Assembly (NCBI GenBank): GCA_937625935.1
Contig: OW569353.1
Span: forward strand, 548,121 to 612,120
Direction: 5' to 3'
DNA length: 64,000 nt
Origin: Tetramitus jugosus
Lineage: Eukaryota > Heterolobosea > Eutetramitea > Acrasida > Vahlkampfiidae
The position numbers and the translations under genes are program-made. Positions 1 to 64,000 of this stretch are shown here, piece after piece. Under the pieces are notes generated by a model. That model had not been told where the DNA came from. It did not search any database and worked only from the letters and a program-made list of their open reading frames with translations. Positions within the stretch are counted from its first letter, which is position 1; every line of letters starts with the position of its first letter.

Positions 1-134
1 ATGAGAAATGATGTCAGTAGCAGAGAGAGAACAAGAATTGTTGTGAGTGCTTTGTGAAGACACGAATTGTTGTGTTGTTGCTGTTGTTGTTTGGTGGGAG
101 TGGTACCAGTGGATGATGATTTTTTGGTCGTCAT
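1..134 (-). CDS. N-terminal fragment of an unidentified membrane or secreted protein, cut by the window edge
   Basis: An ATG on the minus strand (complement of 132-134) opens a 44-codon frame that runs off the left edge without a stop. The first 20 or so residues are polar and end in a glutamine run. A hydrophobic stretch rich in Leu, Thr and Ser follows at residues 32-44, which looks like a signal peptide or signal anchor. It is divergent from the NFACT-R gene at 408, so 135-407 probably holds both promoters. The family cannot be named from this fragment. Confidence 0.5.
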   Translation of the reverse strand, partial: MTTKKSSSTGTTPTKQQQQQHNNSCLHKALTTILVLSLLLTSFL

Positions 135-407
135 CGATGCTGCAATTGATTTCTGAGAGGAAAGCTTTCTTTTGTTGTTTTCTTTGGGGTGTTTGGCTGC
201 GAAATCTATTCTCCTGACATTATTCTCCTGACTGGTTGGCGCCGAATTATGTCAACGTTTTTGGCGCGAGGACTGTTCGCAACTTTTTCAGTTCTGTTCG
301 CACATGAACTTCACTTCCAGAATAAAGGCAAGAAATTTGCATGATCAGAAAAAATTAAACAACAAACAAAAACAAAACAAAAGCAATAGAACAAGAACGA
401 AAAAACA

Positions 408-788
408 ATGGTCAAAGTGTATGAATCTTCAAACGGTCTCAAGATGACCGTTGGTCAGAATGCAGTCGAAAATGATCAAATCCGCAAAAGTGCCTCACAA
501 AAGGACATGTGGTTCCATTTGGAGAATGTGGCTTCTCCACATGTGATTCTCTCTGCTCCAAAATCTGGGTCCTTCTCGAGACAAGATATATCCGAGGCTG
601 CACAATTGTGCAAGTACTACAGTAAACAAAAGAGCGCGCCAAAATCCAGTGTCATCTACATTAATGTCAAGAGAGTGAAGAAGGTGCCTGAGATTGATGG
701 ACGGTGTGAGTTGGCAGCAAAACCGGAGCAGCTGTTTGTGTTCCACTCGGACGAAGATTTAATCGAGGACGTGAAACTCATTTCTTAA
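408..788 (+). CDS. Stand-alone NFACT-R (DUF814) domain protein
   Basis: This 126-residue protein is almost entirely one NFACT-R domain, the RNA-binding module found at the C-terminal side of NEMF/Tae2/RqcH and in small CCDC25-like proteins. The diagnostic block DMWFHLENVASPHVIL lies near residues 33-48. It is followed by a helical segment with a paired tyrosine (LCKYYSKQKS) and the basic strand VIYINVKRVKKVPE. Family members act in ribosome-associated quality control or bind nucleic acid, but the role of single-domain versions is less settled. There is no CCDC25-type coiled-coil extension. The ATG sits in the A-rich context AAAACAATG. The stop lies 90 bp from the convergent scramblase gene. 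Confidence 0.82.
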   Translation: MVKVYESSNGLKMTVGQNAVENDQIRKSASQKDMWFHLENVASPHVILSAPKSGSFSRQDISEAAQLCKYYSKQKSAPKSSVIYINVKRVKKVPEIDGRCELAAKPEQLFVFHSDEDLIEDVKLIS

Positions 789-878
789 GAAGTGTTGGTG
801 TTTAGGTCGTATACTGATTATCTGAGTATTATCGTGAATAGAAGAAGTCCATGTTGCTCAACAGAGTTATGTGTCGTA

Positions 879-1709
879 CTATTCCTCAATGTCAAAGTAG
901 ACATAGTTGATGAAAAAGGCCGAGCTGAATAACAGTGCCTTGTCTTCTGATGAGGAATGAATTGGAAAATCGATAACGAGTGGATCAATGCCAACTGAAC
1001 TGGCATTCTTGTTCATCATTGGATTAAAGTCTCTCTTTTTCTTCTGAATTGTACCAATGATCTCTTCTGGATTACTTTCTGGTGATATGTTCATTCTCCG
1101 TGTGAAACAACCTCCATGCAGTATGAATAGTAATTGATTAGCATAGTCCCGTACTTCGACAAATCTCTTTCCAAAGCTTGCTCTTGTTGATATAGTACCA
1201 AGTAATTCCTCGCTGTTTTGTGATACTTTGTGATGATAAACTTGCATGATTTGTTTTCCGAAACTGAACTTTCTTTTGAGTGTTAGAAGCTTCCTTGTCT
1301 GTTCCCGAGCATTTGAGACTTCCTCTTTGTTCCTTTGTGTGACAACACACAGACCTATTGTAATAGAAAAAGATCTTCTTTGACCGAGGAAGAACCTCGA
1401 AATTGGTGAGGATTCTTCTTCAGCTGTGAGATAGACGTGTTCCCGAAGATGGCTAAACTCGATCAGGAATCGACTCTCTGGTTGAACATTCTGCATCAAT
1501 TCACTTGGACTTATCATTCTCTTAATAAAACAACTTTGGTTCTCCGTTTTCTCAACAAGCGATCCCATTTGATGTTTAAATATCTTGTCAAAAACAGGCA
1601 ACGTATGGTCCATGATAGCCTGGACAACTTCCTCTTCCTGAGAAGAAGAAACACTCCAGCTCGAATCAGGCGGACAGATATATTGAGCTCCAGATTCACT
1701 AATCCTCAT
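879..1709 (-). CDS. Phospholipid scramblase family protein
   Basis: The 276-residue protein has the scramblase fold signature. The C-terminal block (residues about 240-274) carries LVIDFPIHSSSEDKALLFSS followed by AFFINYVYFD, which matches the family ending of an Asp-Phe-Pro segment and a hydrophobic final strand. Earlier segments (RRSFSITIGLCVVTQ; EELLGTIST; EEIIGTIQKK) fit the repeated strands of the 12-stranded barrel. Family proteins mediate or regulate movement of phospholipids between membrane leaflets, or act in the nucleus. The proline-rich N-terminus of animal PLSCR1 is missing. The start ATG (complement of 1707-1709) is 125 bp from the divergent ADAT2 start, so the two probably share a promoter. 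The subfamily is uncertain because overall similarity seems low. Confidence 0.72.
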   Translation of the reverse strand: MRISESGAQYICPPDSSWSVSSSQEEEVVQAIMDHTLPVFDKIFKHQMGSLVEKTENQSCFIKRMISPSELMQNVQPESRFLIEFSHLREHVYLTAEEESSPISRFFLGQRRSFSITIGLCVVTQRNKEEVSNAREQTRKLLTLKRKFSFGKQIMQVYHHKVSQNSEELLGTISTRASFGKRFVEVRDYANQLLFILHGGCFTRRMNISPESNPEEIIGTIQKKKRDFNPMMNKNASSVGIDPLVIDFPIHSSSEDKALLFSSAFFINYVYFDIEE

Positions 1710-1834
1710 CTTGTTGTGACCAATAAGTATACAATGTTGGTTGCTTGTTTCCGTGGATTCAGTGTTCTCTTCACTTGAAAAACTCCTCCACCACGAAATT
1801 CACGAACAACAAACACGCGCCAAATCAAACGAAC

Positions 1835-2440
1835 ATGACCACGCCACAGTTTACGGAACGGGACGAACGGTTCATGAAACAAGCACTGATCGCAGCGGAG
1901 AATGCGCTCAAAGAAGGTGAAGTACCCGTTGGTTGTGTCATTGTGCACAATCCAACCAACAAGGTGATTGGAACTGGTTGGAACAAGACTGTAGAAAAGA
2001 GAAATGGGACGAGGCATGCGGAATTTGAAGCTTTTGATGAGATTTTGGAAGAAAAGGGATATGAAGCTTCCATTTTCCAAGAATGCACACTGTATGTGAC
2101 TGTGGAGCCTTGCATCATGTGTGCGAGTGCATTGTTACTCATGCGAATTCAAAGAGTCATTTGTGGATGCATGAATGACAAGTTTGGAGGCTGTGGATCC
2201 ATTTATCATGTTCATGAGCATTCACAGACGACGGGACACGATCCTACTGACAACAACAATAGTAACTTGTTGAAATTTTCAAATTATGAGTGTGTGAGTG
2301 GATTGTTTGCTGAGCAGGCGATTCAATTGTTGAAACGATTCTATGAACAGGAGAATCCATTGGCACCGAAACCGCAACGCAAAAAGAGAAAGACGGAAGC
2401 AACAACGACAATGACTGGGAAAGAAGAAGGTTTGCTGTGA
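1835..2440 (+). CDS. ADAT2: tRNA-specific adenosine deaminase, catalytic subunit (ADAT2/Tad2-like)
   Basis: This zinc-dependent deaminase has the cytidine-deaminase motif: H61-A-E63 in GTRHAEFEAF and P92-C-I-M-C96 in EPCIMCASAL. His and the two Cys bind zinc, and Glu63 is the proton shuttle. In eukaryotes ADAT2 pairs with ADAT3 to convert A34 to inosine in tRNA anticodons. The ATG at 1835 is preferred because the frame further upstream has no ATG and the site is preceded by an A/C-rich leader. The C-terminus is basic (PKPQRKKRKTEA), a possible nuclear signal or tRNA-binding tail. Residues 133-145 hold a low-complexity insertion (HSQTTGHDPTDNNNSN). A CMP-type deaminase is a less likely alternative. 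Length is 201 residues. Confidence 0.88.
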   Translation: MTTPQFTERDERFMKQALIAAENALKEGEVPVGCVIVHNPTNKVIGTGWNKTVEKRNGTRHAEFEAFDEILEEKGYEASIFQECTLYVTVEPCIMCASALLLMRIQRVICGCMNDKFGGCGSIYHVHEHSQTTGHDPTDNNNSNLLKFSNYECVSGLFAEQAIQLLKRFYEQENPLAPKPQRKKRKTEATTTMTGKEEGLL

Positions 2441-2516
2441 TTGTTGTTGAACAGCAGCAACGAATGAGATTGGTGTAAAAGGGTGTGCAAGATGAGGTAC
2501 TACCAGTAAAAACCGT

Positions 2517-3443
2517 TTAATGTTGACACACAATGATGAGATCCGTGCGAAAATGCGAATCGATAAATGTATCCCAACTAATTTGCTTCTCTGACCACAA
2601 ACTCTGAATACGGTGTCTCTGTGGCAGTGCAAGCCCCATGCTTGTAGTTATGACCTGAATGGGATTATCGTGGACACCCAGTGTATAAGTCATGCATGAA
2701 TGTTCTGTGCAGTGTACATCAATGAGACTCCTCGTATGGTCGTAAGGAGCAGTGGGAAACCAAAATTTGAGTATCTTGCCAATCTCGGTCCGATCGTAGC
2801 TGGGTTTCGCTAGTGCGACCATGTTAAAGTTGCAGCGGGACGCATGATCTACAAATCCTTGTTTTCGCTTCAACTCAATGAAGTCCACCAAACAACGCGA
2901 GGTGCTCCACAAAAGTGTGCAATTGGTTTGCTCAGTCAACTCCTCCGTGTTGTCCTGTATCAACGAAATGGATAGCACTTGTGTTCCGTGTTGGTTCTGG
3001 AGAAGATGTCCAATATTTTGCTCCATTTTTCTTGGAGAGTGTGCATAGTAGAGGATAATGGTCGCGAACTGAATATCATCACCGATTCTACCGATCCAGG
3101 TCATTGGTACGCCCGAGGTATTCTTTAAAATGTCCTCAGCTGAGCATGTTACTGCGCCCTGAAGCATTGCAGGAATGAGACCTCCTGCATTGGTCAATAA
3201 TGGTGTCGTAGAACATGTGCCCTCTTCTTCCGCTGTAGATATGGACTTTTCTCGATCGAAGGGTGGTACACGATGCACCATTGCAAAGAGCGTCTCGCAA
3301 AAGTCCCGATTAGATGAATAGATGTGGATGTAGCGCCTACAGGTTCGGAGATGAAGCAACAATTGTTGTACAAAGTGCGTCCCAATGGGTGAGTTCAGCT
3401 GAGTCACAGCATAAAGGGAGAAGTTATTTCGTGGGAAGAGCAT
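2517..3443 (-). CDS. Hypothetical protein, 308 aa
   Basis: The family is not recognised. The frame is intact from an ATG (complement of 3441-3443) to the stop and is co-oriented with ARMH3 immediately upstream (70 bp gap). The N-terminus VTQLNSPIGTHFVQQLLLHL alternates hydrophobic and polar residues like a strand-helix start. The C-terminal half is cysteine- and histidine-containing without a clear zinc-binding spacing. There is no signal peptide, membrane helix or low-complexity block, unlike its neighbours, so it is probably a compact cytosolic domain. Length and composition support a real gene. No function is proposed. Confidence 0.6.
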   Translation of the reverse strand: MLFPRNNFSLYAVTQLNSPIGTHFVQQLLLHLRTCRRYIHIYSSNRDFCETLFAMVHRVPPFDREKSISTAEEEGTCSTTPLLTNAGGLIPAMLQGAVTCSAEDILKNTSGVPMTWIGRIGDDIQFATIILYYAHSPRKMEQNIGHLLQNQHGTQVLSISLIQDNTEELTEQTNCTLLWSTSRCLVDFIELKRKQGFVDHASRCNFNMVALAKPSYDRTEIGKILKFWFPTAPYDHTRSLIDVHCTEHSCMTYTLGVHDNPIQVITTSMGLALPQRHRIQSLWSEKQISWDTFIDSHFRTDLIIVCQH

Positions 3444-3513
3444 ACTTGGTTTTTTGTTTTTTTGGGTTGTTCCACGAAGTCGGTTTTCGAAACGGGATCA
3501 CACTAACTGTTTT

Positions 3514-5793
3514 TTACTGTGAAGTGGGTGCATTCATTTGCCTAAATGTGGCATCGACGATACCTGTCCTCGTCTCATAGACAAACAATCGCATGATACG
3601 ATTGAAGAAGGTGATTTCATTGGGATTTTCTAGGTATTCCTCACGATTCTCCAGTCCCGATATCTTGACAATACTTATCTCTGGCACCACTTTTCGAATA
3701 ATGTTCAAAACTTCAGTCTCTGATGGATAACTGTATCCGTGTTTGAGCTCTAATTGTGACACAACATCTGAGATGATGATGGCCACATTTTGCAATAATC
3801 CCATGACAGGGTTCTTCTTCTTCAAGTTTCGCTCCATCCAATCACTCAACTTGTCAAACACTTGCCTATGGTAGATCATTTGATAAATCATTTCCTCTTG
3901 ATCGATTCTGGATGGGAAGAACAAGTCACCCTTCAGTATTCCAAAATTGAAGATTGTGAGAACTTGCCCCAGTATATTACATGCTCTGACCTTGTCTCCA
4001 TTGCAATTGCCTTCAGCAATGACATCACAGATCCGGATCAGTGATGTCCACAATTGCTTCCAATCTGTCACAAATCGGATTCGGAATTTCTTTGCAAGAC
4101 ACAATATGGCATGTGTCGCTGAGAGAGCCTTACTGTACATTTCCATGGAGAAGTGATGGCGAGTCATGTGATGATTCAAGAATTGAATCAACAATTCAAA
4201 CACAATCTTTGCCAATGAACCATGGCCATCACATGATCGCACAGTGAATTGTCCCTTCTCTTTGAAGAATAGTGTAAAATCAAGCTTTACATTATTATCA
4301 AACATGAAGGATCGGAACACTTTCTTATCGACGAGGCACAGTATAATGATCAGGCAAAAATGAGAATAATACTGTGTCGATATGTCTTCGTTTGATGAGT
4401 TCTGAGTCGCTGTTATTTGTGTATTGTTCGCATTCTTCACATAATTATTAATATAGTGAGGTTCCTGGAACAAGATGGAGCAGTACTTTAGAAACTGTTG
4501 CAGAATGAGAGGACAACCCCTAACATTTCCACCTCTACCGCGCTCATCCAACCGATCCATCACATCAGCACTCGTCTCTCTTTCGATTCTTCGTTGATTG
4601 TCTTCATTCGCTGCAATACTCGCAAGAGATCGAGTCAACAATCCCACAAAATTCTCATTGACATGAATGAGCTCGTACAACATGAGAAGCATGGCACTCA
4701 CTTGTTTGACATCCTTTGGTTTTGCAGCTCCAGCACTAGCGCTACTCGTCGTTGTCGTCGCAGTCGCAGAAGAGAACAAACTGTTCCAAACATAGGTAAA
4801 AATCGATGCATTCGCTGCTACAGTCATCTCAAACGAACTTGTCCACACGCTCAAATATCTCGTAATCACATCACTAAACGCCATCAACACTGCAGGCTGC
4901 TCAATCTTCTTCAAATGCGCCAAATAAATATTCTCCTTCATACTCTCATACTTTCTATAATTGACTAGAATGCTGAGACAAACAAGCGCATTCTTCTTCA
5001 TCTTCATACTCGTCTGTTGTGACATGAGAACATGAACCAAACTGTCGTACACATCAACCAACATGAAATAATCAATCAACGCATTCTGATTCACATTCTC
5101 CTGACCCGTCAACAAAATGACAAACAGTGCCAGAGCCAACTGCTGCACCTTACTATTCTTCTCCTGCACAATACACTCACAACACTGAACAATCAACTTT
5201 TTAAAATAATCATCTGCATTCTGCAATCCACTCACCATATTCAAAATGTTCAGCACTGAAAAGGAAGAAGATGAACTACCACCACCACTAGAGCTACTAC
5301 CCATATTCGAACTTGAAAAATTCGAAGCCACAAATGAATTTCCACCTTTTCTAAACAATGACTGAAACAAGACACACAGAGTCAACAGTGCATTGATGCG
5401 TCTCGTATAAGACACATTGACCACATGTTTCAACAAGTTTAAAAACAGTGGATTCAGTATGCTTCTCTGCATGGACAACAATTCTTCTTCACTGGTCAAC
5501 TGGATGCAATCTTCGAGGTATTTTGTGTTGACTTTGAGCAGAAAAAGTTCATCCCAAAATTCAACATTTTCCACCCTGTGATGATTGTCGTTATCACCAT
5601 TTGATGATAATGATGAAGGTTTTTGAAAGATGGGTTGATTGTTGAACAATTGTTCATAGATGCTTACGAATTTTTCCTTGTGTGAGGAGGCACTGGGAGG
5701 TGAATCACCTGTTATGCTTGTGGTGGTTGACGACGCCGCGTTCGTGGAGTGATCCGAATGGTTACTGCTGTTACTCAACAGACCGAAAATCAT
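3514..5793 (-). CDS. ARMH3: ARMH3-like armadillo-helical protein (C10orf76 family)
   Basis: A 759-residue all-helical protein. The N-terminal block FWDELFLLKVNTKYLEDCI, followed by LTSEEELLSMQ and RINALLTLCVLFQSLFRKGG, matches the conserved start of ARMH3 (DUF1741). In animals ARMH3 is a cytosolic Golgi-associated protein that binds PI4KB and GBF1 and supports PI4P production. Low-complexity inserts distinguish this copy: Ser/Thr-rich residues 6-35 and a Gly/Ser run near residues 165-180. The frame is open upstream to a GTG, but the first ATG is the complement of 5791-5793 and is taken as the start. Length is slightly longer than the animal protein because of the inserts. Confidence 0.82.
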   Translation of the reverse strand: MIFGLLSNSSNHSDHSTNAASSTTTSITGDSPPSASSHKEKFVSIYEQLFNNQPIFQKPSSLSSNGDNDNHHRVENVEFWDELFLLKVNTKYLEDCIQLTSEEELLSMQRSILNPLFLNLLKHVVNVSYTRRINALLTLCVLFQSLFRKGGNSFVASNFSSSNMGSSSSGGGSSSSSFSVLNILNMVSGLQNADDYFKKLIVQCCECIVQEKNSKVQQLALALFVILLTGQENVNQNALIDYFMLVDVYDSLVHVLMSQQTSMKMKKNALVCLSILVNYRKYESMKENIYLAHLKKIEQPAVLMAFSDVITRYLSVWTSSFEMTVAANASIFTYVWNSLFSSATATTTTSSASAGAAKPKDVKQVSAMLLMLYELIHVNENFVGLLTRSLASIAANEDNQRRIERETSADVMDRLDERGRGGNVRGCPLILQQFLKYCSILFQEPHYINNYVKNANNTQITATQNSSNEDISTQYYSHFCLIIILCLVDKKVFRSFMFDNNVKLDFTLFFKEKGQFTVRSCDGHGSLAKIVFELLIQFLNHHMTRHHFSMEMYSKALSATHAILCLAKKFRIRFVTDWKQLWTSLIRICDVIAEGNCNGDKVRACNILGQVLTIFNFGILKGDLFFPSRIDQEEMIYQMIYHRQVFDKLSDWMERNLKKKNPVMGLLQNVAIIISDVVSQLELKHGYSYPSETEVLNIIRKVVPEISIVKISGLENREEYLENPNEITFFNRIMRLFVYETRTGIVDATFRQMNAPTSQ

Positions 5794-5918
5794 GATTGTC
5801 GTTCGTTGGTTGGCTTTTTTTTTCTCGTTGAACACGTGGTTTGTGTTTGATGTGGGTAAGTTTTTTGGTTGATGACGGTTTGGGAAGGTAATGAGTGTAG
5901 TGGTGATGTGAATGTTTA

Positions 5919-6182
5919 TTATACAATGTTGGACTCCTTCTCTTTGTAGTCTAGATAGGTTCGCATGATTCCATCCGAGTAGTTCTTTTCTGGGAGAGGT
6001 AGGTGAGCTCGTTTTTTCAAGTATTTGGTCATACCCTTACTGAGTTGCTTGGCTCTTTGATACACGACCAAGCCAGCTAATTTGTTTGCTGAGAAGGAAC
6101 CTAGGTTGCAAATGTGGATTTGGGAGAACAAAGTTCTCTCTTCGTCAATCTTTCGCAATGTATATACAATGATATCTTTCAT
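5919..6182 (-). CDS. Hypothetical small protein; 5' end unresolved
   Basis: An open frame ends at 5919. Its first ATG is at 6182 (87 residues, starting MKDIIVYTLRKID), but the frame continues without a stop up to 6254. A pyrimidine-rich AG at 6255-6257 could be a splice acceptor, so an upstream exon is possible, although I found no convincing ATG exon before the neighbouring gene at 6402. The product is basic (KQLSKGMTKYLKKRAH) and ends in a charged tail. Family not recognised. The region upstream of 6257 also has tiny plus-strand frames that look random. Confidence 0.4.
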   Translation of the reverse strand: MKDIIVYTLRKIDEERTLFSQIHICNLGSFSANKLAGLVVYQRAKQLSKGMTKYLKKRAHLPLPEKNYSDGIMRTYLDYKEKESNIV

Positions 6183-6401
6183 CTCACAAGTTGTTCCTCC
6201 ATCTGGGATGTAGGGCTTTGCTATGCTCACTGCCTCGTGTTTCTTTACTCGATACTATAATGTAAAGATGGCATCCCTTGGAGGAAGTAAAAAACGAGAG
6301 AATAGAAAGAAGGGGAAACAATAGATGGGTTCAGATCAAAAGCGGACAGCTATTTACAAAAAAGGGATCGAAATTGGGCGAGTTCTGGCTAAATATTTCC
6401 T

Positions 6402-7316
6402 TCAGAGCTCCAACAGCTGACTAACAACTTTTGTTAGATCACCAGCATTCTTTTGGAGGAGGAACTTGTTGAAGTCGACATTTGGGAAGCCCATGGCGAC
6501 GAGAGAGTTGAGTTGATTCTCATATTCGAACACTTCTTCAGTGTCCATTTGTGGCTCATCCATAACGATTTCATTGGTCTCTTCAGTTGCCTCCACTGGA
6601 GTTTCTTCTCTTGCTTCTTCTGGTCTTGTTTGAATGTTCTCTTCCATAGATACATCCTCGTCAACCAAGTGATTGTCGTTGACCACAGTAGGGATGTTAA
6701 CAGGTTGCACTTCTTGGACAGTCTCCTTCTCCATGTTCTTCTTCTTTTCAGCTCTATTGAAACCAAAGCGATGACCACGTCTTCCATGACACATGAACAA
6801 TGGACGGTCATTCACATCCATGTTTCTTGGTGGCATACCAGTGTGTGGTCTTGGGTGACCATGATGGCATCGATTGACAGAGTGTCTGCCATGGTGGTGG
6901 TGATGAGCATGATGATGGTGAGGATGATGCTGAGAGTGGTGCGGGTGATGAGGATGGTGGTGTGGGTGGTGCGGGTGATGCTGGTGATGAGGATGAGGAT
7001 GGTGGTGACCTTCATGACCATTCTCCTTGGACAAATAGTGGCACTTGAACTTCAATGTCTGAGAGTTAGAAGCTTGTTGCATAGTGTTCAAAGCAAAGTT
7101 CCACTCTGCCTCAGTGGAAATGGTCACCCATTCAGATTCCTCATCCAGATATTGAACGTTTGTGTCATAATTGGCTGCACGAGTATAGAAAGGAGCACTT
7201 TCATACATGTCTCTCAATTGTTTGACGAATGATTGGAATGAGTCTTGAGTGTTCATCTGAATTCTTCTAATGTCATTTCCAGGGTGCAGGTAAATCTTGG
7301 TGTGTACGAGTGGCAT
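6402..7316 (-). CDS. PB1-UBA protein, p62/NBR1-like selective autophagy receptor candidate
   Basis: Residues 1-95 form a PB1 domain: an N-terminal strand with a basic patch (TKIYLHPGNDIRRIQM) and an acidic OPCA-like segment around YLDEESEWVTISTEAEW. Residues about 100-145 are an extreme His-rich linker, and residues 262-304 form a UBA domain with the MGF loop (LVAMGFPNVDFNKFLLQ) and closing Leu-Leu. The order PB1...UBA is that of p62/SQSTM1 and NBR1, which link ubiquitinated cargo to autophagosomes. The ZZ zinc finger and FW domain are not present. An acidic Glu-rich stretch precedes the UBA, but no unambiguous LIR motif stands out. The His-rich linker may bind metal (inference). Autophagy receptor function is likely but not shown by sequence alone. 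Confidence 0.75.
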   Translation of the reverse strand: MPLVHTKIYLHPGNDIRRIQMNTQDSFQSFVKQLRDMYESAPFYTRAANYDTNVQYLDEESEWVTISTEAEWNFALNTMQQASNSQTLKFKCHYLSKENGHEGHHHPHPHHQHHPHHPHHHPHHPHHSQHHPHHHHAHHHHHGRHSVNRCHHGHPRPHTGMPPRNMDVNDRPLFMCHGRRGHRFGFNRAEKKKNMEKETVQEVQPVNIPTVVNDNHLVDEDVSMEENIQTRPEEAREETPVEATEETNEIVMDEPQMDTEEVFEYENQLNSLVAMGFPNVDFNKFLLQKNAGDLTKVVSQLLEL

Positions 7317-7610
7317 GGTTGTTGTTATTCTAAGTTATTGGTGTGTTGGGTTGTTATCTTTTGTTGTTGCAGTGTTGTGAATCTCAAAACCAATTTATAG
7401 TGAGTGAGAAGGTTGAAGAGAGCCTCCACGAACTGTGCGTTTTTCTGCCATTGCGGGAATTGCAGGAATTCCTCGGAAAAAACCAAAAATAACTTGGGAC
7501 ATCCATTACCAAACTGGACGACAGGTTTCCCTGTACGGAAAAAAATATTGAGCGCGATTTGATCAATTATCTCATCTTACAACAACAATTTCATTGAATA
7601 TTATTACTCT

Positions 7611-9167
7611 CTATTCTGCCAACAGCCAACGAGGAAATCCAAACAGAATCAGGGAAGCTCTTACAACTAGAGCAATCATTGAGAGGAATAGAAACATCAA
7701 CATGAACCAAGCAACCAAGCGTTGAGTAATTTTTCTCTTTGGAAATCCACCTGTGACAAGACTCCACTTTGTCACGTAGTACAGGAGAAATGATACAGCA
7801 CCAGATAAGATACCAATTCCTGCCTTGATTGGTGAAAATCCACCCGTTAGTTCGAACATCCTAAGCACTGAAGGATGTCCACCAATTATGATGACAATGA
7901 CTAACAATATGAGAGCAATGGTAAACTTGATTCCACCAATACCCAAAACAACGGCCACAATTGTTCCATTCAAGGAAGAAGTCACTAGAGGTGTACCATG
8001 AAAGAGAGTATCATTGGTTGTTGTCGGAGCGTTGACAAGAGACTCTATGGTATCGCCACCATACATTATCATTGGTAGCAAAGATCTGGAAATCGCCAAG
8101 GTGATTGACAAAATGGCTAACAATAAGTTGTTTAGCATTAAATCTCTTGTGATTACACAACTGGCAAACACGACCACCCAAGTGATAAAAGAGACATTGT
8201 ACAGTCGCTTTCCATGAGTCGAATCCATATCCAGAGGCGTTGTCATTGATCCATACTTGAATGTCATAAAGCATGAAAACAGTATCCACGCCTGTAAAAA
8301 TACATTAGCAATCATGTACCACTTTTGATCTACATAGTTAGCCAAACCACAAATAATCAAGGAGAAACACATGACTGTTGTAATGAGGTAACTTCCTGCA
8401 TCCAAACATTTCCTCTTGATCATGTACGTCTCTTGAATTGGCACAAAAGGTGGCTGGACTTTTGGATTCACGAACATCCAGGTCAAAATTCTCACATAGC
8501 TCAAAAGCAAATGCACTCCATCCAGCAAAACATCCAAAAAGGTCAAATCAGCATCTTCATCCTCCTCAGTCTTCTTCTCGTCACTCTCTGCACCTTCTTC
8601 ACCATTCCACCCATCTCCTATCTTTTCATAACCAGCACTATTGTAGTATTTGCCTTTGGTTGCTCTTTTACGCCTTCTCCTTGTCGAATACAGCGAATTC
8701 TTCCAATTGTAAAACTCCATTGCTCTACTCACATAAATATCTCGATAATTGCGGTCTCCAATTCGAATCACATGATCTCCTTCATTCATATCCTTTAGTT
8801 CTTGTTGATTGGCAGTCGCCGTATGATTCGATCCATAATCCACTGATATCCACGACAAATCACCACCCTGCTCATCAGCATTCTGCATCATTTCTCTACC
8901 CTCATTCACTGCAGAAGGGTTTTCTCTTGTTTCATCTACTGCTTGAGTCGATTGACTGCCATCTTGCATCATGTTCACAAAATCAGATTCCAACAAGCTC
9001 TTCCACAGAGAATTATTCCCATTGTTGTTTGTTGCATCAGTCAAGCAATGATAAAAGTGTCTATTGGTGCAAGAGAGAGCACAAACATCTCTTCCTCGAA
9101 CAAATGTCAACATGTTGTCAATGACCAAGTGATCTGGCAAATCTTCCAGTTGATCCAATGTGTCCAT
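7611..9167 (-). CDS. F-box domain protein with a multi-pass membrane C-terminus
   Basis: Residues 5-50 match an F-box (LEDLPDHLVIDNMLTFVRGR, then the DVCALSCTNRHFYHCL helix), the module that docks on Skp1 in SCF ubiquitin ligases. A polar, acidic linker follows (Glu/Asp-rich near residues 190-205). Seven or so hydrophobic segments then fill residues 215-515, for example YLITTVMCFSLIICGLANYV and FTIALILLVIVIIIGG. F-box proteins with several membrane helices are uncommon, so the protein may present a ubiquitin ligase at a membrane, or the N-terminus may only be F-box-like. The membrane domain family is not recognised. The start ATG (complement of 9165-9167) immediately precedes the F-box. Confidence 0.7.
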   Translation of the reverse strand: MDTLDQLEDLPDHLVIDNMLTFVRGRDVCALSCTNRHFYHCLTDATNNNGNNSLWKSLLESDFVNMMQDGSQSTQAVDETRENPSAVNEGREMMQNADEQGGDLSWISVDYGSNHTATANQQELKDMNEGDHVIRIGDRNYRDIYVSRAMEFYNWKNSLYSTRRRRKRATKGKYYNSAGYEKIGDGWNGEEGAESDEKKTEEDEDADLTFLDVLLDGVHLLLSYVRILTWMFVNPKVQPPFVPIQETYMIKRKCLDAGSYLITTVMCFSLIICGLANYVDQKWYMIANVFLQAWILFSCFMTFKYGSMTTPLDMDSTHGKRLYNVSFITWVVVFASCVITRDLMLNNLLLAILSITLAISRSLLPMIMYGGDTIESLVNAPTTTNDTLFHGTPLVTSSLNGTIVAVVLGIGGIKFTIALILLVIVIIIGGHPSVLRMFELTGGFSPIKAGIGILSGAVSFLLYYVTKWSLVTGGFPKRKITQRLVAWFMLMFLFLSMIALVVRASLILFGFPRWLLAE

Positions 9168-9454
9168 GGTGTTCTCGCTTTTGTTGTTTGTTTTTGGGCA
9201 GTTCGCTTGTGGGCGAAATAAGATCTCCTCGGGTAAAAAAAAACACTTGGCTCACAATGCGAACTTCATTCCATGAGGCAATTGGAAGGTATTCGAATTG
9301 TCATTGGTATGTCCAGATAAACGTGAATGATTGTATAAAGTACTCTGATCTCCATCCATCCATCCATACACTCCAACAACCCAAACTTGCAAGTTAATTT
9401 TGGTTTCATTCAAAAAAGAATCATAAAAACAGAAACAAACAAAAGGAATCAATC

Positions 9455-11230
9455 ATGACTTTTCCATCGTCGTCAACCACTGTCTCACTGGTATCACTAC
9501 TACTTATTGTAACTATTGTTTTATTGTCCGTTGCTGGTACTCATCATCAGCAACAAGATCTTGAGCAACAACAACACCCGTATCAAAATATCAATGAAAT
9601 GATTGGTGATCCAAATGCAGGTGCTGCTGACATGATTCACCACACAAGCCAAAGGGACTCCTTCATGATGATGGACGACAGTGTCTTTGAAGCTAGTGTC
9701 TTGAATACTCTTGCTTCACAATCAAAGGCTCACAGCAGTAGTAGTAGTTCATCGCCAACAGAGACGACAAGAACCATTTGGAAACACTTTTTCAATCTGT
9801 CTCGTATCCCTCGTCCCAGTACCGATACAGCAAGGGTCAATCTGTATCTACGCGAGTTTGCAAACAAGCACGGGTTTTCAATCGAGGAAGACTCGGCTCA
9901 GAATGTGGTGATTCGAGTGCCTGCAACTGTGCCTGAATTGGTCAATGCACCTAGTGTTGTCATTCAAGCACATTCGGATATGGTGCCAGAGGCTGATCAG
10001 GGAATTGATTTTGATTTTCATCGTGATGCTATTCGATTGATGTTGTCAGAGGATGGTCAGTGGTTGACAGCCAATGGCACAACTTTGGGAGCAGACAATG
10101 GAATTGGTGTCGCTGTTGCACTTGCGTTGGCCACTGATGTCAGTGTGAAGAGAGGTCCGTTGGAATTGTTGATTACAACAGATGAAGAGATTGGTATGGT
10201 GTCGGCAATGAAGATGAAACCGGGAATGTTGTCCAGTCGGTTCATGATCAATTTGGATACGGATGAGAGAGATGCTTTTTATATTGGATGTGCAGGTGGA
10301 GTGAGTAACAAGGGAATATTGAGTTTAAAGACAGAGTTGATAACAGATCAGAGCATGACTCCATACCAATTGACTGTGACGGGTTTGCTGGGAGGACACT
10401 CGGGTGTCGATATTCACTTGCAACGTGCCAATGCGATCAAGGTCATGACTCGATTACTTTCTGGAATGCAAGACGATAGTATCGAATATCAAATCGTTTC
10501 AATTAATGCTGGATTTGCTCACAATGTGATAGCACGTCAAAGTTTTGTCACTCTTGTCATGCAGGAGAAGAACGAGTCGAAGTTGAAATCAATTGTCCAA
10601 AAATTGTTGGAAGAGGTGAAATTGGAGTATGCTCACACTGATCCAGATTTACATATCATGTTTGAGAAAGACAGCACCACTGTTCGTCCCATTACTGCAT
10701 TCAAATCCTGTTGCTCGAAGAAACTTGTTCGATTGTTGAGTGCATTGCCTCATGGAGTCATTCGTATGTCTCTAGACATGCCTGGACTGGTAGAAACGAG
10801 CACTAATCTCGCAGTAGTGAAAACTGAAGGCAATACTGTCACAATTGTTACATCACAAAGATCTTTTATTCAATCTGGCAAGGTGGACACTGCTCAATCA
10901 GTACAAGCAACATTTGCTCTGGCTGGAGCTGATGTGCAAACTGAAGGTGACTACCCTGGATGGAAGCCAAATCCAGATTCCAAAATTGTAAAAATTAGCA
11001 AAGAGGTGTTCCGCTCAAAGTACGGCAAAGATCCTCGTTTGTTGGCCATCCATGCCGGTTTGGAAACTGGTGTATTTTTCGAGCAGTATCCAGACATGGA
11101 TATTATTGCCTTTGGACCTGAACTTCAAGGAGCTCACAGTCCATCAGAGAAAGTCAAAATTGAAGATGTACCTTATGTCTATGACCTTGCAAGAAGTATC
11201 ATTGAACACATATCCAACACTAACCTATAA
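9455..11230 (+). CDS. M20 family metallopeptidase, PepD-like (aminoacyl-histidine dipeptidase type), with signal sequence
   Basis: The catalytic features of the PepD branch of M20 are present: H173-S-D175 in IQAHSDMVPEAD, D214 in LGADNGIGVAVA, E244-E245 in TTDEEIGM, D268 in INLDTDERD, and the C-terminal His in IHAGLETGVFF. These residues bind two zinc ions, and the enzymes cleave dipeptides or small peptides. Bacterial PepD is about 480 residues. This 591-residue protein has an extra N-terminal 105 residues with a strongly hydrophobic segment (SLVSLLLIVTIVLLSVAG) and a Gln/Ser-rich linker, suggesting export to a lysosome or outside the cell. The ATG at 9455 is the only one in position to include this segment. 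Substrate range is inferred. Confidence 0.87.
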   Translation: MTFPSSSTTVSLVSLLLIVTIVLLSVAGTHHQQQDLEQQQHPYQNINEMIGDPNAGAADMIHHTSQRDSFMMMDDSVFEASVLNTLASQSKAHSSSSSSSPTETTRTIWKHFFNLSRIPRPSTDTARVNLYLREFANKHGFSIEEDSAQNVVIRVPATVPELVNAPSVVIQAHSDMVPEADQGIDFDFHRDAIRLMLSEDGQWLTANGTTLGADNGIGVAVALALATDVSVKRGPLELLITTDEEIGMVSAMKMKPGMLSSRFMINLDTDERDAFYIGCAGGVSNKGILSLKTELITDQSMTPYQLTVTGLLGGHSGVDIHLQRANAIKVMTRLLSGMQDDSIEYQIVSINAGFAHNVIARQSFVTLVMQEKNESKLKSIVQKLLEEVKLEYAHTDPDLHIMFEKDSTTVRPITAFKSCCSKKLVRLLSALPHGVIRMSLDMPGLVETSTNLAVVKTEGNTVTIVTSQRSFIQSGKVDTAQSVQATFALAGADVQTEGDYPGWKPNPDSKIVKISKEVFRSKYGKDPRLLAIHAGLETGVFFEQYPDMDIIAFGPELQGAHSPSEKVKIEDVPYVYDLARSIIEHISNTNL

Positions 11231-11430
11231 ATGGTCCTGATTGGGACAAGTGTTACTTTTCTTTCACAGTGTTGTCATTCACTCGATCGCGGAGATTTTG
11301 TGTCCATTCAAGCGATTCCTGCATATACCTGCAGTCTTCCAAAAATTAAGGTAAGATCTTATCTCACACAACGTTTGCAATTAGCAACAATATCTGAGAC
11401 AACAAGAGGGGAATGAGGAACAAAACCCAA

Positions 11431-11551
11431 AAGCCTACATTACTGAGGGTTCTCGAGTAGTCTCCTATCTCAATACTAACTCAGCCAGATGGTGCTTAAC
11501 TTCTCTATTCGAAATGGGAAGAGGTGGTTCCACCATTGTATGAACGTAGAC
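11431..11551 (-). rRNA. 5S ribosomal RNA
   Basis: Reading the minus strand from 11551 gives a 121-nt sequence with the 5S pattern. It begins GTCTACGTTCATAC and ends AATGTAGGCTT, which pair as the terminal helix I. The internal promoter elements are recognisable: box A-like AAGTTAAGCACC, the intermediate element in GGCTGAGTTAG, and box C-like GATAGGAGACTACTCGAGAA. A TTTT run on the minus strand (complement of 11422-11425) just beyond the 3' end fits RNA polymerase III termination. It lies alone between the PepD-like and SGNH hydrolase genes, not in a tandem array. Confidence 0.93.
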
Positions 11552-12287
11552 ACTCTATTGGTGAAAATGAACTATTTCCACGTTTTTGGGTCGCGTAGCT
11601 GGTTTTTGGCGTAGTAGCGGGCTAATAAATGCCAAATTGAATTATTTCTAGGTTTTTAACCGATGGAAGAGCTGCTGGTAGGACTAGTGGGTAAAGAAGA
11701 GGATCAGAAGGAGGTACTGATGAAAGAAATGGTAGTGTATGGCCGCAAGAAGAGGGAAACCAAAGTTAAAGATTAGTTAATGCAATGGAAAGATCTTGCA
11801 TCAAGCGAATGTGTAAAGTCTGGAAAGACTCGATAGCGATGAGGCCTGTACGACATCTCAATACTGTGAGTATTGAATAAAGTGGCAACAACTGTTGTAT
11901 GGAAAAAACTTGAGGTACCTTCTAGTGTCATTGTTGTAAAATAAATAAATAACAAAAGCAAAAGCAGAACAGTAAAGACCTTTTTTGATCTCCAAGTGTG
12001 CAAATTCTTCTGTTTATTGGGATGAAAAATGGGACCACAACTCGGAATAGAGCGTAATCCCACGAGCCACTTTGTGACTCTGAACTGTGAGGCAGTTACG
12101 ACAGAATCAGTAAATATGTTGCTTTGTTGTGTTGGGTAGAAGATCATCGTTATCGTTCTCTATTTTATCTCACCACTTTTTCTGCACCACCATGGTTTTT
12201 GATGTGGGATTGGCGAGAAACTCATCTTCCAAGATTACAGGAACTTGAACTTTGGTAAACGAAATAAACAAAATTGAAAAAAACAAA
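11552..12287. other. Gene-free stretch between the 5S rRNA and the SGNH hydrolase gene
   Basis: No supported protein gene is seen. A 37-codon plus-strand frame (11663-11776, lysine/glutamate-rich) and a 124-codon minus-strand frame (11773-12147) are present, but neither resembles a domain. The 3' half is the likely promoter and leader of the gene at 12288. Confidence 0.5.
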
Positions 12288-12938
12288 ATGACAAGTCGAC
12301 CATTACTGCCTGCATGGAAAGAAAGAACTGAAACAACACATTCCTCCATTGTCCAGCATCTCTCATCCGAGACGGGAAAGAATTCTGAGGTGCTTCTCCT
12401 GGGAGACAGCATGCTGGAGCGATGGAAAACAACGGGAGCACCTGTTTGGCAAGAGCACAACATGGATCAGTATCATATCGCGAATGCTGGTGTAGGAGGT
12501 GACGGAACGCAACATGTTCTGTGGAGAATGCAAGAGGGAAAGTTGTTGGACTATATCACTCCTCAAAAGGTCATACTGTTGTTGGGTACGAACAATGTCG
12601 AGAGAGATCAAGAGCAAGACATTTGTAGTGCGATTGAAAAGGTCATTGATCTGATTCAGGAGCGATTTCCTCAATGCAAGATTGTCTTGTATGGTGTACT
12701 GCCTCGTGGCGATAAGAAGCAAAGACAGAAGATAACGAACAAGATTAACAACTTGAACAAGTTGTTGAGCGAGATTGAGAGACCGAATCTCAGTTACAGG
12801 TACTTTGGAAACAAGTTCTTAACGGAGAATGGCGAGTGGAATGAAGAATACTTTGATGATCATGTTCATCTTAATGAACGTGCTCATCGCGAGATATACA
12901 TTCATGAACTGTTGACCGATGTTCGTGCAACAGAGTAA
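12288..12938 (+). CDS. SGNH hydrolase, PAF-acetylhydrolase 1B catalytic-subunit-like
   Basis: All four SGNH blocks are visible in 216 residues: G39-D40-S41 in LLLGDSMLERW (nucleophile Ser41), the Gly of block II in NAGVGGDGTQHVLWR, G100-T-N102 in LLLGTNNV, and D191-H-V-H194 as the catalytic Asp-His pair. The block II wording and overall size resemble the beta/gamma catalytic subunits of PAF acetylhydrolase 1B. Related esterases act on many acyl substrates, so the natural substrate is open. The ATG at 12288 (context AACAAAATG) is chosen because the frame upstream has only a TTG. There is no signal peptide, so the enzyme is probably cytosolic. Confidence 0.85.
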   Translation: MTSRPLLPAWKERTETTHSSIVQHLSSETGKNSEVLLLGDSMLERWKTTGAPVWQEHNMDQYHIANAGVGGDGTQHVLWRMQEGKLLDYITPQKVILLLGTNNVERDQEQDICSAIEKVIDLIQERFPQCKIVLYGVLPRGDKKQRQKITNKINNLNKLLSEIERPNLSYRYFGNKFLTENGEWNEEYFDDHVHLNERAHREIYIHELLTDVRATE

Positions 12939-12989
12939 GAAATCTTGGTATCAATAAAATGGATCATGTGAACCTTCGAGGAAGATTTC

Positions 12990-14995
12990 TTATATTGAGA
13001 ATTTACTTGGTGTTGATCCTTGATTGAACAATATCTGCTTTGTGGGCGACGAAAGAGTCGATGAGGGGCTTTCTGTCTTTGATGCTGAACTGCTTGGCAG
13101 TAAATCGGAAGACCGAGAGGGAGTGGTGCTTGATTTGTAAGTTTCATAGAGTGGTCGATATGGTGAATCATCAGTCTCGGGCGATATCCTCCTTGGAACA
13201 GATTGACTTGATGTATAGGTCGATGTTGATTTCAGAGGAGTTGTTCGTATCACGCTAGGTGTGAAGGACGACTTTGGAGGAGGAGAGAAATTGGATGTGA
13301 ATGATGTGTACTTTGCTACTTCTTTCTCCTTTTGGTCATTCTGCTTCACCATTTCGTACATTGCCTTCTGGAGACGCATTTGTTCATTGTTTAAATCGTT
13401 CTTTTGCTTCTCTAATTGTTCAATTTGTTGATTCAATTGTTCAATATGGTTCTCATGCTCCGAATTCAATTGTGATACTTCATTCAGTTGATGAGAATAC
13501 TTCTCTTTCGTTGCTCTTAGTTTCGATTCCAATTTCCCAATCTTTTCTGCCAGCTTCTTTGCTTGTTGTTCTTTTTCAGATACTCTAGTCTTGTACTCTT
13601 TGAACTGTTGCTTATTTAATCTAATGGTAGAATCTAGCTTGACAATAATTTCATTGGCTTTCTGTAATTGCCTCGACTGTTCCTCGTATTTGTCCTTAAC
13701 CTTTTGGATTTCGTACTCATAACTTGAATTAGTTTTCTCCAAAACTCTACATCTATCCTTCGTATCGTCAAGGGATACTTGCAGTTGTTGAACAATATCT
13801 TCTTTATCTTTCACTTTTTGGTTGAGAGAAACGATCTGCAACTGATTAGAATCTAAATCCTTCATCTGGGTTTGGCTTAAGGTGTGATTCTCGTTCTCCA
13901 ATTCCAAGTTTCTCTCTCGTATTGACTTGTTCTCGGCTATTAATTCGTCGATTTTTTTATTAAGTTCCCGAATCTGCTTCTTGTATTCCTCCTCGATGAT
14001 CTTTCTCTGTACTTCACTGTCTTTAAAAATCGATTCCTTTTCTTTCGAATGAGAGATATTAATATCTGATAGTGTTGTCGTATGCTCATTCTTCATTTCA
14101 TTGATTCTGTTTTGGTAGATCAACTTCATCTCATTCAATTTCTCGATTAGTTTTTGCGACTCTTCGCTCTTTCTTTGAAGATCTTCAGATAGGATGCGGT
14201 TCGTTTGTTGAAACTGTCCATTGTCGTTCTTTAATCGCGATATCTCGTTCGCTAAAAACTGTTTAATCGAACGATCATTTCCAGCTCTTATGTTCAGAGA
14301 AAACATTGGTATCTCTCGAAAAGAATCATTCTTTACAAATCGTACTTCAGCCTCATTCGAGTTGTTTGTTAGTATTAATTTAACAATAAAGTTTTCGTTC
14401 GTCAGTCCATTGGATAATCCGTTCCTCTCATTATCCTGATCAGCGGATATACACTGGTGAAGTAAACTAATCAACTTAGATTCTATGCTATGAAACTCGA
14501 AATTTAAATTCAATTCCCCTTTCAATCGAGCAAAACCTTCCTCATCTAGTCTCATTGACCATTAGTAACAATAAAATGAATATCTCATGAAAACGAACAA
14601 ACAATCATACCTATAGACACACTGTACAAGAAAAATAGATCAGAATCGTTTGTCAACCGGACATTAAGAGTTTTTGATTTGAGAATGGAGCTCGTAAACA
14701 CCATTTTCTCTTCAGGGTTGCCTTTCACAGAAGAACTACCGTGCATCGACCCACTTGAGCTCAGGAATGAGCTTGTATGATTGGAAGAGCTAGAAAAACC
14801 ATCAGACTTCATGAGAACTTGAGGATGAGTACTAACAGTGGACAATTGAATGGTCAAAATCACTCTATTTCCCTCATAGCTTTTTGGATTAGAGAAGATC
14901 CAAACTGGGACTTGTTTCTCAAAAATTACATTCTGGTTTGTGTCAGCAGAGGTTGAACCATGATTGGAAGAATTAACATCGAAAGGAGAAGTCAT
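12990..14995 (-). CDS. SAS6: SAS-6 centriole/basal-body cartwheel protein (two exons)
   Basis: Exon 1 is 14611-14995 and exon 2 is 12990-14545. The 65-nt intron (14546-14610) starts GTATGA, has a TTACTAAT branch-like site and ends TAG. Splicing joins the head-domain block LTNDSDLFFLYSVSI to DEEGFARLKGELNLNFEFH, matching the SAS-6 head domain (Asp-Pro-Phe-Phe-Leu-Tyr block, then the acidic helix before the dimer groove). A long coiled coil follows to about residue 520, then a Ser/Thr/Pro-rich tail. SAS-6 dimers and nonamers form the ninefold cartwheel that templates basal bodies. The product is 646 residues. A Ser-rich insertion of about 45 residues interrupts the head domain (residues 63-107). 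It is divergent from the SPATA17-like gene. Confidence 0.9.
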
Positions 14996-15116
14996 TTTTC
15001 CTCGTTAAATGATCACAAAATCGTGAAAGCTGAATCACACAAATTTTGGCGGTTAATCGTAGCCCGACCGCATAAAACGCCGATGACGTTACTGACTCTA
15101 CAGAAGAAAGGAAAAT
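14996..15116. promoter_or_regulatory. Probable bidirectional promoter of SAS-6 and the SPATA17-like gene
   Basis: Only 121 bp separate the two ATGs, which point away from each other. The spacer contains GC-containing patches in an otherwise A/T-rich stretch, such as TTTTGGCGG, AAAACGCCG and a TGACGT core. Both genes belong to basal body or axoneme biology, so shared control during flagellate differentiation is a reasonable inference. No transcription-factor site is proven. Confidence 0.5.
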
Positions 15117-16038
15117 ATGGCAACATTTCTAAAATGCTCTCCTCAATTGGTTATTGATCATTACTTTTATTCCATAAAGTATGTTATGATGGCTATAGAG
15201 CTTGTCTCTTTTTGTTATGCACCACTAACCTTCAACAATCTGAAGAGAAGCTGAAAGGTATCGGATCATCGAAGAGAAAGCAGCAATACGGATTCAGACA
15301 TGTTTCCGAAGGTACATCCATCAAAAGAGTTATAATATTAAACAGTACGTACTGATTCGTGTTGATTGTCGCTTTGCTCTGGCTCTAACCAAGTATTTCA
15401 TGTAAATCACTAGCTTTGCAGCAACTCAGATACAGAGAGTGTACCGAGGATACAAGTATGGCAAAAAGGTGAGAAATCAATTATTAGTTGAGAGAGCTGA
15501 ACGACAAGAAGGTTTGTTGTTTGATTACTATGCTTCTCAGATACAGAAGATGTTCAGGGGATATTGGAGCAGAAAGTACGTTCATAATTTCGCAGTTCGA
15601 AAACAGTACTTGAACTCTGTGGCCAGGAAGGGAGAAGAAGTGTTGGAATATGTTGAGAAGTGGAGGAGAAAACAACAAGCCCTTCGACAAGAGGAGAAGG
15701 AAATTAAAGAGTTTGAACAATTCGAGAGAGTCACTGAAAACCTTCATCACTTGGTTAGCACGAAGACCATTCCAGGTGTATACAAACGATTGGATCAAGT
15801 ATACTCAGAACCGACGATATATGATATTCCGATTGAAGATCATCTACGAGAAGCATCTAGGGTATGTTCTCTGATATTATTTCCTCGATTCAATTGGAGT
15901 TTGCTCACCTTTTTCATATAATAGACTCGGTACATCCAGACCTTGACCCAACCGCGACCAAAATCAAGCTCTATTCGACCGAACAGTGCTGTACGATTAC
16001 CACCTCTAAACCGGTCCTTAAATCGGAAGCATCATTGA
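15117..16038 (+). CDS. SPATA17-like IQ-motif protein (four exons)
   Basis: Exons are 15117-15178, 15246-15344, 15414-15861 and 15925-16038. The introns are 67, 69 and 63 nt, all GT-AG, and the joined frame encodes 240 residues. Three IQ-type calmodulin-binding motifs follow one another: AAIRIQTCFRRY, AATQIQRVYRGYKYGKKV and ASQIQKMFRGYWSRKYV. The later block HHLVSTKTIPGVY matches the conserved Leu-Ser-Thr-Lys-x-Ile-Pro-Gly-Val/Ile-Tyr segment of SPATA17. SPATA17 is found in flagellated organisms and is linked to cilia and sperm flagella. The exon 3 boundary was chosen so that the IQ reading frame is continuous. Alternative acceptors at 15421 and 15430 give worse frames. The C-terminal exon is the least certain. 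Confidence 0.78.
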
Positions 16039-16144
16039 CCATTGAATAGCTTGTGTTCATTCGATTATTCATGTCCTCCTCGAGCCAGAGACAAAACTGT
16101 AGTACTGAGGGAACAAATGGGTATTGACCTGACTGTTCGACTAT

Positions 16145-17587
16145 TTATTCGCTAAACTGAGCAGGTAAATCCTGTCTAATTACTCCCTGTGGTCCAATGT
16201 GAGATGTTGTCGCATAATTACCCAATGCCACATTGACCAACTCTCCCCTGAGCTTATCTGAGATTGGATTGCGCCAATTCAGCACGTTGAGTCCAACACC
16301 TCTTGCCTTGTCCAACAAAAATCCAGCCAAGTGGTGCTGGCTGATCACTTCGCCCACACCAAATGCACCTCGGACATGCTCTACCCCACGCAACACGGAC
16401 TCATTTCTCCACCACCACTCCTTATTCATGGTACTGAAGTTTGTTATATCATGTCCCGTTTCCAACGAGTTTTGCAAGCAAGCAACAAACTCCGTTATAT
16501 CGTACATTCCTGCGTTCAATCCCTGTCCTGCAATCGGAAGCATAGAATGTGCAGCATCACCCATGACAAATAAACGACCCTCCCATGAATGATACTGATC
16601 CACGTGACTCCTAGTCAATGGGAAAGAGCCCTTTTGCGGTGAATTAAACTTGACAATATTAACTTCGCCCATGTTCCAAATATTGCTGAACATGGTCAAG
16701 ATTTGATCCTCTGTCATATTCCCCATCTCCAAAGCCTTCTCTGCCGAAGTCGTAAACACAATATTATAAACATTTTGATGACTGGTCGAGTACATTGGCA
16801 GCAGTGCCAAAATGCCCTCACTTGAAAATTTTTGCATGGCAACAGGAACGGCGCGATCACACTCTACAGAGCACACAAAACTACGAACAGGATATCGATG
16901 ACTCGTTCCAGAGAAATGACCCGTTTTTCTCACAATGGACTCTTGACCATCACACCCAACAACCAATCTTGCCTTTAACACACTACTACTACTGCTGCTA
17001 GTGCTAGTGCTATTGTTATGGTTTCCTGCATGAGTTAAATGCACCTTTACAAACGGAGAGCTCTCATCCTTCTCTAATCGTGTCACTTGATCAACATTCA
17101 ACTTGTTGACTTGCTCCAAACGATTCCACACTTGATTCAACAAATCATCATTCTCCACCATGGATCCCAACCATTTTGACGGCTCCATTTTCTCTGCATT
17201 TTCTCTTGCATCATCAAATTGGATCATTTCATTGTTGCGATCCCACACTTTCATCGTATTGTACGGCGTACTGGATTGAACACTGTTCCACACTTGAATC
17301 TGCTTCAATAGTTGAATACTGGTGGCGTTGAGTGCGGAGCATCTCAATCCTGGTTGTTCTGGCTTGAATTCATACTTGGAAAACTTTGTAAAATGATTGG
17401 GTCGGTCAATTAATGCTATTTTTAGGTGGTTGGTCAATGGAGAGCATTCGAGTGATTTGGCGAGTGTACTGCCGACGAGACCTGCACCAATGATGCACAC
17501 GTCGTATGGCGTGTTGTTGGTGTGAGCAGCAGTGGCAATGTGTTGCTGTTGTTGTTGTTGGTAGCGAATGAGTGATCGCTTAAACAT
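16145..17587 (-). CDS. COQ6: Ubiquinone biosynthesis FAD-dependent monooxygenase COQ6
   Basis: A UbiH/COQ6-type flavoprotein hydroxylase of 480 residues. It has the N-terminal dinucleotide-binding loop IIGAGLVGSTLAKSLE (about residues 32-47), the middle VVGCDGQESIVRK segment, and the FAD motif GDAAHSMLPIAGQGLNAGM near residue 345. COQ6 hydroxylates the ring at C5 during coenzyme Q synthesis on the matrix face of the inner mitochondrial membrane. The first 20 residues are basic and Gln-rich without acidic residues, consistent with a mitochondrial presequence. Ser-rich residues around 195-205 are an insert. The start is the complement of 17585-17587. The gene is co-oriented with the RCC1 gene upstream. 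Confidence 0.92.
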   Translation of the reverse strand: MFKRSLIRYQQQQQQHIATAAHTNNTPYDVCIIGAGLVGSTLAKSLECSPLTNHLKIALIDRPNHFTKFSKYEFKPEQPGLRCSALNATSIQLLKQIQVWNSVQSSTPYNTMKVWDRNNEMIQFDDARENAEKMEPSKWLGSMVENDDLLNQVWNRLEQVNKLNVDQVTRLEKDESSPFVKVHLTHAGNHNNSTSTSSSSSSVLKARLVVGCDGQESIVRKTGHFSGTSHRYPVRSFVCSVECDRAVPVAMQKFSSEGILALLPMYSTSHQNVYNIVFTTSAEKALEMGNMTEDQILTMFSNIWNMGEVNIVKFNSPQKGSFPLTRSHVDQYHSWEGRLFVMGDAAHSMLPIAGQGLNAGMYDITEFVACLQNSLETGHDITNFSTMNKEWWWRNESVLRGVEHVRGAFGVGEVISQHHLAGFLLDKARGVGLNVLNWRNPISDKLRGELVNVALGNYATTSHIGPQGVIRQDLPAQFSE

Positions 17588-17682
17588 TTTTGTTGTTGTC
17601 GATTTTTTTTTAGTTGTGTTTGTGATCTGTGTTGGGAAATCATGCAGGTTTGCTGTCCGAGGTGTTGCTTAGTTTATGGGTG

Positions 17683-19527
17683 TTACGATGCACGAGTAGG
17701 GCAAAATTGAATGGTAATATCAGACAATGATCCATTCTTGTACTTTTGGAAGAGCTCATGTTGAATGGGCCTGCCTGTTGTGTCCTCTTGAAAACAGAGA
17801 ATTGTCAATCGAAGATCCGTGTCGTGAATGTCGGTGCTCGTACAAGACCGTATCACTTGTTTCTTCTTGAATAAGCTGAGTAATAATGGTTGAGCAGTGT
17901 TGGAAGAGGGAGCATCAGCTGCACACTGAATATAGAGCTCGAAAGAACTAGGATTCGTACGTTCATCATGCACGTTGCGATCACTCTTGACCTGAGTCTG
18001 ATAGATGCAAAAGTCAGTCGTAGGAAACACGTTCCGAACTGTCAACGATCGATCAAACAATATTTCCTTTGGTGTTTGATTAGCCATTGTGGAATAACGA
18101 TGATAGCCTAGTTCTCCACTGGCAAACACTCGACCGCTCTCTGTTGTGAAAAACGAGTTCATCTCACTCAAATCAACACTCACAACACATTCACCCTGAA
18201 ACATTGCCTGATTCATCTTTGTGGGCATGTAGAATGGCAAATTCGTGTCACCCATACCCATCTCTCCGACCTTGTTCTTGCCAAATGCAAACACATTGCC
18301 ATCATCCGACAACAGGGCAACTCTCGACCGAGACCTAGTTGACTGTACCTGTGCGTACTTGAAATGTGAAATATTTTGCGAAATAAACGAGGCTCCACGC
18401 AGTGTCGCTTGCACCAAGGACAAATCCTCGCACAGAAACAGAACTGCATAACTGAATGGTTCCATTGGCATAAATCCAATATCAATCACCTTTCGATCCT
18501 TCAAATAATCGCAGCGTAGTGGACCATCAGACATGCAAATCGGATGAATTATCCAACCAGAGGTGAAGCCAGTAAAATAGTTTGATAATTCTTGTTCACA
18601 GTATCCCATTCGACGAGTGTCTCCACAAGCCCAAACGGCACCCTCATCCGTGATAAAGAATGACACTTGATCCGAAACAACAATCTTTTTGATGCGTACA
18701 CTTGACAATGAAGCACTGTCATTATCGCCATCCATCATCTTCATCAACAATTGTTGTTGATGCTGCATCAAATCACCACCACTATTAGTATCATTACTGT
18801 GATCATCACCGTCAACATCACCATCAATACTCTCCAATGGACAAAACAATAGCCTCACTAACTGACCAGGCACCAAGTCCAACAGTGGATGAACACCAAT
18901 GTGTCCATACTTGGATCGTGTCGTATTATCTCGATCGAAATAATTATGGAAGAACACACGACCACACATTGTCAGCACAAACAGAAAATGATCTGTTGCC
19001 ACAATGTCTCGAATACCAATGACACCTCCAACGCTACCACCAATACCACCAATACTACTACTACTACTATTATAATTTCGATCTGAGAAATTATCATTTC
19101 TCAACTCAACCAGAAACAATTGTTCATCTTCAGTCAACAAATGACACTTCATCAATTCTTCATAGTACAACAATAAATCACTACGGTGCACAATACATGC
19201 ACGAGTACTATAAATGATATTTTTCGAATTTTCTTGCTGATCATTGTCAAGATTTTCTTGTTGAACCATCAAGCAATGATATCTCTCATGATCACATCGA
19301 GGCAAGAAATGAAACATTTCGCTCAATTGTTCTTCTTGTTCAATTGTGGGAGGTGTCGAGGTCGATAGGAGAATCAGAGCACTGGATGGATCACAACTTT
19401 CCTCTGATGGCAACACATGATTCAAAAAGTAAGAATTGCTACGGTGGTAATGAGAAGAAGCTGTTGGTGGTTTACGATCACCATAGCAAACGAGTTGATA
19501 ACCCGAGTCGCTTCGTTCTTGGTTCAT
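17683..19527 (-). CDS. RCC1-repeat protein ending in a truncated BTB-like segment
   Basis: A 614-residue protein with several RCC1-type blades. Examples are FFITDEGAVWACGDTRRMGY, ALLSDDGNVFAFGKNKVGEM and FFTTESGRVFASGELGYHRY, each a beta-strand pair ending in the Gly-x-Asn/Asp turn. RCC1 propellers act as GTPase exchange factors or protein-binding platforms. The final residues (KYKNGSLSDITIQF) look like the opening of a BTB/POZ domain, but the frame stops ten residues later. The 95 bp before the COQ6 start cannot hold the rest. The product may be a shortened member of an RCC1-BTB family. The start ATG is the complement of 19525-19527. Asp/Asn-rich inserts occur near residues 240-270. Confidence 0.78.
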   Translation of the reverse strand: MNQERSDSGYQLVCYGDRKPPTASSHYHRSNSYFLNHVLPSEESCDPSSALILLSTSTPPTIEQEEQLSEMFHFLPRCDHERYHCLMVQQENLDNDQQENSKNIIYSTRACIVHRSDLLLYYEELMKCHLLTEDEQLFLVELRNDNFSDRNYNSSSSSIGGIGGSVGGVIGIRDIVATDHFLFVLTMCGRVFFHNYFDRDNTTRSKYGHIGVHPLLDLVPGQLVRLLFCPLESIDGDVDGDDHSNDTNSGGDLMQHQQQLLMKMMDGDNDSASLSSVRIKKIVVSDQVSFFITDEGAVWACGDTRRMGYCEQELSNYFTGFTSGWIIHPICMSDGPLRCDYLKDRKVIDIGFMPMEPFSYAVLFLCEDLSLVQATLRGASFISQNISHFKYAQVQSTRSRSRVALLSDDGNVFAFGKNKVGEMGMGDTNLPFYMPTKMNQAMFQGECVVSVDLSEMNSFFTTESGRVFASGELGYHRYSTMANQTPKEILFDRSLTVRNVFPTTDFCIYQTQVKSDRNVHDERTNPSSFELYIQCAADAPSSNTAQPLLLSLFKKKQVIRSCTSTDIHDTDLRLTILCFQEDTTGRPIQHELFQKYKNGSLSDITIQFCPTRAS

Positions 19528-19688
19528 TTTGTTGTTGTTCAAAGTTAACAGTGTTACAGTGTTTGTTGTGATTTCGTTGTTGTTGTTCTTGCTATTTGTG
19601 AACAGAGCTAAGCTCTGTGTTTTTGTTGCAATCAGGGATTTTATGTGATTTTATTGGATGTTTCTGCAGGTGTCGGAGAAAAAATTGT

Positions 19689-20363
19689 TTACAATCCAAA
19701 GAAGCCAATGACGACGGCAATCAACACTGTAGCAATGAGAGTGGATCTCACGTTAAAAGTTGAAGCAGAGCTGAAGCATTTTCCAACGGTTGGATTATCA
19801 TCAACAACAGCAACCCTGTATGTGTTCACGAGTGGAGCCAAGAAACCAGTGCAGAAATCGTTAGAGTTGGAATACTTTTGTCTCACGAGTTGAGCACCAT
19901 CTCCTGTTGGTAGATTGAGGCATGAGCTATACATGGAGTCACAGTATGATTGACACACATTCAACTTGTATCCAACCTTGATATTCAAGATATCAACATA
20001 AGGTAAAACATAGTTGATTTGAGCAGGCTTGCAATGCCAACAGATAAACTTTTCAAGTTGTTGGACACAGGATCGATAGACAGTGTCTGTGACGACCTTG
20101 GTCAAAAAGGAACCAACAGTAGCATTCTTGTATGATCCTGTATTCTTCTCCCAAGTGTTCTTCAATGCAACAGAGTCATCATAGGAGCAGCAAGAAGCAT
20201 CAGGTGAGTTGTACCATGAACACATGGCAAGATTTCTCTTGGCAGGTAGTTGGTAGGTGCACAGACCAACTTCCTTCTTTTCAGCAGAGGCTTGGTGGCT
20301 CATGGTAACCAAGATGATAGCAATGATAGCTAACAGTGTAATGAACAGAGGGGTAGATCTCAT
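19689..20363 (-). CDS. Secreted cysteine-rich protein, folate-receptor-like family, possible GPI anchor
   Basis: The 224-residue protein starts with a signal peptide (LFITLLAIIAIILVTMSHQASA) and ends with a short hydrophobic segment (STLIATVLIAVVIGFFGL) with no cytoplasmic tail, the layout expected for a GPI anchor. The cysteine pattern between is folate-receptor-like: CSWYN.., ASCCSYDD, ICWHCKPAQ and CQSYCDSMYSSC. Proteins with this domain bind folate-like ligands in vertebrates, but many protist members have unknown ligands. Folate binding is therefore only a possibility. The ATG is the complement of 20361-20363, directly before the signal peptide. Confidence 0.72.
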   Translation of the reverse strand: MRSTPLFITLLAIIAIILVTMSHQASAEKKEVGLCTYQLPAKRNLAMCSWYNSPDASCCSYDDSVALKNTWEKNTGSYKNATVGSFLTKVVTDTVYRSCVQQLEKFICWHCKPAQINYVLPYVDILNIKVGYKLNVCQSYCDSMYSSCLNLPTGDGAQLVRQKYSNSNDFCTGFLAPLVNTYRVAVVDDNPTVGKCFSSASTFNVRSTLIATVLIAVVIGFFGL

Positions 20364-20821
20364 GTCGAGTAAGGTGTTGTGTGTTTGTTTGTTTGTTTGT
20401 TTGTTGTTGTTTTTTGAGTTTGTTTTGAAGCTCTATGATGAGTTAAATGGCCTGCAGAATCTTCTTAAAGTAGTGGTGTGCCTGGACAAACGATGTTTCG
20501 TTGAAGTAGAGGTTTGATTTTTCGCGATGAGAATCCTCTCAAAACGAACGTTCGTTTTGTCTTTTCGTGGGTGTATCGGTATTGAGGATGTGCTCCATGC
20601 CTTTCCAGGACAAGATCGAAAAATTCATTCAACCAGAAGAAAGCATTGTGCGGGAAGAAGGATGACTTACAGGGTCATTGCGACCAGAAAGTCAAAACCA
20701 TGAGATATCGAGTGTCAGAGAGTGTCGGTCAAGAGTGATGGGCGCGACGTCATTCGTCAGATAAAAAAATTCACACAGATTCGACCGTTTATGCTACAGT
20801 GTGGGACTACACTTCGTTTAT
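20364..20821. other. Intergenic region with a GTTT microsatellite
   Basis: No gene is supported. The left part has a GTTT/GTT repeat tract (about 20382-20412) in the likely leader of the minus-strand gene ending at 19689. The rest is unremarkable. Confidence 0.5.
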
Positions 20822-21607
20822 TCAATTTGTGTCAGCGACCGGAGCAGTTGCAACTTCTTCCCTAGTCACATAGTCCAACGACAACACATCGATTGGTTCA
20901 CTAATCAACGCATTGGTTTGAACAAGCTCCGTGGACCACAATGGCTTCCCGTGTTCATCACCATATCCATCTCTGCCCTCACGGTTCACCTTTCTACCGT
21001 ACTTTGTCGCCAAAGCATCAATAAACTTCAAATGTTCAGGATCACGCAACGTCGGAGCCCAAAACCTGACAAAACTATCACTGGCATTTCTCAACTCACC
21101 TTCCTTGAACATTTCGAGACACATGTGGTGCAAAAAACCGAACTTCAAGTGTTCGAATCCAACCATACCCAAATGCTTCATAATTCTCGTAATTCTCAAG
21201 TAGTTGTGGAACGAATGGTTCAAGTGATTGTAACGAGAGGAATAATTGCTAGGGTTGCGAGCAATTTGACCCGTATTCCTATCCAACAACACCAATCCAT
21301 AAAAATTCAACATGAGCTCATAAGATTGAATCACACGATTCAAAATTTCAACATCATCACGAAACAGTTGAGCTTCGTGCTTTGAGAGAGGAACAGACTC
21401 ATAATTCATTCCACCTTCTCTAATAGGGAACAACCATTGGATATAACCATGATGTCTCTCCAATAAACCGTAGTTGGCGAACCAGGAACGATGAATGGCG
21501 CTCAAAAAATCTCCGTCGGGCACACTTTGAATCTTGTTGCTATAAAATTGGTAGTTGGTCAGCGATTGGGTATCACTTTCTGGGATGGTAGAGTTTTCGT
21601 TTCCCAT
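20822..21607 (-). CDS. Opioid growth factor receptor (OGFr) conserved-region protein
   Basis: The core of this 261-residue protein matches the OGFr conserved region: YSNKIQSVPDGDFLSAIH, HGYIQWLFPIREGGMNY, YELMLNFYGLVLLDRNTG and HNYLRITRIMKHLGMVGFEH. The name comes from a vertebrate nuclear-envelope protein. In protists, fungi and bacteria the domain's role is unknown, so no opioid-related function is implied. The ATG at the complement of 21605-21607 begins MGNENSTI, a good N-myristoylation context (Gly2, Ser6), which suggests membrane attachment. The frame is open far upstream, but that part overlaps the next gene antiparallel in quality (basic, low-complexity) and is not coding. The vertebrate C-terminal repeats are absent. 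Confidence 0.82.
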   Translation of the reverse strand: MGNENSTIPESDTQSLTNYQFYSNKIQSVPDGDFLSAIHRSWFANYGLLERHHGYIQWLFPIREGGMNYESVPLSKHEAQLFRDDVEILNRVIQSYELMLNFYGLVLLDRNTGQIARNPSNYSSRYNHLNHSFHNYLRITRIMKHLGMVGFEHLKFGFLHHMCLEMFKEGELRNASDSFVRFWAPTLRDPEHLKFIDALATKYGRKVNREGRDGYGDEHGKPLWSTELVQTNALISEPIDVLSLDYVTREEVATAPVADTN

Positions 21608-21896
21608 GATGAAGCTTCGAATAGAGTAAGTACTTTTCTTCTTGATGGACGAGTTCTTGGTTGGTATCCTTGTGGAGTTGGACTTTGGCGTCAAAGCTTT
21701 TTTTGAAATGGTTTGCAGTGTTCGTTGAATTTTGTTCTTGTTTTGCTGCTTGGTGGTTCGTTGCTGTTTTCCTATCTTGCACTGCACGAAACTTCTTTTT
21801 GTTGTTCTTTTCATGTTCACACAACAGGACTTGATATTTTTCTTTGCTTGTTTGTTCCGCGACAGCATCAAGAAAAAGATGGAGTAGAAGAATGCT

Positions 21897-22877
21897 TTAT
21901 TGTGCTGTCGTGGTTTGGTCAACTCTTTGCAGGATGAAAATATTGAAGAGATTAATGAGAGCCATGTCGTTTTGAGTGATCGTCTTATACTTCTTGTACA
22001 CCAAGTATCCATTAAAAGTATCAAAATAAATATCTTTGTAATCCTCGTAAAACAATTGCATGTTATCCAATGATACAACCTTGAATCCATGCTTCTCTGC
22101 AATTTGAATAAAACTGGGAAAGTGAATCATGTATCCATTCCGTTTTACAGGCTCTGTATCAATCTTCAGCTCGTATTGTGTTCCAAATAACGAGAAGCTA
22201 GAGTCTTGAATGCTCTGTTGTTGCTGTTGTGCGGCAGCGAGTTGAGCATGTTGTGATGAAGCAGGAGAACTGCTCAACGATGATGGCGTCGAGTCCAAGT
22301 GAGACAACGAGAGCAAAAAGTTGTTCTTCTTCAGTGGTACAGTATCCATCTTCCGGGAATTGCCCATCTTTGCAACTTCCTTCTGAAACAGTGACCAAGC
22401 ACTCGAACTGTCCAAACAAAAGCCAAAAAAGTAGCCTCCCACCTTGATCAACTTTGCACAGTTCTCAAAAAACTGTTCAGCAGTTTCACTGCTCCTAAAC
22501 ACACTCTCCAATTTGACCGAGTAACACACTGCGTGATCAAACAATTGCTTCTCTGGTTCGCGACTCAAAAATTCTCTTTCCTTGTCTCCCAACGTCTCTG
22601 ACAAATTCTTTGAGAGATCGATACAGTAGAACTCACCAGGCAAGGATCCTCTTGTTCTATCGAGCCATTTCTTCTTGTTATCTCGAACAGAACTCTCATT
22701 GTCATCCATGCAGCAATACCTTGCGATTTTCATTCGAACATATTTACCATGATGTTCAGCAGAGTCTCCAAAAACATCGAGCAATGAACATTGATCAGGA
22801 TGATCAATCAACAACCTGGGCAGAATTTCACATACAGAACTGAGCACACCTCTGAACTGGGGAGCGGAAGTTTGCAT
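21897..22877 (-). CDS. mRNA cap guanine-N7 methyltransferase-like protein, degenerate motif I
   Basis: The C-terminal half of this 326-residue protein resembles cap methyltransferase RNMT/Abd1: IKVGGYFFGFCLDSSS (post-motif strand), FGTQYELKIDTEPVKRNGY (the Phe-Gly-x-x-Tyr block), and FPSFIQIAEKHGFKVVSLDN followed by FYEDY. However, the SAM-binding motif I, normally Val-Leu-Asp-x-Gly-x-Gly-x-Gly-Gly-Asp, is here LLDVFGDSAEHHGKYV and lacks the glycine loop. The usual His-Tyr near motif IV is also replaced (DHAVCYSVKLESVF). The protein may be a divergent or catalytically dead paralogue. A Gln/Ser-rich insert (residues about 225-255) sits in the substrate-binding part. The start ATG is the complement of 22875-22877. 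Confidence 0.68.
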   Translation of the reverse strand: MQTSAPQFRGVLSSVCEILPRLLIDHPDQCSLLDVFGDSAEHHGKYVRMKIARYCCMDDNESSVRDNKKKWLDRTRGSLPGEFYCIDLSKNLSETLGDKEREFLSREPEKQLFDHAVCYSVKLESVFRSSETAEQFFENCAKLIKVGGYFFGFCLDSSSAWSLFQKEVAKMGNSRKMDTVPLKKNNFLLSLSHLDSTPSSLSSSPASSQHAQLAAAQQQQQSIQDSSFSLFGTQYELKIDTEPVKRNGYMIHFPSFIQIAEKHGFKVVSLDNMQLFYEDYKDIYFDTFNGYLVYKKYKTITQNDMALINLFNIFILQRVDQTTTAQ

Positions 22878-23225
22878 TTTTTGGCGCTTCGGTGTTTTGT
22901 GTTTCACGTTCCGATCTCGTGTTCGAACCAGCAAAACAAATTGGACTGCATACTTCAACGAGAGAAAAATCCACGTCAGTATCGATGAGACCAAAGTTCA
23001 GTCAAAACCACCCGTTCGCAACCGAAAGAAACCAAAAAAAAGCTCGCACTGTTATCTTTTTCCTCGCCGGTACCCAAAAAAAACCGAAGCAAACAAACAT
23101 ATTGTAAAAAGCAAACATCAACAAAGACCACTCTCTCTCTCAACTCGTTTGAAAGTCGATCGTCTATCTTAGAAGACTAAACCATTTTGTACATATAAGC
23201 TTTGATAGCAACAACAACAAAGAGA
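22878..23225. promoter_or_regulatory. Divergent intergenic region
   Basis: These 348 bp separate the divergent methyltransferase-like and alpha/beta-hydrolase genes and should contain both promoters. A-rich tracts (AAACCAAAAAAAAGC, CAAAAAAAACCG) are present. No RNA gene or repeat is seen. Confidence 0.4.
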
Positions 23226-24992
23226 ATGATACTAAGAAGAAGAAGCAGCAGCTCAAATAATACCATTGCATCACTCCTTCTCATCACCTTACTTGTCATT
23301 ATTTCAACAGTTGTCAATTGTTCTTCACTCTTCATCAACAATGACTCATTTTCATGTTCATTTGAAGTGAAAGATCGGTCACAAAAGAATCGTTTGTTGA
23401 TGAATGGTATTTTGAACTTTCAGTTTGGAACTCGAGGTTCAGTTCAACCTTCATTACAAGCCATGATTCATCATCACACGAACAATGAAAATGAAAAAAC
23501 ATTTGTTTATGATCAATTGATGGTCTATTCGAATTCGGAGTTGAGCACTGATGTTTGTCAAGTCAATAGTGATGATGAAGAATCATCATTAACATTGTTT
23601 CCATCCATTCAAGTGATTCAAGAGACATTGAAACAGGCGAATCATTCGTATTTTGATCATGCAAAGTGGAATGGAGCCATTTATGATAAACAAGTGAATC
23701 AATATTGTGTTTTACCAAAGAGGGACATGTATCTGATGCAAATTATGGGTCAACAATATGTTGTCTGTGTCAATCCTGAGACTAGACTTCCACATGTTGT
23801 CATTGGTCATGAAGTGATGATTCAAATGGGTGCATTCTCACCTGGAAGAACTGTGGAATGGTTGAAGTCAACTGTTTTGCAAAAGGTGAAACAAGTTTGT
23901 GAAAAATCACAGTTGGAAGCATTGTTGACCAATGGACAATTGATGAATCATACCACTACTACTACTACTACCGCAACTGGTACCGAACATAGACGCGAAG
24001 CATGGATGAAAATGTCAATGGCCAATCAGCAGAGAATGATGAACAATCCATGGTTCACAGTGTACGAAGACTCTTGTCGATTCAAGTGGACACGTGATCC
24101 AGTTGTTTGTGAACAGGAGAAGCCATTGAGAGCGAGAGCTGCAGAACCAAAACAAAAGGTTTGCATCTTTTTGCATGGTGTAGGCAATAGTGACGATATT
24201 TCGGGCCCTCCAGTTCATGAATTCCCTGATTATTGGGGCAATGTTCATGAGTATACACCTCAGTGCTCGGAGCGATGGTTTATTCGCGAGGAGACAAAGA
24301 AGAGAGGATGGGATGATAAGGATCTACAGCGTGCCTTCTGTCAATTGGCACTAATCAATGAAACGAGAGGTGACAATATCATTCGTGACAAGGTTCTGTT
24401 TGTTCACTCGATGGGTAATTTGATTTTGTCGGGCGCCATCAGGGATGGTTTCTGTGATATTGATAACGAAACCACTAGTTGGTATGAGATCCAGGGTCCA
24501 TTCGCTGGATCCAAGGCTGCAGGTGAATTGGAAACAATTTGTCTGTTCATGTACAATGGCGAATGGATATCGCATTTTTCACCTCGATTTGTCAAGTGGG
24601 TCGCCACGACTGGTGGCTATTGTGTGCCTGGAACCAATCATAGCTATCCTGCCTATGACACACTTGGACCTGGTTATCCTGGTTTGCACGGTTTGCGAGA
24701 AATTGCTGAACCAAGAATGAAGGGTGCAATGTGTGGTGACTCTGCATATGGACTAAACTCTATTTACAGCGCAGCTCTGCTCAGTTTGTCTGTCTATGTA
24801 GGGTACGGTGATGTGAACGACGGAATGGTCCCTTGGAAGTCATGTCAAAGCGGAAAATATAACTTTTCTTACGACTTTAAGGACTCTTATTATCTGGCAA
24901 CGATCAATCATGCTGATGGTACCTGCAGGAATGGTAATGGTGTTTGGGGTTCCTTTAGACAACCATGCAGCTGGTACACTGATAAATTGTAA
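23226..24992 (+). CDS. Secreted alpha/beta-hydrolase-like (lipase-like) protein
   Basis: A 588-residue protein. Residues 1-35 give a signal peptide or anchor: basic Arg-rich start, then SLLLITLLVIISTVVNCSS. The C-terminal half looks like a lipase-type alpha/beta hydrolase: the strand-turn KVCIFLHGVGNSDD (oxyanion hole HG), and the nucleophile elbow VLFVHSMGNLILSG with Ser in His-Ser-Met-Gly. A late DGTCRNG/NHADG region could supply the catalytic His. Several cysteines and N-glycosylation sequons (NHT, NET, NFS) agree with passage through the secretory pathway. The N-terminal half (residues 40-290) is of unknown type. A TACTAC-type Thr run lies near residue 245. Substrate unknown. The ATG at 23226 is the first in frame. 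Confidence 0.7.
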   Translation: MILRRRSSSSNNTIASLLLITLLVIISTVVNCSSLFINNDSFSCSFEVKDRSQKNRLLMNGILNFQFGTRGSVQPSLQAMIHHHTNNENEKTFVYDQLMVYSNSELSTDVCQVNSDDEESSLTLFPSIQVIQETLKQANHSYFDHAKWNGAIYDKQVNQYCVLPKRDMYLMQIMGQQYVVCVNPETRLPHVVIGHEVMIQMGAFSPGRTVEWLKSTVLQKVKQVCEKSQLEALLTNGQLMNHTTTTTTTATGTEHRREAWMKMSMANQQRMMNNPWFTVYEDSCRFKWTRDPVVCEQEKPLRARAAEPKQKVCIFLHGVGNSDDISGPPVHEFPDYWGNVHEYTPQCSERWFIREETKKRGWDDKDLQRAFCQLALINETRGDNIIRDKVLFVHSMGNLILSGAIRDGFCDIDNETTSWYEIQGPFAGSKAAGELETICLFMYNGEWISHFSPRFVKWVATTGGYCVPGTNHSYPAYDTLGPGYPGLHGLREIAEPRMKGAMCGDSAYGLNSIYSAALLSLSVYVGYGDVNDGMVPWKSCQSGKYNFSYDFKDSYYLATINHADGTCRNGNGVWGSFRQPCSWYTDKL

Positions 24993-25090
24993 ACTAGAAC
25001 AAACAATACAACGACAATAAACCATTTTTGAACATAGTAGACGGCTCGTTTGGAATTTGTTGCTTTCAAGAAACAGTTTTTGAAAGTTCA

Positions 25091-25232
25091 AGGATCCCAA
25101 ATGAACTCTTCATACCTTCTCATCTCCTTTTCATCATAGATGAAGGAGCGGATAAGAAGCAAGGGATCACCCAGCGACTTCGTTCTGAAAACTCTTGAAA
25201 ATCAAGGATTGTCGAAATCACCAACGATTCCT
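25091..25232. repeat. Direct repeat, copy 1 (partner at 25483-25622)
   Basis: This copy shares CCCAAATGAA at the left, then GGGATCACCCAGCGACTTC followed by TCTGAAAACTCTT, then GATTGTCGAA and GATTCCTGTTTTA, with the partner in the same order and spacing. A duplication of this intergenic segment with later divergence is the simplest reading. Each copy has an ATGA near the left and CTGA about 55 nt later, loosely like C/D snoRNA boxes, but the C box is poor. Confidence 0.6.
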
Positions 25233-25482
25233 GTTTTATTGTTCTACTCTTGAATTGAAGCAATTCAATTTTTGACCTCAGTTGTCACCGTTCCCGTCCA
25301 CTCAGAACCAGTTTTTCACATAAGAATACAAAGTACCTTGGTACAGAGCTGCATAGAATTCGTTGAGACCTGGAAACACAAAAGGAAACACATACCAAAA
25401 ACACTTGTTTTCACAACTTTATTCTTGTGGAATACAAACATTTTTTCTCCTCCTCACATATGAAACTTCAACACTCCCAAAT

Positions 25483-25622
25483 GAATTTTGCGCCCTTTCC
25501 CGACTCCTTATCAAAATGAGAAAGCAAACCAATAAAAAGTAAGGAATCATCCAGCAACTTCATCTGAAAACTCTTACTCTAAAGAATTGTCGAAGCAACA
25601 ATGATTTCTGTTTTACCATTTT
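25483..25622. repeat. Direct repeat, copy 2 (partner at 25091-25232)
   Basis: Contains CCCAAATGAA, GGAATCATCCAGCAACTTC followed by TCTGAAAACTCTT, AATTGTCGAA and GATTTCTGTTTTA in the same order as copy 1. The copies differ at many positions, so the duplication is not recent. Confidence 0.6.
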
Positions 25623-25633
25623 CTTTTATTGGT

Positions 25634-28600
25634 TTATATATTGATGTATCGGTTTGCCTTTGACAAATTGGGCAAGAAGGGATAAGTCATCTTTGGTTCA
25701 TAGGCATTGTCAAACTCGGATGCATAGATTTGCTGTTTGGTTTCCTTGCATCCCAAATTGTTCTCTCTAACTTCGCTCTTTCTCGTTCTGGTCATGAGGA
25801 AGTGAACCAAAGGAATACAGAGGAGACAACAAGCAGCCAACACAGCCAAGACGACTGTATGTGCAACGAATGGTCCTCCCTTTCCTGCAATCTTGAGAGC
25901 ATAATAAATGGTCTGCAAGAATGTGAAAACAAACAAGCTTCCAAATATGAGCTTAATGTTCAGAAGACATCCCTTCATGTGAGCAAGGAAATCCAAGCGG
26001 AATTCGTTTGTTGTTCCATAGAACGAATGATTTCGCTTATGGGTGTAGACATACATTACTCTGTACCTGTCCACAAAGTACTTGTACAAGAAGTAGAACA
26101 GACCACAAACCATGATGACTGGTTGAAGTACAGCAAATGCCAAGATAATAGTTACAATCAAGTGCATGTACGAATATTCCAAACTCAAGTTCAGAGCAGC
26201 ACTCTCCACTGGGTCATATCTTGTGATTGGTGATACGTGCCTGGCGAATGGTGTCTTTTGCCAAAAGCGTCCAGTGAAGCAGTTCTTGATGCCATAAACA
26301 ATCAAGTTGCCAATCATGTAGAGATCCAGAGTATTCTTCAATAGGGCCTGATGCAAAACAAAACTGACAAAGAATGCACCAGATGATGGCAGAAACACAT
26401 TAGCAAACATATTCAAGATGCTCTCTGTTCCTCCAAAGTATTGGAACACTCCATTAACTGCAACGAGTGACAAGCTAGGCAGGATAACAACAGACAGGAT
26501 CAAGTAAATATAGATCCGAACTTGAACCTTTCTCTGAGTCTCGCTATGTGTTGGTCTCTTCTCGGCCATAGTCAAAGCAATGATAACTCTTGGGACGATA
26601 ATGGTTGAAATCATGAGTATCAGAGATGGTAGATATTGGAAGAAGAAGGCACCAAATGCCCCTGTAATCAACCTGATCCAATCAGTACTGACTTTGATAA
26701 CATCCATTGTTAGAATCTCTTGGATGCCAGATGCGGCAGCCGTAGGGGTTGAAACAAATATTAGGATGAATAACAACAGTGCGTAGATGAGTAACGTTCT
26801 CATCACTCGACCCAATGACCCGAGCTGGTTTTGTTGAAAGATTGACATCCAGTTGATATCTTCTGGCTCGTAATCCACCTTTTTCACACGCATAGAACTC
26901 ATACCCAATAGATCTAAACTTGTCAGAGCATTATTTCTCTGCAATGAGTATTCCACTGTTTTTGATCTCTTGACACTGTTGCCAGACTCTTCAATTCTCA
27001 ATTGCTTCTTCTTCTTCTGCCACACTTTCAATGAAGACAGTTTGTCTGAGCTGCCGATTGTCCTCTTGGTAATATTAATTCCTGTTCGTCCATACTTTTT
27101 ACAAAATTGTTTTCTTGCGTCCTTTGAAGTGAACACAATATAGCCAACTCCACCACATCTAGGTGTTTCAAAAATATCTCCTTTAGGAGTGAAGATAACA
27201 GAACTGCTATTTGAAGTCGAAATATCGAGCGGAGCATCATGAGCTGGAAGTGGAATCACTTCATGTTCGTCACGACCGTCTCCAAAACTGGCAACACTTG
27301 TAGACATGTTTTGTTCGAGACATGTCACATATTTGTTGTCCCACAAGTGGGCATCTCTCTCCAGAGTTCGCACTTGTTTATCATAGTAAGCACTAGCATC
27401 GTACTTTCTTCTCAAGCGGAACTTCTTACTACCGTCATATGTGTCTTTTCCACAACAAATCGTTGCAGTTGGCTTCGCATTCTTCTTATGATTCAACAAA
27501 TAATCAACTTGGTCCATGTGTTTATACATGTCCATTAACTCTTGCTCCTTCTCTACGCGTTGAACAAAATTAGGAACCATGACAATTTGAGCTACACTCC
27601 TCTCCAATTGAATCTCCTGCAATGCACCATAGCAAATAGTGTAGAACGAGTTGTGATCCATATCGATCGGAACGCTGTCAATCATCACACTGAACGGACT
27701 CTTGAGCAATGGGGACGAAGAGGGAATTTCAGTCACGGGTGGTTCGATCTTCTTCTCTTCTGCTTGAATTCGTTCAATGATTGATGCAACACTGGCAGTT
27801 CTTCGATTATTCTCAACTGAAACTGCAACTTTTGAGGTTGTATCAGCTCCCATGTAGTTCATCTTTGACACCACCGAGTTCTTCATGTAACGATACACAA
27901 AGAAGAAGGAAAAGACACCGACGAACAAGCAGCTCAAGCATACGTGAACAGCCTGAATTCCTGCTTCGTCGACTCTCATTGCTAAACTAATTCTTTCCAA
28001 TCGAGCACTTGTAATTGACGTACTACTGTCTCCTGTGTGAGATCCCTCGTGAGTTGGTCTCGTTCCTGTCATATGAATCGGTATCAGAACCACACACACG
28101 AGGAGGGAGCATATCAGAATAGAAAAGATCAATTGTTGTTGGAAGATAAAGTAAGTGGCAATGTCTCTTCCATACTCTCGTGCCATTCGTTCTCGTTCCT
28201 GTCGACGATAGGATGGAGCAAAGAGAGATTGAACCGTGTGCCAAAGGAAGCGAATACGATGCCAGTGGAAGCGCAACGGTTGTTGCCACCATACAGATCT
28301 CGTAGCACTCAAATCATTGTGCTTGTCTTTGGGGTGTTCTTTGGTAAGGGTGGAACTATTCTCGATAGGTGAATCCATCGTGACAGCAGGCTTCTCTTGT
28401 CCAATTGTGTGAGCCATTGGTGCAGCGTTGTAATCTTGATTGGATGACAGAATGACCGTGTCTGGTGCTGGAGCGACCATTGTCATTGAAGTTAGAGCAG
28501 GAACATTGGGTTGAAGGAGAGTAGAACCGTTGTTTGCAATTTCAGCACCCTGGATAATCTCGTGTTCCCTGAACAGGGCTTGCTTTTTAAGGCTCTCCTT

Positions 28601-28717
28601 CTTTCTCGTGTTGTAAATCGTGACGCATGGTTGAAGTATGAGGTAGAACAGCAGTAGAAGAACAGCAGCAATAGCTGTGTCTATAATGAGGGTAAGAGCA
28701 ATCGCTTGGAGCGCCAT
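25634..28717 (-). CDS. TMEM63/OSCA (CSC1-like, DUF221) mechanosensitive channel family protein
   Basis: A 1,027-residue multi-pass protein with the OSCA/TMEM63 layout. It has one N-terminal helix, two more near residues 190 and 255, a long cytosolic region (residues about 290-640) ending in YEPEDINWMSIFQQNQLG, then eight or so helices. The pore-region block FQYLPSLILMISTIIVPRVI, the TFLQTIYYALK helix and the conserved FYFLYKYFVDRYRVMYVY segment are typical of the RSN1_7TM domain. Family members are stretch- or osmo-gated cation channels, and some act as lipid scramblases. The cytosolic loop contains a run of Lys/Arg and a cysteine pair (TICCGKDTYD). A dileucine-like tail follows the last helix. 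Start is the complement of 28715-28717. Confidence 0.88.
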   Translation of the reverse strand: MALQAIALTLIIDTAIAAVLLLLFYLILQPCVTIYNTRKKESLKKQALFREHEIIQGAEIANNGSTLLQPNVPALTSMTMVAPAPDTVILSSNQDYNAAPMAHTIGQEKPAVTMDSPIENSSTLTKEHPKDKHNDLSATRSVWWQQPLRFHWHRIRFLWHTVQSLFAPSYRRQERERMAREYGRDIATYFIFQQQLIFSILICSLLVCVVLIPIHMTGTRPTHEGSHTGDSSTSITSARLERISLAMRVDEAGIQAVHVCLSCLFVGVFSFFFVYRYMKNSVVSKMNYMGADTTSKVAVSVENNRRTASVASIIERIQAEEKKIEPPVTEIPSSSPLLKSPFSVMIDSVPIDMDHNSFYTICYGALQEIQLERSVAQIVMVPNFVQRVEKEQELMDMYKHMDQVDYLLNHKKNAKPTATICCGKDTYDGSKKFRLRRKYDASAYYDKQVRTLERDAHLWDNKYVTCLEQNMSTSVASFGDGRDEHEVIPLPAHDAPLDISTSNSSSVIFTPKGDIFETPRCGGVGYIVFTSKDARKQFCKKYGRTGINITKRTIGSSDKLSSLKVWQKKKKQLRIEESGNSVKRSKTVEYSLQRNNALTSLDLLGMSSMRVKKVDYEPEDINWMSIFQQNQLGSLGRVMRTLLIYALLLFILIFVSTPTAAASGIQEILTMDVIKVSTDWIRLITGAFGAFFFQYLPSLILMISTIIVPRVIIALTMAEKRPTHSETQRKVQVRIYIYLILSVVILPSLSLVAVNGVFQYFGGTESILNMFANVFLPSSGAFFVSFVLHQALLKNTLDLYMIGNLIVYGIKNCFTGRFWQKTPFARHVSPITRYDPVESAALNLSLEYSYMHLIVTIILAFAVLQPVIMVCGLFYFLYKYFVDRYRVMYVYTHKRNHSFYGTTNEFRLDFLAHMKGCLLNIKLIFGSLFVFTFLQTIYYALKIAGKGGPFVAHTVVLAVLAACCLLCIPLVHFLMTRTRKSEVRENNLGCKETKQQIYASEFDNAYEPKMTYPFLPNLSKANRYINI

Positions 28718-28974
28718 GATTTGTTCTCGGTAAATTCAAATCTTCAAGTACTCGTAAAGGAGCGTTGTAAATTGACAAAAATTTGATAAAGAATAGAAAG
28801 GTAGTTCAATCTTCTATTCAGCCGAATGTATTTCTCTGGTTTGTTGTTTGGGTTATTGATTGAGATTCTGCCACACCAACTTTTATACACCCAACGAATC
28901 AGCAGACAGAAAAAACATGCACGGTATTTTTTTCGGGAATTCCTTTGGTGTGTATTTCTGGATCCGATAATGAA

Positions 28975-31626
28975 CTACCGACTGCTGGTTGACCTTGTCG
29001 ACAGGTACTGAATAGGAACATTATCGGCTGTGTGCGAGGGTGAATCAGGTTTCTTTTGTCCAAATCTGACAACCTCTATGACTCCTGGTTTTGTGTTTGT
29101 GTCTTCTTGGAAACGATTGCTGCCAGTGAACTTGTTTGTCAGAACGATTTTTGGATAGATGAGTACGGCCCTGTACAGACACATGGTGATATTCTCTGTG
29201 ACCTGCAAGTTGCGTAATCGAGGAGAGCCTCGACTAGACCCTCCTCCAAGGGCTCCATTCAACTGGAAAGCTTTTTTCAAGTACATGAAGATATCTTGAT
29301 CAGATAATTTGTTCTTCCAGTCTGGAAGTGTCCATACATCTATTATTGCCTCAATCATTTGTTGGGTGGGCAATATGGTTGTGGAGCCGCTCATGAGCCT
29401 GTCCCAATACTTAGTAGCATTCACAATCTTCTGTTTTGCAGCATAGTTACAAATGATGATTTGATACTCTTCCTGACTTAGCTCTCCCTCTGAATTCATG
29501 ATTCTCAACACATACATTATCATCTGATCGGTTGACTTTTCAAATAAATATTTTAAGAGACTGGCTCTCGTGATTGGATGCTGCATGTTTAACCTTTCTT
29601 GAATAGATTCGAGCGTTCCCACATTCCGTACATATATGATGGCCAGGGTTTTGGCAGTTGGTCTCAACCCTGAGTACTTCTTTCGTACTGCGTCCCATAG
29701 CGAATACACGTCCTCTATCTTCAAAACTCGAGACATGGTGTTCATCACAGTCTCCGAAGGCATGATATTATCCTCATGTATCATGGTGATAAACAATTGT
29801 TTTGCGTGCCGTCGTAGATAATGCATGAGCAGTTCGTAGGTGACAGCATTGCACTGCACCTTACAAGGTAATTGAACCATGAATTCGTCATCCTCCTGTG
29901 AGTAGTTCTCTTTATCAACATTTCTCATTTGTTGATAAATTCTATAAGCATTGTTGGGCTTTCCAATCAAGCAATATGCTTCAATGAGCAAGGAACAAGT
30001 CACTGTATCGGGTAGCAGAGAATTTTGAAGAGTAAGCTCTTTAAAATACCGCAACATCGTTGTAATTGCCTCTGTTCCTGTTGAGCGCTTGTTCTTGAAT
30101 CGTTTCAACTGATATGTCATGAGTGTATTAAAAGTACAAACATCAACCTTCAATCTCCTATTCTGTATCAATTTTTCTGCCTTGTGTACTTTATCCTGAT
30201 CCAAATAACACTTCAATAAAATGTTTACTGTCGTTTGATCCATCCTCACATTGTTTTCTTTCATCACGTCCACTAATTCATCTACTTGCTTATATCTCTT
30301 ATCCTTTACCAATCCATCCATAAATATGTTGTATTCATATACATCTGGTGCCACATCTTCATCTCCATTCAACTGATATGTCTTGTGCTGCAAATTGAAT
30401 AGATCAAGCGCAATGCGAAGCATAGGAGGATTCGATAAACCACACAATTGGATCCAACTCTCAATCAAAGTAAACGTCAAGAACTCTGCTCCATCAATCT
30501 TCTTTCTCCTTTCCCAAGAAGGTAGTGGATCGGTCGTTCGAATTCTACCTTTGGAATAATCCAAGAATCCCTTAATTAACGTACTGTAGGTCACTGCAGA
30601 CGGCATAACTCCACCAATTTGCATATCAATCAAAGCTTTCAACGCGTCTTGCATCTGACCCTCCTTCGCATACATGCCAATCACCATCGTGTAACTCGCA
30701 ACACAAGGATATATCAAATGCCTCTCCACAACTGTATTAAACAAGTGAATTGCTTCGCGATACATGTGTGTATTGTCGGCACCTTGCAACATGATTCTCA
30801 AAGTTTGTTCATTCGGTTTCATGCGATCCGATTCAATCAACGACCGAAATAATGAAATAATCTTTTCTCCATCACTAAACACTTGCATCAGTGCGTTCAT
30901 GTGATCCAGAGTAATCGATTCTGGTCCACAATACCTCTTCATGAGTTCCAACACAGCAAACAAGCCAATTTCATTCTTTTGATGCGCACAAATCAAAAAA
31001 ACTTCATTCAAAATATCATCACAATCACTCACGTCCAATTCACCTCGATTCGACACTTCTTCAAGCACCCTGAGCGCTGTTTTTGAGTCTGTATGAAACT
31101 GCAACAACAATTTTGCTTTGGCCTTTGATTCCATGCGAGGTTTTGAGTTTATTTTCATTGTTTCTCTGTTTCTCAAGTTGTTGTTGTTGTTCTGGTTGTG
31201 ATTTGTTGTCCATGTTGATGTTGATGATGATGAGTGATTGGATGACGTATCACCAGGGTAATAAAGCTTATAGACTTTATTTTGATCATATTCCTCTCCT
31301 TCTTCATATTCTTCTCTGTGCCTTGATGATGAGCCATAGCGTTGATCATGTGTACCACAGTTGTTGGAGTGATAGGCGCATTTTTGTTGTTGTTGTTGTT
31401 GATTTGTGTGTCTAGATAGAGGTTTGATCGGTGAGTGGTAATAATGGTGGTGGTGATGACGATGATGATGATGATGAAAATATCGATACAGTGATGGATG
31501 AGTGAATGCACGATGAATCATGGCTGACGTTGAGCATTTGGTGAATAGTGATGCTGTGATTTTCATTCTGTAATGTGATGACGGTGCTGCCAAAGAGACA
31601 AGAGTGATGGTGGTGGAGGAATGCAT
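28975..31626 (-). CDS. Pentatricopeptide repeat (PPR) protein, probably mitochondrial
   Basis: An 883-residue protein whose region from about residue 210 to 700 is a helical-repeat array with PPR features. Examples are ASYTMVIGMYAKEGQMQDAL, then MQIGGVMPSAVTYSTLIKGF, and EYNIFMDGLVKDKRYKQVDE followed by VTCSLLIEAYCLIGKPNNAY. PPR proteins bind organelle RNA and control its processing, editing, stability or translation. The N-terminus is basic and acid-poor, followed by His- and Gln-rich low complexity, consistent with a mitochondrial presequence. The ATG at the complement of 31624-31626 is the first in frame. Downstream DYW or SMR domains are not seen. Heterolobosean mitochondria carry C-to-U editing with PPR proteins (known for Naegleria), but this protein lacks the DYW editing domain. 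Confidence 0.85.
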   Translation of the reverse strand: MHSSTTITLVSLAAPSSHYRMKITASLFTKCSTSAMIHRAFTHPSLYRYFHHHHHRHHHHHYYHSPIKPLSRHTNQQQQQQKCAYHSNNCGTHDQRYGSSSRHREEYEEGEEYDQNKVYKLYYPGDTSSNHSSSSTSTWTTNHNQNNNNNLRNRETMKINSKPRMESKAKAKLLLQFHTDSKTALRVLEEVSNRGELDVSDCDDILNEVFLICAHQKNEIGLFAVLELMKRYCGPESITLDHMNALMQVFSDGEKIISLFRSLIESDRMKPNEQTLRIMLQGADNTHMYREAIHLFNTVVERHLIYPCVASYTMVIGMYAKEGQMQDALKALIDMQIGGVMPSAVTYSTLIKGFLDYSKGRIRTTDPLPSWERRKKIDGAEFLTFTLIESWIQLCGLSNPPMLRIALDLFNLQHKTYQLNGDEDVAPDVYEYNIFMDGLVKDKRYKQVDELVDVMKENNVRMDQTTVNILLKCYLDQDKVHKAEKLIQNRRLKVDVCTFNTLMTYQLKRFKNKRSTGTEAITTMLRYFKELTLQNSLLPDTVTCSLLIEAYCLIGKPNNAYRIYQQMRNVDKENYSQEDDEFMVQLPCKVQCNAVTYELLMHYLRRHAKQLFITMIHEDNIMPSETVMNTMSRVLKIEDVYSLWDAVRKKYSGLRPTAKTLAIIYVRNVGTLESIQERLNMQHPITRASLLKYLFEKSTDQMIMYVLRIMNSEGELSQEEYQIIICNYAAKQKIVNATKYWDRLMSGSTTILPTQQMIEAIIDVWTLPDWKNKLSDQDIFMYLKKAFQLNGALGGGSSRGSPRLRNLQVTENITMCLYRAVLIYPKIVLTNKFTGSNRFQEDTNTKPGVIEVVRFGQKKPDSPSHTADNVPIQYLSTRSTSSR

Positions 31627-31802
31627 GATGTTATGCACGAAAGCTTTCCACAAGAATTTGATTGTTTTGCGCGCTTTTTTTTCGGTGTTTTTGTTGGTGG
31701 TGGTCTCTTTGTTTGTGCGTCGTGTCTGAATACAATTGTGAATCAACGACAGGGTGTTGTAACCAAAAAAGCTTTATCAAAGAGAGCAGTCACATTCACT
31801 CT

Positions 31803-34800
31803 TCAATCATGGAACAATAAATAACTGATGGAGAACACGGGAGCTGAATTCTTACCTCCTACTAAGCAAGTAAACAGATCGCTCATGATTTTTGAACCAT
31901 CCTTGGCACGACAGCCAACCTTGCATCTAAAGCTCTTACGTGGAGCAGGAGCTGCACGCAACAACTTGGTTAACTGTGAGACGACCATGGAATAAAATTC
32001 TGGATGCACAACATCCTCCCATCTCTCCAATTTCTCAAACAAGTCTGCTGGATCATATCCCAACCGATCGAGCAGCGTCTTGTTCAAACTGATGATTCTA
32101 CCACCAGGGAAACACAACATGATACCAAAGCTAGATGAATCCATCTCATTCTTGTTTTCCATGAGTTGACAGAGCTCAATATAACTCTTTTCAACATTGT
32201 TTGGTCTTCGTTCTTGAGAATTTAAAGTTCCGGGCTCTGCTGGAATCGATACGTCGCTGAATGATGCTGATGGTGGTGCTGAACTACTAGCAGAAGTACC
32301 TGGAGCACCCGTGCCTCTCTTGAGGGTGATAATCATCTCCTCCAATTGAACTCGCATATTTTCGTTCACTGCCGTTAGCAATGCAATTGCATTTGACTTT
32401 CTACCAGTTTCATATCTCAACTGCATATTCTCTCTTCGCAAGTGTTCAATCTCTTCATCCTTATCCTTGAATATAGTTTTCATTTGTTGTTCTTCTCTGC
32501 TCTTGACAATTTCTTGTTGTTGATGACTGTTTTGAAGCATGAGTGACGAAGCAAAACCCTTGTTCACAAATTCAATAAATGATAATTGACTGCCACCTGT
32601 GCTCTTTGGTTCTCCGTTGCTGTCAATTTTCTCCATTGTACGAACAGATTCCTCGACAATCTTTTTGATTTCGCTGTCTACTCCCTTCATGACTGCCTCA
32701 GTTGTCTTCATCTTTTGTTCAAGACTAATTCCTGTTGAGTCTGCTGCAACAACTGAACCGCTGCTACTAGTGCTGCTACTTGGTGCTTCAGTGCTGCTCG
32801 ATGGAACCTCACTAATCGCATCTTCAATAGCATTCAAGTCAACAGTATGCTTGTCGCTCGGTGGTACTTGGCGAGTAGGTAAGGCAGTGGTGGATTTATC
32901 CTCTGCAACTGGCGGAATGACATTCGCAGGTCCTGAACTGGGAATCTCTGCAACGCGATCTGTTGTTGTTGATGGAGCAGATGGAACGACTGGTGGTTGA
33001 AGCATTGCAGCTCCTTGATCCGGTGCAACAGGTTTGTACACTGGCTGTGGATAATTCATTTGAGACAATGGAGGTGAAGTCAAATCGATTGGCTCATTTG
33101 CATGATTCATAGATGCTAAACTAGAATTGGATTGTGATGCCTTCAAGGCGTTGTCTTCACTATTGACTGATGATGAAGGTTCAGTGTCTGCATCAGTGTT
33201 TAACGACGAGAAAATAAAGTTAATGGGAGATAGAGAACCAAAGAAGGCACTGTCTTCCAGAAAGGCACCTGGTGATGGCAAATTACTGAGACTCAAATCC
33301 GACGGTGTTGTCGCTCCGTCTCTCTGCGGACTATATCCATCGAACACTGGTGTACCAAACATGCTGCGCTCTCCAGTTCCGGTACTTGCAACATTCAAAT
33401 TCGGATTGTGAATATAGAATGTGTCATGAGAGTTCATGAGAATGGATGCGAGTTGTTGAATTTCAGGAGGTTGATTTTGGAATAGTGATGCATCGATCAT
33501 GGGTACAGACGATTTTGGTTGTTGTTGTTGTTGTGGAGGCATTGTCATCATGTTTGCCGGATACATTGTTGATTGCAGTGATGAGTGTTGTTGTCGTTGC
33601 AATGGGTGCGATTGCTGATGTTGTAGTTGATGCGGTTGAAGAGACATGGGACCACCAGCACCAGAAATCATCATTGATGGTGGAATATTGTTCATACTAC
33701 CATTGTGATTATTCATGTTTGATGGTACGACATTCATCATATTGTTCGACTGTTGTTCAGCATAGTTTGAAGGAGCTGATGCTGTCAATGCTGTTGTTGT
33801 CGTTGCTGTTGCGATTGATGTGGATGCATCGACATTGTTTTGTACTTTTCTTCTCTTTTTTGCAGATGATGATACTCCATCGGTAACACTACCAGAATCA
33901 GATGAAGTCACTGTTGTTGTTGCCTTCTTCTTGGCCGATCCTCGTTTCTTGACTGGTTTTGTGCTCTCTGATGAATCATTGTCGCCTAATGCTGCGACCG
34001 ATGAAGGTGATGCATCATCTGCTGCTCCATCATCCTTGTCAGCCTTCTTTTTCCTGCCTCTCTTCTTGCCCTGAACATCGACACATGGAAGACCGTGTGC
34101 CATACATCTGGAACAAGGTCTCTGGTCCTCGCAACACGCATGAGCTTTTCTACAATTGACACAGGCTAATTTTGCGACTCTTCTCGGCCTCTTCAATGAC
34201 ATGTCAGAATTTAAATCTGAAGTGGGAGAGTCTGGTGGTTGACTGTGAGGAGAAGGTGTATCATTATTTCTTGATACAGCAGCAGCAGAAGCACTTGTAG
34301 CATTAGTAGGAGTACCATTGGTGGTCAATGGTGTTGGTGTTGTTGTCGTAGAAGAAGCACTCAATTGTTGAGATATCATTGCCATTGATGAAGGCGATGA
34401 TGACATGGGTGGTAATTGTTGTTGCACAAAGTGTTGTTGCTGTTGTTGTTGAGGAGAGTGAGAATAAGAAGCAGAAGAAGAAGAAGGAGGATATGGATGA
34501 TTACCATGAACGGAAGAATTGAGTGATGGTGGAGGTGGAGGAGCTCCACCATGGCTGCTCAAGTGTTGTGTATGATGAGAATGAGGATGAGGAGAGTGAT
34601 GAGGATGATGATGGTGCGGAGGAGAGAGATGGGCATGAGGATGATGTGAATGATGAGAGTAAGAATGTGGTTGCGGTTGTGGTTGTTGTTGTTGGTGGTG
34701 GTGATGATGATGAGAAGGATGGTGATGAGTTGTTGTTGTTGATGGATTCAATGAAGAATACAGTTGTTTGGATGGTGAAACATTACTACTGCTAGTGCCA

Positions 34801-35081
34801 CTACTACTGCTACTAGGTTGAGAATAAGAGGATGAGGAGGATGAAGACGTTGGTGGCATTGATGAATGATGATAATGACCACTACCACTACCACCTCGCT
34901 GCTGTTGTTGTGCAAAAATGTATGGTTGTTGATTGGGTGGTATGTACATGTTGTGAGGTGGAGCAGCAGCACCTATTGTACCATTACTACTATTGTTGTT
35001 GTTGTTGTTGTTACCCTCATGTTGTTGTTGATGATGAGTATGGTGTTGTTGTTGTTGTTGTTGAAGGTGATGGTTTTGCAT
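31803..35081 (-). CDS. Zn2Cys6 binuclear-cluster transcription factor with C-terminal PAS domain
   Basis: A 1,092-residue protein. Residues 1-290 are Gln/His/Ser/Pro low complexity. A fungal-type zinc cluster spans C307 to C333 (ACVNCRKAHACCEDQRPCSR, then CMAHGLPC) with a basic linker GKKRGRKKK. Residues about 890-930 form a coiled coil (KDKDEEIEHLRRENMQLRYE), and the last 120 residues resemble a PAS domain (FGIMLCFPGGRIISLNKTLL, RLGYDPADLFEKLERW). The combination recalls the fungal AcuK/ERT1 regulators of gluconeogenesis, though orthology is not shown. The final codons run through a strong splice donor (GGAG|GTAAGA, donor at 31830), so the true C-terminus may be spliced. The start is the complement of 35079-35081. 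Confidence 0.82.
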   Translation of the reverse strand: MQNHHLQQQQQQHHTHHQQQHEGNNNNNNNSSNGTIGAAAPPHNMYIPPNQQPYIFAQQQQRGGSGSGHYHHSSMPPTSSSSSSSYSQPSSSSSGTSSSNVSPSKQLYSSLNPSTTTTHHHPSHHHHHHQQQQPQPQPHSYSHHSHHPHAHLSPPHHHHPHHSPHPHSHHTQHLSSHGGAPPPPPSLNSSVHGNHPYPPSSSSASYSHSPQQQQQQHFVQQQLPPMSSSPSSMAMISQQLSASSTTTTPTPLTTNGTPTNATSASAAAVSRNNDTPSPHSQPPDSPTSDLNSDMSLKRPRRVAKLACVNCRKAHACCEDQRPCSRCMAHGLPCVDVQGKKRGRKKKADKDDGAADDASPSSVAALGDNDSSESTKPVKKRGSAKKKATTTVTSSDSGSVTDGVSSSAKKRRKVQNNVDASTSIATATTTTALTASAPSNYAEQQSNNMMNVVPSNMNNHNGSMNNIPPSMMISGAGGPMSLQPHQLQHQQSHPLQRQQHSSLQSTMYPANMMTMPPQQQQQPKSSVPMIDASLFQNQPPEIQQLASILMNSHDTFYIHNPNLNVASTGTGERSMFGTPVFDGYSPQRDGATTPSDLSLSNLPSPGAFLEDSAFFGSLSPINFIFSSLNTDADTEPSSSVNSEDNALKASQSNSSLASMNHANEPIDLTSPPLSQMNYPQPVYKPVAPDQGAAMLQPPVVPSAPSTTTDRVAEIPSSGPANVIPPVAEDKSTTALPTRQVPPSDKHTVDLNAIEDAISEVPSSSTEAPSSSTSSSGSVVAADSTGISLEQKMKTTEAVMKGVDSEIKKIVEESVRTMEKIDSNGEPKSTGGSQLSFIEFVNKGFASSLMLQNSHQQQEIVKSREEQQMKTIFKDKDEEIEHLRRENMQLRYETGRKSNAIALLTAVNENMRVQLEEMIITLKRGTGAPGTSASSSAPPSASFSDVSIPAEPGTLNSQERRPNNVEKSYIELCQLMENKNEMDSSSFGIMLCFPGGRIISLNKTLLDRLGYDPADLFEKLERWEDVVHPEFYSMVVSQLTKLLRAAPAPRKSFRCKVGCRAKDGSKIMSDLFTCLVGGKNSAPVFSISYLLFHD

Positions 35082-35381
35082 GATTGTGTGGTGAAGCAGA
35101 AGTCACTTGTTTGTCTGTCGTCACACTGTGTCGTCGTAGTAGTAGTGTTTTGTTGTATCAAGTGCGAGAACGTGTGCGAGACCTGCTGTTGTTGCTGTGC
35201 TTTTTTTTTGATTTGTTGTTATTGCGGTAGTGCGCAAGTTCATCTTGGGTTTTTTTGATTCCGACGGGCGTTGGTGATTGATTGATTTGTACAGGTGGTG
35301 TGAACTCCGGATCACATACTTTTGTATAAACCGTTTTTGACGAATGGATTTGAATAAAGAAAAGTTCTGCTGCTGAGCGAT

Positions 35382-36980
35382 TTAATTCAAATAGGTCTCA
35401 CTGATAAAAGGCTTGGCAACATTCCACACTTGACCTGTCCGGATAAGCTCATGCACTGCTTCGATATCTGGAGTCATGAATCTATCCTTGTCATAGTATG
35501 AAACCTTGCTTCTGACCAAGCTGTAAACAGCTTCGAGTGCTGGTGATGTCTTGAGAGGTCTGTGGAAATCCAAAGCCTGGCATGCACACAACAATTCAAT
35601 GGCAACCACGTACTCGACATTCTCGACGATTTGAAGTGCCTTGACAGAGCTGAATCCCCCCATGGAAACGTGATCTTCTTGAGAAGCAGAAGTGGAAAGA
35701 GTGTCATTGGATGAAGGATGCACCAAAACCTTATTCTCTGAAGTAAGTGCAGATGCTGTACAGTGAGCAATCATGAATCCAGAGTTGAGTCCACCACTCT
35801 TGACCAAGAATGCTGGCAGCTCGCTGAGTGAGGAATCTAGCATTCTTGCAATTCTTCTCTCTGAAATATTGGCAATCTCCTGAATTCCAATGGCTCCATA
35901 GTCCATGCATTTGGCTGGATACTCACCATGGAAATTACCTCCGGACACAATATGCTCATTCCATCCTTCAATCTCACTTCCATTTACATCGCTAAACACC
36001 ATAGGATTATCAGTTCCACTGTTCAATTCTGTCTCCAATATACCCTTGCAGAATGCAATTGTGTCATGAACGATACCATGAACTTGTGGTGTGCATCTGA
36101 GTGTGTAGGCATCTTGAACACGATTGCAGTTCTTGTGTGACTCTGCAATCTCTGATTGCTTTGAATTCTCATCAAATAATAGGCATCTTAATCTACCTGC
36201 CACTTGTTGTTGTCCGTTGTGTCGGCGAGCACGATGTATTCTAGCATCAAATGCCTTGTTGCTTCCCTTGAGAGCTTCAATGCTCACACCAGCAACAACA
36301 TCAGCTTGCTTTGCGCACAAATCAGCTCTGTAGAGTGCCTCTGCTCCCAATGCAGCAATAAATTGAGTTCCATTAATCAATGCCAATCCTTCCTTTGCTT
36401 CCAATGTAATTGGCTTCAAATTGTTTTGGGCCAATACTTGATCCGCTGGTTCATATTGTTGTGACAATGGGTTCCACATTTTGCCCTCTCCCATCATACC
36501 CAATGCAACATGACTCAAAGGTGCCAAATCACCACTCGCACCCACAGTTCCCTTCTCCGGAACAAATGGAATGCAATTCTTGTTCAGTGCATCCACCATT
36601 CTCATCATTGTTTCCAAGCGAATACCAGAAAAGCCCTTGGCCAAAACATTGATTCTCAATGCCAATAACATTCTTGCTCTCTCAACAGTCAATGGCTTAC
36701 CGACACCTGCCGCATGACTTCTAATTAAATTTTGTTGCAGAGTTTCAAGGTCCTGAGGGTTGATGGTCACTCGGGCAAACTGACCAAAACCAGTATTGAT
36801 ACCATATTTGACAATGTCCTTGTTCAAAATGTCTTCAATGACCTTTCTTGACTCAATGACCTTGTTCTTTGATTCTTCCGATACGGAAACAAGGGTATGA
36901 TGATAGCCAATGTGATAAAGCTCTTCGCAGGTCAGGTCTTCACCATTCAATAGAATAATTTCTGTGGATGAGGATGGCAT
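35382..36980 (-). CDS. HAL: Histidine ammonia-lyase
   Basis: The full-length 532-residue protein matches bacterial and animal HAL in size and motifs. The autocatalytic MIO cofactor triad A148-S149-G150 lies in [19 protein letters not shown]. The N-terminal block [15 protein letters not shown] holds the catalytic Tyr60. Downstream are [33 protein letters not shown] and [23 protein letters not shown] converts L-histidine to trans-urocanate and ammonia, the first step of histidine breakdown. The start ATG (complement of 36978-36980) is at the expected position. No other histidine-pathway gene is adjacent, as expected in a eukaryote. Confidence 0.95.
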
Positions 36981-37530
36981 GGTGATGTGTTATTATTATT
37001 ATTTGTGTTTCTGTTGTTGTGTGGGTTGCTTATGTTTCTTTTTTATTTTGATTGAGTGGATTTTTTGGGGAGATTAGCGCACGTGTTCTGATTTGGAATG
37101 CCCGCGCTTACAACTGGAATGTTTCCGGTCAGGTGAGCTAAATCGTTGGTGAGTAGGAGTCACGGCGAATGAAACTATGGGTATTTGGATGTGAGAATAC
37201 ATTGCGTCGACGCATGTGAGTTGAGCATTGTTTGCCATGACAAATATGTTTTGGAATTCGCTCAAAAAATCAAGCATGTATTTCAAGGACGATTGTCCAC
37301 CAAGACATCACAACACTCATCAATCAGCTTCCAGATTCATTTTCATTCAGTTCTACATGAGGTGATAAGCGACAAACATGTTGCACTCTTGTCATTGCTT
37401 TCCGCCAAGAAGAAACGCAAAAAACATTTGTTGAACGTTCAATGAACATCAGGTTGGTCAACCAAAAATTCGCAAAACGAAATTCAAAAAAAACAACAAA
37501 AGAGAAACAAACAAAGCCACAACATTAATA
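36981..37530. promoter_or_regulatory. Divergent intergenic region between HAL and eS27
   Basis: This 550-bp region should hold both promoters and the A/C-rich eS27 leader (AAACAACAAAAGAGAAACAA). Two short frames (37074-37277 minus, 37185-37445 plus) do not look like conserved proteins. Nothing else is seen. Confidence 0.45.
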
Positions 37531-37875
37531 ATGGTATGTTATTTTATTTTTCACTTCATGGACGAGATCCATTTCATGAATGAACAGTCATTAATCCATG
37601 TGTTGCGTCACGCTCAATAGGGATTCCTCGAAGAAGATTTACTCTATCCATCTGCTCAAAACGAAGCAAGAAAGCACAAGTTGAAGAGATTGGTACCAAA
37701 GCCAGACTCCTACTTCATGGATGTCAAGTGCCCAGGATGCTACGCAATCACCACCGTTTTCTCCCATGCTAAGACCGTCGTTCTCTGCGGAAGCTGCTCC
37801 ACTGTCTTGTGCCAACCAACTGGTGGTAAGGCTAGATTGACCGAAGGATGCTCCTTCAGAAGAAAGCCAGAGTAA
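37531..37875 (+). CDS. RPS27: 40S ribosomal protein eS27 (RPS27), intron directly after the ATG
   Basis: Exon 1 contributes only the ATG (37531-37533). An 87-nt intron (37534-37620) starts GTATGT and ends CAATAG. Exon 2 is 37621-37875. The 85-residue product begins [20 protein letters not shown] and contains the four-cysteine zinc ribbon ([13 protein letters not shown] then [16 protein letters not shown]), ending [12 protein letters not shown], a near-universal eS27 C-terminus. It is a component of the 40S subunit. The boundary is forced by the reading frame and by alignment of the N-terminus with known eS27. Coding sequence shows preferred codons such as AAG and TCC, as expected for a highly expressed gene. 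Confidence 0.94.
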
Positions 37876-38038
37876 ATTCTGATTAAAAATTGTCTTTTCC
37901 ATTTATTTGCATCTCACGATTATTCTTCTTATGATGTTGTTGGCTCTCTCTGGACCCGAAATTTTGCGTTTTCACATGGAAGATTCTACCTATGCTCGGT
38001 TGGAACAACGCGTTTATTAAGAGTCAGTTTATTTATAT

Positions 38039-39206
38039 TTACAGGATTTCCCTCAACTTTTCTTTCTGTTCTTGTGATAGATACTTTGGGAATATGATGT
38101 TGAACTTGATGATCAAGTCACCTTTCTTGCCTGGTTCCTTGGATATTGGCATGCCTTCACCCTTGACAACCTTCTGATAGCCAGGTGAGACAATTTCATT
38201 GATTGGTATGCGCAACATTCTATCGTCCAGTGTGGACAGTTCAACTGTAGTTCCGGTCAGTGCCTCTGCCAGTGTAATATTTCTTGTGTGGATCAAATCG
38301 TTCTTCTCTCTGACAAAGCGGTCATGAGGCTTCTCGTGCAATTCAAAGACAATATCAGCGGGTATGACGCCTGGAGCTTGATCTCCCTCCTTTTCGAATC
38401 GAACTTTGGTTCCCTTCTTAAATCCAGGCTTAATCGTAAAGGTCAACACCTTCTCTTGTGGAGATGTAGAGTTGTCAGGATTCAAAACTTTCTTTGTCAC
38501 TTTTATCCTCTTTGTTTTACCCTTGTACAAATCCTCCAATGAGCAATTGAGTGGATAGACAACTGCAGGTGCTTGTTTTGGGGCTTTTGGTTGACCGCCC
38601 ATTCCGCCCATACGAGCTCCAAATGGATGACCACCTCTACCACCCATGCCTCCCATTCCACCCATGCCGCCCATACCACCAAACGCATCCTCATCATCCA
38701 TTCCAAATCCACCTCCACCACCAAACATGCCGCCAAATGGACTGGAGCCACCAAAGAATTGAGAAAATATTTCATCGGCATTTCCTCTGGTAAATGTAAA
38801 GGAGGCACCACCTGGTCCACCGCCTCCCATTCCACCCATACCTCCCTTCAATCCCTCTTCACCATACTGATCATAAATGGACTTTTTCTTTGAGTCACTG
38901 AGAACTTCATAGGCCTCACCAATTTCTTTGAATTTGTTTTCCGCAGCTTCCTTATTGTCTGGATTACGATCGGGATGCCACTTCATTGCTAGCTTACGGT
39001 AACTGGATATAGTAGTAAACAGATCGATTCAAAATGAAAGAGACAAAAAACATCATCATGATGTACAATCAGTTAGTTTGACACAAATTGTTTTTGCGAT
39101 CGCTATATGACAAGCTAAAAGCTATCGATATTACATACGCTTTCTTTATCTCTTCTGGAGTAGCTGATCGCTCAACTCCGAGAATCTTATAATAATCTAG
39201 ACCCAT
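38039..39206 (-). CDS. DnaJ/Hsp40 co-chaperone, type B (DNAJB1/Sis1-like), two exons
   Basis: Exon 1 is 39139-39206 and exon 2 is 38039-39002. The 136-nt intron (39003-39138) begins GTATGT and ends TATCCAG. The 343-residue product has a J domain at residues 1-70 with H32-P33-D34 ([10 protein letters not shown]). A Gly/Met/Phe-rich region follows with GGMGGMGG repeats (residues about 75-150), then two beta-barrel substrate-binding domains ([40 protein letters not shown]). There is no CxxCxGxG zinc region, so it is type B. It stimulates Hsp70 ATPase activity and delivers clients in the cytosol or nucleus. The C-terminus ends after the dimerisation helix ([14 protein letters not shown]). Confidence 0.93.
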
Positions 39207-39835
39207 TGTATTGTTTGTTGTTGATCTGTCTTGTATATATCTATTGTTTTTTGCTCAGAGGTTATCTCACAATGTTCTTTTTGTGATATAGATCGTGTTC
39301 TTCTGATGTGCTAGCTTCTCTGATTGTCGGCTTCTGTTCTCGCGAGTGTGCCAAATTTTTTTGCTTCACAAGAGCCAATGTATTTTTAATACGACAACTT
39401 CCTCGGAATTTTGATCGGAAAGTAAAGATGAAATGAGCTCCGGGCTACCACATGATGTTCTTCCATGGTTATGTGAAGAGACAATATGATTGGAAATTGC
39501 TGGTCCTTAGTTCTGAGATGTTTGAAGAATTCCGTTTAACACCTTGGTCTGGATATCATATCGAAACGGTCTGGATCTACGGACAGTTTTCATCTCAACC
39601 TTGTGTTCTCTTCATCCCAAAGCTCTAGAGAGCATGCTTGCCAAACATTTGTGACAACATCATGTTGCATCGTCGTTCCTGTCCTAAACATGCACATGGC
39701 TCACAAAAAAAATTTGGTGAAATTTCAACGAGTTGACTCATCGAACTCATTGAACGAAAGTCAACCGAGCAAAATTTTCCAAAAAATCAAACAAACGAAA
39801 AACAAAGTCATAAACCAACAACAACATCATACACA
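39207..39835. other. Divergent intergenic region between DnaJ and eS17, with one small open frame
   Basis: This 629-bp region should hold two promoters. A 58-codon plus-strand frame at 39452-39628 has an unusually protein-like, aromatic-rich composition (FFHGYVKRQYDWKLLVLSSE) but no recognisable family. It is not called as a gene. The eS17 leader near 39780-39835 is A/C-rich. Confidence 0.4.
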
Positions 39836-40440
39836 ATGGTACGTTTTTTCTGTGTGGCGTGAAAAAAGAATCGGTATTGGCTGTTCAAAACACATTTCAC
39901 ACTTGTCACTTCTTCATCAACCGAAAAACCAATACCGATTCTCTATGTTCTTTGTCAAATGAAACATGTTTGCTGACTTTCGAAATATTTTAGGGCAGAG
40001 TCAGAACTAAGACCGTCAAGAAGGCATCCAAGGTTATCGTCGAAAAGTACTACAGCGTTCTCAACCTTGACTTCCAAAACAACAAGAAAGTCATTGATGA
40101 AGTCGCCATCATTGCTTCCAAGAGACTCAGAAACAAGATTGCTGGATTCGTCACACATTTGATGAAGAGAATCCAAAAGGGTACTGTTAAGGGTATCTCC
40201 TTGAAGTTGCAAGAAGAAGAAAGAGAGAAGAGAATGGACTTTGTCCCTGAAGTCTCCGAAGTCGACAAGACCATCCAACAAGGAATCAATGTTGATGACG
40301 ATGTTGCTAACATGCTTGCTGCCATCGGTTTCAAGAATTTGGAACAAGTGACAAAGCTCAAGGAACAAAGAAAGGGCAAGAGAATCGAAAGAGGACCAAG
40401 ACCACAAAAGAAGGAAACTGAAGCTGTTGCTCAAGAGTAA
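39836..40440 (+). CDS. RPS17: 40S ribosomal protein eS17 (RPS17), intron directly after the ATG
   Basis: The ATG alone forms coding exon 1 (39836-39838). A 155-nt intron (39839-39993) begins GTACGT and ends ATTTTAG, and exon 2 is 39994-40440. The 149-residue protein starts [20 protein letters not shown] after the Met. It has the conserved [20 protein letters not shown] and [11 protein letters not shown] blocks of eS17, a 40S component near the mRNA exit and beak region. The C-terminus is extended and basic compared with the animal protein ([15 protein letters not shown]). The intron placement parallels that of eS27 2.3 kb away. Confidence 0.94.
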
Positions 40441-40745
40441 GCTTCTTCTTATAAACCCATTATGTTTCTAATCCCATGATCTTACCGTTTTTTACGTTTA
40501 TCCTTTTCAGAAAAACTTTATTGACCCGGTATCTGTGAGTTCGGTTCCTCTTGACTGAAACATTGGTCCTCGAGGATCGCGTGCAGTGAGCTTTACGATT
40601 TTTGCGCGGACAGTGATTCGCACAAATTGCCAAATTATTGCTGTTTTCTACCACTCAACCATCCAACAAATGAGTATGTATTGCTACCACTTCCAACGTG
40701 TCACTTCCAATGTTGCTCTCAATTTAGAGGTTGAATCTCACACGT
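40441..40745. other. Intergenic region between eS17 and the kinesin gene
   Basis: About 305 bp with a short GC-rich patch (GGTCCTCGAGGATCGCGTGC near 40564-40583) that could fold into a small hairpin. It presumably holds the eS17 3' end and the kinesin promoter. No RNA gene is identified. Confidence 0.4.
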
Positions 40746-43700
40746 ATGAATCCCAAAGGTAACAACGCAAAGGAAAAATCGAGGATCAAAGTCTTCGTGC
40801 GATGTAGACCTCTGACTGAAGAGGAAGCCGAGAGTGGCACTTGTGTCGCTATTGATGATAAAGAGAACACCATTAAAGTTAAGAGGTCTGCGTATCATAC
40901 AAAGGACTTTCAATTTGATGGTATATTCGGTTCCAATTCAACCCAGGAGTCCATTTATCAGGCAGTCGCTAAAGAAGCTCTGGACGATGTATTCAAGGGG
41001 TATCATGGCACAATTTTTGCTTACGGTCAGACAGGTACTGGCAAAACTTTTACGTATGTGAGATCCTAGCACGATTGTTCATCTCCTGTTGGTCATTGCA
41101 ACTCACTAGTCTCCATTCTATTCATACGATGTAGTATATCATGCCAACAAAAAGGTTTCGAAGGTATTATACCCAGAGCAATAGATGACATTTTTCACCG
41201 GATTAGAAGTGACACAGAGAATGATTACACTGTTCGAATGAGCTATGTCCAAATTTATATGGAAATGGTATGTTTTTATTTGTGTCTCGAATAATTCAAA
41301 AGCAATTTGACTAAGTTACCATGAGTACAGATACAAGATTTGTTGAATCCAGAAAACAATTCTCTTCAAATTAGGGAGGATCCTGTATCGGGTGTATATA
41401 TTGCCGGAGTGCATACGCAAGAGGTGAAAAATCCAACAGAGACATTGCAGTTCTATAATATAGGTGATGAGAATAGAGTGACAGCACTAACGAAAATGAA
41501 CGCTACCTCTAGTCGAAGTCATGCATGTTTAATCTTGAATATTGAGAAGAGATCGAGAGTTAATGAACAGGAGTACTCGGAAGAGATGGATAATAAGCGC
41601 GTTACGCGAGCTAATCTATTCCTTGTGGATTTGGCTGGGTCTGAGCGGTTGAAGAAAACTGCAGCAACTGGAGTTCGAAAGATGGAAGCAAAATATATTA
41701 ACCTGTCATTAACAACTCTTGGAATAGTGATCAACGCATTGGAATCATGTTTGTCTCATGTTCCATTCCGAGACTCAAAATTAACGAGACTTCTTCAAGA
41801 TTCTTTGAGCGGAAATGGAAAGACACGAATTATTGTGACAGTAGGTCCAAGTACAGGAAATTGTCAAGAAACTGTCAGCACACTCCAATTTGGACAAAGA
41901 GCTATGAATGTTCAAACTGTTGCAAAGGTGAATCAAACTGTGGACTATAAGGTAATGTGTATGAAGTTACAACAACAACTAGAGGAACTCGAAAATAGAT
42001 ACAGAGGTGTTCAATCGGACTTAGAGGAGGTTCTGAACGAAAATGATAGATTAGAGAGGGATTTGTCTGATCAAAGAGAGAAGGTTGCAACACTGAATGA
42101 CATGCTTAAGTTGACATCTCAGTCTGTAGAAACAGAGAAACAGGAACTACTAAAAATGATTGAGTCAGATTTAGTAACAGCAGAGAGAAACAAGTTTCTT
42201 GTGGAAGAGCTAACTAAACAGATTGAAGAACTTCGATCTAAACATGAAAACGAGATTCAAGATACAGAGGAGGAATATAGAGCACAACAAGTTTCTCAAG
42301 AGAGGGTTATATACACATTAGAGGAACAAATGCAAGAAAAAGAGAGGGAGGCAAGTATTCTGTCCACTGAGAATCAAAATCTTTCAGAACATGTGAACAG
42401 ACTTAATAATCAACTCCTTACAACTAGTGAAGAATTGAATAAACTTCAAAGTGGATATGATAATATCAGAATGGAACAACAATCACTCGCTGAGGAGAAT
42501 AGTAGAGAAAAAGCGAGGATTTCAGAGCTCGTTAAAGACAATGAAGAACTGAAGTTAGCCGTTCGAAAATTGACAGATGGTTCTCAACTGCTGGAGAAAC
42601 AGAGAATAGAAGACAGCACTAGTATTATGCGTCAGGAGCATAGAATATCGGAATTAACACAAGAGATTCTAAGTCTAAACAGTGAACTAGATGTTGCGAG
42701 AGATGAGATAGTCAAGTTGAAAAATGACAATGAAACTTTACTGTCTCAGAAGGAAGATTTGTATCATAACAATATTCAGTTCGTTTCAGAGAGTAGCTAC
42801 CTAAGTGAGGAGGTGAAGAAACTCGAAAATGACGTCAAAAATGCAGAGGTAATGAATAAGCAGCTCAGAGATGAGTTATCTGAAGTGAAGTCACAGTCAA
42901 AAAGTACCACAGATCGACTGTCTTTAGCAAACAGTGAACTTAATGAAAAGGATAATAGGTTAAAAAATAATGAGACGACCATTCAAGATCTATTGTCTGA
43001 AACTAGCGATTTGAGGCAAAAGTATGAAGAGTCTTGCAAGATTATCACGAATCTTCAAGCTCAATGCTCAAGTATAATTGACATAACGTCTTCTTTTGAG
43101 ACCACCAGTGTAGACGTGGAGTCTTCTACTGAACAGGGAGAGGATTCATCTGCCCCATCTCCGATCTCTCGGATTATAGAAGATCTGAAAACAAAGTACA
43201 CCAATGCCCTCAAAGCTTCTGAAGAAGGAAAGAGCATGCTCGATCGTTTGCGCTCAATTGTAAAGCAATATTGCAACGAAAAGATCATTAACAACGAAAT
43301 TTATCTTCTAGGGAAGGTGATCCATTCTGTTGTTGAAAATTTAGATGGAGATGATATAACCAAAGTAGTTCTAGACTCATTGAGCCCTTACTTGAAGCAT
43401 GACCTCTCTGGTGATGAAAAATCGCACAGCACGACGAACGAAATAAGTTGGAGAACTCAAATCGAGGAGACAATCCAATTTACAAGAAGTCAAGAAACAG
43501 AAGCATTGCCTTTATGCCCTGACGAATCTGTTAATGCTTTTATCAGCTCAATCATGAGAAATCAAGCTTCGATTGAGCCTCCAGTCTTCAAACCATTGAG
43601 CATTGAAGAGGAATATTCTTCGAGTTGCTTCAAGTTCACGAACTACCAAAAGGAGTTGATTTCGGATATATCTTACTCAAGTGTATATAATCAAGCATAC

Positions 43701-44747
43701 CAAAGATTAGTAGTTCGGCAAGAGAGTTTTAAGAATGTCCAAATTGATGACTCACAGAGTGACCCAAATCAACTGCTAGATACTCTCGAGGAATATTTGA
43801 AACATGATTTGGATTTGTCCCTACTATCTAATTGTTGGCTCAATACATCATGGGTCCTATTGTCATTGATGGCGAAAAGAACTGATCTATCAATTAAGAA
43901 CGACCACTATTTGAGAGTATTAATTGCACTAACAAACGATATTTCAACCCAATTGCTCGGTTCTGGTACTCATGCTGGTAGAATGAACCGAGTGTTATTT
44001 GAGTGTGCTATTGAGCTGTCAAAGCACGCTGGTTCATTTAATGCTTTGCAACAGAAGATTGAGATTAAGTTTAGAAGTGAAAGAGCAGCAAGAAAAATTC
44101 AGAAATTGTGGAAGGGATACAAGAAGAGACAGAATACAACTCAAGAAAAGAAATTGGTAGAAGAGAACCAAAAAGCTATGAAGAAGATTGCAGAGCTAAG
44201 TCGTTCAAAGGAGGCACTGGTCAGTCGGCTCGAACAATCGAACGTGGAAACTGGTCAGATGTTAATGAGGCAATCGTATCAAGAACTGGAGAGTCTGTTT
44301 GAGACAATGAGAAAGTATTTCTTGTGGGACGTACCAAAGAAGACCCCAGATTCACCAAGTTCCTCCCTTGGAACACCTACCTCAGGATCCAGCTTCTCCA
44401 GTCCTAAAACGCCAGAGGAACAAAGAAAGTTGAAACGACACTCTACAACAGTTGCACAAAACTATGGAGAACAGAGAAGTAGGTTCTTTGGTGAGAGCAT
44501 GGTGAATATGGATGATTTCTCGATGGGCAGTACCTCTCCAACCAACACACCAAGTCCCATCAACAGACACAGATCTTCCACGTCGTTCATGAGCTCTCCA
44601 TTGCTGAGATCCAATAGCTATACTGGGATCACGTTGCCATCTGCTATGCGGTCCCAGAGAAATCGTTCTTCTACGAATGTGCTGGCAAGAGATGCAAATC
44701 TTCATCGATCTCCTTTTGAGGAGAGTAGTAGTAGTAACATGGACTAA
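40746..44747 (+). CDS. Kinesin with N-terminal motor, long coiled coil and IQ motif (three exons)
   Basis: Exons are 40746-41053, 41135-41267 and 41331-44747. The introns (81 and 63 nt) are GT-AG, and the joined product is 1,285 residues. Motor landmarks are the P-loop G94-Q-T-G-T-G-K-T101, switch I MNATSSRSHACLILNIEK and switch II LFLVDLAGSERLKKT. The motor is at the N-terminus, so it is probably plus-end directed (inference from family). A coiled coil covers roughly residues 350-780, followed by a globular helical region and an IQ motif (RAARKIQKLWKGYKKRQ) that could bind calmodulin or a light chain. The tail is rich in Ser/Pro/Thr. The subfamily is not clear. Both exon boundaries restore the motor alignment exactly (GKTFT|ISC and YMEM|IQDLLNP). 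Confidence 0.92.
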
Positions 44748-44827
44748 TCGGTCACCCTGTTGCAACAATAACAATTATACAAGTAAATAGTACAAACATG
44801 TTTCTTTATGAGTTTTGTTTCGGCAAT

Positions 44828-45349
44828 TTATACTTGCTCCAATTCAACCAACACACCATTGCAATCCTTTGGGTGCAAAAAGATGACAGGCTTACCATGA
44901 GCTCCAATCTTGATCTCGCCCAATGTTCGAACACCCTTGCCCTTCACTTGTTCAACAGCAACATTGATATCATCGACTTCGAGACACACGTGATGAATTC
45001 CACCAGACTTGTTCTTCTCCAAAAAGTTTGCAATCGGCGATTTTTCACCCAACGGATGCAACAATTCAAATTTTGTGTTGTTCAAGTTGATAAAAACAGT
45101 GATTACACCGTGTTCTGGTTGATCAAAAGGTTCTCCTACCTGAGCACCCAACACATCTCTATAGAATTGAGATGCTTGTTCAAGATTAGGCACTGCAATC
45201 GCAACGTGATTCAATCGACCCACTTTGAGCAAGTTGGAAGGAACTGAAGCATCACTACCACTAGTTGCAAATGATCTCGTGAAGGTTTGCTTGATGATAT
45301 TTCTATTGTTGTTGACTGCTGTTGTCGTTTGTAGAATTCTGCGTAGCAT
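44828..45349 (-). CDS. MCEE: Methylmalonyl-CoA epimerase, mitochondrial
   Basis: A 173-residue vicinal-oxygen-chelate fold protein: VGRLNHVAIAVPNLEQASQF (metal-binding His), FELLHPLGEKSPIANFLEKN, GGIHHVCLEVDDINVAVEQV (second His) and the final metal Glu in NGVLVELEQV. These match methylmalonyl-CoA epimerase, which interconverts the R and S forms of methylmalonyl-CoA in propionate and odd-chain catabolism. Residues 1-35 are basic and hydroxylated without acidic residues (MLRRILQTTTAVNNNRNIIK), a likely mitochondrial presequence. The start ATG is the complement of 45347-45349. It is convergent with kinesin and divergent from the SNARE gene (144 bp). Confidence 0.9.
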   Translation of the reverse strand: MLRRILQTTTAVNNNRNIIKQTFTRSFATSGSDASVPSNLLKVGRLNHVAIAVPNLEQASQFYRDVLGAQVGEPFDQPEHGVITVFINLNNTKFELLHPLGEKSPIANFLEKNKSGGIHHVCLEVDDINVAVEQVKGKGVRTLGEIKIGAHGKPVIFLHPKDCNGVLVELEQV

Positions 45350-45493
45350 TGTGATCAAGTTGTTTTTTGTTTTTTGCTTTTTGTGTTTGTGGTTGGATTT
45401 CTGAGCGCGGTAATTTATATTTTTGCCGCTTGTTTTTTGACGTTTGAAGCAGGCGGGTTGGAAGAAAAACCACCAGATTCCAAAGAAACAACA

Positions 45494-46063
45494 ATGACCA
45501 TTGACTATTGTTTAATTGCCGCTGGAGATCCATTGTACAGAGTAATTCAACACCCGAAACAATGCCCCAACATTGACGATTCCATATCGACCGTTGTCAA
45601 CAAAGTGGATGCCTCTACGCCTCACAAGCGCACGCTCAACAGTGACTCTCTATCGATTCATTACCAAGTGACAAACAAGGTGTTGTTTCTGTGTGTGACA
45701 TCGCGAGACACTCCCATTCGAACTGCATACCTACTGTTGGATGAATTGGCAGAACTAGTGGCCAAAAACAGAATTCTAGTCGTGGATGGCAACGGTGGAG
45801 TCACCTCGGTGGATCACTCGACAAAAAAGTTTTTAAAGGAGAGGCTAAAGTATTACAATGATCCTTCCAATGATAAATTACAAAAATTGAATGACAAGGT
45901 CAATGAGTTGAAGGATGTCATGGTGCAGAACGTGGATCAAATTGTGGAAACGCTGAGCAAGTCTGACGTTCTAGAGAATCAGAGTAAGCAATTGGATGAG
46001 TCAGGTGTTGATTTTGCTCGAGGTAGCAAATCGGTTCGGAACCGTAGTTGCATCCTGTCATAA
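45494..46063 (+). CDS. Ykt6-like longin R-SNARE lacking the canonical arginine, with C-terminal CaaX box
   Basis: The 189-residue protein begins with a longin-type fold (TIDYCLIAAGDPLYRVI; NKVLFLCVTSRDTPIRTAYL). It ends with a short SNARE-like coil and the prenylation box Cys-Ile-Leu-Ser, with no membrane helix, as in Ykt6. The segment LSKSDVLENQSKQL parallels Ykt6 closely, but the stretch that should carry the zero-layer Arg (Glu-Arg-Gly-Glu) is missing. Compared with Ykt6 about eight residues appear deleted, or the layer residue is Thr. Function in membrane fusion may therefore be altered. The ATG at 45494 has the context ACAACAATG. Confidence 0.72.
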   Translation: MTIDYCLIAAGDPLYRVIQHPKQCPNIDDSISTVVNKVDASTPHKRTLNSDSLSIHYQVTNKVLFLCVTSRDTPIRTAYLLLDELAELVAKNRILVVDGNGGVTSVDHSTKKFLKERLKYYNDPSNDKLQKLNDKVNELKDVMVQNVDQIVETLSKSDVLENQSKQLDESGVDFARGSKSVRNRSCILS

Positions 46064-46231
46064 GAAAACGCTTCAATGAAATTCCTCTCGCGTGTACTTT
46101 AAAAACTCCGCCTCCCTTTTTGCCAAAACATTCCTTGACAAAAAAACGCGTGATTTGTCTCTCTGTTCTTTCGTTTTCGCGCAATCATTGCCTCATCTTT
46201 GTTGTCCTACTACTATTTAGCTCTCTGAAAA

Positions 46232-46744
46232 ATGGTCGTTAGAAACAATGTAATTCTTCTCTATGGATGCACCGTTCCAGTCTCACTACAAAAACTGGAC
46301 CAACTGATGGAACAACTACTAGAACAGCAGCAAAATTCAAATCTTGACAAGAGCAATGCAGAGAATTGGACCCGGTTGCAACAGTACATGAAAAATCGAA
46401 AGTCAACCGCTCATTGGACACTGGACGAAAGAATTGTCAATCAATTTTTAAAGTGCATGAATGTTCAATCAGATGTTTGTCTGTTCAATGATAAAAATGG
46501 ACGATTTTACATTTATCTCAAGAGAATCTATGTGCATGAATGGAATATGATTGCGTTTGATTTTGATCATGACAAGAAGGAGATGTTGCACTGTGATTTC
46601 TGTGGTGACAATTCAAAGCAATTTGATCAGAGATGTGCTGTTCCGACCAAGGAGGAACTTGGTCATGTGAAGGACGCCGTTACAAAGTTTCATGATGGTC
46701 AAATGTATAATGTGGCTTACATGTCTGTTCATTATACATCCTAA
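46232..46744 (+). CDS. Hypothetical protein, 170 aa
   Basis: Not recognised. The first residues (VVRNNVILLYGCTVPVSLQK) form a hydrophobic strand, and a Gln/Asn-rich helix follows. The C-terminal half has a Cys/His cluster (LHCDFCGDNSKQFDQRC) and ends in a hydrophobic strand. The ATG at 46232 is preceded by CTGAAAA. The gene is co-oriented with the SNARE gene (168 bp gap). Composition and intact length support a real cytosolic protein. No role is proposed. Confidence 0.55.
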   Translation: MVVRNNVILLYGCTVPVSLQKLDQLMEQLLEQQQNSNLDKSNAENWTRLQQYMKNRKSTAHWTLDERIVNQFLKCMNVQSDVCLFNDKNGRFYIYLKRIYVHEWNMIAFDFDHDKKEMLHCDFCGDNSKQFDQRCAVPTKEELGHVKDAVTKFHDGQMYNVAYMSVHYTS

Positions 46745-46894
46745 GTATAAGTGAGTGCCAAAGTATGATGCATTCATGTGAAGGAGAGTTTTTGAACAGT
46801 ATATAGACACATACATGAGCGAGTGTGAACACGAATAAAGTTGTCGTTGTTGTTTTTGTTGTTTAGATATGAGATTGGCAATTGCACGTTCACC

Positions 46895-48787
46895 TTAACA
46901 GACTGGTTTGAAGCCGAGGTACAACTTATCCTTAATGTCCATCACTGTCGAATAAACACCGAGGCCACCCATCAGTGCAGTTGCCAAACCAATAACGATG
47001 GCGACACTAAATACAATGAGAAAAGTAATCCTGAATCTTCTGGCAGGATATCCAATGACAATCTGACCCAACAAGCTGCTCAAGAATCCAATTATCATGA
47101 ACCAGAGACCATAATCCCATGGCAATCGTTTCAAGATGATATACTGAGCTGTTGTGATCGATGATGTGAAGAACACCATGATTGATGATGTAGCCGACGC
47201 TACACTACCATCCATTCCCATTTCTAGTAGCAAAGGACCCTTGATCATTCCACCTCCGATGCCAAGAAGTGCGGCCATAATACCAGCAACGAAGCAAAAC
47301 ATTGGATACAAGGTCACAGTTTTAAGTGTCCAAATGATGTCATCTGTGCTCTCTTGTTTCTGAGAAGAGAGCAATTGTGTCTTCTCTGAGGATAGATGAA
47401 CTACTGACTCTTCTGGATATTGTACGTCATCATTTTGCGATACATCTGTTGTGTCTTGTGCAACAACATTCACTGCGTCGTCACTCTTCTTTCTTATCTT
47501 GTTTCTATCTCTGTAAACCAAAAACGACCCAATAATGGTACAAATTGTGATGAATATAGGGAATTGAAGGCCAAACAATGTCCAGTACACAGGTGAACAA
47601 GGTTTCACACCGGCAACTGAGTCTGCACCATGACCACCTCTCAACAAACTCATTGTAATGATGATGCACCAGCAAAAGATCAGAATACCAATCTTTGATG
47701 ACAGAGATAACCAAGATTTCCATCTGGGAGTCTTCTGGGCTACCTGTGTAATACTACTAGCGGTACTGTTGACTGAGGAAGAAGCAGCCTTTTGACTCTT
47801 CTGCTTCAATTCCTTTCTCATGGTTGAAAAACCCTTTTGGAATGTTCTCACTGTTGTGAATCCCAGAATGAGAAACAACAATGACACAGTAAGCCACTCA
47901 GGGAACGTAATGTTACAAATCACACCAACAGTCGTACCAATCAGAGTAAACGGTTCAAACACGAGTGCGGCATCATAATTGATCAATGGCTTCGATGGAT
48001 CTTCCGGATGAGTTTGGAATGTCATTACTATAACATTCAACAATGCTCCACCAAAAATCATTGCCTTTGACAATGGAATAGCAACCGTAGGAGGGAATTG
48101 ACCCAAGAGCTGCAACAATGGAACGAACAATCCACCACCTCCAATACCTCCTGCTCCACTCAGCACACCACCTACGAAATTTGTAGACGTAGCCAAAATG
48201 TCCCACACTGAGAAACCGTCCTTGAACAAATTCTTGTGTTGACAAATGCGCGGCTCCACTTCAACACCACTGAGACGACTGCTACTGCCACCATCATCCA
48301 AGTTGTTAATATAATAATTGATCGAAGAAGAATGACCCGATGAATAAGAAGACAACAACAGATCAGCATCATCCATATCAACTGCAACAGTCTTATTCTT
48401 GGGAGGTGTTGGTTGTTGCACTGGCTTACACCTGAACGAATCATGAATCTCATGTTCACATTGCGTATTGTTAGAGCAGAATGAACATGTGAGAGTCACA
48501 CGCGAGCAAATCAATTCCTCGCCACAATAACGAATCGTATTGTTGAGTGCACAGGGTTGACCGAGATTGTCTTGCCATGTACCACCATTGCTCTTGCCTG
48601 ATCTCTTATTGAAAATGGTAAAGGGTGCCAAGAGGAAATTAGACAGAGAAAAGGAAGGTTTCTCTGTTGGTGTCTCCACATCCAATGACGTTGTAGTACT
48701 CACCATACTACAGGAGAAACATAAAAGTACAACCAAGAGGATGACGAGGGACAAGGATTTTGAAAGAACGAACCTATTTGCTGTCAT
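46895..48787 (-). CDS. TauE/SafE-family membrane transporter with cysteine-rich luminal N-terminus
   Basis: A 630-residue protein. Residues 1-30 are a signal peptide (SLSLVILLVVLLCFSCSMVS). Residues 70-125 hold a six-to-eight-cysteine extracellular segment (GQPCALNNTIRYCGEELICS), and two TauE-type halves follow. Half one has GGVLSGAGGIGGGGLFVPLL, and half two has AGIMAALLGIGGGMIKGPLL followed by EMGMDGSVASATSSIMVFF, the duplicated Gly-rich motifs of the family. About eight to nine helices are expected. Bacterial members export sulfite or organosulfonates. Eukaryotic versions with a Cys-rich head are common in protists and plants, but their substrates are not well known. The ATG is the complement of 48785-48787. 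Confidence 0.85.
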   Translation of the reverse strand: MTANRFVLSKSLSLVILLVVLLCFSCSMVSTTTSLDVETPTEKPSFSLSNFLLAPFTIFNKRSGKSNGGTWQDNLGQPCALNNTIRYCGEELICSRVTLTCSFCSNNTQCEHEIHDSFRCKPVQQPTPPKNKTVAVDMDDADLLLSSYSSGHSSSINYYINNLDDGGSSSRLSGVEVEPRICQHKNLFKDGFSVWDILATSTNFVGGVLSGAGGIGGGGLFVPLLQLLGQFPPTVAIPLSKAMIFGGALLNVIVMTFQTHPEDPSKPLINYDAALVFEPFTLIGTTVGVICNITFPEWLTVSLLFLILGFTTVRTFQKGFSTMRKELKQKSQKAASSSVNSTASSITQVAQKTPRWKSWLSLSSKIGILIFCWCIIITMSLLRGGHGADSVAGVKPCSPVYWTLFGLQFPIFITICTIIGSFLVYRDRNKIRKKSDDAVNVVAQDTTDVSQNDDVQYPEESVVHLSSEKTQLLSSQKQESTDDIIWTLKTVTLYPMFCFVAGIMAALLGIGGGMIKGPLLLEMGMDGSVASATSSIMVFFTSSITTAQYIILKRLPWDYGLWFMIIGFLSSLLGQIVIGYPARRFRITFLIVFSVAIVIGLATALMGGLGVYSTVMDIKDKLYLGFKPVC

Positions 48788-49151
48788 GATTGTCAAGGCA
48801 GTGTGGTTGTTGTTGGGTTAGTTCTACCTAGTAGATTGTGTCGCTTTGTTCCGTCTGGGAATTTAATTTCGCGGGAACGAGTTTTGTCAAACTGGTCTTC
48901 CATTTCATAATTTCGCGATTGTATCTTCCGCTCGGACACTTGAAGTTTACAGTGTTATCATTGTGAAGAGGAAGAAGTGCAACACCTACCTCACAAATTG
49001 GTACAACAGATAAGCAGGTATCACCAACATAAACACTTCATAACCTCATCATCGCCGTACCAAAGCGGAATATTATTTCTCCGATTTGGACACTTTTTAT
49101 CACACACAAAAAACCGCTCTTCTTCCCTCTCTGGCAAAGCAAAACAACAAA
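48788..49151. promoter_or_regulatory. Divergent intergenic region with repeated AATTTCGCG
   Basis: A region of 364 bp between the divergent TauE-like and cathepsin genes. The sequence AATTTCGCG occurs twice (about 48864 and 48908), resembling an E2F-type core, though no factor is known. Promoters for both genes are expected here. Confidence 0.4.
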
Positions 49152-50057
49152 ATGTCATCTACTACAACTGTACTTTTACTCTGCTCAGCTTTGGTGTTGC
49201 TCGTCTGCAGCTTCACTCAAGCAAGTAAACTCAACAAACAAGGTGGTTGTGTCGTCAGAAAATATTCTGGTGAGAATAGACCTCAATTGATCACGACTCC
49301 TCAACCACATCACAACATTCCTCTTGCTGACCTACCAGAGCAATGGGACTGGAGAAACGTTTCCGGTAAGAACTACTTGTCACCTACTAGAAACCAACAC
49401 ATTCCTCAATATTGTGGCAGTTGCTGGGCACATGGTTCCACCAGTGCTTTGGCAGACAGAATCAACATTCAAAAGAAGGGAGTCTGGCCAAATGTCATGC
49501 TCTCTGTTCAACACGTTATTGATTGTGGTGATGCTGGCAGTTGCTACGGTGGTGATGATATCCCAGTCTACGAATACGCAAATCAATATGGTATTCCAGA
49601 TGAGACATGTAACAATTATCAAGCAAAGAATCAAGAGTGCAATGAGTTCAATGCATGTGGAACTTGCACTTCTTTCAGTAACTCTACCTGTAAGCCTATT
49701 ACAAACTATAAGCGATGGAAGGTTTCACAATACGGTAGCATCAGTGGAGAACATGAAATGAAGGCTGAGATTTATGCTCGTGGACCAATCAGTTGTGGAA
49801 TTCACGCTGATGACAAGTTGGAAGCATACACTGGAGGTGTTTTCGAAGAGTTTGTCGCTTTCCCAATGATCAATCACATTATTTCTGTTGTCGGATGGGG
49901 CAAGGAACAATCTTCTGGAAAGAACTATTGGATTGTTAGAAACTCATGGGGTGAGCCATACGGAGAACAAGGTTTCTTCCGTATTGTCACTGGAAGCAGA
50001 TTCTACAATTTGGCTATCGAGACTGAATGCGCTTTTGCTGTTCCTATCGTCGACTAA
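49152..50057 (+). CDS. Cathepsin Z/X-like cysteine protease (papain family C1A)
   Basis: The 301-residue precursor has a signal peptide ([19 protein letters not shown]), a short propeptide and a papain-family domain. The H83-I-P85 insertion just before the active site ([15 protein letters not shown], catalytic C91) is the mark of cathepsin Z/X. The catalytic His lies in [12 protein letters not shown] and the Asn in [17 protein letters not shown]. Cathepsin Z is a lysosomal carboxypeptidase, and amoebae also secrete such proteases. Cysteines and residues [16 protein letters not shown] mark the start of the mature enzyme. The ATG at 49152 (context AACAAAATG) is the first in frame before the signal peptide. 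Confidence 0.94.
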
Positions 50058-50142
50058 GAATTGTAAACAATAATAGTATTCACACTTTTCTTCGGTTGAG
50101 TGTTCGTCATGTTATTTGCTGTTTTTTTATTTTACTAAAGCT

Positions 50143-51303
50143 TTAGTCGTGGAAAATACCGATGGCACCTTCGTCCATTGCCTCTCTCAGTTTGGCAAGT
50201 CGTGCTTGATACTCCAAGTTACCCTTTTCTTTCATGTATGCGTTTTCTGCATCCTGGAGTGCCTCTGCATACTGTCTCTTGTGCAATAATACAATTGATC
50301 TGTAGTGATAAGCCATGGCGTTGTTTGGATTCAAGTCGATAATCATGTTGTAATCCTTGAGAGCAGCGTCATATTGACCCAGTTTCGTATGTGCCATTCC
50401 TCGGTTCACAAGTGACTCAATGTCCTTTGAATCCAATTGTAGTGCCCGAGTAAAATCAGCCACTGCTCTCTTATAGTTCTCCCTAGATAAATGGCACATT
50501 CCTCGAGAGAAAAATGCGATAGATTCATTGCATCCGTTGAATATTGCGTTTGTAAAGTCCAACATGGCCCGATCAAAGTCCCGAATCTGTATGTGAGCCA
50601 ATCCTCTGTTGAACCAGCCTGATGGATCATTGCCATTGATTTCAATTGCCCGTGAGAAGCATTGAATGGCGCCTTCGACCTTCCTACTGCAAATCAATTC
50701 GACACCACGGTTCATGTGATCATTGTATGAGACGAGTCGAGTCGTTGTTGTTGTTCTATTATTATTACTGTTGTTACTGTTGCTGTTGTTGCAAGAGCCA
50801 TTCATTGGATCATCATCTTGATCATTGGGCTCCAACAGGAAGGAAACCGTCTTTGTTTCTTGACTCTTCGTTTGTAGTTCCATGCCATTGCCCAGTGGTT
50901 GTTGCTGGTGATGTTGAGATGGTTTTCTTGGTGGAGGTGCAACATAATCATCACCCAACAATTTTCTATTCAACTCCTCTATTGTCATCCTATTCTTATT
51001 GACGGTGCGAGTTGGCGTCATTGATCCACTACCACCCACACCATTGAATGGTGAACTGGTGGAAGAAACTTTTTGAGGGAGAGGTGTCAGTAGCACGGCT
51101 CTAGCGAGAGGAGCATCTCCACTTTGTCCATCCGATGATTTTGGAATGTGGACACTCAGGTCGGGTTTTGGCCTCTTGCGCAAATTGAGAGAGGAAGCCG
51201 ATGTTTTGAGGCCTCCTGCTCTGCCCCTTGAGAGTTCAGATGTCGTCATTGACGATAGCGTAGGAGTCGATGCTGACTTGTACATGGCCCAATCTCGTTT
51301 CAT
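50143..51303 (-). CDS. Tetratricopeptide repeat (TPR) protein
   Basis: The C-terminal 190 residues of this 386-residue protein contain five consecutive TPR units. Examples are GWFNRGLAHIQIRDFDRAML, AFFSRGMCHLSRENYKRAVA, LVNRGMAHTKLGQYDAALKD and AYHYRSIVLLHKRQYAEALQ, each with the Gly/Ala-small residue spacing of the motif. The N-terminal half is Ser/Pro/Gln/Asn-rich and disordered, including an Asn run near residue 175. TPRs mediate protein binding and occur in chaperone adaptors and in cilia or signalling scaffolds. There is no further catalytic domain, so the partner cannot be named. Start is the complement of 51301-51303. Confidence 0.8.
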   Translation of the reverse strand: MKRDWAMYKSASTPTLSSMTTSELSRGRAGGLKTSASSLNLRKRPKPDLSVHIPKSSDGQSGDAPLARAVLLTPLPQKVSSTSSPFNGVGGSGSMTPTRTVNKNRMTIEELNRKLLGDDYVAPPPRKPSQHHQQQPLGNGMELQTKSQETKTVSFLLEPNDQDDDPMNGSCNNSNSNNSNNNRTTTTTRLVSYNDHMNRGVELICSRKVEGAIQCFSRAIEINGNDPSGWFNRGLAHIQIRDFDRAMLDFTNAIFNGCNESIAFFSRGMCHLSRENYKRAVADFTRALQLDSKDIESLVNRGMAHTKLGQYDAALKDYNMIIDLNPNNAMAYHYRSIVLLHKRQYAEALQDAENAYMKEKGNLEYQARLAKLREAMDEGAIGIFHD

Positions 51304-51867
51304 ACAAAAAAAAATTGAATAATATTGTGCGTTTGTGTGCGCAGCTTGTCACGATTCGGTTCTTGTAGTTGTTGTTTTGTTTTTTTGGAGTCGTTGTTTG
51401 GATGGAATTTTTGTGATACGGGCATCATTGGATTTTGATTGGATCCAGTTCTGTGACTCCGCGAAGCGAATGCGGGGTATGCTCTCAAAGGACTTGTTTT
51501 ATTCCGCTGCTGGTTGGTAAAAAAACCCGAAAGAAAAAGGAATGATATCCTCATGATGTTCGCTTAACGACCATTTGACGAAGGTTTTATGACTCGATTC
51601 TTTTCATTTAGTTCAGTTTTTGGGTCATTATTGGGAGGGCAAGTGGGATCGAAGCATACACAGACAATGTCGCCCATTGAGAAAGGCAAACAGTTGGTCA
51701 GCAAGGTGGTACAGCTTGGTCACTTGCGAGAGCACGGGTCTCAACACTCGCTTCAGCTGCTTTTGCTTCAAACAATGACAAACAGTGGAGCAATAAAGAC
51801 TTGGGGTCCATTGTCAACGAGAGCAGGTCGCTTGCAACGCTTCCATTATTTTTTTTCAGCTGTAAAG

Positions 51868-54602
51868 ATGAATCAAACGGGGTTGGGTTTCTGTCTAGTC
51901 CCTTGTTCATCATTTTATTATTGCTGTTGTTTCATGTCGTCAATCATGTACGTGCAGAAGTTGAACGAAAAAGAATTGCATCCTCTGTTGTTTACTCGTG
52001 GGATAAACGGGTTGCGACATCTGGAATCACCCTCCTGAAGCAACGCCTACCGATTGGGTCAGTTCATTTTTTCACAAGGTCAATATCACATTGATCTCTG
52101 CAGGACAATCTCACTCTGTTGCAGTTGGCCGACAGGAAGATGAACATGGGGAAGTAATTTATGCATGGGGAAGTTTACAGGGTAATATTGTTACTCAGAT
52201 TGCTGTTGGATATTTGTACACAGTCATGTTAACGAATGATTCAAAGATTTATAGCTGGGGTTCAAATAGGTTTGGCCAATTGGGTAGCGGTTCTTATCAA
52301 GATGAACTGGTACCAGTTGCAGTTAAAATGAGTGGTGAGTTATCTGAAAAAACTGCGGTGCAAATTGCAGCTGGAGGATATCACACGGGACGAGGAATTC
52401 AAAAATTTTTCCCGTGATGGTTGACAAAAGTGGAAATTTGAATGAAAAGATCAATACACAAGTCACGTTAGGTTCCCTCTTTGTATTAGCAAGGTCTGAG
52501 GATGGAATGCTGTATTCATGGGGATCGAATACATACGGACAGATTGGTGATGGTTCATATCAAACGAGACGTCAACCTGTGGCTGTTTTCATGGATGGTG
52601 TGTTGAGCGGTAAGACAATTACAACAGGTTCTGCAGGAAGGTTTCATGTTGTCGCTCTTGCAAATGATACCATGATGTACGCTTGGGGATTAAATATTGG
52701 GGGTAGATTGGGAGATGGATCGGCGATAAATCGTAAGAAGCCTGTTTCAGTTGTCATGAAGGGAGATTTGAAGAGAAAGAGAGTAGTACAAATTGCAACA
52801 GGTGATGTTCACACAGTCGCATTGACGAGTGATGGGACACTCTTTTCTTGGGGCTTCAACAGGTGTGGTATGAATGGGAATGAAACCCTAAGACCTGATG
52901 CTGTGAGCATGGGTGGAACATTGAAAGACAAAAATATTACATTTATTACGGCAGGAGAATATCACACAACGATTTTAACAAGAGATGGTCATATTTATTC
53001 TTGGGGTTTGACAGATTATGGTGCTCCTTTCTCCGTTGACGATGTACCTGTCCGAGTGAGTATGAATGGGTTGTTAAACGAAGAGACCGTATCTCAATTT
53101 ATCGTGAATGATTTTGATATGCTTGCTTTGACCAATGGTGGAAAGTTAGGTTATTGGAATATGCAGAGTAACTATTCCACGTGGGTCAACATGAAAAATG
53201 TTGATTCTGAACAAACCTTAACTAGCTTTTTCATTGGTGCAAATACAATGGGATTCCTTGGAGTCATATGTGAGCAAGGGTATTTTGGTAAAGAGTGTAA
53301 TCTTTTCAACTGCTATGACATAGAACGCGAGGATGAAACAAGGGTCTGCTCTGGAAATGGAGTGTGTGTTGATTTCAATAAGTGTGAATGCAATGAAGGA
53401 TTCACCGGACTGAATTGTTCCTATCCTATTTGTCATGGATACTCAAGCGTAGACACAAAAGTTTGTTCATCACATGGAACCTGTCGAAGTCCCAATAAGT
53501 GTTTTTGTGAACATGGATATCATGGTGACACATGCGCCTCTAATCTGAAACTCCTATGGATATTAGTGATCTTTGGAGTGCTTTTGGGTGTGTCTCTTGT
53601 TGTTTCCACTATTGTGATTGGAGTATTGATCAGAAGAAGAAGAAGAGATGAAAGAGTGAAATCAGAATTGCGTGCATGTTTATTGGAGTAGATGAGCGAT
53701 TATGAAGTTACTTCATTTGAAAGAGGAAATATTTTCATTGATATGAGAGATATTAAATTGATCAGTTGTATCTCGGAAGGAGCATTTGGTGTTGTATTCA
53801 AAGGAGAGTGAAAAAGTAACGCCGTGGCTGTGAAAAAGATGAAAGTATCGGATGATGAATCTTTTGTCAAAGAAGTTTCAATTCTTCAGAGGTTGCGTCA
53901 TCCAAACATTCTCTACTTATATGGATATTCTTCTAATGATAATGGAGACATATTTTTGATAACGGAATTCGCTGTGAATGGGAGTTTGGACAAAGTGTTT
54001 CATTCAAGCAATGTCACTCTCAAACCTTTTGATCAGAAGATGAATATCTTATGTCAGATTGCAGATACAATGGCTTATTTGCATGAAGTCCTCGAATTGT
54101 TCACAGAGACTTGAAGCCACAGAATATTTTGTTGGATGAGAATTATCATGTCAGAATATGTGACTTTGGTTTGAGTAAGAGCACCGATACTTCTTTTACA
54201 ATCGGGAGATCCTATGGAACAATTGAGTACTGTGCTCCAGAACTTTTGGCACATGATGAAACGTGTGACACTTACAGTTTTGGAATTATTATGCATGAAA
54301 TTTTTATCTTGGATACTCCCTATTCCCAGCATTCATACTCATCAGTATTTACGCTTGGATTGGATATTGTGAGAGGATTGAGACCACATATACCATCCAA
54401 TGACTCTCAAGCGCTTTTGGACTTCTTCTCAAAGAGTAACACAACGAACATGCCTTCGTCCGACATTCCTTGCGTTGTGCAAGATTTTTACTCCATTGCC
54501 ACACGGTGCTGGAGTGAAGATGCAACCAAGCGTCCATCATTTGAAGAAATAACAACAGAATTGGACAAAATAAAGAGGAGGAGCGAAAACAATAAAAGGT
54601 GA
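51868..54602 (+). pseudogene. Decayed receptor kinase: signal peptide, RCC1 repeats, EGF-like modules, membrane helix, TKL-type kinase
   Basis: Pieces in three frames line up in order. They are a hydrophobic leader (about 51890-51950), RCC1 blades (52091-53250, e.g. LYSWGSNTYGQIGDGSYQ), two EGF-like modules (53270-53550; CSGNGVCVDFNKCECNEGFT), one membrane helix (LLWILVIFGVLLGVSLVVST) with an Arg-rich stop-transfer, and a kinase domain (53700-54600; Gly-loop SEGAFGVVFKGE, VAVKKM, HRDLKPQN, DFGLS, APE). Lesions seen are a frame change near 52075-52090, a blade-sized gap plus frame change at about 52385-52412, in-frame TAG at 53689, TGA at 53809 where Trp is usual, and a one-base loss near 54085 in YLHE/VHRDL. 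Introns could explain one or two, not all. It is the last gene before the subtelomere. Confidence 0.8.
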
Positions 54603-55391
54603 CAAAATTTCAAGAATATCCCAATCGGGAGGTTGGGGTTTATGTCATAAGTCGAGACCCAACCCGAAGAAATTTTTCAGTACAACTTTTAATCATCTCA
54701 ACGAGCTCTACAGGATTAAAACTCGAAGAGAAGATCGCTTCCTACTGTAATTAACAGATTTTCTCTGCAACAGGATTAAAACTGCAACAGACTTTTATGA
54801 AAGATTTTTTCAGATTAACATTGGACTGTATGTTAAGAGAACTGTTCTTTTTTCAAATTTTAGACTAGAATTTTAGACCTCTTATATTCATTTGAAGCAT
54901 TAAGTCTGTTATTTCTGTCATTTTTTGTTGTTTTTTGGCAGATTGAGTTGCATTTCAGTTCAATGGATTTGTGTGTATTTTGCTTTTATAAACGTTAGGG
55001 TTCGATCCCTTGATCAAATTGTATTTAAAACTTGTGCTTAAAATAATCCAGAAGTGTGGGAGGTTTTTTCTGGTGGAGCTTAAAAGCTCCACCCAACCGA
55101 TCGTGATGAGTTCGAATCCTCAAGCGGGTAAATCCGTATAAACTAAATCCGTAGAAGAAAGGAGGTGGCAAAGGAAGGCAAGGATCTCTTCCAATTGGTG
55201 AAAGGAAGAGAAGCTCAAGGCACCGACTGGTGAAAGGCTGACGAACTCCTACTCAAGCTCACAAGCCTACAACAACAAGATGACAGTTTCTCAAATGGCA
55301 TCCATCTTGGCAGCACTTCTTGCCAGAAATGGTGCTTTTACCTCATTCTGTATTCATCACTGTTTGATGAAACAATCAGAAACAAAATTTC
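54603..55391. repeat. Subtelomeric non-coding repeat, copy A (partial, with extra segment)
   Basis: From 54625 to about 54960 it aligns with copy B (55490-55850): shared TTTATGTCATAAGTC, GAGACCCAACCC/CAGACCCAACCC, TTTTTCAGTACAACTTTTA, CATCTCAACGAGCTCTA and CAGGATTAAAACTGCAACAG in the same order. The right part (55000-55391) is unrelated and less A/T-rich. It contains a perfect 10-bp inverted repeat at 55072-55093 (GGTGGAGCTT/AAGCTCCACC) and a 49-codon open frame starting at 55279. It ends at a short TTTGGG tract. No gene is supported. Confidence 0.75.
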
Positions 55392-55505
55392 GGGTGGGTT
55401 TGGGTTTGGGACTTTATATTCGTTTCTGAACCGACAAAATATTGCCTTTTATGGAAGGGGAGTGTCTAAATATGGTTTTGGGAGGTTTTTGAGTTTGGGT
55501 TTGGG
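55392..55505. repeat. Two interstitial TTTGGG stubs flanking 83 bp
   Basis: Telomere-like stubs are at 55392-55410 (GGGTGGGTTTGGGTTTGGG) and 55494-55505 (TTTGGGTTTGGG), in the same orientation as the terminal array. They bracket the left edge of copy B. Confidence 0.75.
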
Positions 55506-56522
55506 ATTTATGTCATAAGTCCAGACCCAACCCAAAGGACTTTTTCAGTACAACTTTTACTCATCTCAACGAGCTCTAACAGGATTTAACAGGATTAAAA
55601 CTCTATCGTCTCGAAGAGACGATCGCTCCCTGCTTTAATTAACAGATTTTAACTGCAACAGGATTAAAACTGCAACAGACTTTAACGACAGATTTTTTCA
55701 TCAAACCATGAGATTAGCACTGGACTGTATGATAAGAGAACAGTTTTTTTTCAGGTTTTAGACTGAAATTTTAGACCTCTTGTATTCATTTAAAGCATTA
55801 AATACGTTATTTCATGTTGTTTTTTCGGCTGATTGAATTGCATTTCAGTACTATGACTTTTGATTCACTTGAAATTCTCTTGACCTGAAGATTTTAACCA
55901 GTTTTAGAGATAATTTGGATACGATGGAGATATTTCGTTGTAGAATGAGATGTTTTCGGTAGAATAGGCTGATGAACGAGAGATTTCATTCTTGAAAGGA
56001 ATATTTTGACATATTGGACAGGCAGAATGAGATTTAAACTTGTCAGTGCATAAGATGAGTGCGGAGTTGCAAGTTCAGATCCAATCTTCATAAAACAAGA
56101 GTAACTCTTGCTTGCTGATAAGAATTCATACCTATGAACGTAAATGACTGTGAAATGTTGCAGAAAACACTATTTTGGAGTGAGATTGGCTCTTGAGAGA
56201 ATATATTTCTATTGTTCTGATTTCCTTGAGTGCAGAGTTGAATACCCAGACCCAACCCATCATAACTGAAGAGAAATAGAAATGACTACTCATTAAAGAT
56301 ATATTGACTCACTAAATTGCCTCCAATCCTTCCAGATTTTGAGCATTGAATGACAGAATTTCTGTTTTCGACAAAGAGTAGGGAGTGAATGTCAAAAGAT
56401 GGATATAGAAATGAACTGAGAGATTTTAGCTTCCATTAATCATGTTTGATCAGATTTTAGATGATAGATCGTTTCTATTTTGAATTTGGATGAAATTTTT
56501 GATTTTTGAGAAAGAAGTTGAC
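55506..56522. repeat. Subtelomeric non-coding repeat, copy B
   Basis: A roughly 1-kb A/T-rich unit bounded by TTTGGG on both sides. Its left part matches copy A. Its right part (56232-56522) matches copy C (62922-63210) at most positions, e.g. TTTCTGTTTTCGACAAAGAG, GGAGTGAATGTCAA and TTGATCAGATTTTAGATG. A hairpin ATCGTCTC-GAA-GAGACGAT at 55605-55623 corresponds to a compensated hairpin in copy C. The left edge carries G-strand repeats followed about 25 nt later by CCCAACCCAAA, which could fold back. No open frame longer than about 65 codons is convincing. Confidence 0.78.
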
Positions 56523-56540
56523 TTGGGTTTGGGTTTGGGT
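56523..56540 (+). repeat. Interstitial TTTGGG tract at the 3' junction of retroelement copy 1
   Basis: TTGGGTTTGGGTTTGGGT lies between copy B and the retroelement. The last part (from 56532) is also present at the start of copy 2, so it may belong to the element's own 3' end. Confidence 0.8.
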
Positions 56541-56749
56541 TCAAACACTCCACTATGGGGCGCGAGAGTGGCGAGTGAGATGTTGTTGTTGTTTGTTAGT
56601 TGTGGTATATTTACGTGCAACACAGGTATTCGGGCTGGTCGCAAATCTAGTGCGGTGCCTAAACATGAGCACTCTACACCACAACTTTATTATTTATACT
56701 AAAAGTGCAGGTCAACTTGGCTGCACAAAAGTCTTGAACCTTGGAAGAT

Positions 56750-56858
56750 TGCAAATGCCCATTGGGCCGATAAAAATGGTCCGTAGGACCATTTTAATTG
56801 GCCGTTGGCGATTTGCACTGTAGTCGGAGCCGTACCCCGTACGGTTTATCCTGACTAC
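56750..56858 (-). promoter_or_regulatory. Two strong hairpins in the retroelement 3' untranslated region
   Basis: Hairpin 1 (56750-56817) pairs TGCAAATG with the opposite arm ATTTGCA and contains an inner stem around AAAATGGTCC-TAC-GGACCATTTT (minus strand). Hairpin 2 (56820-56858) has the outer stem GTAGTC/GACTAC and the inner stem CCGTAC-GGG-GTACGG. Both are repeated identically in copy 2 (61793-61901). They are good candidates for reverse-transcriptase recognition or RNA stability. Confidence 0.6.
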
Positions 56859-56870
56859 GAATCTTATGGT

Positions 56871-59800
56871 TCAGTACCACTTGTAGTCCATGCTATCAAG
56901 TTTGCGTTTCTTGATGCGAGGTGCACTCTGCATTAACGTACAACCCTTTGTATCTCTCACTCTCTTAGATACAACGGTTGTATTCACGTTGCAAGAGTCC
57001 CATGTGGACTGTGAAGGAGTTGTTTTGTGTCGTTTGGCCATTGCCGCTTCGACAGCCTCCTTTTCCCTCAAGTACCTCTTATTTTGGGTCTTGGGTGGGT
57101 TTGGGCGCAGGTGCGTTGCTGACTTCGTCAGCATCACGCACCCGCGTGATGTTTTGCGAAGTCGCAATTGCAACTGGCGTCGAATTGTTGAATAACCACT
57201 TCCCCTTTCCGAAAATGATCGGATCAGTCGTTGTGCAGCAAATGAAGTACGCTGCCAACGTCGTTTGTGGTTACCAACAACAACGTCCATCAATGTTCTT
57301 GCCATTTTCTTCTTTTCTTCTTCGTTTGGCATTTGATCACATTGTTGCACCCAAGTGTTGAATTTGGTTTTGCATGCGTGCAGAACTTCCCTAATGTTGG
57401 GAAGTCTGACATTGCAAATGACCAATTCCTTTGGCAAGTCAATCTCATTGAAGAGAGAAATGGCATTTATCAATTGTCGATAATTGATGCCACTGCCAGA
57501 GTGTAACACTTTCCAAATTGGTGGAATTTTTGGTTTGTGTTGCAAGTCCAATTTTTGTTGGTACTTGATCACTCTGGCTTGCCAGTCAATTGATTTGCAG
57601 TATCGTTCAACGAGTGCAAAGTAATTGTTCTTTTTGAACATTCGTTGAACGAAATGGTGGTCATAACCTCTTCGGATTAACCGAGAGGCAAACAATGTTC
57701 GAATTGAATCGAATTGTTTGAAGTGATCAACAAGGCGAGCATATCTTACCAACTCACCTGTGATCAGACCTTTCCTTGCTGCAAATGAAGACGCTGACTT
57801 GTACATGGAGTACATGTACTTGTTCAATGGCTTCTGGTAGACATTGAAGTGAAAGCGCCATAATGGAACTGCAAAGTTCTCATAATACTTTTCCAATTGG
57901 ATGTGCAAATCCAGGAAAACATTATTGTCTGCTTTGCAGAGTTTCAAATCCGAACCATTGTACATGTTGACAATGGTAGGTATGCACTCTTTTGTGCAAG
58001 CAATGAACAAATCGTCAATGTACCTCACTGCAATGCAGTGGGATCTGTTGACTTTGGTCAAGTGTTGCAACTCATAAGCAAGTAGCACAAGGTTGGCTAA
58101 TTCAGGCGCACAATTTGTGCCCATTGGAAGGCCAATTACTTGTTTAAAAATGCTATTGTTGAGTTCCTCACATCTAATGTATGTGCAGGTTAACACAAAA
58201 TGCAATAACAATTTCATTGCACCAATTTCTTGACTTGTCCAAGTGTTTGGTTCAAGTTGTTGCATCATTTCAAAGATGTACTCCATATTTGTTTTGATGA
58301 CGTCATGTCTCAAATTGGTGTACAATGCAGTGAAATCATAGCTGTAGGTTTGCAGCTTTGGATGTACTGTGAATTCCCACGTTGCTCCATTCTGCAAGCA
58401 CCATTTGTTGAGAACCAGTTTCGCTTCATATGAAGATGAAACAATGGGCATTACTGGTAGTAAACCCTGGTCTCGTCTTTGCTGTAGTTGAGTGATCATT
58501 AGACGGAGTCTAATGCTGAGCAGTTTGGATGCTTCAGTGTTGACCCAACTATGGCTGGCGACAATTGGTCGACCTTGGAGTTTGTCTTTGTGCACTTTTG
58601 GCAACAAATAAAACTTGGGAATGGACAATTCATTGATATCCTCAATTTGTCTTGTTTTCCGTAGGTGTTCACCCATAGATGGGTGCAAATTTGAGATCTT
58701 ATCAATGCACCAGTGTGTGAGAATCTTGATTGTTGAGACTGTGTATCTTTTGTTCTCTCTTATGCTGTACACTGGGCTTTCAAGTTGTTTCTTACATTCT
58801 TCAATGTAATTGTCTTTGTGCCAGACAGCGGTGCCCAAGTTCTTGTCTGTGTCACAAATGATCCATTCTTCATTTGTGACGAGTCTCAATAGGGCCTCAT
58901 TGTCAATGCCGTTCAGGTTTTGAACAATTGGAGCATTGTGTCTTTTTCTCCATGCTTCTTGGATCAGAGCACGAGCCGACGAATGGAGGATGTCATTGCT
59001 GACGTCAAGTTTCTTTGTTAATTGCAAAAATGATGAAAAGTCAAGTTCTTGCATGATAAAAGGGTTAATTTTCATTGATGGAATGAACTTTAGGCCTTTG
59101 TTCAACACTTGTACATCTTTAGTCTTGATAGCAGTTGGTGTGAGGTTGAAAATGATGTTTGAACTTGCAGGAACATTGCTGTTGTGCGGTTCAATGGTTT
59201 CTCCCTCCAGCAAGCACTCTTGACGCGTGACGTTGTTTTTCTTCCTTGTTGTGCTGTTGGATGCTTGATATCTTGAAGAACCAGGCCGTGGGAGTTCATA
59301 ATGAAACTCCTTGTGTTTTGGTTCCTGTTGTATGCAGGAAACCATCCTTGTTCTGACAGGTGCGGAGTTTCTTGAAAAACTCCGATTGATCAAACAACCG
59401 TCCAAATGGTGATTTGGATGTCTCCTTGGCATCCTGGTGGATGGACAGCTCATGGATTGCTGATTTGGCTTGGAATCGGTGAAAAATTGGGCATGGATTC
59501 CCCTTTCTTTTGGACCGATTTTTTTCCTCTGCTCTTGGTGGGTTGGTTGGTTTTTTTTGGCTTGTGTTTTTTCCTGTTGTACTTTTTGACGGTCTTCCCT
59601 CATTGATAGAGACCTATTGAAGCTTTCTTTTGGAAAACTGACCACGCCATTGTGTTCCTTGAGGTCACTTGTAGGTGCATGGAGGTTTCTTTTGTTCATC
59701 AAGTGTGTGCTTGTGTTTATCAATTTTGACCTTCGTCCCTCATTCCACAGGGATGTAGGAGAAATATCTTTTGATGCTAATCGCACTGTTTTAGGTTCTA

Positions 59801-60569
59801 TCCATGTAGTACTTGATGATGTATCTGTTGTCTTTCTAGTAGATCCTCTAGTGCTTTGACTGTAGTCAATTTCTAGTTTTCTCCGATATGTTTGAGTCAA
59901 CAGCTCATTCAAAATAAATCGAAATTGCGTGTTCAATGCGCCATTAGATTCAGAAGGTACGAAAGCACCTAGAATGTGTGTAAATGGCATTAATGACTTC
60001 ATTCCTTGTGTGCTGTTTCGATTGGGAAATGAAAAACTCCGATCGAGAATACAACCAATGAGGAAGTTATTTTCATGATTTTTCTTGTCATTATTAGTTA
60101 TATACTGTTTAGTAGAACACCTTTCCAGTTGGAATGACGGTTTTACCTGATGTCCTTGATGGATGGTGATCCATGATAGATTTTTTTGAGTTCCAGGACT
60201 CAACCATTCATTCAAAACATGAATTTTCTTCATTTTGTTTTGAGTTTTCATTATATCATGGTGATAAGTATTGTTAACAGTGGAATAACGAGATTTGTCT
60301 TTGTAATTCCTATCTTTCATTTGTTCGTTAAAATGACAGTCAATTAAATGTCTCAGGCCAAAAAAAAGGTTTTTTTTGGGCCTAACATTTGTGTTCGAAT
60401 GAAATTTTTCAAGGGGATTTCTTTGCGCTTGTTGTAAGCGTTGCTCCTTCACCTTGGCAGACCTGTATTCAAATTGGTTCTGGAGACCAATAACCACCAC
60501 AGGTTGGTGGTGTTTGATGGGAACGAGATGGGAATAGTGGGCAATGGAGCAAATTTTGTCCCATTTCAC
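56871..60569 (-). CDS. Retroelement ORF2: Penelope-like reverse transcriptase without visible GIY-YIG endonuclease
   Basis: The frame is open from 60692 but has no ATG near its beginning (60569 is GTG). The first ATG lies about 80 codons inside, so expression may need frameshifting from ORF1. Residues are numbered from 60569. The first ~540 are basic and variable. The RT then shows KVHK 658-661 with RPIVAS, motif A YSYDFTALYTNL (D745), motif B GLPMGTNCAPELANL (from 813) and catalytic Y850-I-D-D853. The thumb-like part follows. The last ~250 residues are basic (NHKRRWQRTSFAAQRLIRSF) and contain no GIY-YIG or zinc-finger nuclease pattern. This fits endonuclease-deficient Penelope-like RTs, relatives of telomerase RT. 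No stops or frameshifts interrupt it. Confidence 0.9.
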   Translation of the reverse strand: MKWDKICSIAHYSHLVPIKHHQPVVVIGLQNQFEYRSAKVKEQRLQQAQRNPLEKFHSNTNVRPKKNLFFGLRHLIDCHFNEQMKDRNYKDKSRYSTVNNTYHHDIMKTQNKMKKIHVLNEWLSPGTQKNLSWITIHQGHQVKPSFQLERCSTKQYITNNDKKNHENNFLIGCILDRSFSFPNRNSTQGMKSLMPFTHILGAFVPSESNGALNTQFRFILNELLTQTYRRKLEIDYSQSTRGSTRKTTDTSSSTTWIEPKTVRLASKDISPTSLWNEGRRSKLINTSTHLMNKRNLHAPTSDLKEHNGVVSFPKESFNRSLSMREDRQKVQQEKTQAKKNQPTHQEQRKKIGPKERGIHAQFFTDSKPNQQSMSCPSTRMPRRHPNHHLDGCLINRSFSRNSAPVRTRMVSCIQQEPKHKEFHYELPRPGSSRYQASNSTTRKKNNVTRQECLLEGETIEPHNSNVPASSNIIFNLTPTAIKTKDVQVLNKGLKFIPSMKINPFIMQELDFSSFLQLTKKLDVSNDILHSSARALIQEAWRKRHNAPIVQNLNGIDNEALLRLVTNEEWIICDTDKNLGTAVWHKDNYIEECKKQLESPVYSIRENKRYTVSTIKILTHWCIDKISNLHPSMGEHLRKTRQIEDINELSIPKFYLLPKVHKDKLQGRPIVASHSWVNTEASKLLSIRLRLMITQLQQRRDQGLLPVMPIVSSSYEAKLVLNKWCLQNGATWEFTVHPKLQTYSYDFTALYTNLRHDVIKTNMEYIFEMMQQLEPNTWTSQEIGAMKLLLHFVLTCTYIRCEELNNSIFKQVIGLPMGTNCAPELANLVLLAYELQHLTKVNRSHCIAVRYIDDLFIACTKECIPTIVNMYNGSDLKLCKADNNVFLDLHIQLEKYYENFAVPLWRFHFNVYQKPLNKYMYSMYKSASSFAARKGLITGELVRYARLVDHFKQFDSIRTLFASRLIRRGYDHHFVQRMFKKNNYFALVERYCKSIDWQARVIKYQQKLDLQHKPKIPPIWKVLHSGSGINYRQLINAISLFNEIDLPKELVICNVRLPNIREVLHACKTKFNTWVQQCDQMPNEEEKKKMARTLMDVVVGNHKRRWQRTSFAAQRLIRSFSERGSGYSTIRRQLQLRLRKTSRGCVMLTKSATHLRPNPPKTQNKRYLREKEAVEAAMAKRHKTTPSQSTWDSCNVNTTVVSKRVRDTKGCTLMQSAPRIKKRKLDSMDYKWY
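57118..57167 (-). other. Cluster of three hairpins inside the ORF2 coding sequence
   Basis: Three back-to-back inverted repeats: GCTGAC-TTC-GTCAGC (57118-57132), CATCACGC-ACCC-GCGTGATG (57132-57151) and TTGCG-AAGT-CGCAA (57154-57167). Copy 2 of the element breaks off at the position equivalent to 57105, just before a reverse transcriptase would meet this cluster. Confidence 0.6.
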
Positions 60570-60598
60570 CTTCTTCGTTCCTTTTTGTGTAGAATCAT

Positions 60599-61528
60599 TT
60601 AGTTCCTTTGTTTTGACCCTCGTCTTGACTTTCCTCGTGGTCTGCGAGGGGAGGATGGTTTGCGAGAGGGTTTTTGTTCTTTTTTTCGACCCCTACTGTT
60701 GCTAGGTGATCTTCTGGTCTTAGAGCGACCTCTTTTGGGAGATTTGGATCTCGGTTGGTTCTTTTGTTGTTTTCCTTTCGAAGGAGAACGACTATATGCT
60801 CTTTGGGTCTTTGAACGACCGCGAGATTTAGAACGATTTGAGCGAGCACGAGGTTTGGAATTGTCACGTCTTGGTCGTGATTTGGACCTTGCTCTTGATT
60901 GTTTACCAGCTTGAGCACTAATGCTGATTCTCCAATATGGAGCAGGTTTTGCTGGTACTTGGTTTTCTCCTTCATCGCTCATTGCGTTTTGTTGCTGTTG
61001 GAGAGCAATAATTCTTGTATGTTCTCTTTTTTCCTCTTGTCGTTTTTTGAGTCTTGTGTTCAATTTGTAAGACTGTACTTGAGTGTTCATCTTATTGATG
61101 TACTTGTCAACAGTGGTAACAAATGGACCTGTTCTATGCAATTGTAGTTCTTGTGTAGCTTCAGCAAGTGGTGCATCAGTATTTTTTGTCATTTGGTTCT
61201 TGCAATTGTTAATGAGGTCAGCGACATGTTCTTCAGCAGTCTTGATATATGCATTGGTCAATTGTGTAATGCTGTGATTGAATTTTTCAGACATTTCTTT
61301 ATCAGTAGAGACTGTGGCAGTGGAAGCAATGGTGAGCCATAAGTGTTCTAGCCTTCCTTGGAGGATGGCTGTCAGTTGCATGTTATTTTGCAAGTATTGT
61401 TGTTGCTTCTTCTCGGCAGTGATGGCTTTGCCAATGTTTGTCTTATACTTGTTGATGGCAGATGAGATAATCTTTTCCAGAATAGGATTATTCATTGCTA
61501 CAAGTGACTCTGCTGATGATTGACTCAT
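60599..61528 (-). CDS. Retroelement ORF1: helical N-terminus, Arg/Ser-rich basic C-terminus
   Basis: A 309-residue protein. Residues 1-180 are helical with coiled-coil character (e.g. NPILEKIISSAINKYKTNI; LKKRQEEKREHTRIIALQQQ). Residues 205-309 are dominated by Arg-Ser and Lys-Ser pairs (RARSKSRPRRDNSKPRARSN), like an SR domain. Such a tail could bind the element RNA, enter the nucleus with SR-protein import, or be phosphorylated. These are inferences. The start ATG is the complement of 61526-61528, 46 nt from the element's 5' end. ORF2 overlaps its last 94 nt in the -1 frame. Coiled-coil ORF1 proteins occur in large telomeric Penelope-like elements of rotifers, but homology is not claimed. 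Confidence 0.75.
   Translation of the reverse strand: MSQSSAESLVAMNNPILEKIISSAINKYKTNIGKAITAEKKQQQYLQNNMQLTAILQGRLEHLWLTIASTATVSTDKEMSEKFNHSITQLTNAYIKTAEEHVADLINNCKNQMTKNTDAPLAEATQELQLHRTGPFVTTVDKYINKMNTQVQSYKLNTRLKKRQEEKREHTRIIALQQQQNAMSDEGENQVPAKPAPYWRISISAQAGKQSRARSKSRPRRDNSKPRARSNRSKSRGRSKTQRAYSRSPSKGKQQKNQPRSKSPKRGRSKTRRSPSNSRGRKKEQKPSRKPSSPRRPRGKSRRGSKQRN
60680..60686 (-). promoter_or_regulatory. Candidate -1 ribosomal frameshift heptamer between ORF1 and ORF2
   Basis: On the minus strand ORF1 reads CGA AAA AAA GAA here. A-AAA-AAA has the X XXY YYZ form in the correct phase. ORF2 is in the -1 frame and its last upstream stop (TAG, complement of 60693-60695) is just before the heptamer. 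The two frames overlap from 60692 to 60599, so a -1 slip would fuse them. No pseudoknot was established downstream. Confidence 0.45.
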
Positions 61529-61574
61529 GGTTTGTGAGGAGTTAATGATATTAGTAATGTAAACCACTCAAATA

Positions 61575-62148
61575 GGTTTGGGTTCAAACACTCCACTATG
61601 GGGCGCGAGAGTGGCGAGTGAGATGTTGTTGTTGTTTGTTAGTTGTGGTATATTTACGTGCAACACAGGTATTCGGGCTGGTCGCAAATCTAGTGCGGTG
61701 CCTAAACATGAGCACTCTACACCACAACTTTATTATTTATACTAAAAGTGCAGGTCAACTTGGCTGCACAAAAGTCTTGAACCTTGGAAGATTGCAAATG
61801 CCCATTGGGCCGATAAAAATGGTCCGTAGGACCATTTTAATTGGCCGTTGGCGATTTGCACTGTAGTCGGAGCCGTACCCCGTACGGTTTATCCTGACTA
61901 CGAATCTTATGGTTCAGTACCACTTGTAGTCCATGCTATCAAGTTTGCGTTTCTTGATGCGAGGTGCACTCTGCATTAACGTACAACCCTTTGTATCTCT
62001 CACTCTCTTAGATACAACGGTTGTATTCACGTTGCAAGAGTCCCATGTGGACTGTGAAGGAGTTGTTTTGTGTCGTTTGGCCATTGCCGCTTCGACAGCC
62101 TCCTTTTCCCTCAAGTACCTCTTATTTTGGGTCTTGGGTGGGTTTGGG
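61575..62148 (-). mobile_element. Second, 5'-truncated copy of the Penelope-like element (574 bp)
   Basis: Identical, as far as I can read, to 56532-57105 with a constant offset of 5,043 and no indel. It contains the 3' untranslated region and the last ~78 codons of ORF2, and stops at the element's own GGGTGGGTTTGGG. There it continues directly as TTTGGG repeats. A long minus-strand frame across the junction codes a Pro-Asn-Pro-Lys repeat that is simply translated telomere sequence, not a protein. Confidence 0.9.
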
Positions 62149-62219
62149 TTTGGGTTTGGGTTTGGGTTTGGGTTTGGGTTTGGGTTTGGGTTTGGGTTTG
62201 GGTTGGGTTTGGGTTTGGG
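62143..62219 (+). repeat. Interstitial TTTGGG tract capping the truncated element
   Basis: About 12-13 units of TTTGGG, with one shortened GGGTTGGG unit near the right end. The first unit overlaps the element's own sequence. This looks like a former chromosome end that was later extended by copy C. Confidence 0.9.
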
Positions 62220-63210
62220 GATACATCCTGGATTCCCCAACCTAAGGAAACGATTTCCTTATATGGTAATTTTTTTTTTGAGATTTTTTATTGCTCTAAG
62301 AGCTTCAGCTGGTTGAGACGAAGAGATTGGCATTGTTTTCAACTCGATTTGAGCTTTATCGGCTCGTAGAGCCGATATATCTGTGCTGTATTTGACATAT
62401 TTTTATCGGCAACAGTGTTAAAACTGCAACAGATTTCAGTCGATTTTGATCCTGTACTGGAGTTAAGACATTCGATTGAGACTTGATTTCTTTAGTTTGG
62501 ATCAGGATATTGAGACAGTATTTGATCATTTTTAACATGATTTTCTTCCAACTATAGTTTTTGCCTCAGTTTTTGAGTACCTGATTTTTCAGAATTTTTG
62601 ACAGACTTGATTTAGTGTTTTTCTGGAGAGAATAGACAGATTTTATTAAATAATCACTGTAGAATCAGATGTTTTATCTAGTAATGAGACTTTTCTACGT
62701 AAAATCCTGTAAGACAGTGAAATATTGAAGTTTCAAATTTGAATCGAGTTTATAGTTGAAACGCCAAACTCAACCCGTCAGAAATCCAGAGTACTAGCTT
62801 TTTCTGAATGAAAATTCATATTTATGAATGTGATAGACTGAGAGTCTTGGAAAAAATTCTTCTTCTGAGATAGATCGGCTCTGACCGAATGAGGGCTCGG
62901 ATTTTGTCGTTTTCGTGCATGCAGAGTTGAATACCCAGACCCAACCCGACATAACTGAAGAGAAAAAGGAATGATTACTCATAAAACGTATATTTACTCC
63001 CTAACTTGCCTCAAATTCTTCCAGATGTTGAGCATTGGACGAGAGAATTTCTGTTTTCGACAAAGAGTAAGGAGTGAATGTCAAGAGATGGATATAGAAA
63101 TGGACTGAGTGATTTGAACTTTCATTAATCTTGTTTGATCAGATTTTAGATGGCAGATCGATTCTATTTTGAATTTGGATGAAGTTTTTGATTTTTGAGA
63201 AGAAAGTTGA
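62220..63210. repeat. Subtelomeric non-coding repeat, copy C
   Basis: A diverged third member of the family, bounded by TTTGGG on both sides. The right 290 bp align with copy B (56232-56522). The left part shares GTTAAAACTGCAACAGATTT and a hairpin TATCGGCTC-GTA-GAGCCGATA (62357-62377) with copies A and B. The middle also shows homologous words such as AATTCATA(T/C)(T/C)TATGAA. No gene is supported. Confidence 0.75.
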
Positions 63211-64000
63211 TTTGGGTTTGGGTTTGGGTTTGGGTTTTGGTTTTGGTTTGGGTTTTGGTTTGGGTTTGGGTTTTGGTTTGGGTTTGGGTTTGGGTTTGGG
63301 TTTGGGTTTTGGTTTGGGTTTGGGTTTTGGTTTGGGTTTGGGTTTTGGTTTTGGTTTTGGTTTTGGTTTTGGGTTTGGGTTTGGGTTTGGGTTTGGGTTT
63401 GGGTTTGGGTTTGGGTTTGGGTTTGGGTTTGGGTTTGGGTTTGGGTTTGGGTTTGGGTTTGGGTTTGGGTTTGGGTTTGGGTTTGGGTTTGGGTTTGGGT
63501 TTGGGTTTGGGTTTGGGTTTGGGTTTGGGTTTGGGTTTGGGTTTGGGTTTGGGTTTGGGTTTGGGTTTGGGTTTGGGTTTGGGTTTGGGTTTGGGTTTGG
63601 GTTTGGGTTTGGGTTTGGGTTTGGGTTTGGGTTTGGGTTTGGGTTTGGGTTTGGGTTTGGGTTTGGGTTTGGGTTTGGGTTTGGGTTTGGGTTTGGGTTT
63701 GGGTTTGGGTTTGGGTTTGGGTTTGGGTTTGGGTTTGGGTTTGGGTTTGGGTTTGGGTTTGGGTTTGGGTTTGGGTTTGGGTTTGGGTTTGGGTTTGGGT
63801 TTGGGTTTGGGTTTGGGTTTGGGTTTGGGTTTGGGTTTGGGTTTGGGTTTGGGTTTGGGTTTGGGTGGGGGTGGGGTTGGGGTTGGGGTTGGGGGTGGGG
63901 TTGTTGTGGGGGGGGGGGTTTGGGTTTGGGTTTGGGTTTGGGTTTGGGTTTGGTTTGGGTTTGGGTTTGGGTTTGGGTTTGGGTTTGGGTTTGGGTTTGG
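63211..64000 (+). repeat. Terminal TTTGGG telomeric array
   Basis: The proximal 160 bp (63211-63371) mix TTTGGG with TTTTGG and TTTTGGG variants. Next come about 82 uninterrupted TTTGGG units (63371-63865), a G-rich irregular patch with GGGGTT units (63866-63918), and TTTGGG again to the window edge. The orientation, G-rich strand running 5' to 3' toward the right, is that of a right-hand chromosome end. The variant-rich proximal zone is typical of telomere arrays. Confidence 0.92.

Follow-up and report, generated by a model that had tools for sequence, protein, structure and literature searches.

The window, the whole stretch of 64,000 nucleotides analysed here, corresponds to positions 548121 to 612120 of contig C10 in an assembly of 26.35 Mb and 56 contigs (112 contig ends), and its right edge is the end of this contig (C10R). 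Outward from position 55392 it is built from telomere-like sequences, subtelomeric units and two copies of a Penelope-like element (PLE). The host DNA appears to end at a 19-nt telomere-like leader (GGGTGGGTTTGGGTTTGGG; 55392..55410, plus strand), a variant of the leader found at other contig ends. It is followed by an older subtelomeric unit, F (55411..56522, plus strand), whose start (ACTTTATATTCG) is also found after the exact leader at C51R. By eye, the outer part of unit F is similar to unit A (see below). Next comes TTGGG TTTGGG TTTGGG (56523..56539, plus strand) at the RNA 3' junction of the PLE; the sequence at 56520-56542 reads GACTTGGGTTTGGGTTTGGGTTC, which bears out the TTTGGG given for this junction in the preliminary description. 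The last GGTTTGGG (56532..56539, plus strand) is counted as the element's own, since GG(G)TTTGGG also begins the copies at C9L inner, C50 and C7.

The PLE itself (56532..61572, minus strand; 5041 bp) is apparently full length, with the RNA 5' end at ~61572 and the 3' end at ~56532. A second copy of 576 bp (61573..62148, minus strand) abuts the 5' end of the first one head-to-tail, is 5'-truncated at an internal motif and is 100% identical to the corresponding part of the first copy. Identical partial copies could be taken for LTRs or target-site duplications; here they represent a head-to-tail 5'-truncated copy instead. Nine TTTGGG units follow (62149..62202, plus strand), the last of which overlaps with the first GGG of the exact 20-nt leader (GGGTTGGGTTTGGGTTTGGG; 62200..62219, plus strand) of unit A. 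This subtelomeric unit (62220..63210, plus strand) is ~1 kb long, contains no ORF of 120 aa and has matches at 40 contig ends. The tip is formed by ~790 bp of TTTGGG telomere (63211..64000, plus strand). The element had been described as growing onto a chromosome end; the contig does end in TTTGGG, but the PLE is not the outermost unit, because unit A and the telomere lie outside of it.

Coding capacity of the element

Both ORFs of the window element are open. ORF1 (60599-61567, minus strand) comprises 322 aa with the first ATG at residue 14. Its C-terminal part is basic and Arg/Ser-rich (40% K/R from residue 215), and no convincing match was found in Pfam. ORF2 (56871-60569, minus strand) comprises 1232 aa counted from a GTG, with the first ATG at residue 84, and encodes a PLE-type reverse transcriptase (RT). 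The motifs PKVHK (58587-58601), GLPMGTN (58113-58133) and the catalytic RYIDD (58011-58025; all minus strand) were located, and R, I, D and D of the latter are invariant in the alignments, in agreement with the intact RT reported before. In Pfam, ORF2 gives only an RVT_1 match below the cut-off (22 vs 29.6 bits) and a chance-level match to Med2. Because ORF2 is read in the -1 frame relative to ORF1, begins with 83 codons that include no ATG and overlaps with ORF1 at A_AAA_AAA (60680-60686, minus strand), a -1 frameshift at this site is a possible way of expressing ORF2.

ORF1 together with a possible full-length 5' end is present only in the window copy, apart from 63 bp of ORF1-region sequence at C40L. 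The element length and ORF1 therefore rest on a single copy. An earlier statement that the ORFs are uninterrupted and the two copies identical holds for the ORFs and for the identity; the second copy, however, is a 576-bp 3' fragment and not an intact element.

Compared with the window copy, dN/dS of three older copies is 0.12 for C9L inner, 0.09 for C9R and 0.13 for C50. Five synonymous and two other changes are found in C17, three synonymous and one other in C48, and C3 inner shows zero differences across 714 codons. These values show that the RT is under purifying selection.

Relatives of the RT and search for a nuclease

The nearest relatives of the ORF2 RT are P0133 (59% identity), P0001 (43-44%) and P0240 (33%). 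We take these relatives to be PLEs on the basis of the shared motifs, the GIY-YIG arrangement in some proteins of the wider set and general knowledge of the group; the hits are not named as such. In a quick tree (71 of 133 rows), computed without reference Athena or Coprina sequences, the element groups with these three proteins (91). P0005, P0010 and P0012 join next (97), the branches being long, and two of these three have a nuclease-like match. A profile search of PDB with the RT retrieved a defence-associated RT as best match (1.3e-6), followed by a maturase RT (2e-4); TERT reached only 0.01 and is thus not the best PDB relative.

No GIY-YIG domain was found in the element by Pfam. In addition, a PLE nuclease profile was built from three endonuclease-bearing PLE relatives and run on all six frames of the element, where it gave at most 3.7 bits, which is noise level. 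Among PLE hits outside the seed, the same profile scored 46 bits for P0011, 36 for P0004, 35.5 for P0165 and 21.5 for P0160, with 11 for a fifth. The GIY-YIG endonuclease typical of canonical endonuclease-bearing Penelope elements is hence not detected in this element by either model, in agreement with what had been noticed earlier, while some of its relatives do carry the PLE nuclease. With the PLE motifs of the RT and its nearest relatives among PLEs, the element is confirmed as Penelope-like. It matches the endonuclease-deficient, telomere-attaching kind known from rotifers and fungi.

The 3' UTR

The 3' UTR (56532..56870, minus strand) ends in the telomere complement GAACCCAAACC. As a single sequence, that of the window copy has a stable fold (z -5.9, with none of 100 shuffles as good). 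A conserved RNA structure was nevertheless rejected, as it is not supported by covariation in an alignment of seven copies (term +4; both sides changed in 4 of 74 pairs). This alignment puts gaps where C9L outer, judged by eye, has a similar hairpin made of other letters. No hammerhead ribozyme was detected between 56400 and 62300 in an Rfam search with E up to 5, and the pattern CTGANGA...GAAA does not match anywhere in the element; a degenerate motif could escape both. Rfam searches with the element and with unit A returned only matches far under the gathering scores.

Copies in the genome

Protein, 3'-end and 5'-region searches of the contigs revealed at least 18 PLE loci, including the weak loci C28 (2e-5) and C12 (6e-4) and the 63 bp at C40. 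Sixteen of the 18 are located less than 15 kb from a contig end, a zone that makes up 6.4% of the genome (binomial 1e-17); some contig sizes are lacking in this count, the contigs seemingly being numbered by falling size. As a control, 73 RVT_1 matches were used, five of which belong to the PLE family. Only two of the other 68 (C22:2739 and C1:4436) fall into the 15-kb zone next to an end (Fisher p 2e-13, a test which sets loci, fragments included, against single RVT_1 matches).

Thirteen of the 16 end loci have their RNA 3' end on the inner side (two-sided p 0.02), among them the window element, which is on the minus strand at a right contig end; the orientation towards the interior that had been assigned to it is therefore correct. 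The three outward-pointing loci (C29R, C21R, C12R) are all diverged fragments. Identity to the first C10 copy is 99.5-100% for the copies at C3, C17 and C48 and for the second one on C10. Together with the purifying selection on the RT, this makes recent activity of the family plausible. Two copies can lie at one end: from the tip inward, C3L consists of telomere, 576 bp of PLE, six CCCAAA units and 2481 bp of PLE.

Two loci are internal, C50 at ~159 kb and C7 at ~57 kb from the nearer end, and neither has a telomere-like 5' junction. Internal copies with target-site duplications had been named as evidence that would speak against terminal addition. Such internal loci do exist, but no clear duplication was seen; at C7, where this can be assessed, GAA is found on both sides, and 3 bp are explained by chance.

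Junctions of the copies

Thirteen 3' junctions could be compared. Four are on telomeric repeats, one (C3 inner) is joined to the end of a subtelomeric unit via a partial repeat, one is on another PLE copy, five are on non-telomeric DNA and two are rearranged (C8) or incomplete (C9R, which is without the last 43 nt). The non-telomeric junctions are those of C9L inner, C50 and C7, where the copy starts with GG(G)TTTGGG, and those of C17 (GGGTTGGG) and C22 (GGGTTTAGG). Copies joined to telomere, to another PLE or to non-telomeric DNA (C9L inner, C50, C7) share the start GG(G)TTTGGGTTC; the start is GGGTTGGGTTC at C17 and GGGTTTAGGCTC at C22. In RNA sense, the element 3' end carries the telomere complement GAACCCAAACC(C), which is kept at the non-telomeric C50, C7 and C9L inner; it reads GAACCCAACCC at C17 and GAGCCTAAACCC at C22. 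Because the GG(G)TTTGGG-type start also occurs at non-telomeric junctions, the element RNA appears to include roughly one and a half telomere units. The expectation that all copies abut TTTGGG on their inner side and point the same way was too strict, given the five non-telomeric junctions and the three outward end loci.

For the 5' ends, thirteen copies were counted, leaving out one alignment-gap row. Telomere repeats follow directly in three of them (C3 outer, C3 inner and the second C10 copy), and C22 runs into a short repeat tract followed by other DNA. Another three continue into leader plus subtelomeric unit, which is of type A at C17 and C48 and was not matched by the unit A search at C9L inner. 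The first C10 copy is followed by another PLE and C9L outer, at the internal motif, by unit B. The remaining four (the internal C7 and C50, plus C9R and C8) have no telomere-like sequence; at C50, PLE-like sequence extends upstream past the alignment break, and no telomere-like sequence was seen in the stretch inspected. Telomere-like sequence or the next copy is consequently present at 9 of 13 5' ends (9 of 11 at end loci), in four cases as plain TTTGGG-type repeats.

Three truncated copies stop at the same point, a telomere-like motif within ORF2 (GGGTGGGTTTGGG; 57093..57105, plus strand). The second C10 copy, C3 outer and C9L outer all end at this internal GGGTTTGGG. Between the second C10 copy and C3 outer there is no difference, and their truncations may go back to one event, whereas C9L outer is ~70% identical to them there and has unit B directly after the motif. 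The exposed internal motif may seed the next addition.

Subtelomeric units and their leader

Counting matches up to 7 kb from the tip, the two non-coding families, unit A (993 bp) and unit B (query of 841 bp), are found at 40 and 27 contig ends, respectively, with 40 of 62 candidates scored in one unit A search. Altogether 64 of the 112 contig ends have A and/or B, and three have both. Another three B matches are more internal, at 12, 16 and 79 kb, and three more on contigs C46 and C32 are outside the end count for want of contig sizes, C46 being another end.

The inner boundary was inspected in a subset of 52 copies (29 A, 23 B). The leader GGGTTGGGTTTGGGTTTGGG is present with at most two changes in 38 of them (35 exact); 12 differ more and two were not placed by the script. 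Compared with one another, the 40-bp flanks of these 38 copies show no relationship (mean identity 0.27, with 1 of 703 pairs alike), and a T directly precedes the leader in 24. The flank at C10R is telomere, and by eye those at C49L, C12L, C37L, C34R and C38R resemble other subtelomeric units. At C10R a regular telomere array precedes the leader with its odd TTGGG, and an A identical to that of C10R (993/993) is located on non-telomeric DNA at C7R, so that leader and unit seem to travel together.

Ten truncated B copies were inspected. Plain telomere follows three of them (C42, C37, C23), and a short regular TTTGGG tract with another unit behind it follows four (C38, C25, C15, C44R; C15R and C44R are alike). 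C14 extends to the contig end, and the other two, at a distance from the tip, show neither telomere nor tract; none has the irregular TTGGG. Unit B is not an unbroken 841-bp element, as longer versions exist at C49L, C33R, C36R, C2R and C11R. Therefore the four exact 841-base copies (C39R, C9R, C9L, C3R) share one truncation point, which for those four favours copying between ends over separate retrotransposition of each.

An exact search of the genome found the leader in 89 places, versus 47 for the reversed control, many of them at extreme contig tips. Seventeen further places were classified: eight are unit boundaries (A at C34L, C45R and C25R; other units at C24L, C38L, C45L, C46R and C51R), C3R is 9 kb in and followed by unclassified DNA, three lie in repeat arrays, and in five a plain telomere that begins with the irregular leader sits on non-telomeric DNA (C21L, C49R, C50R, and C13L and C13R, which have a flank in common).

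Whether the leader is borne by the units or is made by telomerase, neither reading is clean. As the regular start of telomerase it was rejected, because the truncated B ends are without irregular TTGGG; but the five plain telomeres do begin with it. The pattern fits RNA copies with a common 3' tail and likewise a telomerase-made seed combined with recombination; the plain telomeres starting with the leader favour the seed, while C10R and the regular distal caps favour RNA copies. Tentatively, and with somewhat more doubt than confidence, we propose that the ends consist for the most part of RNA copies added terminally, with the PLE as coding element and A and B (probably also D, E and F) as non-autonomous units with the common 3' tail CCCAAACCCAAACCCAACCC, attached beside telomerase directly to broken or eroded unrelated DNA. 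RNAs of A or B would in this case end at CCCAAACCCAACCC. In a related reading, which shares this guarded estimate, the 20-nt leader would result from telomerase copying its own template once from end to end, with the unit RNA serving as the next template. The unit families at the contig ends are more novel than the PLE, and they may have reached the ends by a route similar to that of the PLE.

Mode of attachment and alternative explanations

Very probably the element is an endonuclease-deficient, telomere-attaching Penelope-like retrotransposon. Its anatomy, location, orientation and junctions, the lack of a detectable nuclease, the selection on the RT and the presence of a host TERT (137.6 bits to Telomerase_RBD) are all read from the DNA; the priming chemistry, the RNA ends and the source of the caps are inferred. 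The element RNA would consist of the 3' region followed by GAACCCAAACC, which could pair with a TTTGGG overhang. The RT would use as its primer the 3' hydroxyl at a telomere, or at a chromosome end that has broken or eroded, and copy the template starting from the RNA 3' end; with this start, the RNA 3' end would come to point inward and the next addition would fall on the 5' end of the element. Frequent early stops would leave 5'-truncated copies, and telomerase or another end unit would then cap these ends. Such attachment without an endonuclease would produce the location, the orientation, the telomere-like sequence at truncated 5' ends and the head-to-tail additions. The end-priming mechanism of rotifers and fungi, which the preliminary description had assumed, is in this respect supported by location, orientation and junctions. 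Points against it are the two internal loci, the three outward loci, the single ORF1 copy, and the lack of a hammerhead and of 3' UTR covariation.

Two alternatives involve a nuclease. The element could be an endonuclease-bearing Penelope whose nuclease was overlooked or split off, and indeed the Pfam GIY-YIG model misses some PLE nucleases: P0004, P0009 and P0011 lack PF01541 among their precomputed domains and yet match the PLE profile (P0009 being one of its seeds). However, this profile recovers P0011, P0004, P0165 and P0160 and stays at noise level in the element, so that a missed nuclease inside the element itself appears refuted at this sensitivity and we give the whole idea almost no credence. 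Alternatively, a nuclease from elsewhere might have opened existing telomeric arrays, which would then flank the inserted copies on both sides. Telomere-like repeats do lie on both sides of C48, of the outer C3 copy and of the C10 pair taken together, and the genome contains three GIY-YIG matches above the Pfam cut-off. The one of these three that was inspected, on C47, is a 107-aa protein with a signal-like N-terminus on a contig without a PLE match. Moreover, C17, C9L inner and C22 combine a non-telomeric 3' side with a telomere-like 5' side, flanks that insertion into an array does not give, and array insertion is thus very improbable.

A few old insertions could also have been moved passively among subtelomeres by recombination, with little recent retrotransposition. 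Exchange of this kind is suggested by the identity of unit A at C10R and C7R (993/993), by the identical 576-bp PLE pieces of C10R and C3L with the same truncation point, by the proximal flank common to C34L, C34R and C38R, and by C15R and C44R with the same B truncation point and next unit. As an explanation for the PLE copies in general it is nevertheless unlikely, since C3 inner, C17, C48, C9L inner and C22 differ in their 3' flanks and truncation points and therefore look like separate attachments, and since a dN/dS of ~0.1 needs continued selection on the RT. Terminal attachment without a nuclease, as described above, remains our preferred explanation.

Comparison with known systems

Within the open-licence literature, which was surveyed in part, no report of PLEs of this kind in Naegleria or Heterolobosea was found. 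Penelope and Naegleria are both mentioned in PMC3266345 and PMC3482391, and the passages concerned (in the second case the Penelope passage only) contain no heterolobosean PLE. Telomere-attaching, nuclease-free PLEs are now placed in a heterolobosean host, in whose genome the additions made to chromosome ends next to telomerase can be read as a record. The host's cathepsin X is 65% identical to a protein of Naegleria gruberi and 67% to one of Willaertia magna; among the matches listed (at least 120) these are the named heteroloboseans, and better matches with other or no names rank above them. Should the units be added likewise, chromosome capping would be divided between telomerase and end-attaching RNAs, coding as well as non-coding, and this would bear on the way in which retroelements and telomerase acquired a common role.

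HeT-A, TART and TAHRE of Drosophila attach terminally, grow head-to-tail and include coding as well as less coding units. They differ from the present element in their LINE-type RT and in a host without telomerase, whereas here telomerase and TTTGGG repeats are present. The TRAS and SART LINEs cut the telomeric repeat array with their own endonuclease. As in their case, a retroelement is found here among telomeric repeats; unlike them, it has no detectable endonuclease. A passage of PMC10088271 names TRAS and SART as LINEs of insects.

Closer systems are found among the PLEs. In passages of PMC6431247, endonuclease-deficient PLEs are described that have two ORFs, form tandem arrays, include copies cut short by telomeric repeats and carry, at their 3' end, a hammerhead followed by a short reverse-complement telomeric tract; a passage of PMC3846280 describes priming at chromosome ends or breaks with subsequent telomere addition. 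According to these passages, our element resembles the Athena elements and Terminons of bdelloid rotifers in the PLE RT without adjoining GIY-YIG, the two-ORF form of 4-6 kb, the 3' reverse-complement telomeric tract, the telomere-truncated 5' ends, the head-to-tail arrays and the presumed priming at telomeres or breaks. Compared by description, it differs in that no hammerhead was found, no extra ORFs were seen (Terminons reach 40 kb) and the repeat is TTTGGG. The fungal endonuclease-deficient PLE described in a passage of PMC4522978, a telomeric family of Mycosphaerella graminicola with fixed orientation, belongs to another host lineage. By description, not by sequence, the likeness includes the subtelomeric position, the orientation fixed per end, the telomere repeat at the 3' terminus, the low copy number and the presence of host telomerase. 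A location largely restricted to ends, a mostly inward 3' end, a 3' reverse-complement repeat and telomere-capped 5' truncations, the features of endonuclease-deficient telomeric PLEs, are all found in the element described here.

Subtelomeric units and telomeres that begin with the leader

Non-coding subtelomeric units A or B occupy 64 of the 112 contig ends of the assembly (G000). In 38 of the 52 copies of these units that were read, a 20-nt telomere-like leader joins the unit to flanks which are mutually unrelated. The window itself holds two stretches of leader plus unit, at 62200-63210 and at 55392-56522. The exact leader also directly precedes further types of units, at the left ends of contigs C24, C38, C45 (L139, L142, L143) and at the right ends of C46 and C51 (L145, L148), with starts such as GTTTTCGTAAACC, ATTCCCTTGTCCC and ACTTTATATTCGC. 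This same irregular leader, GGGTTGGGTTTGGGTTTGGG, opens plain telomeres on non-telomeric DNA as well (C13 left and right, C21 left, C49 right and C50 right; L136, L137, L138, L146, L147, respectively); the flank of the plain telomere is common to both ends of C13. Within the terminal telomere of the window lies a short irregular G-rich tract (63866-63917), which may be a sequencing error.

The Penelope-like element and its internal copy

A copy of the Penelope-like element (PLE) lies near the middle of the 329-kb contig C50 (166943-171258; L016, L045), in surroundings which, judged by eye, seem to be LINE-like coding sequence. The 3′ flank of this copy ends with ACTCAAATG, which resembles the sequence ACTCAAATA that stands at the 5′ end of the element itself; the likeness may be due to chance or may be the trace of a tandem.

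Contig C47 has no PLE match. About 5 kb from its end it encodes a GIY-YIG protein of 107 aa with a signal-like N-terminus (C47:381738-382061; L053:1239-1562).

In the PLE of the window, the overlap of ORF1 and ORF2 contains an A_AAA_AAA run (60680-60686, minus strand), and ORF2 lies in the -1 frame and lacks an early ATG.
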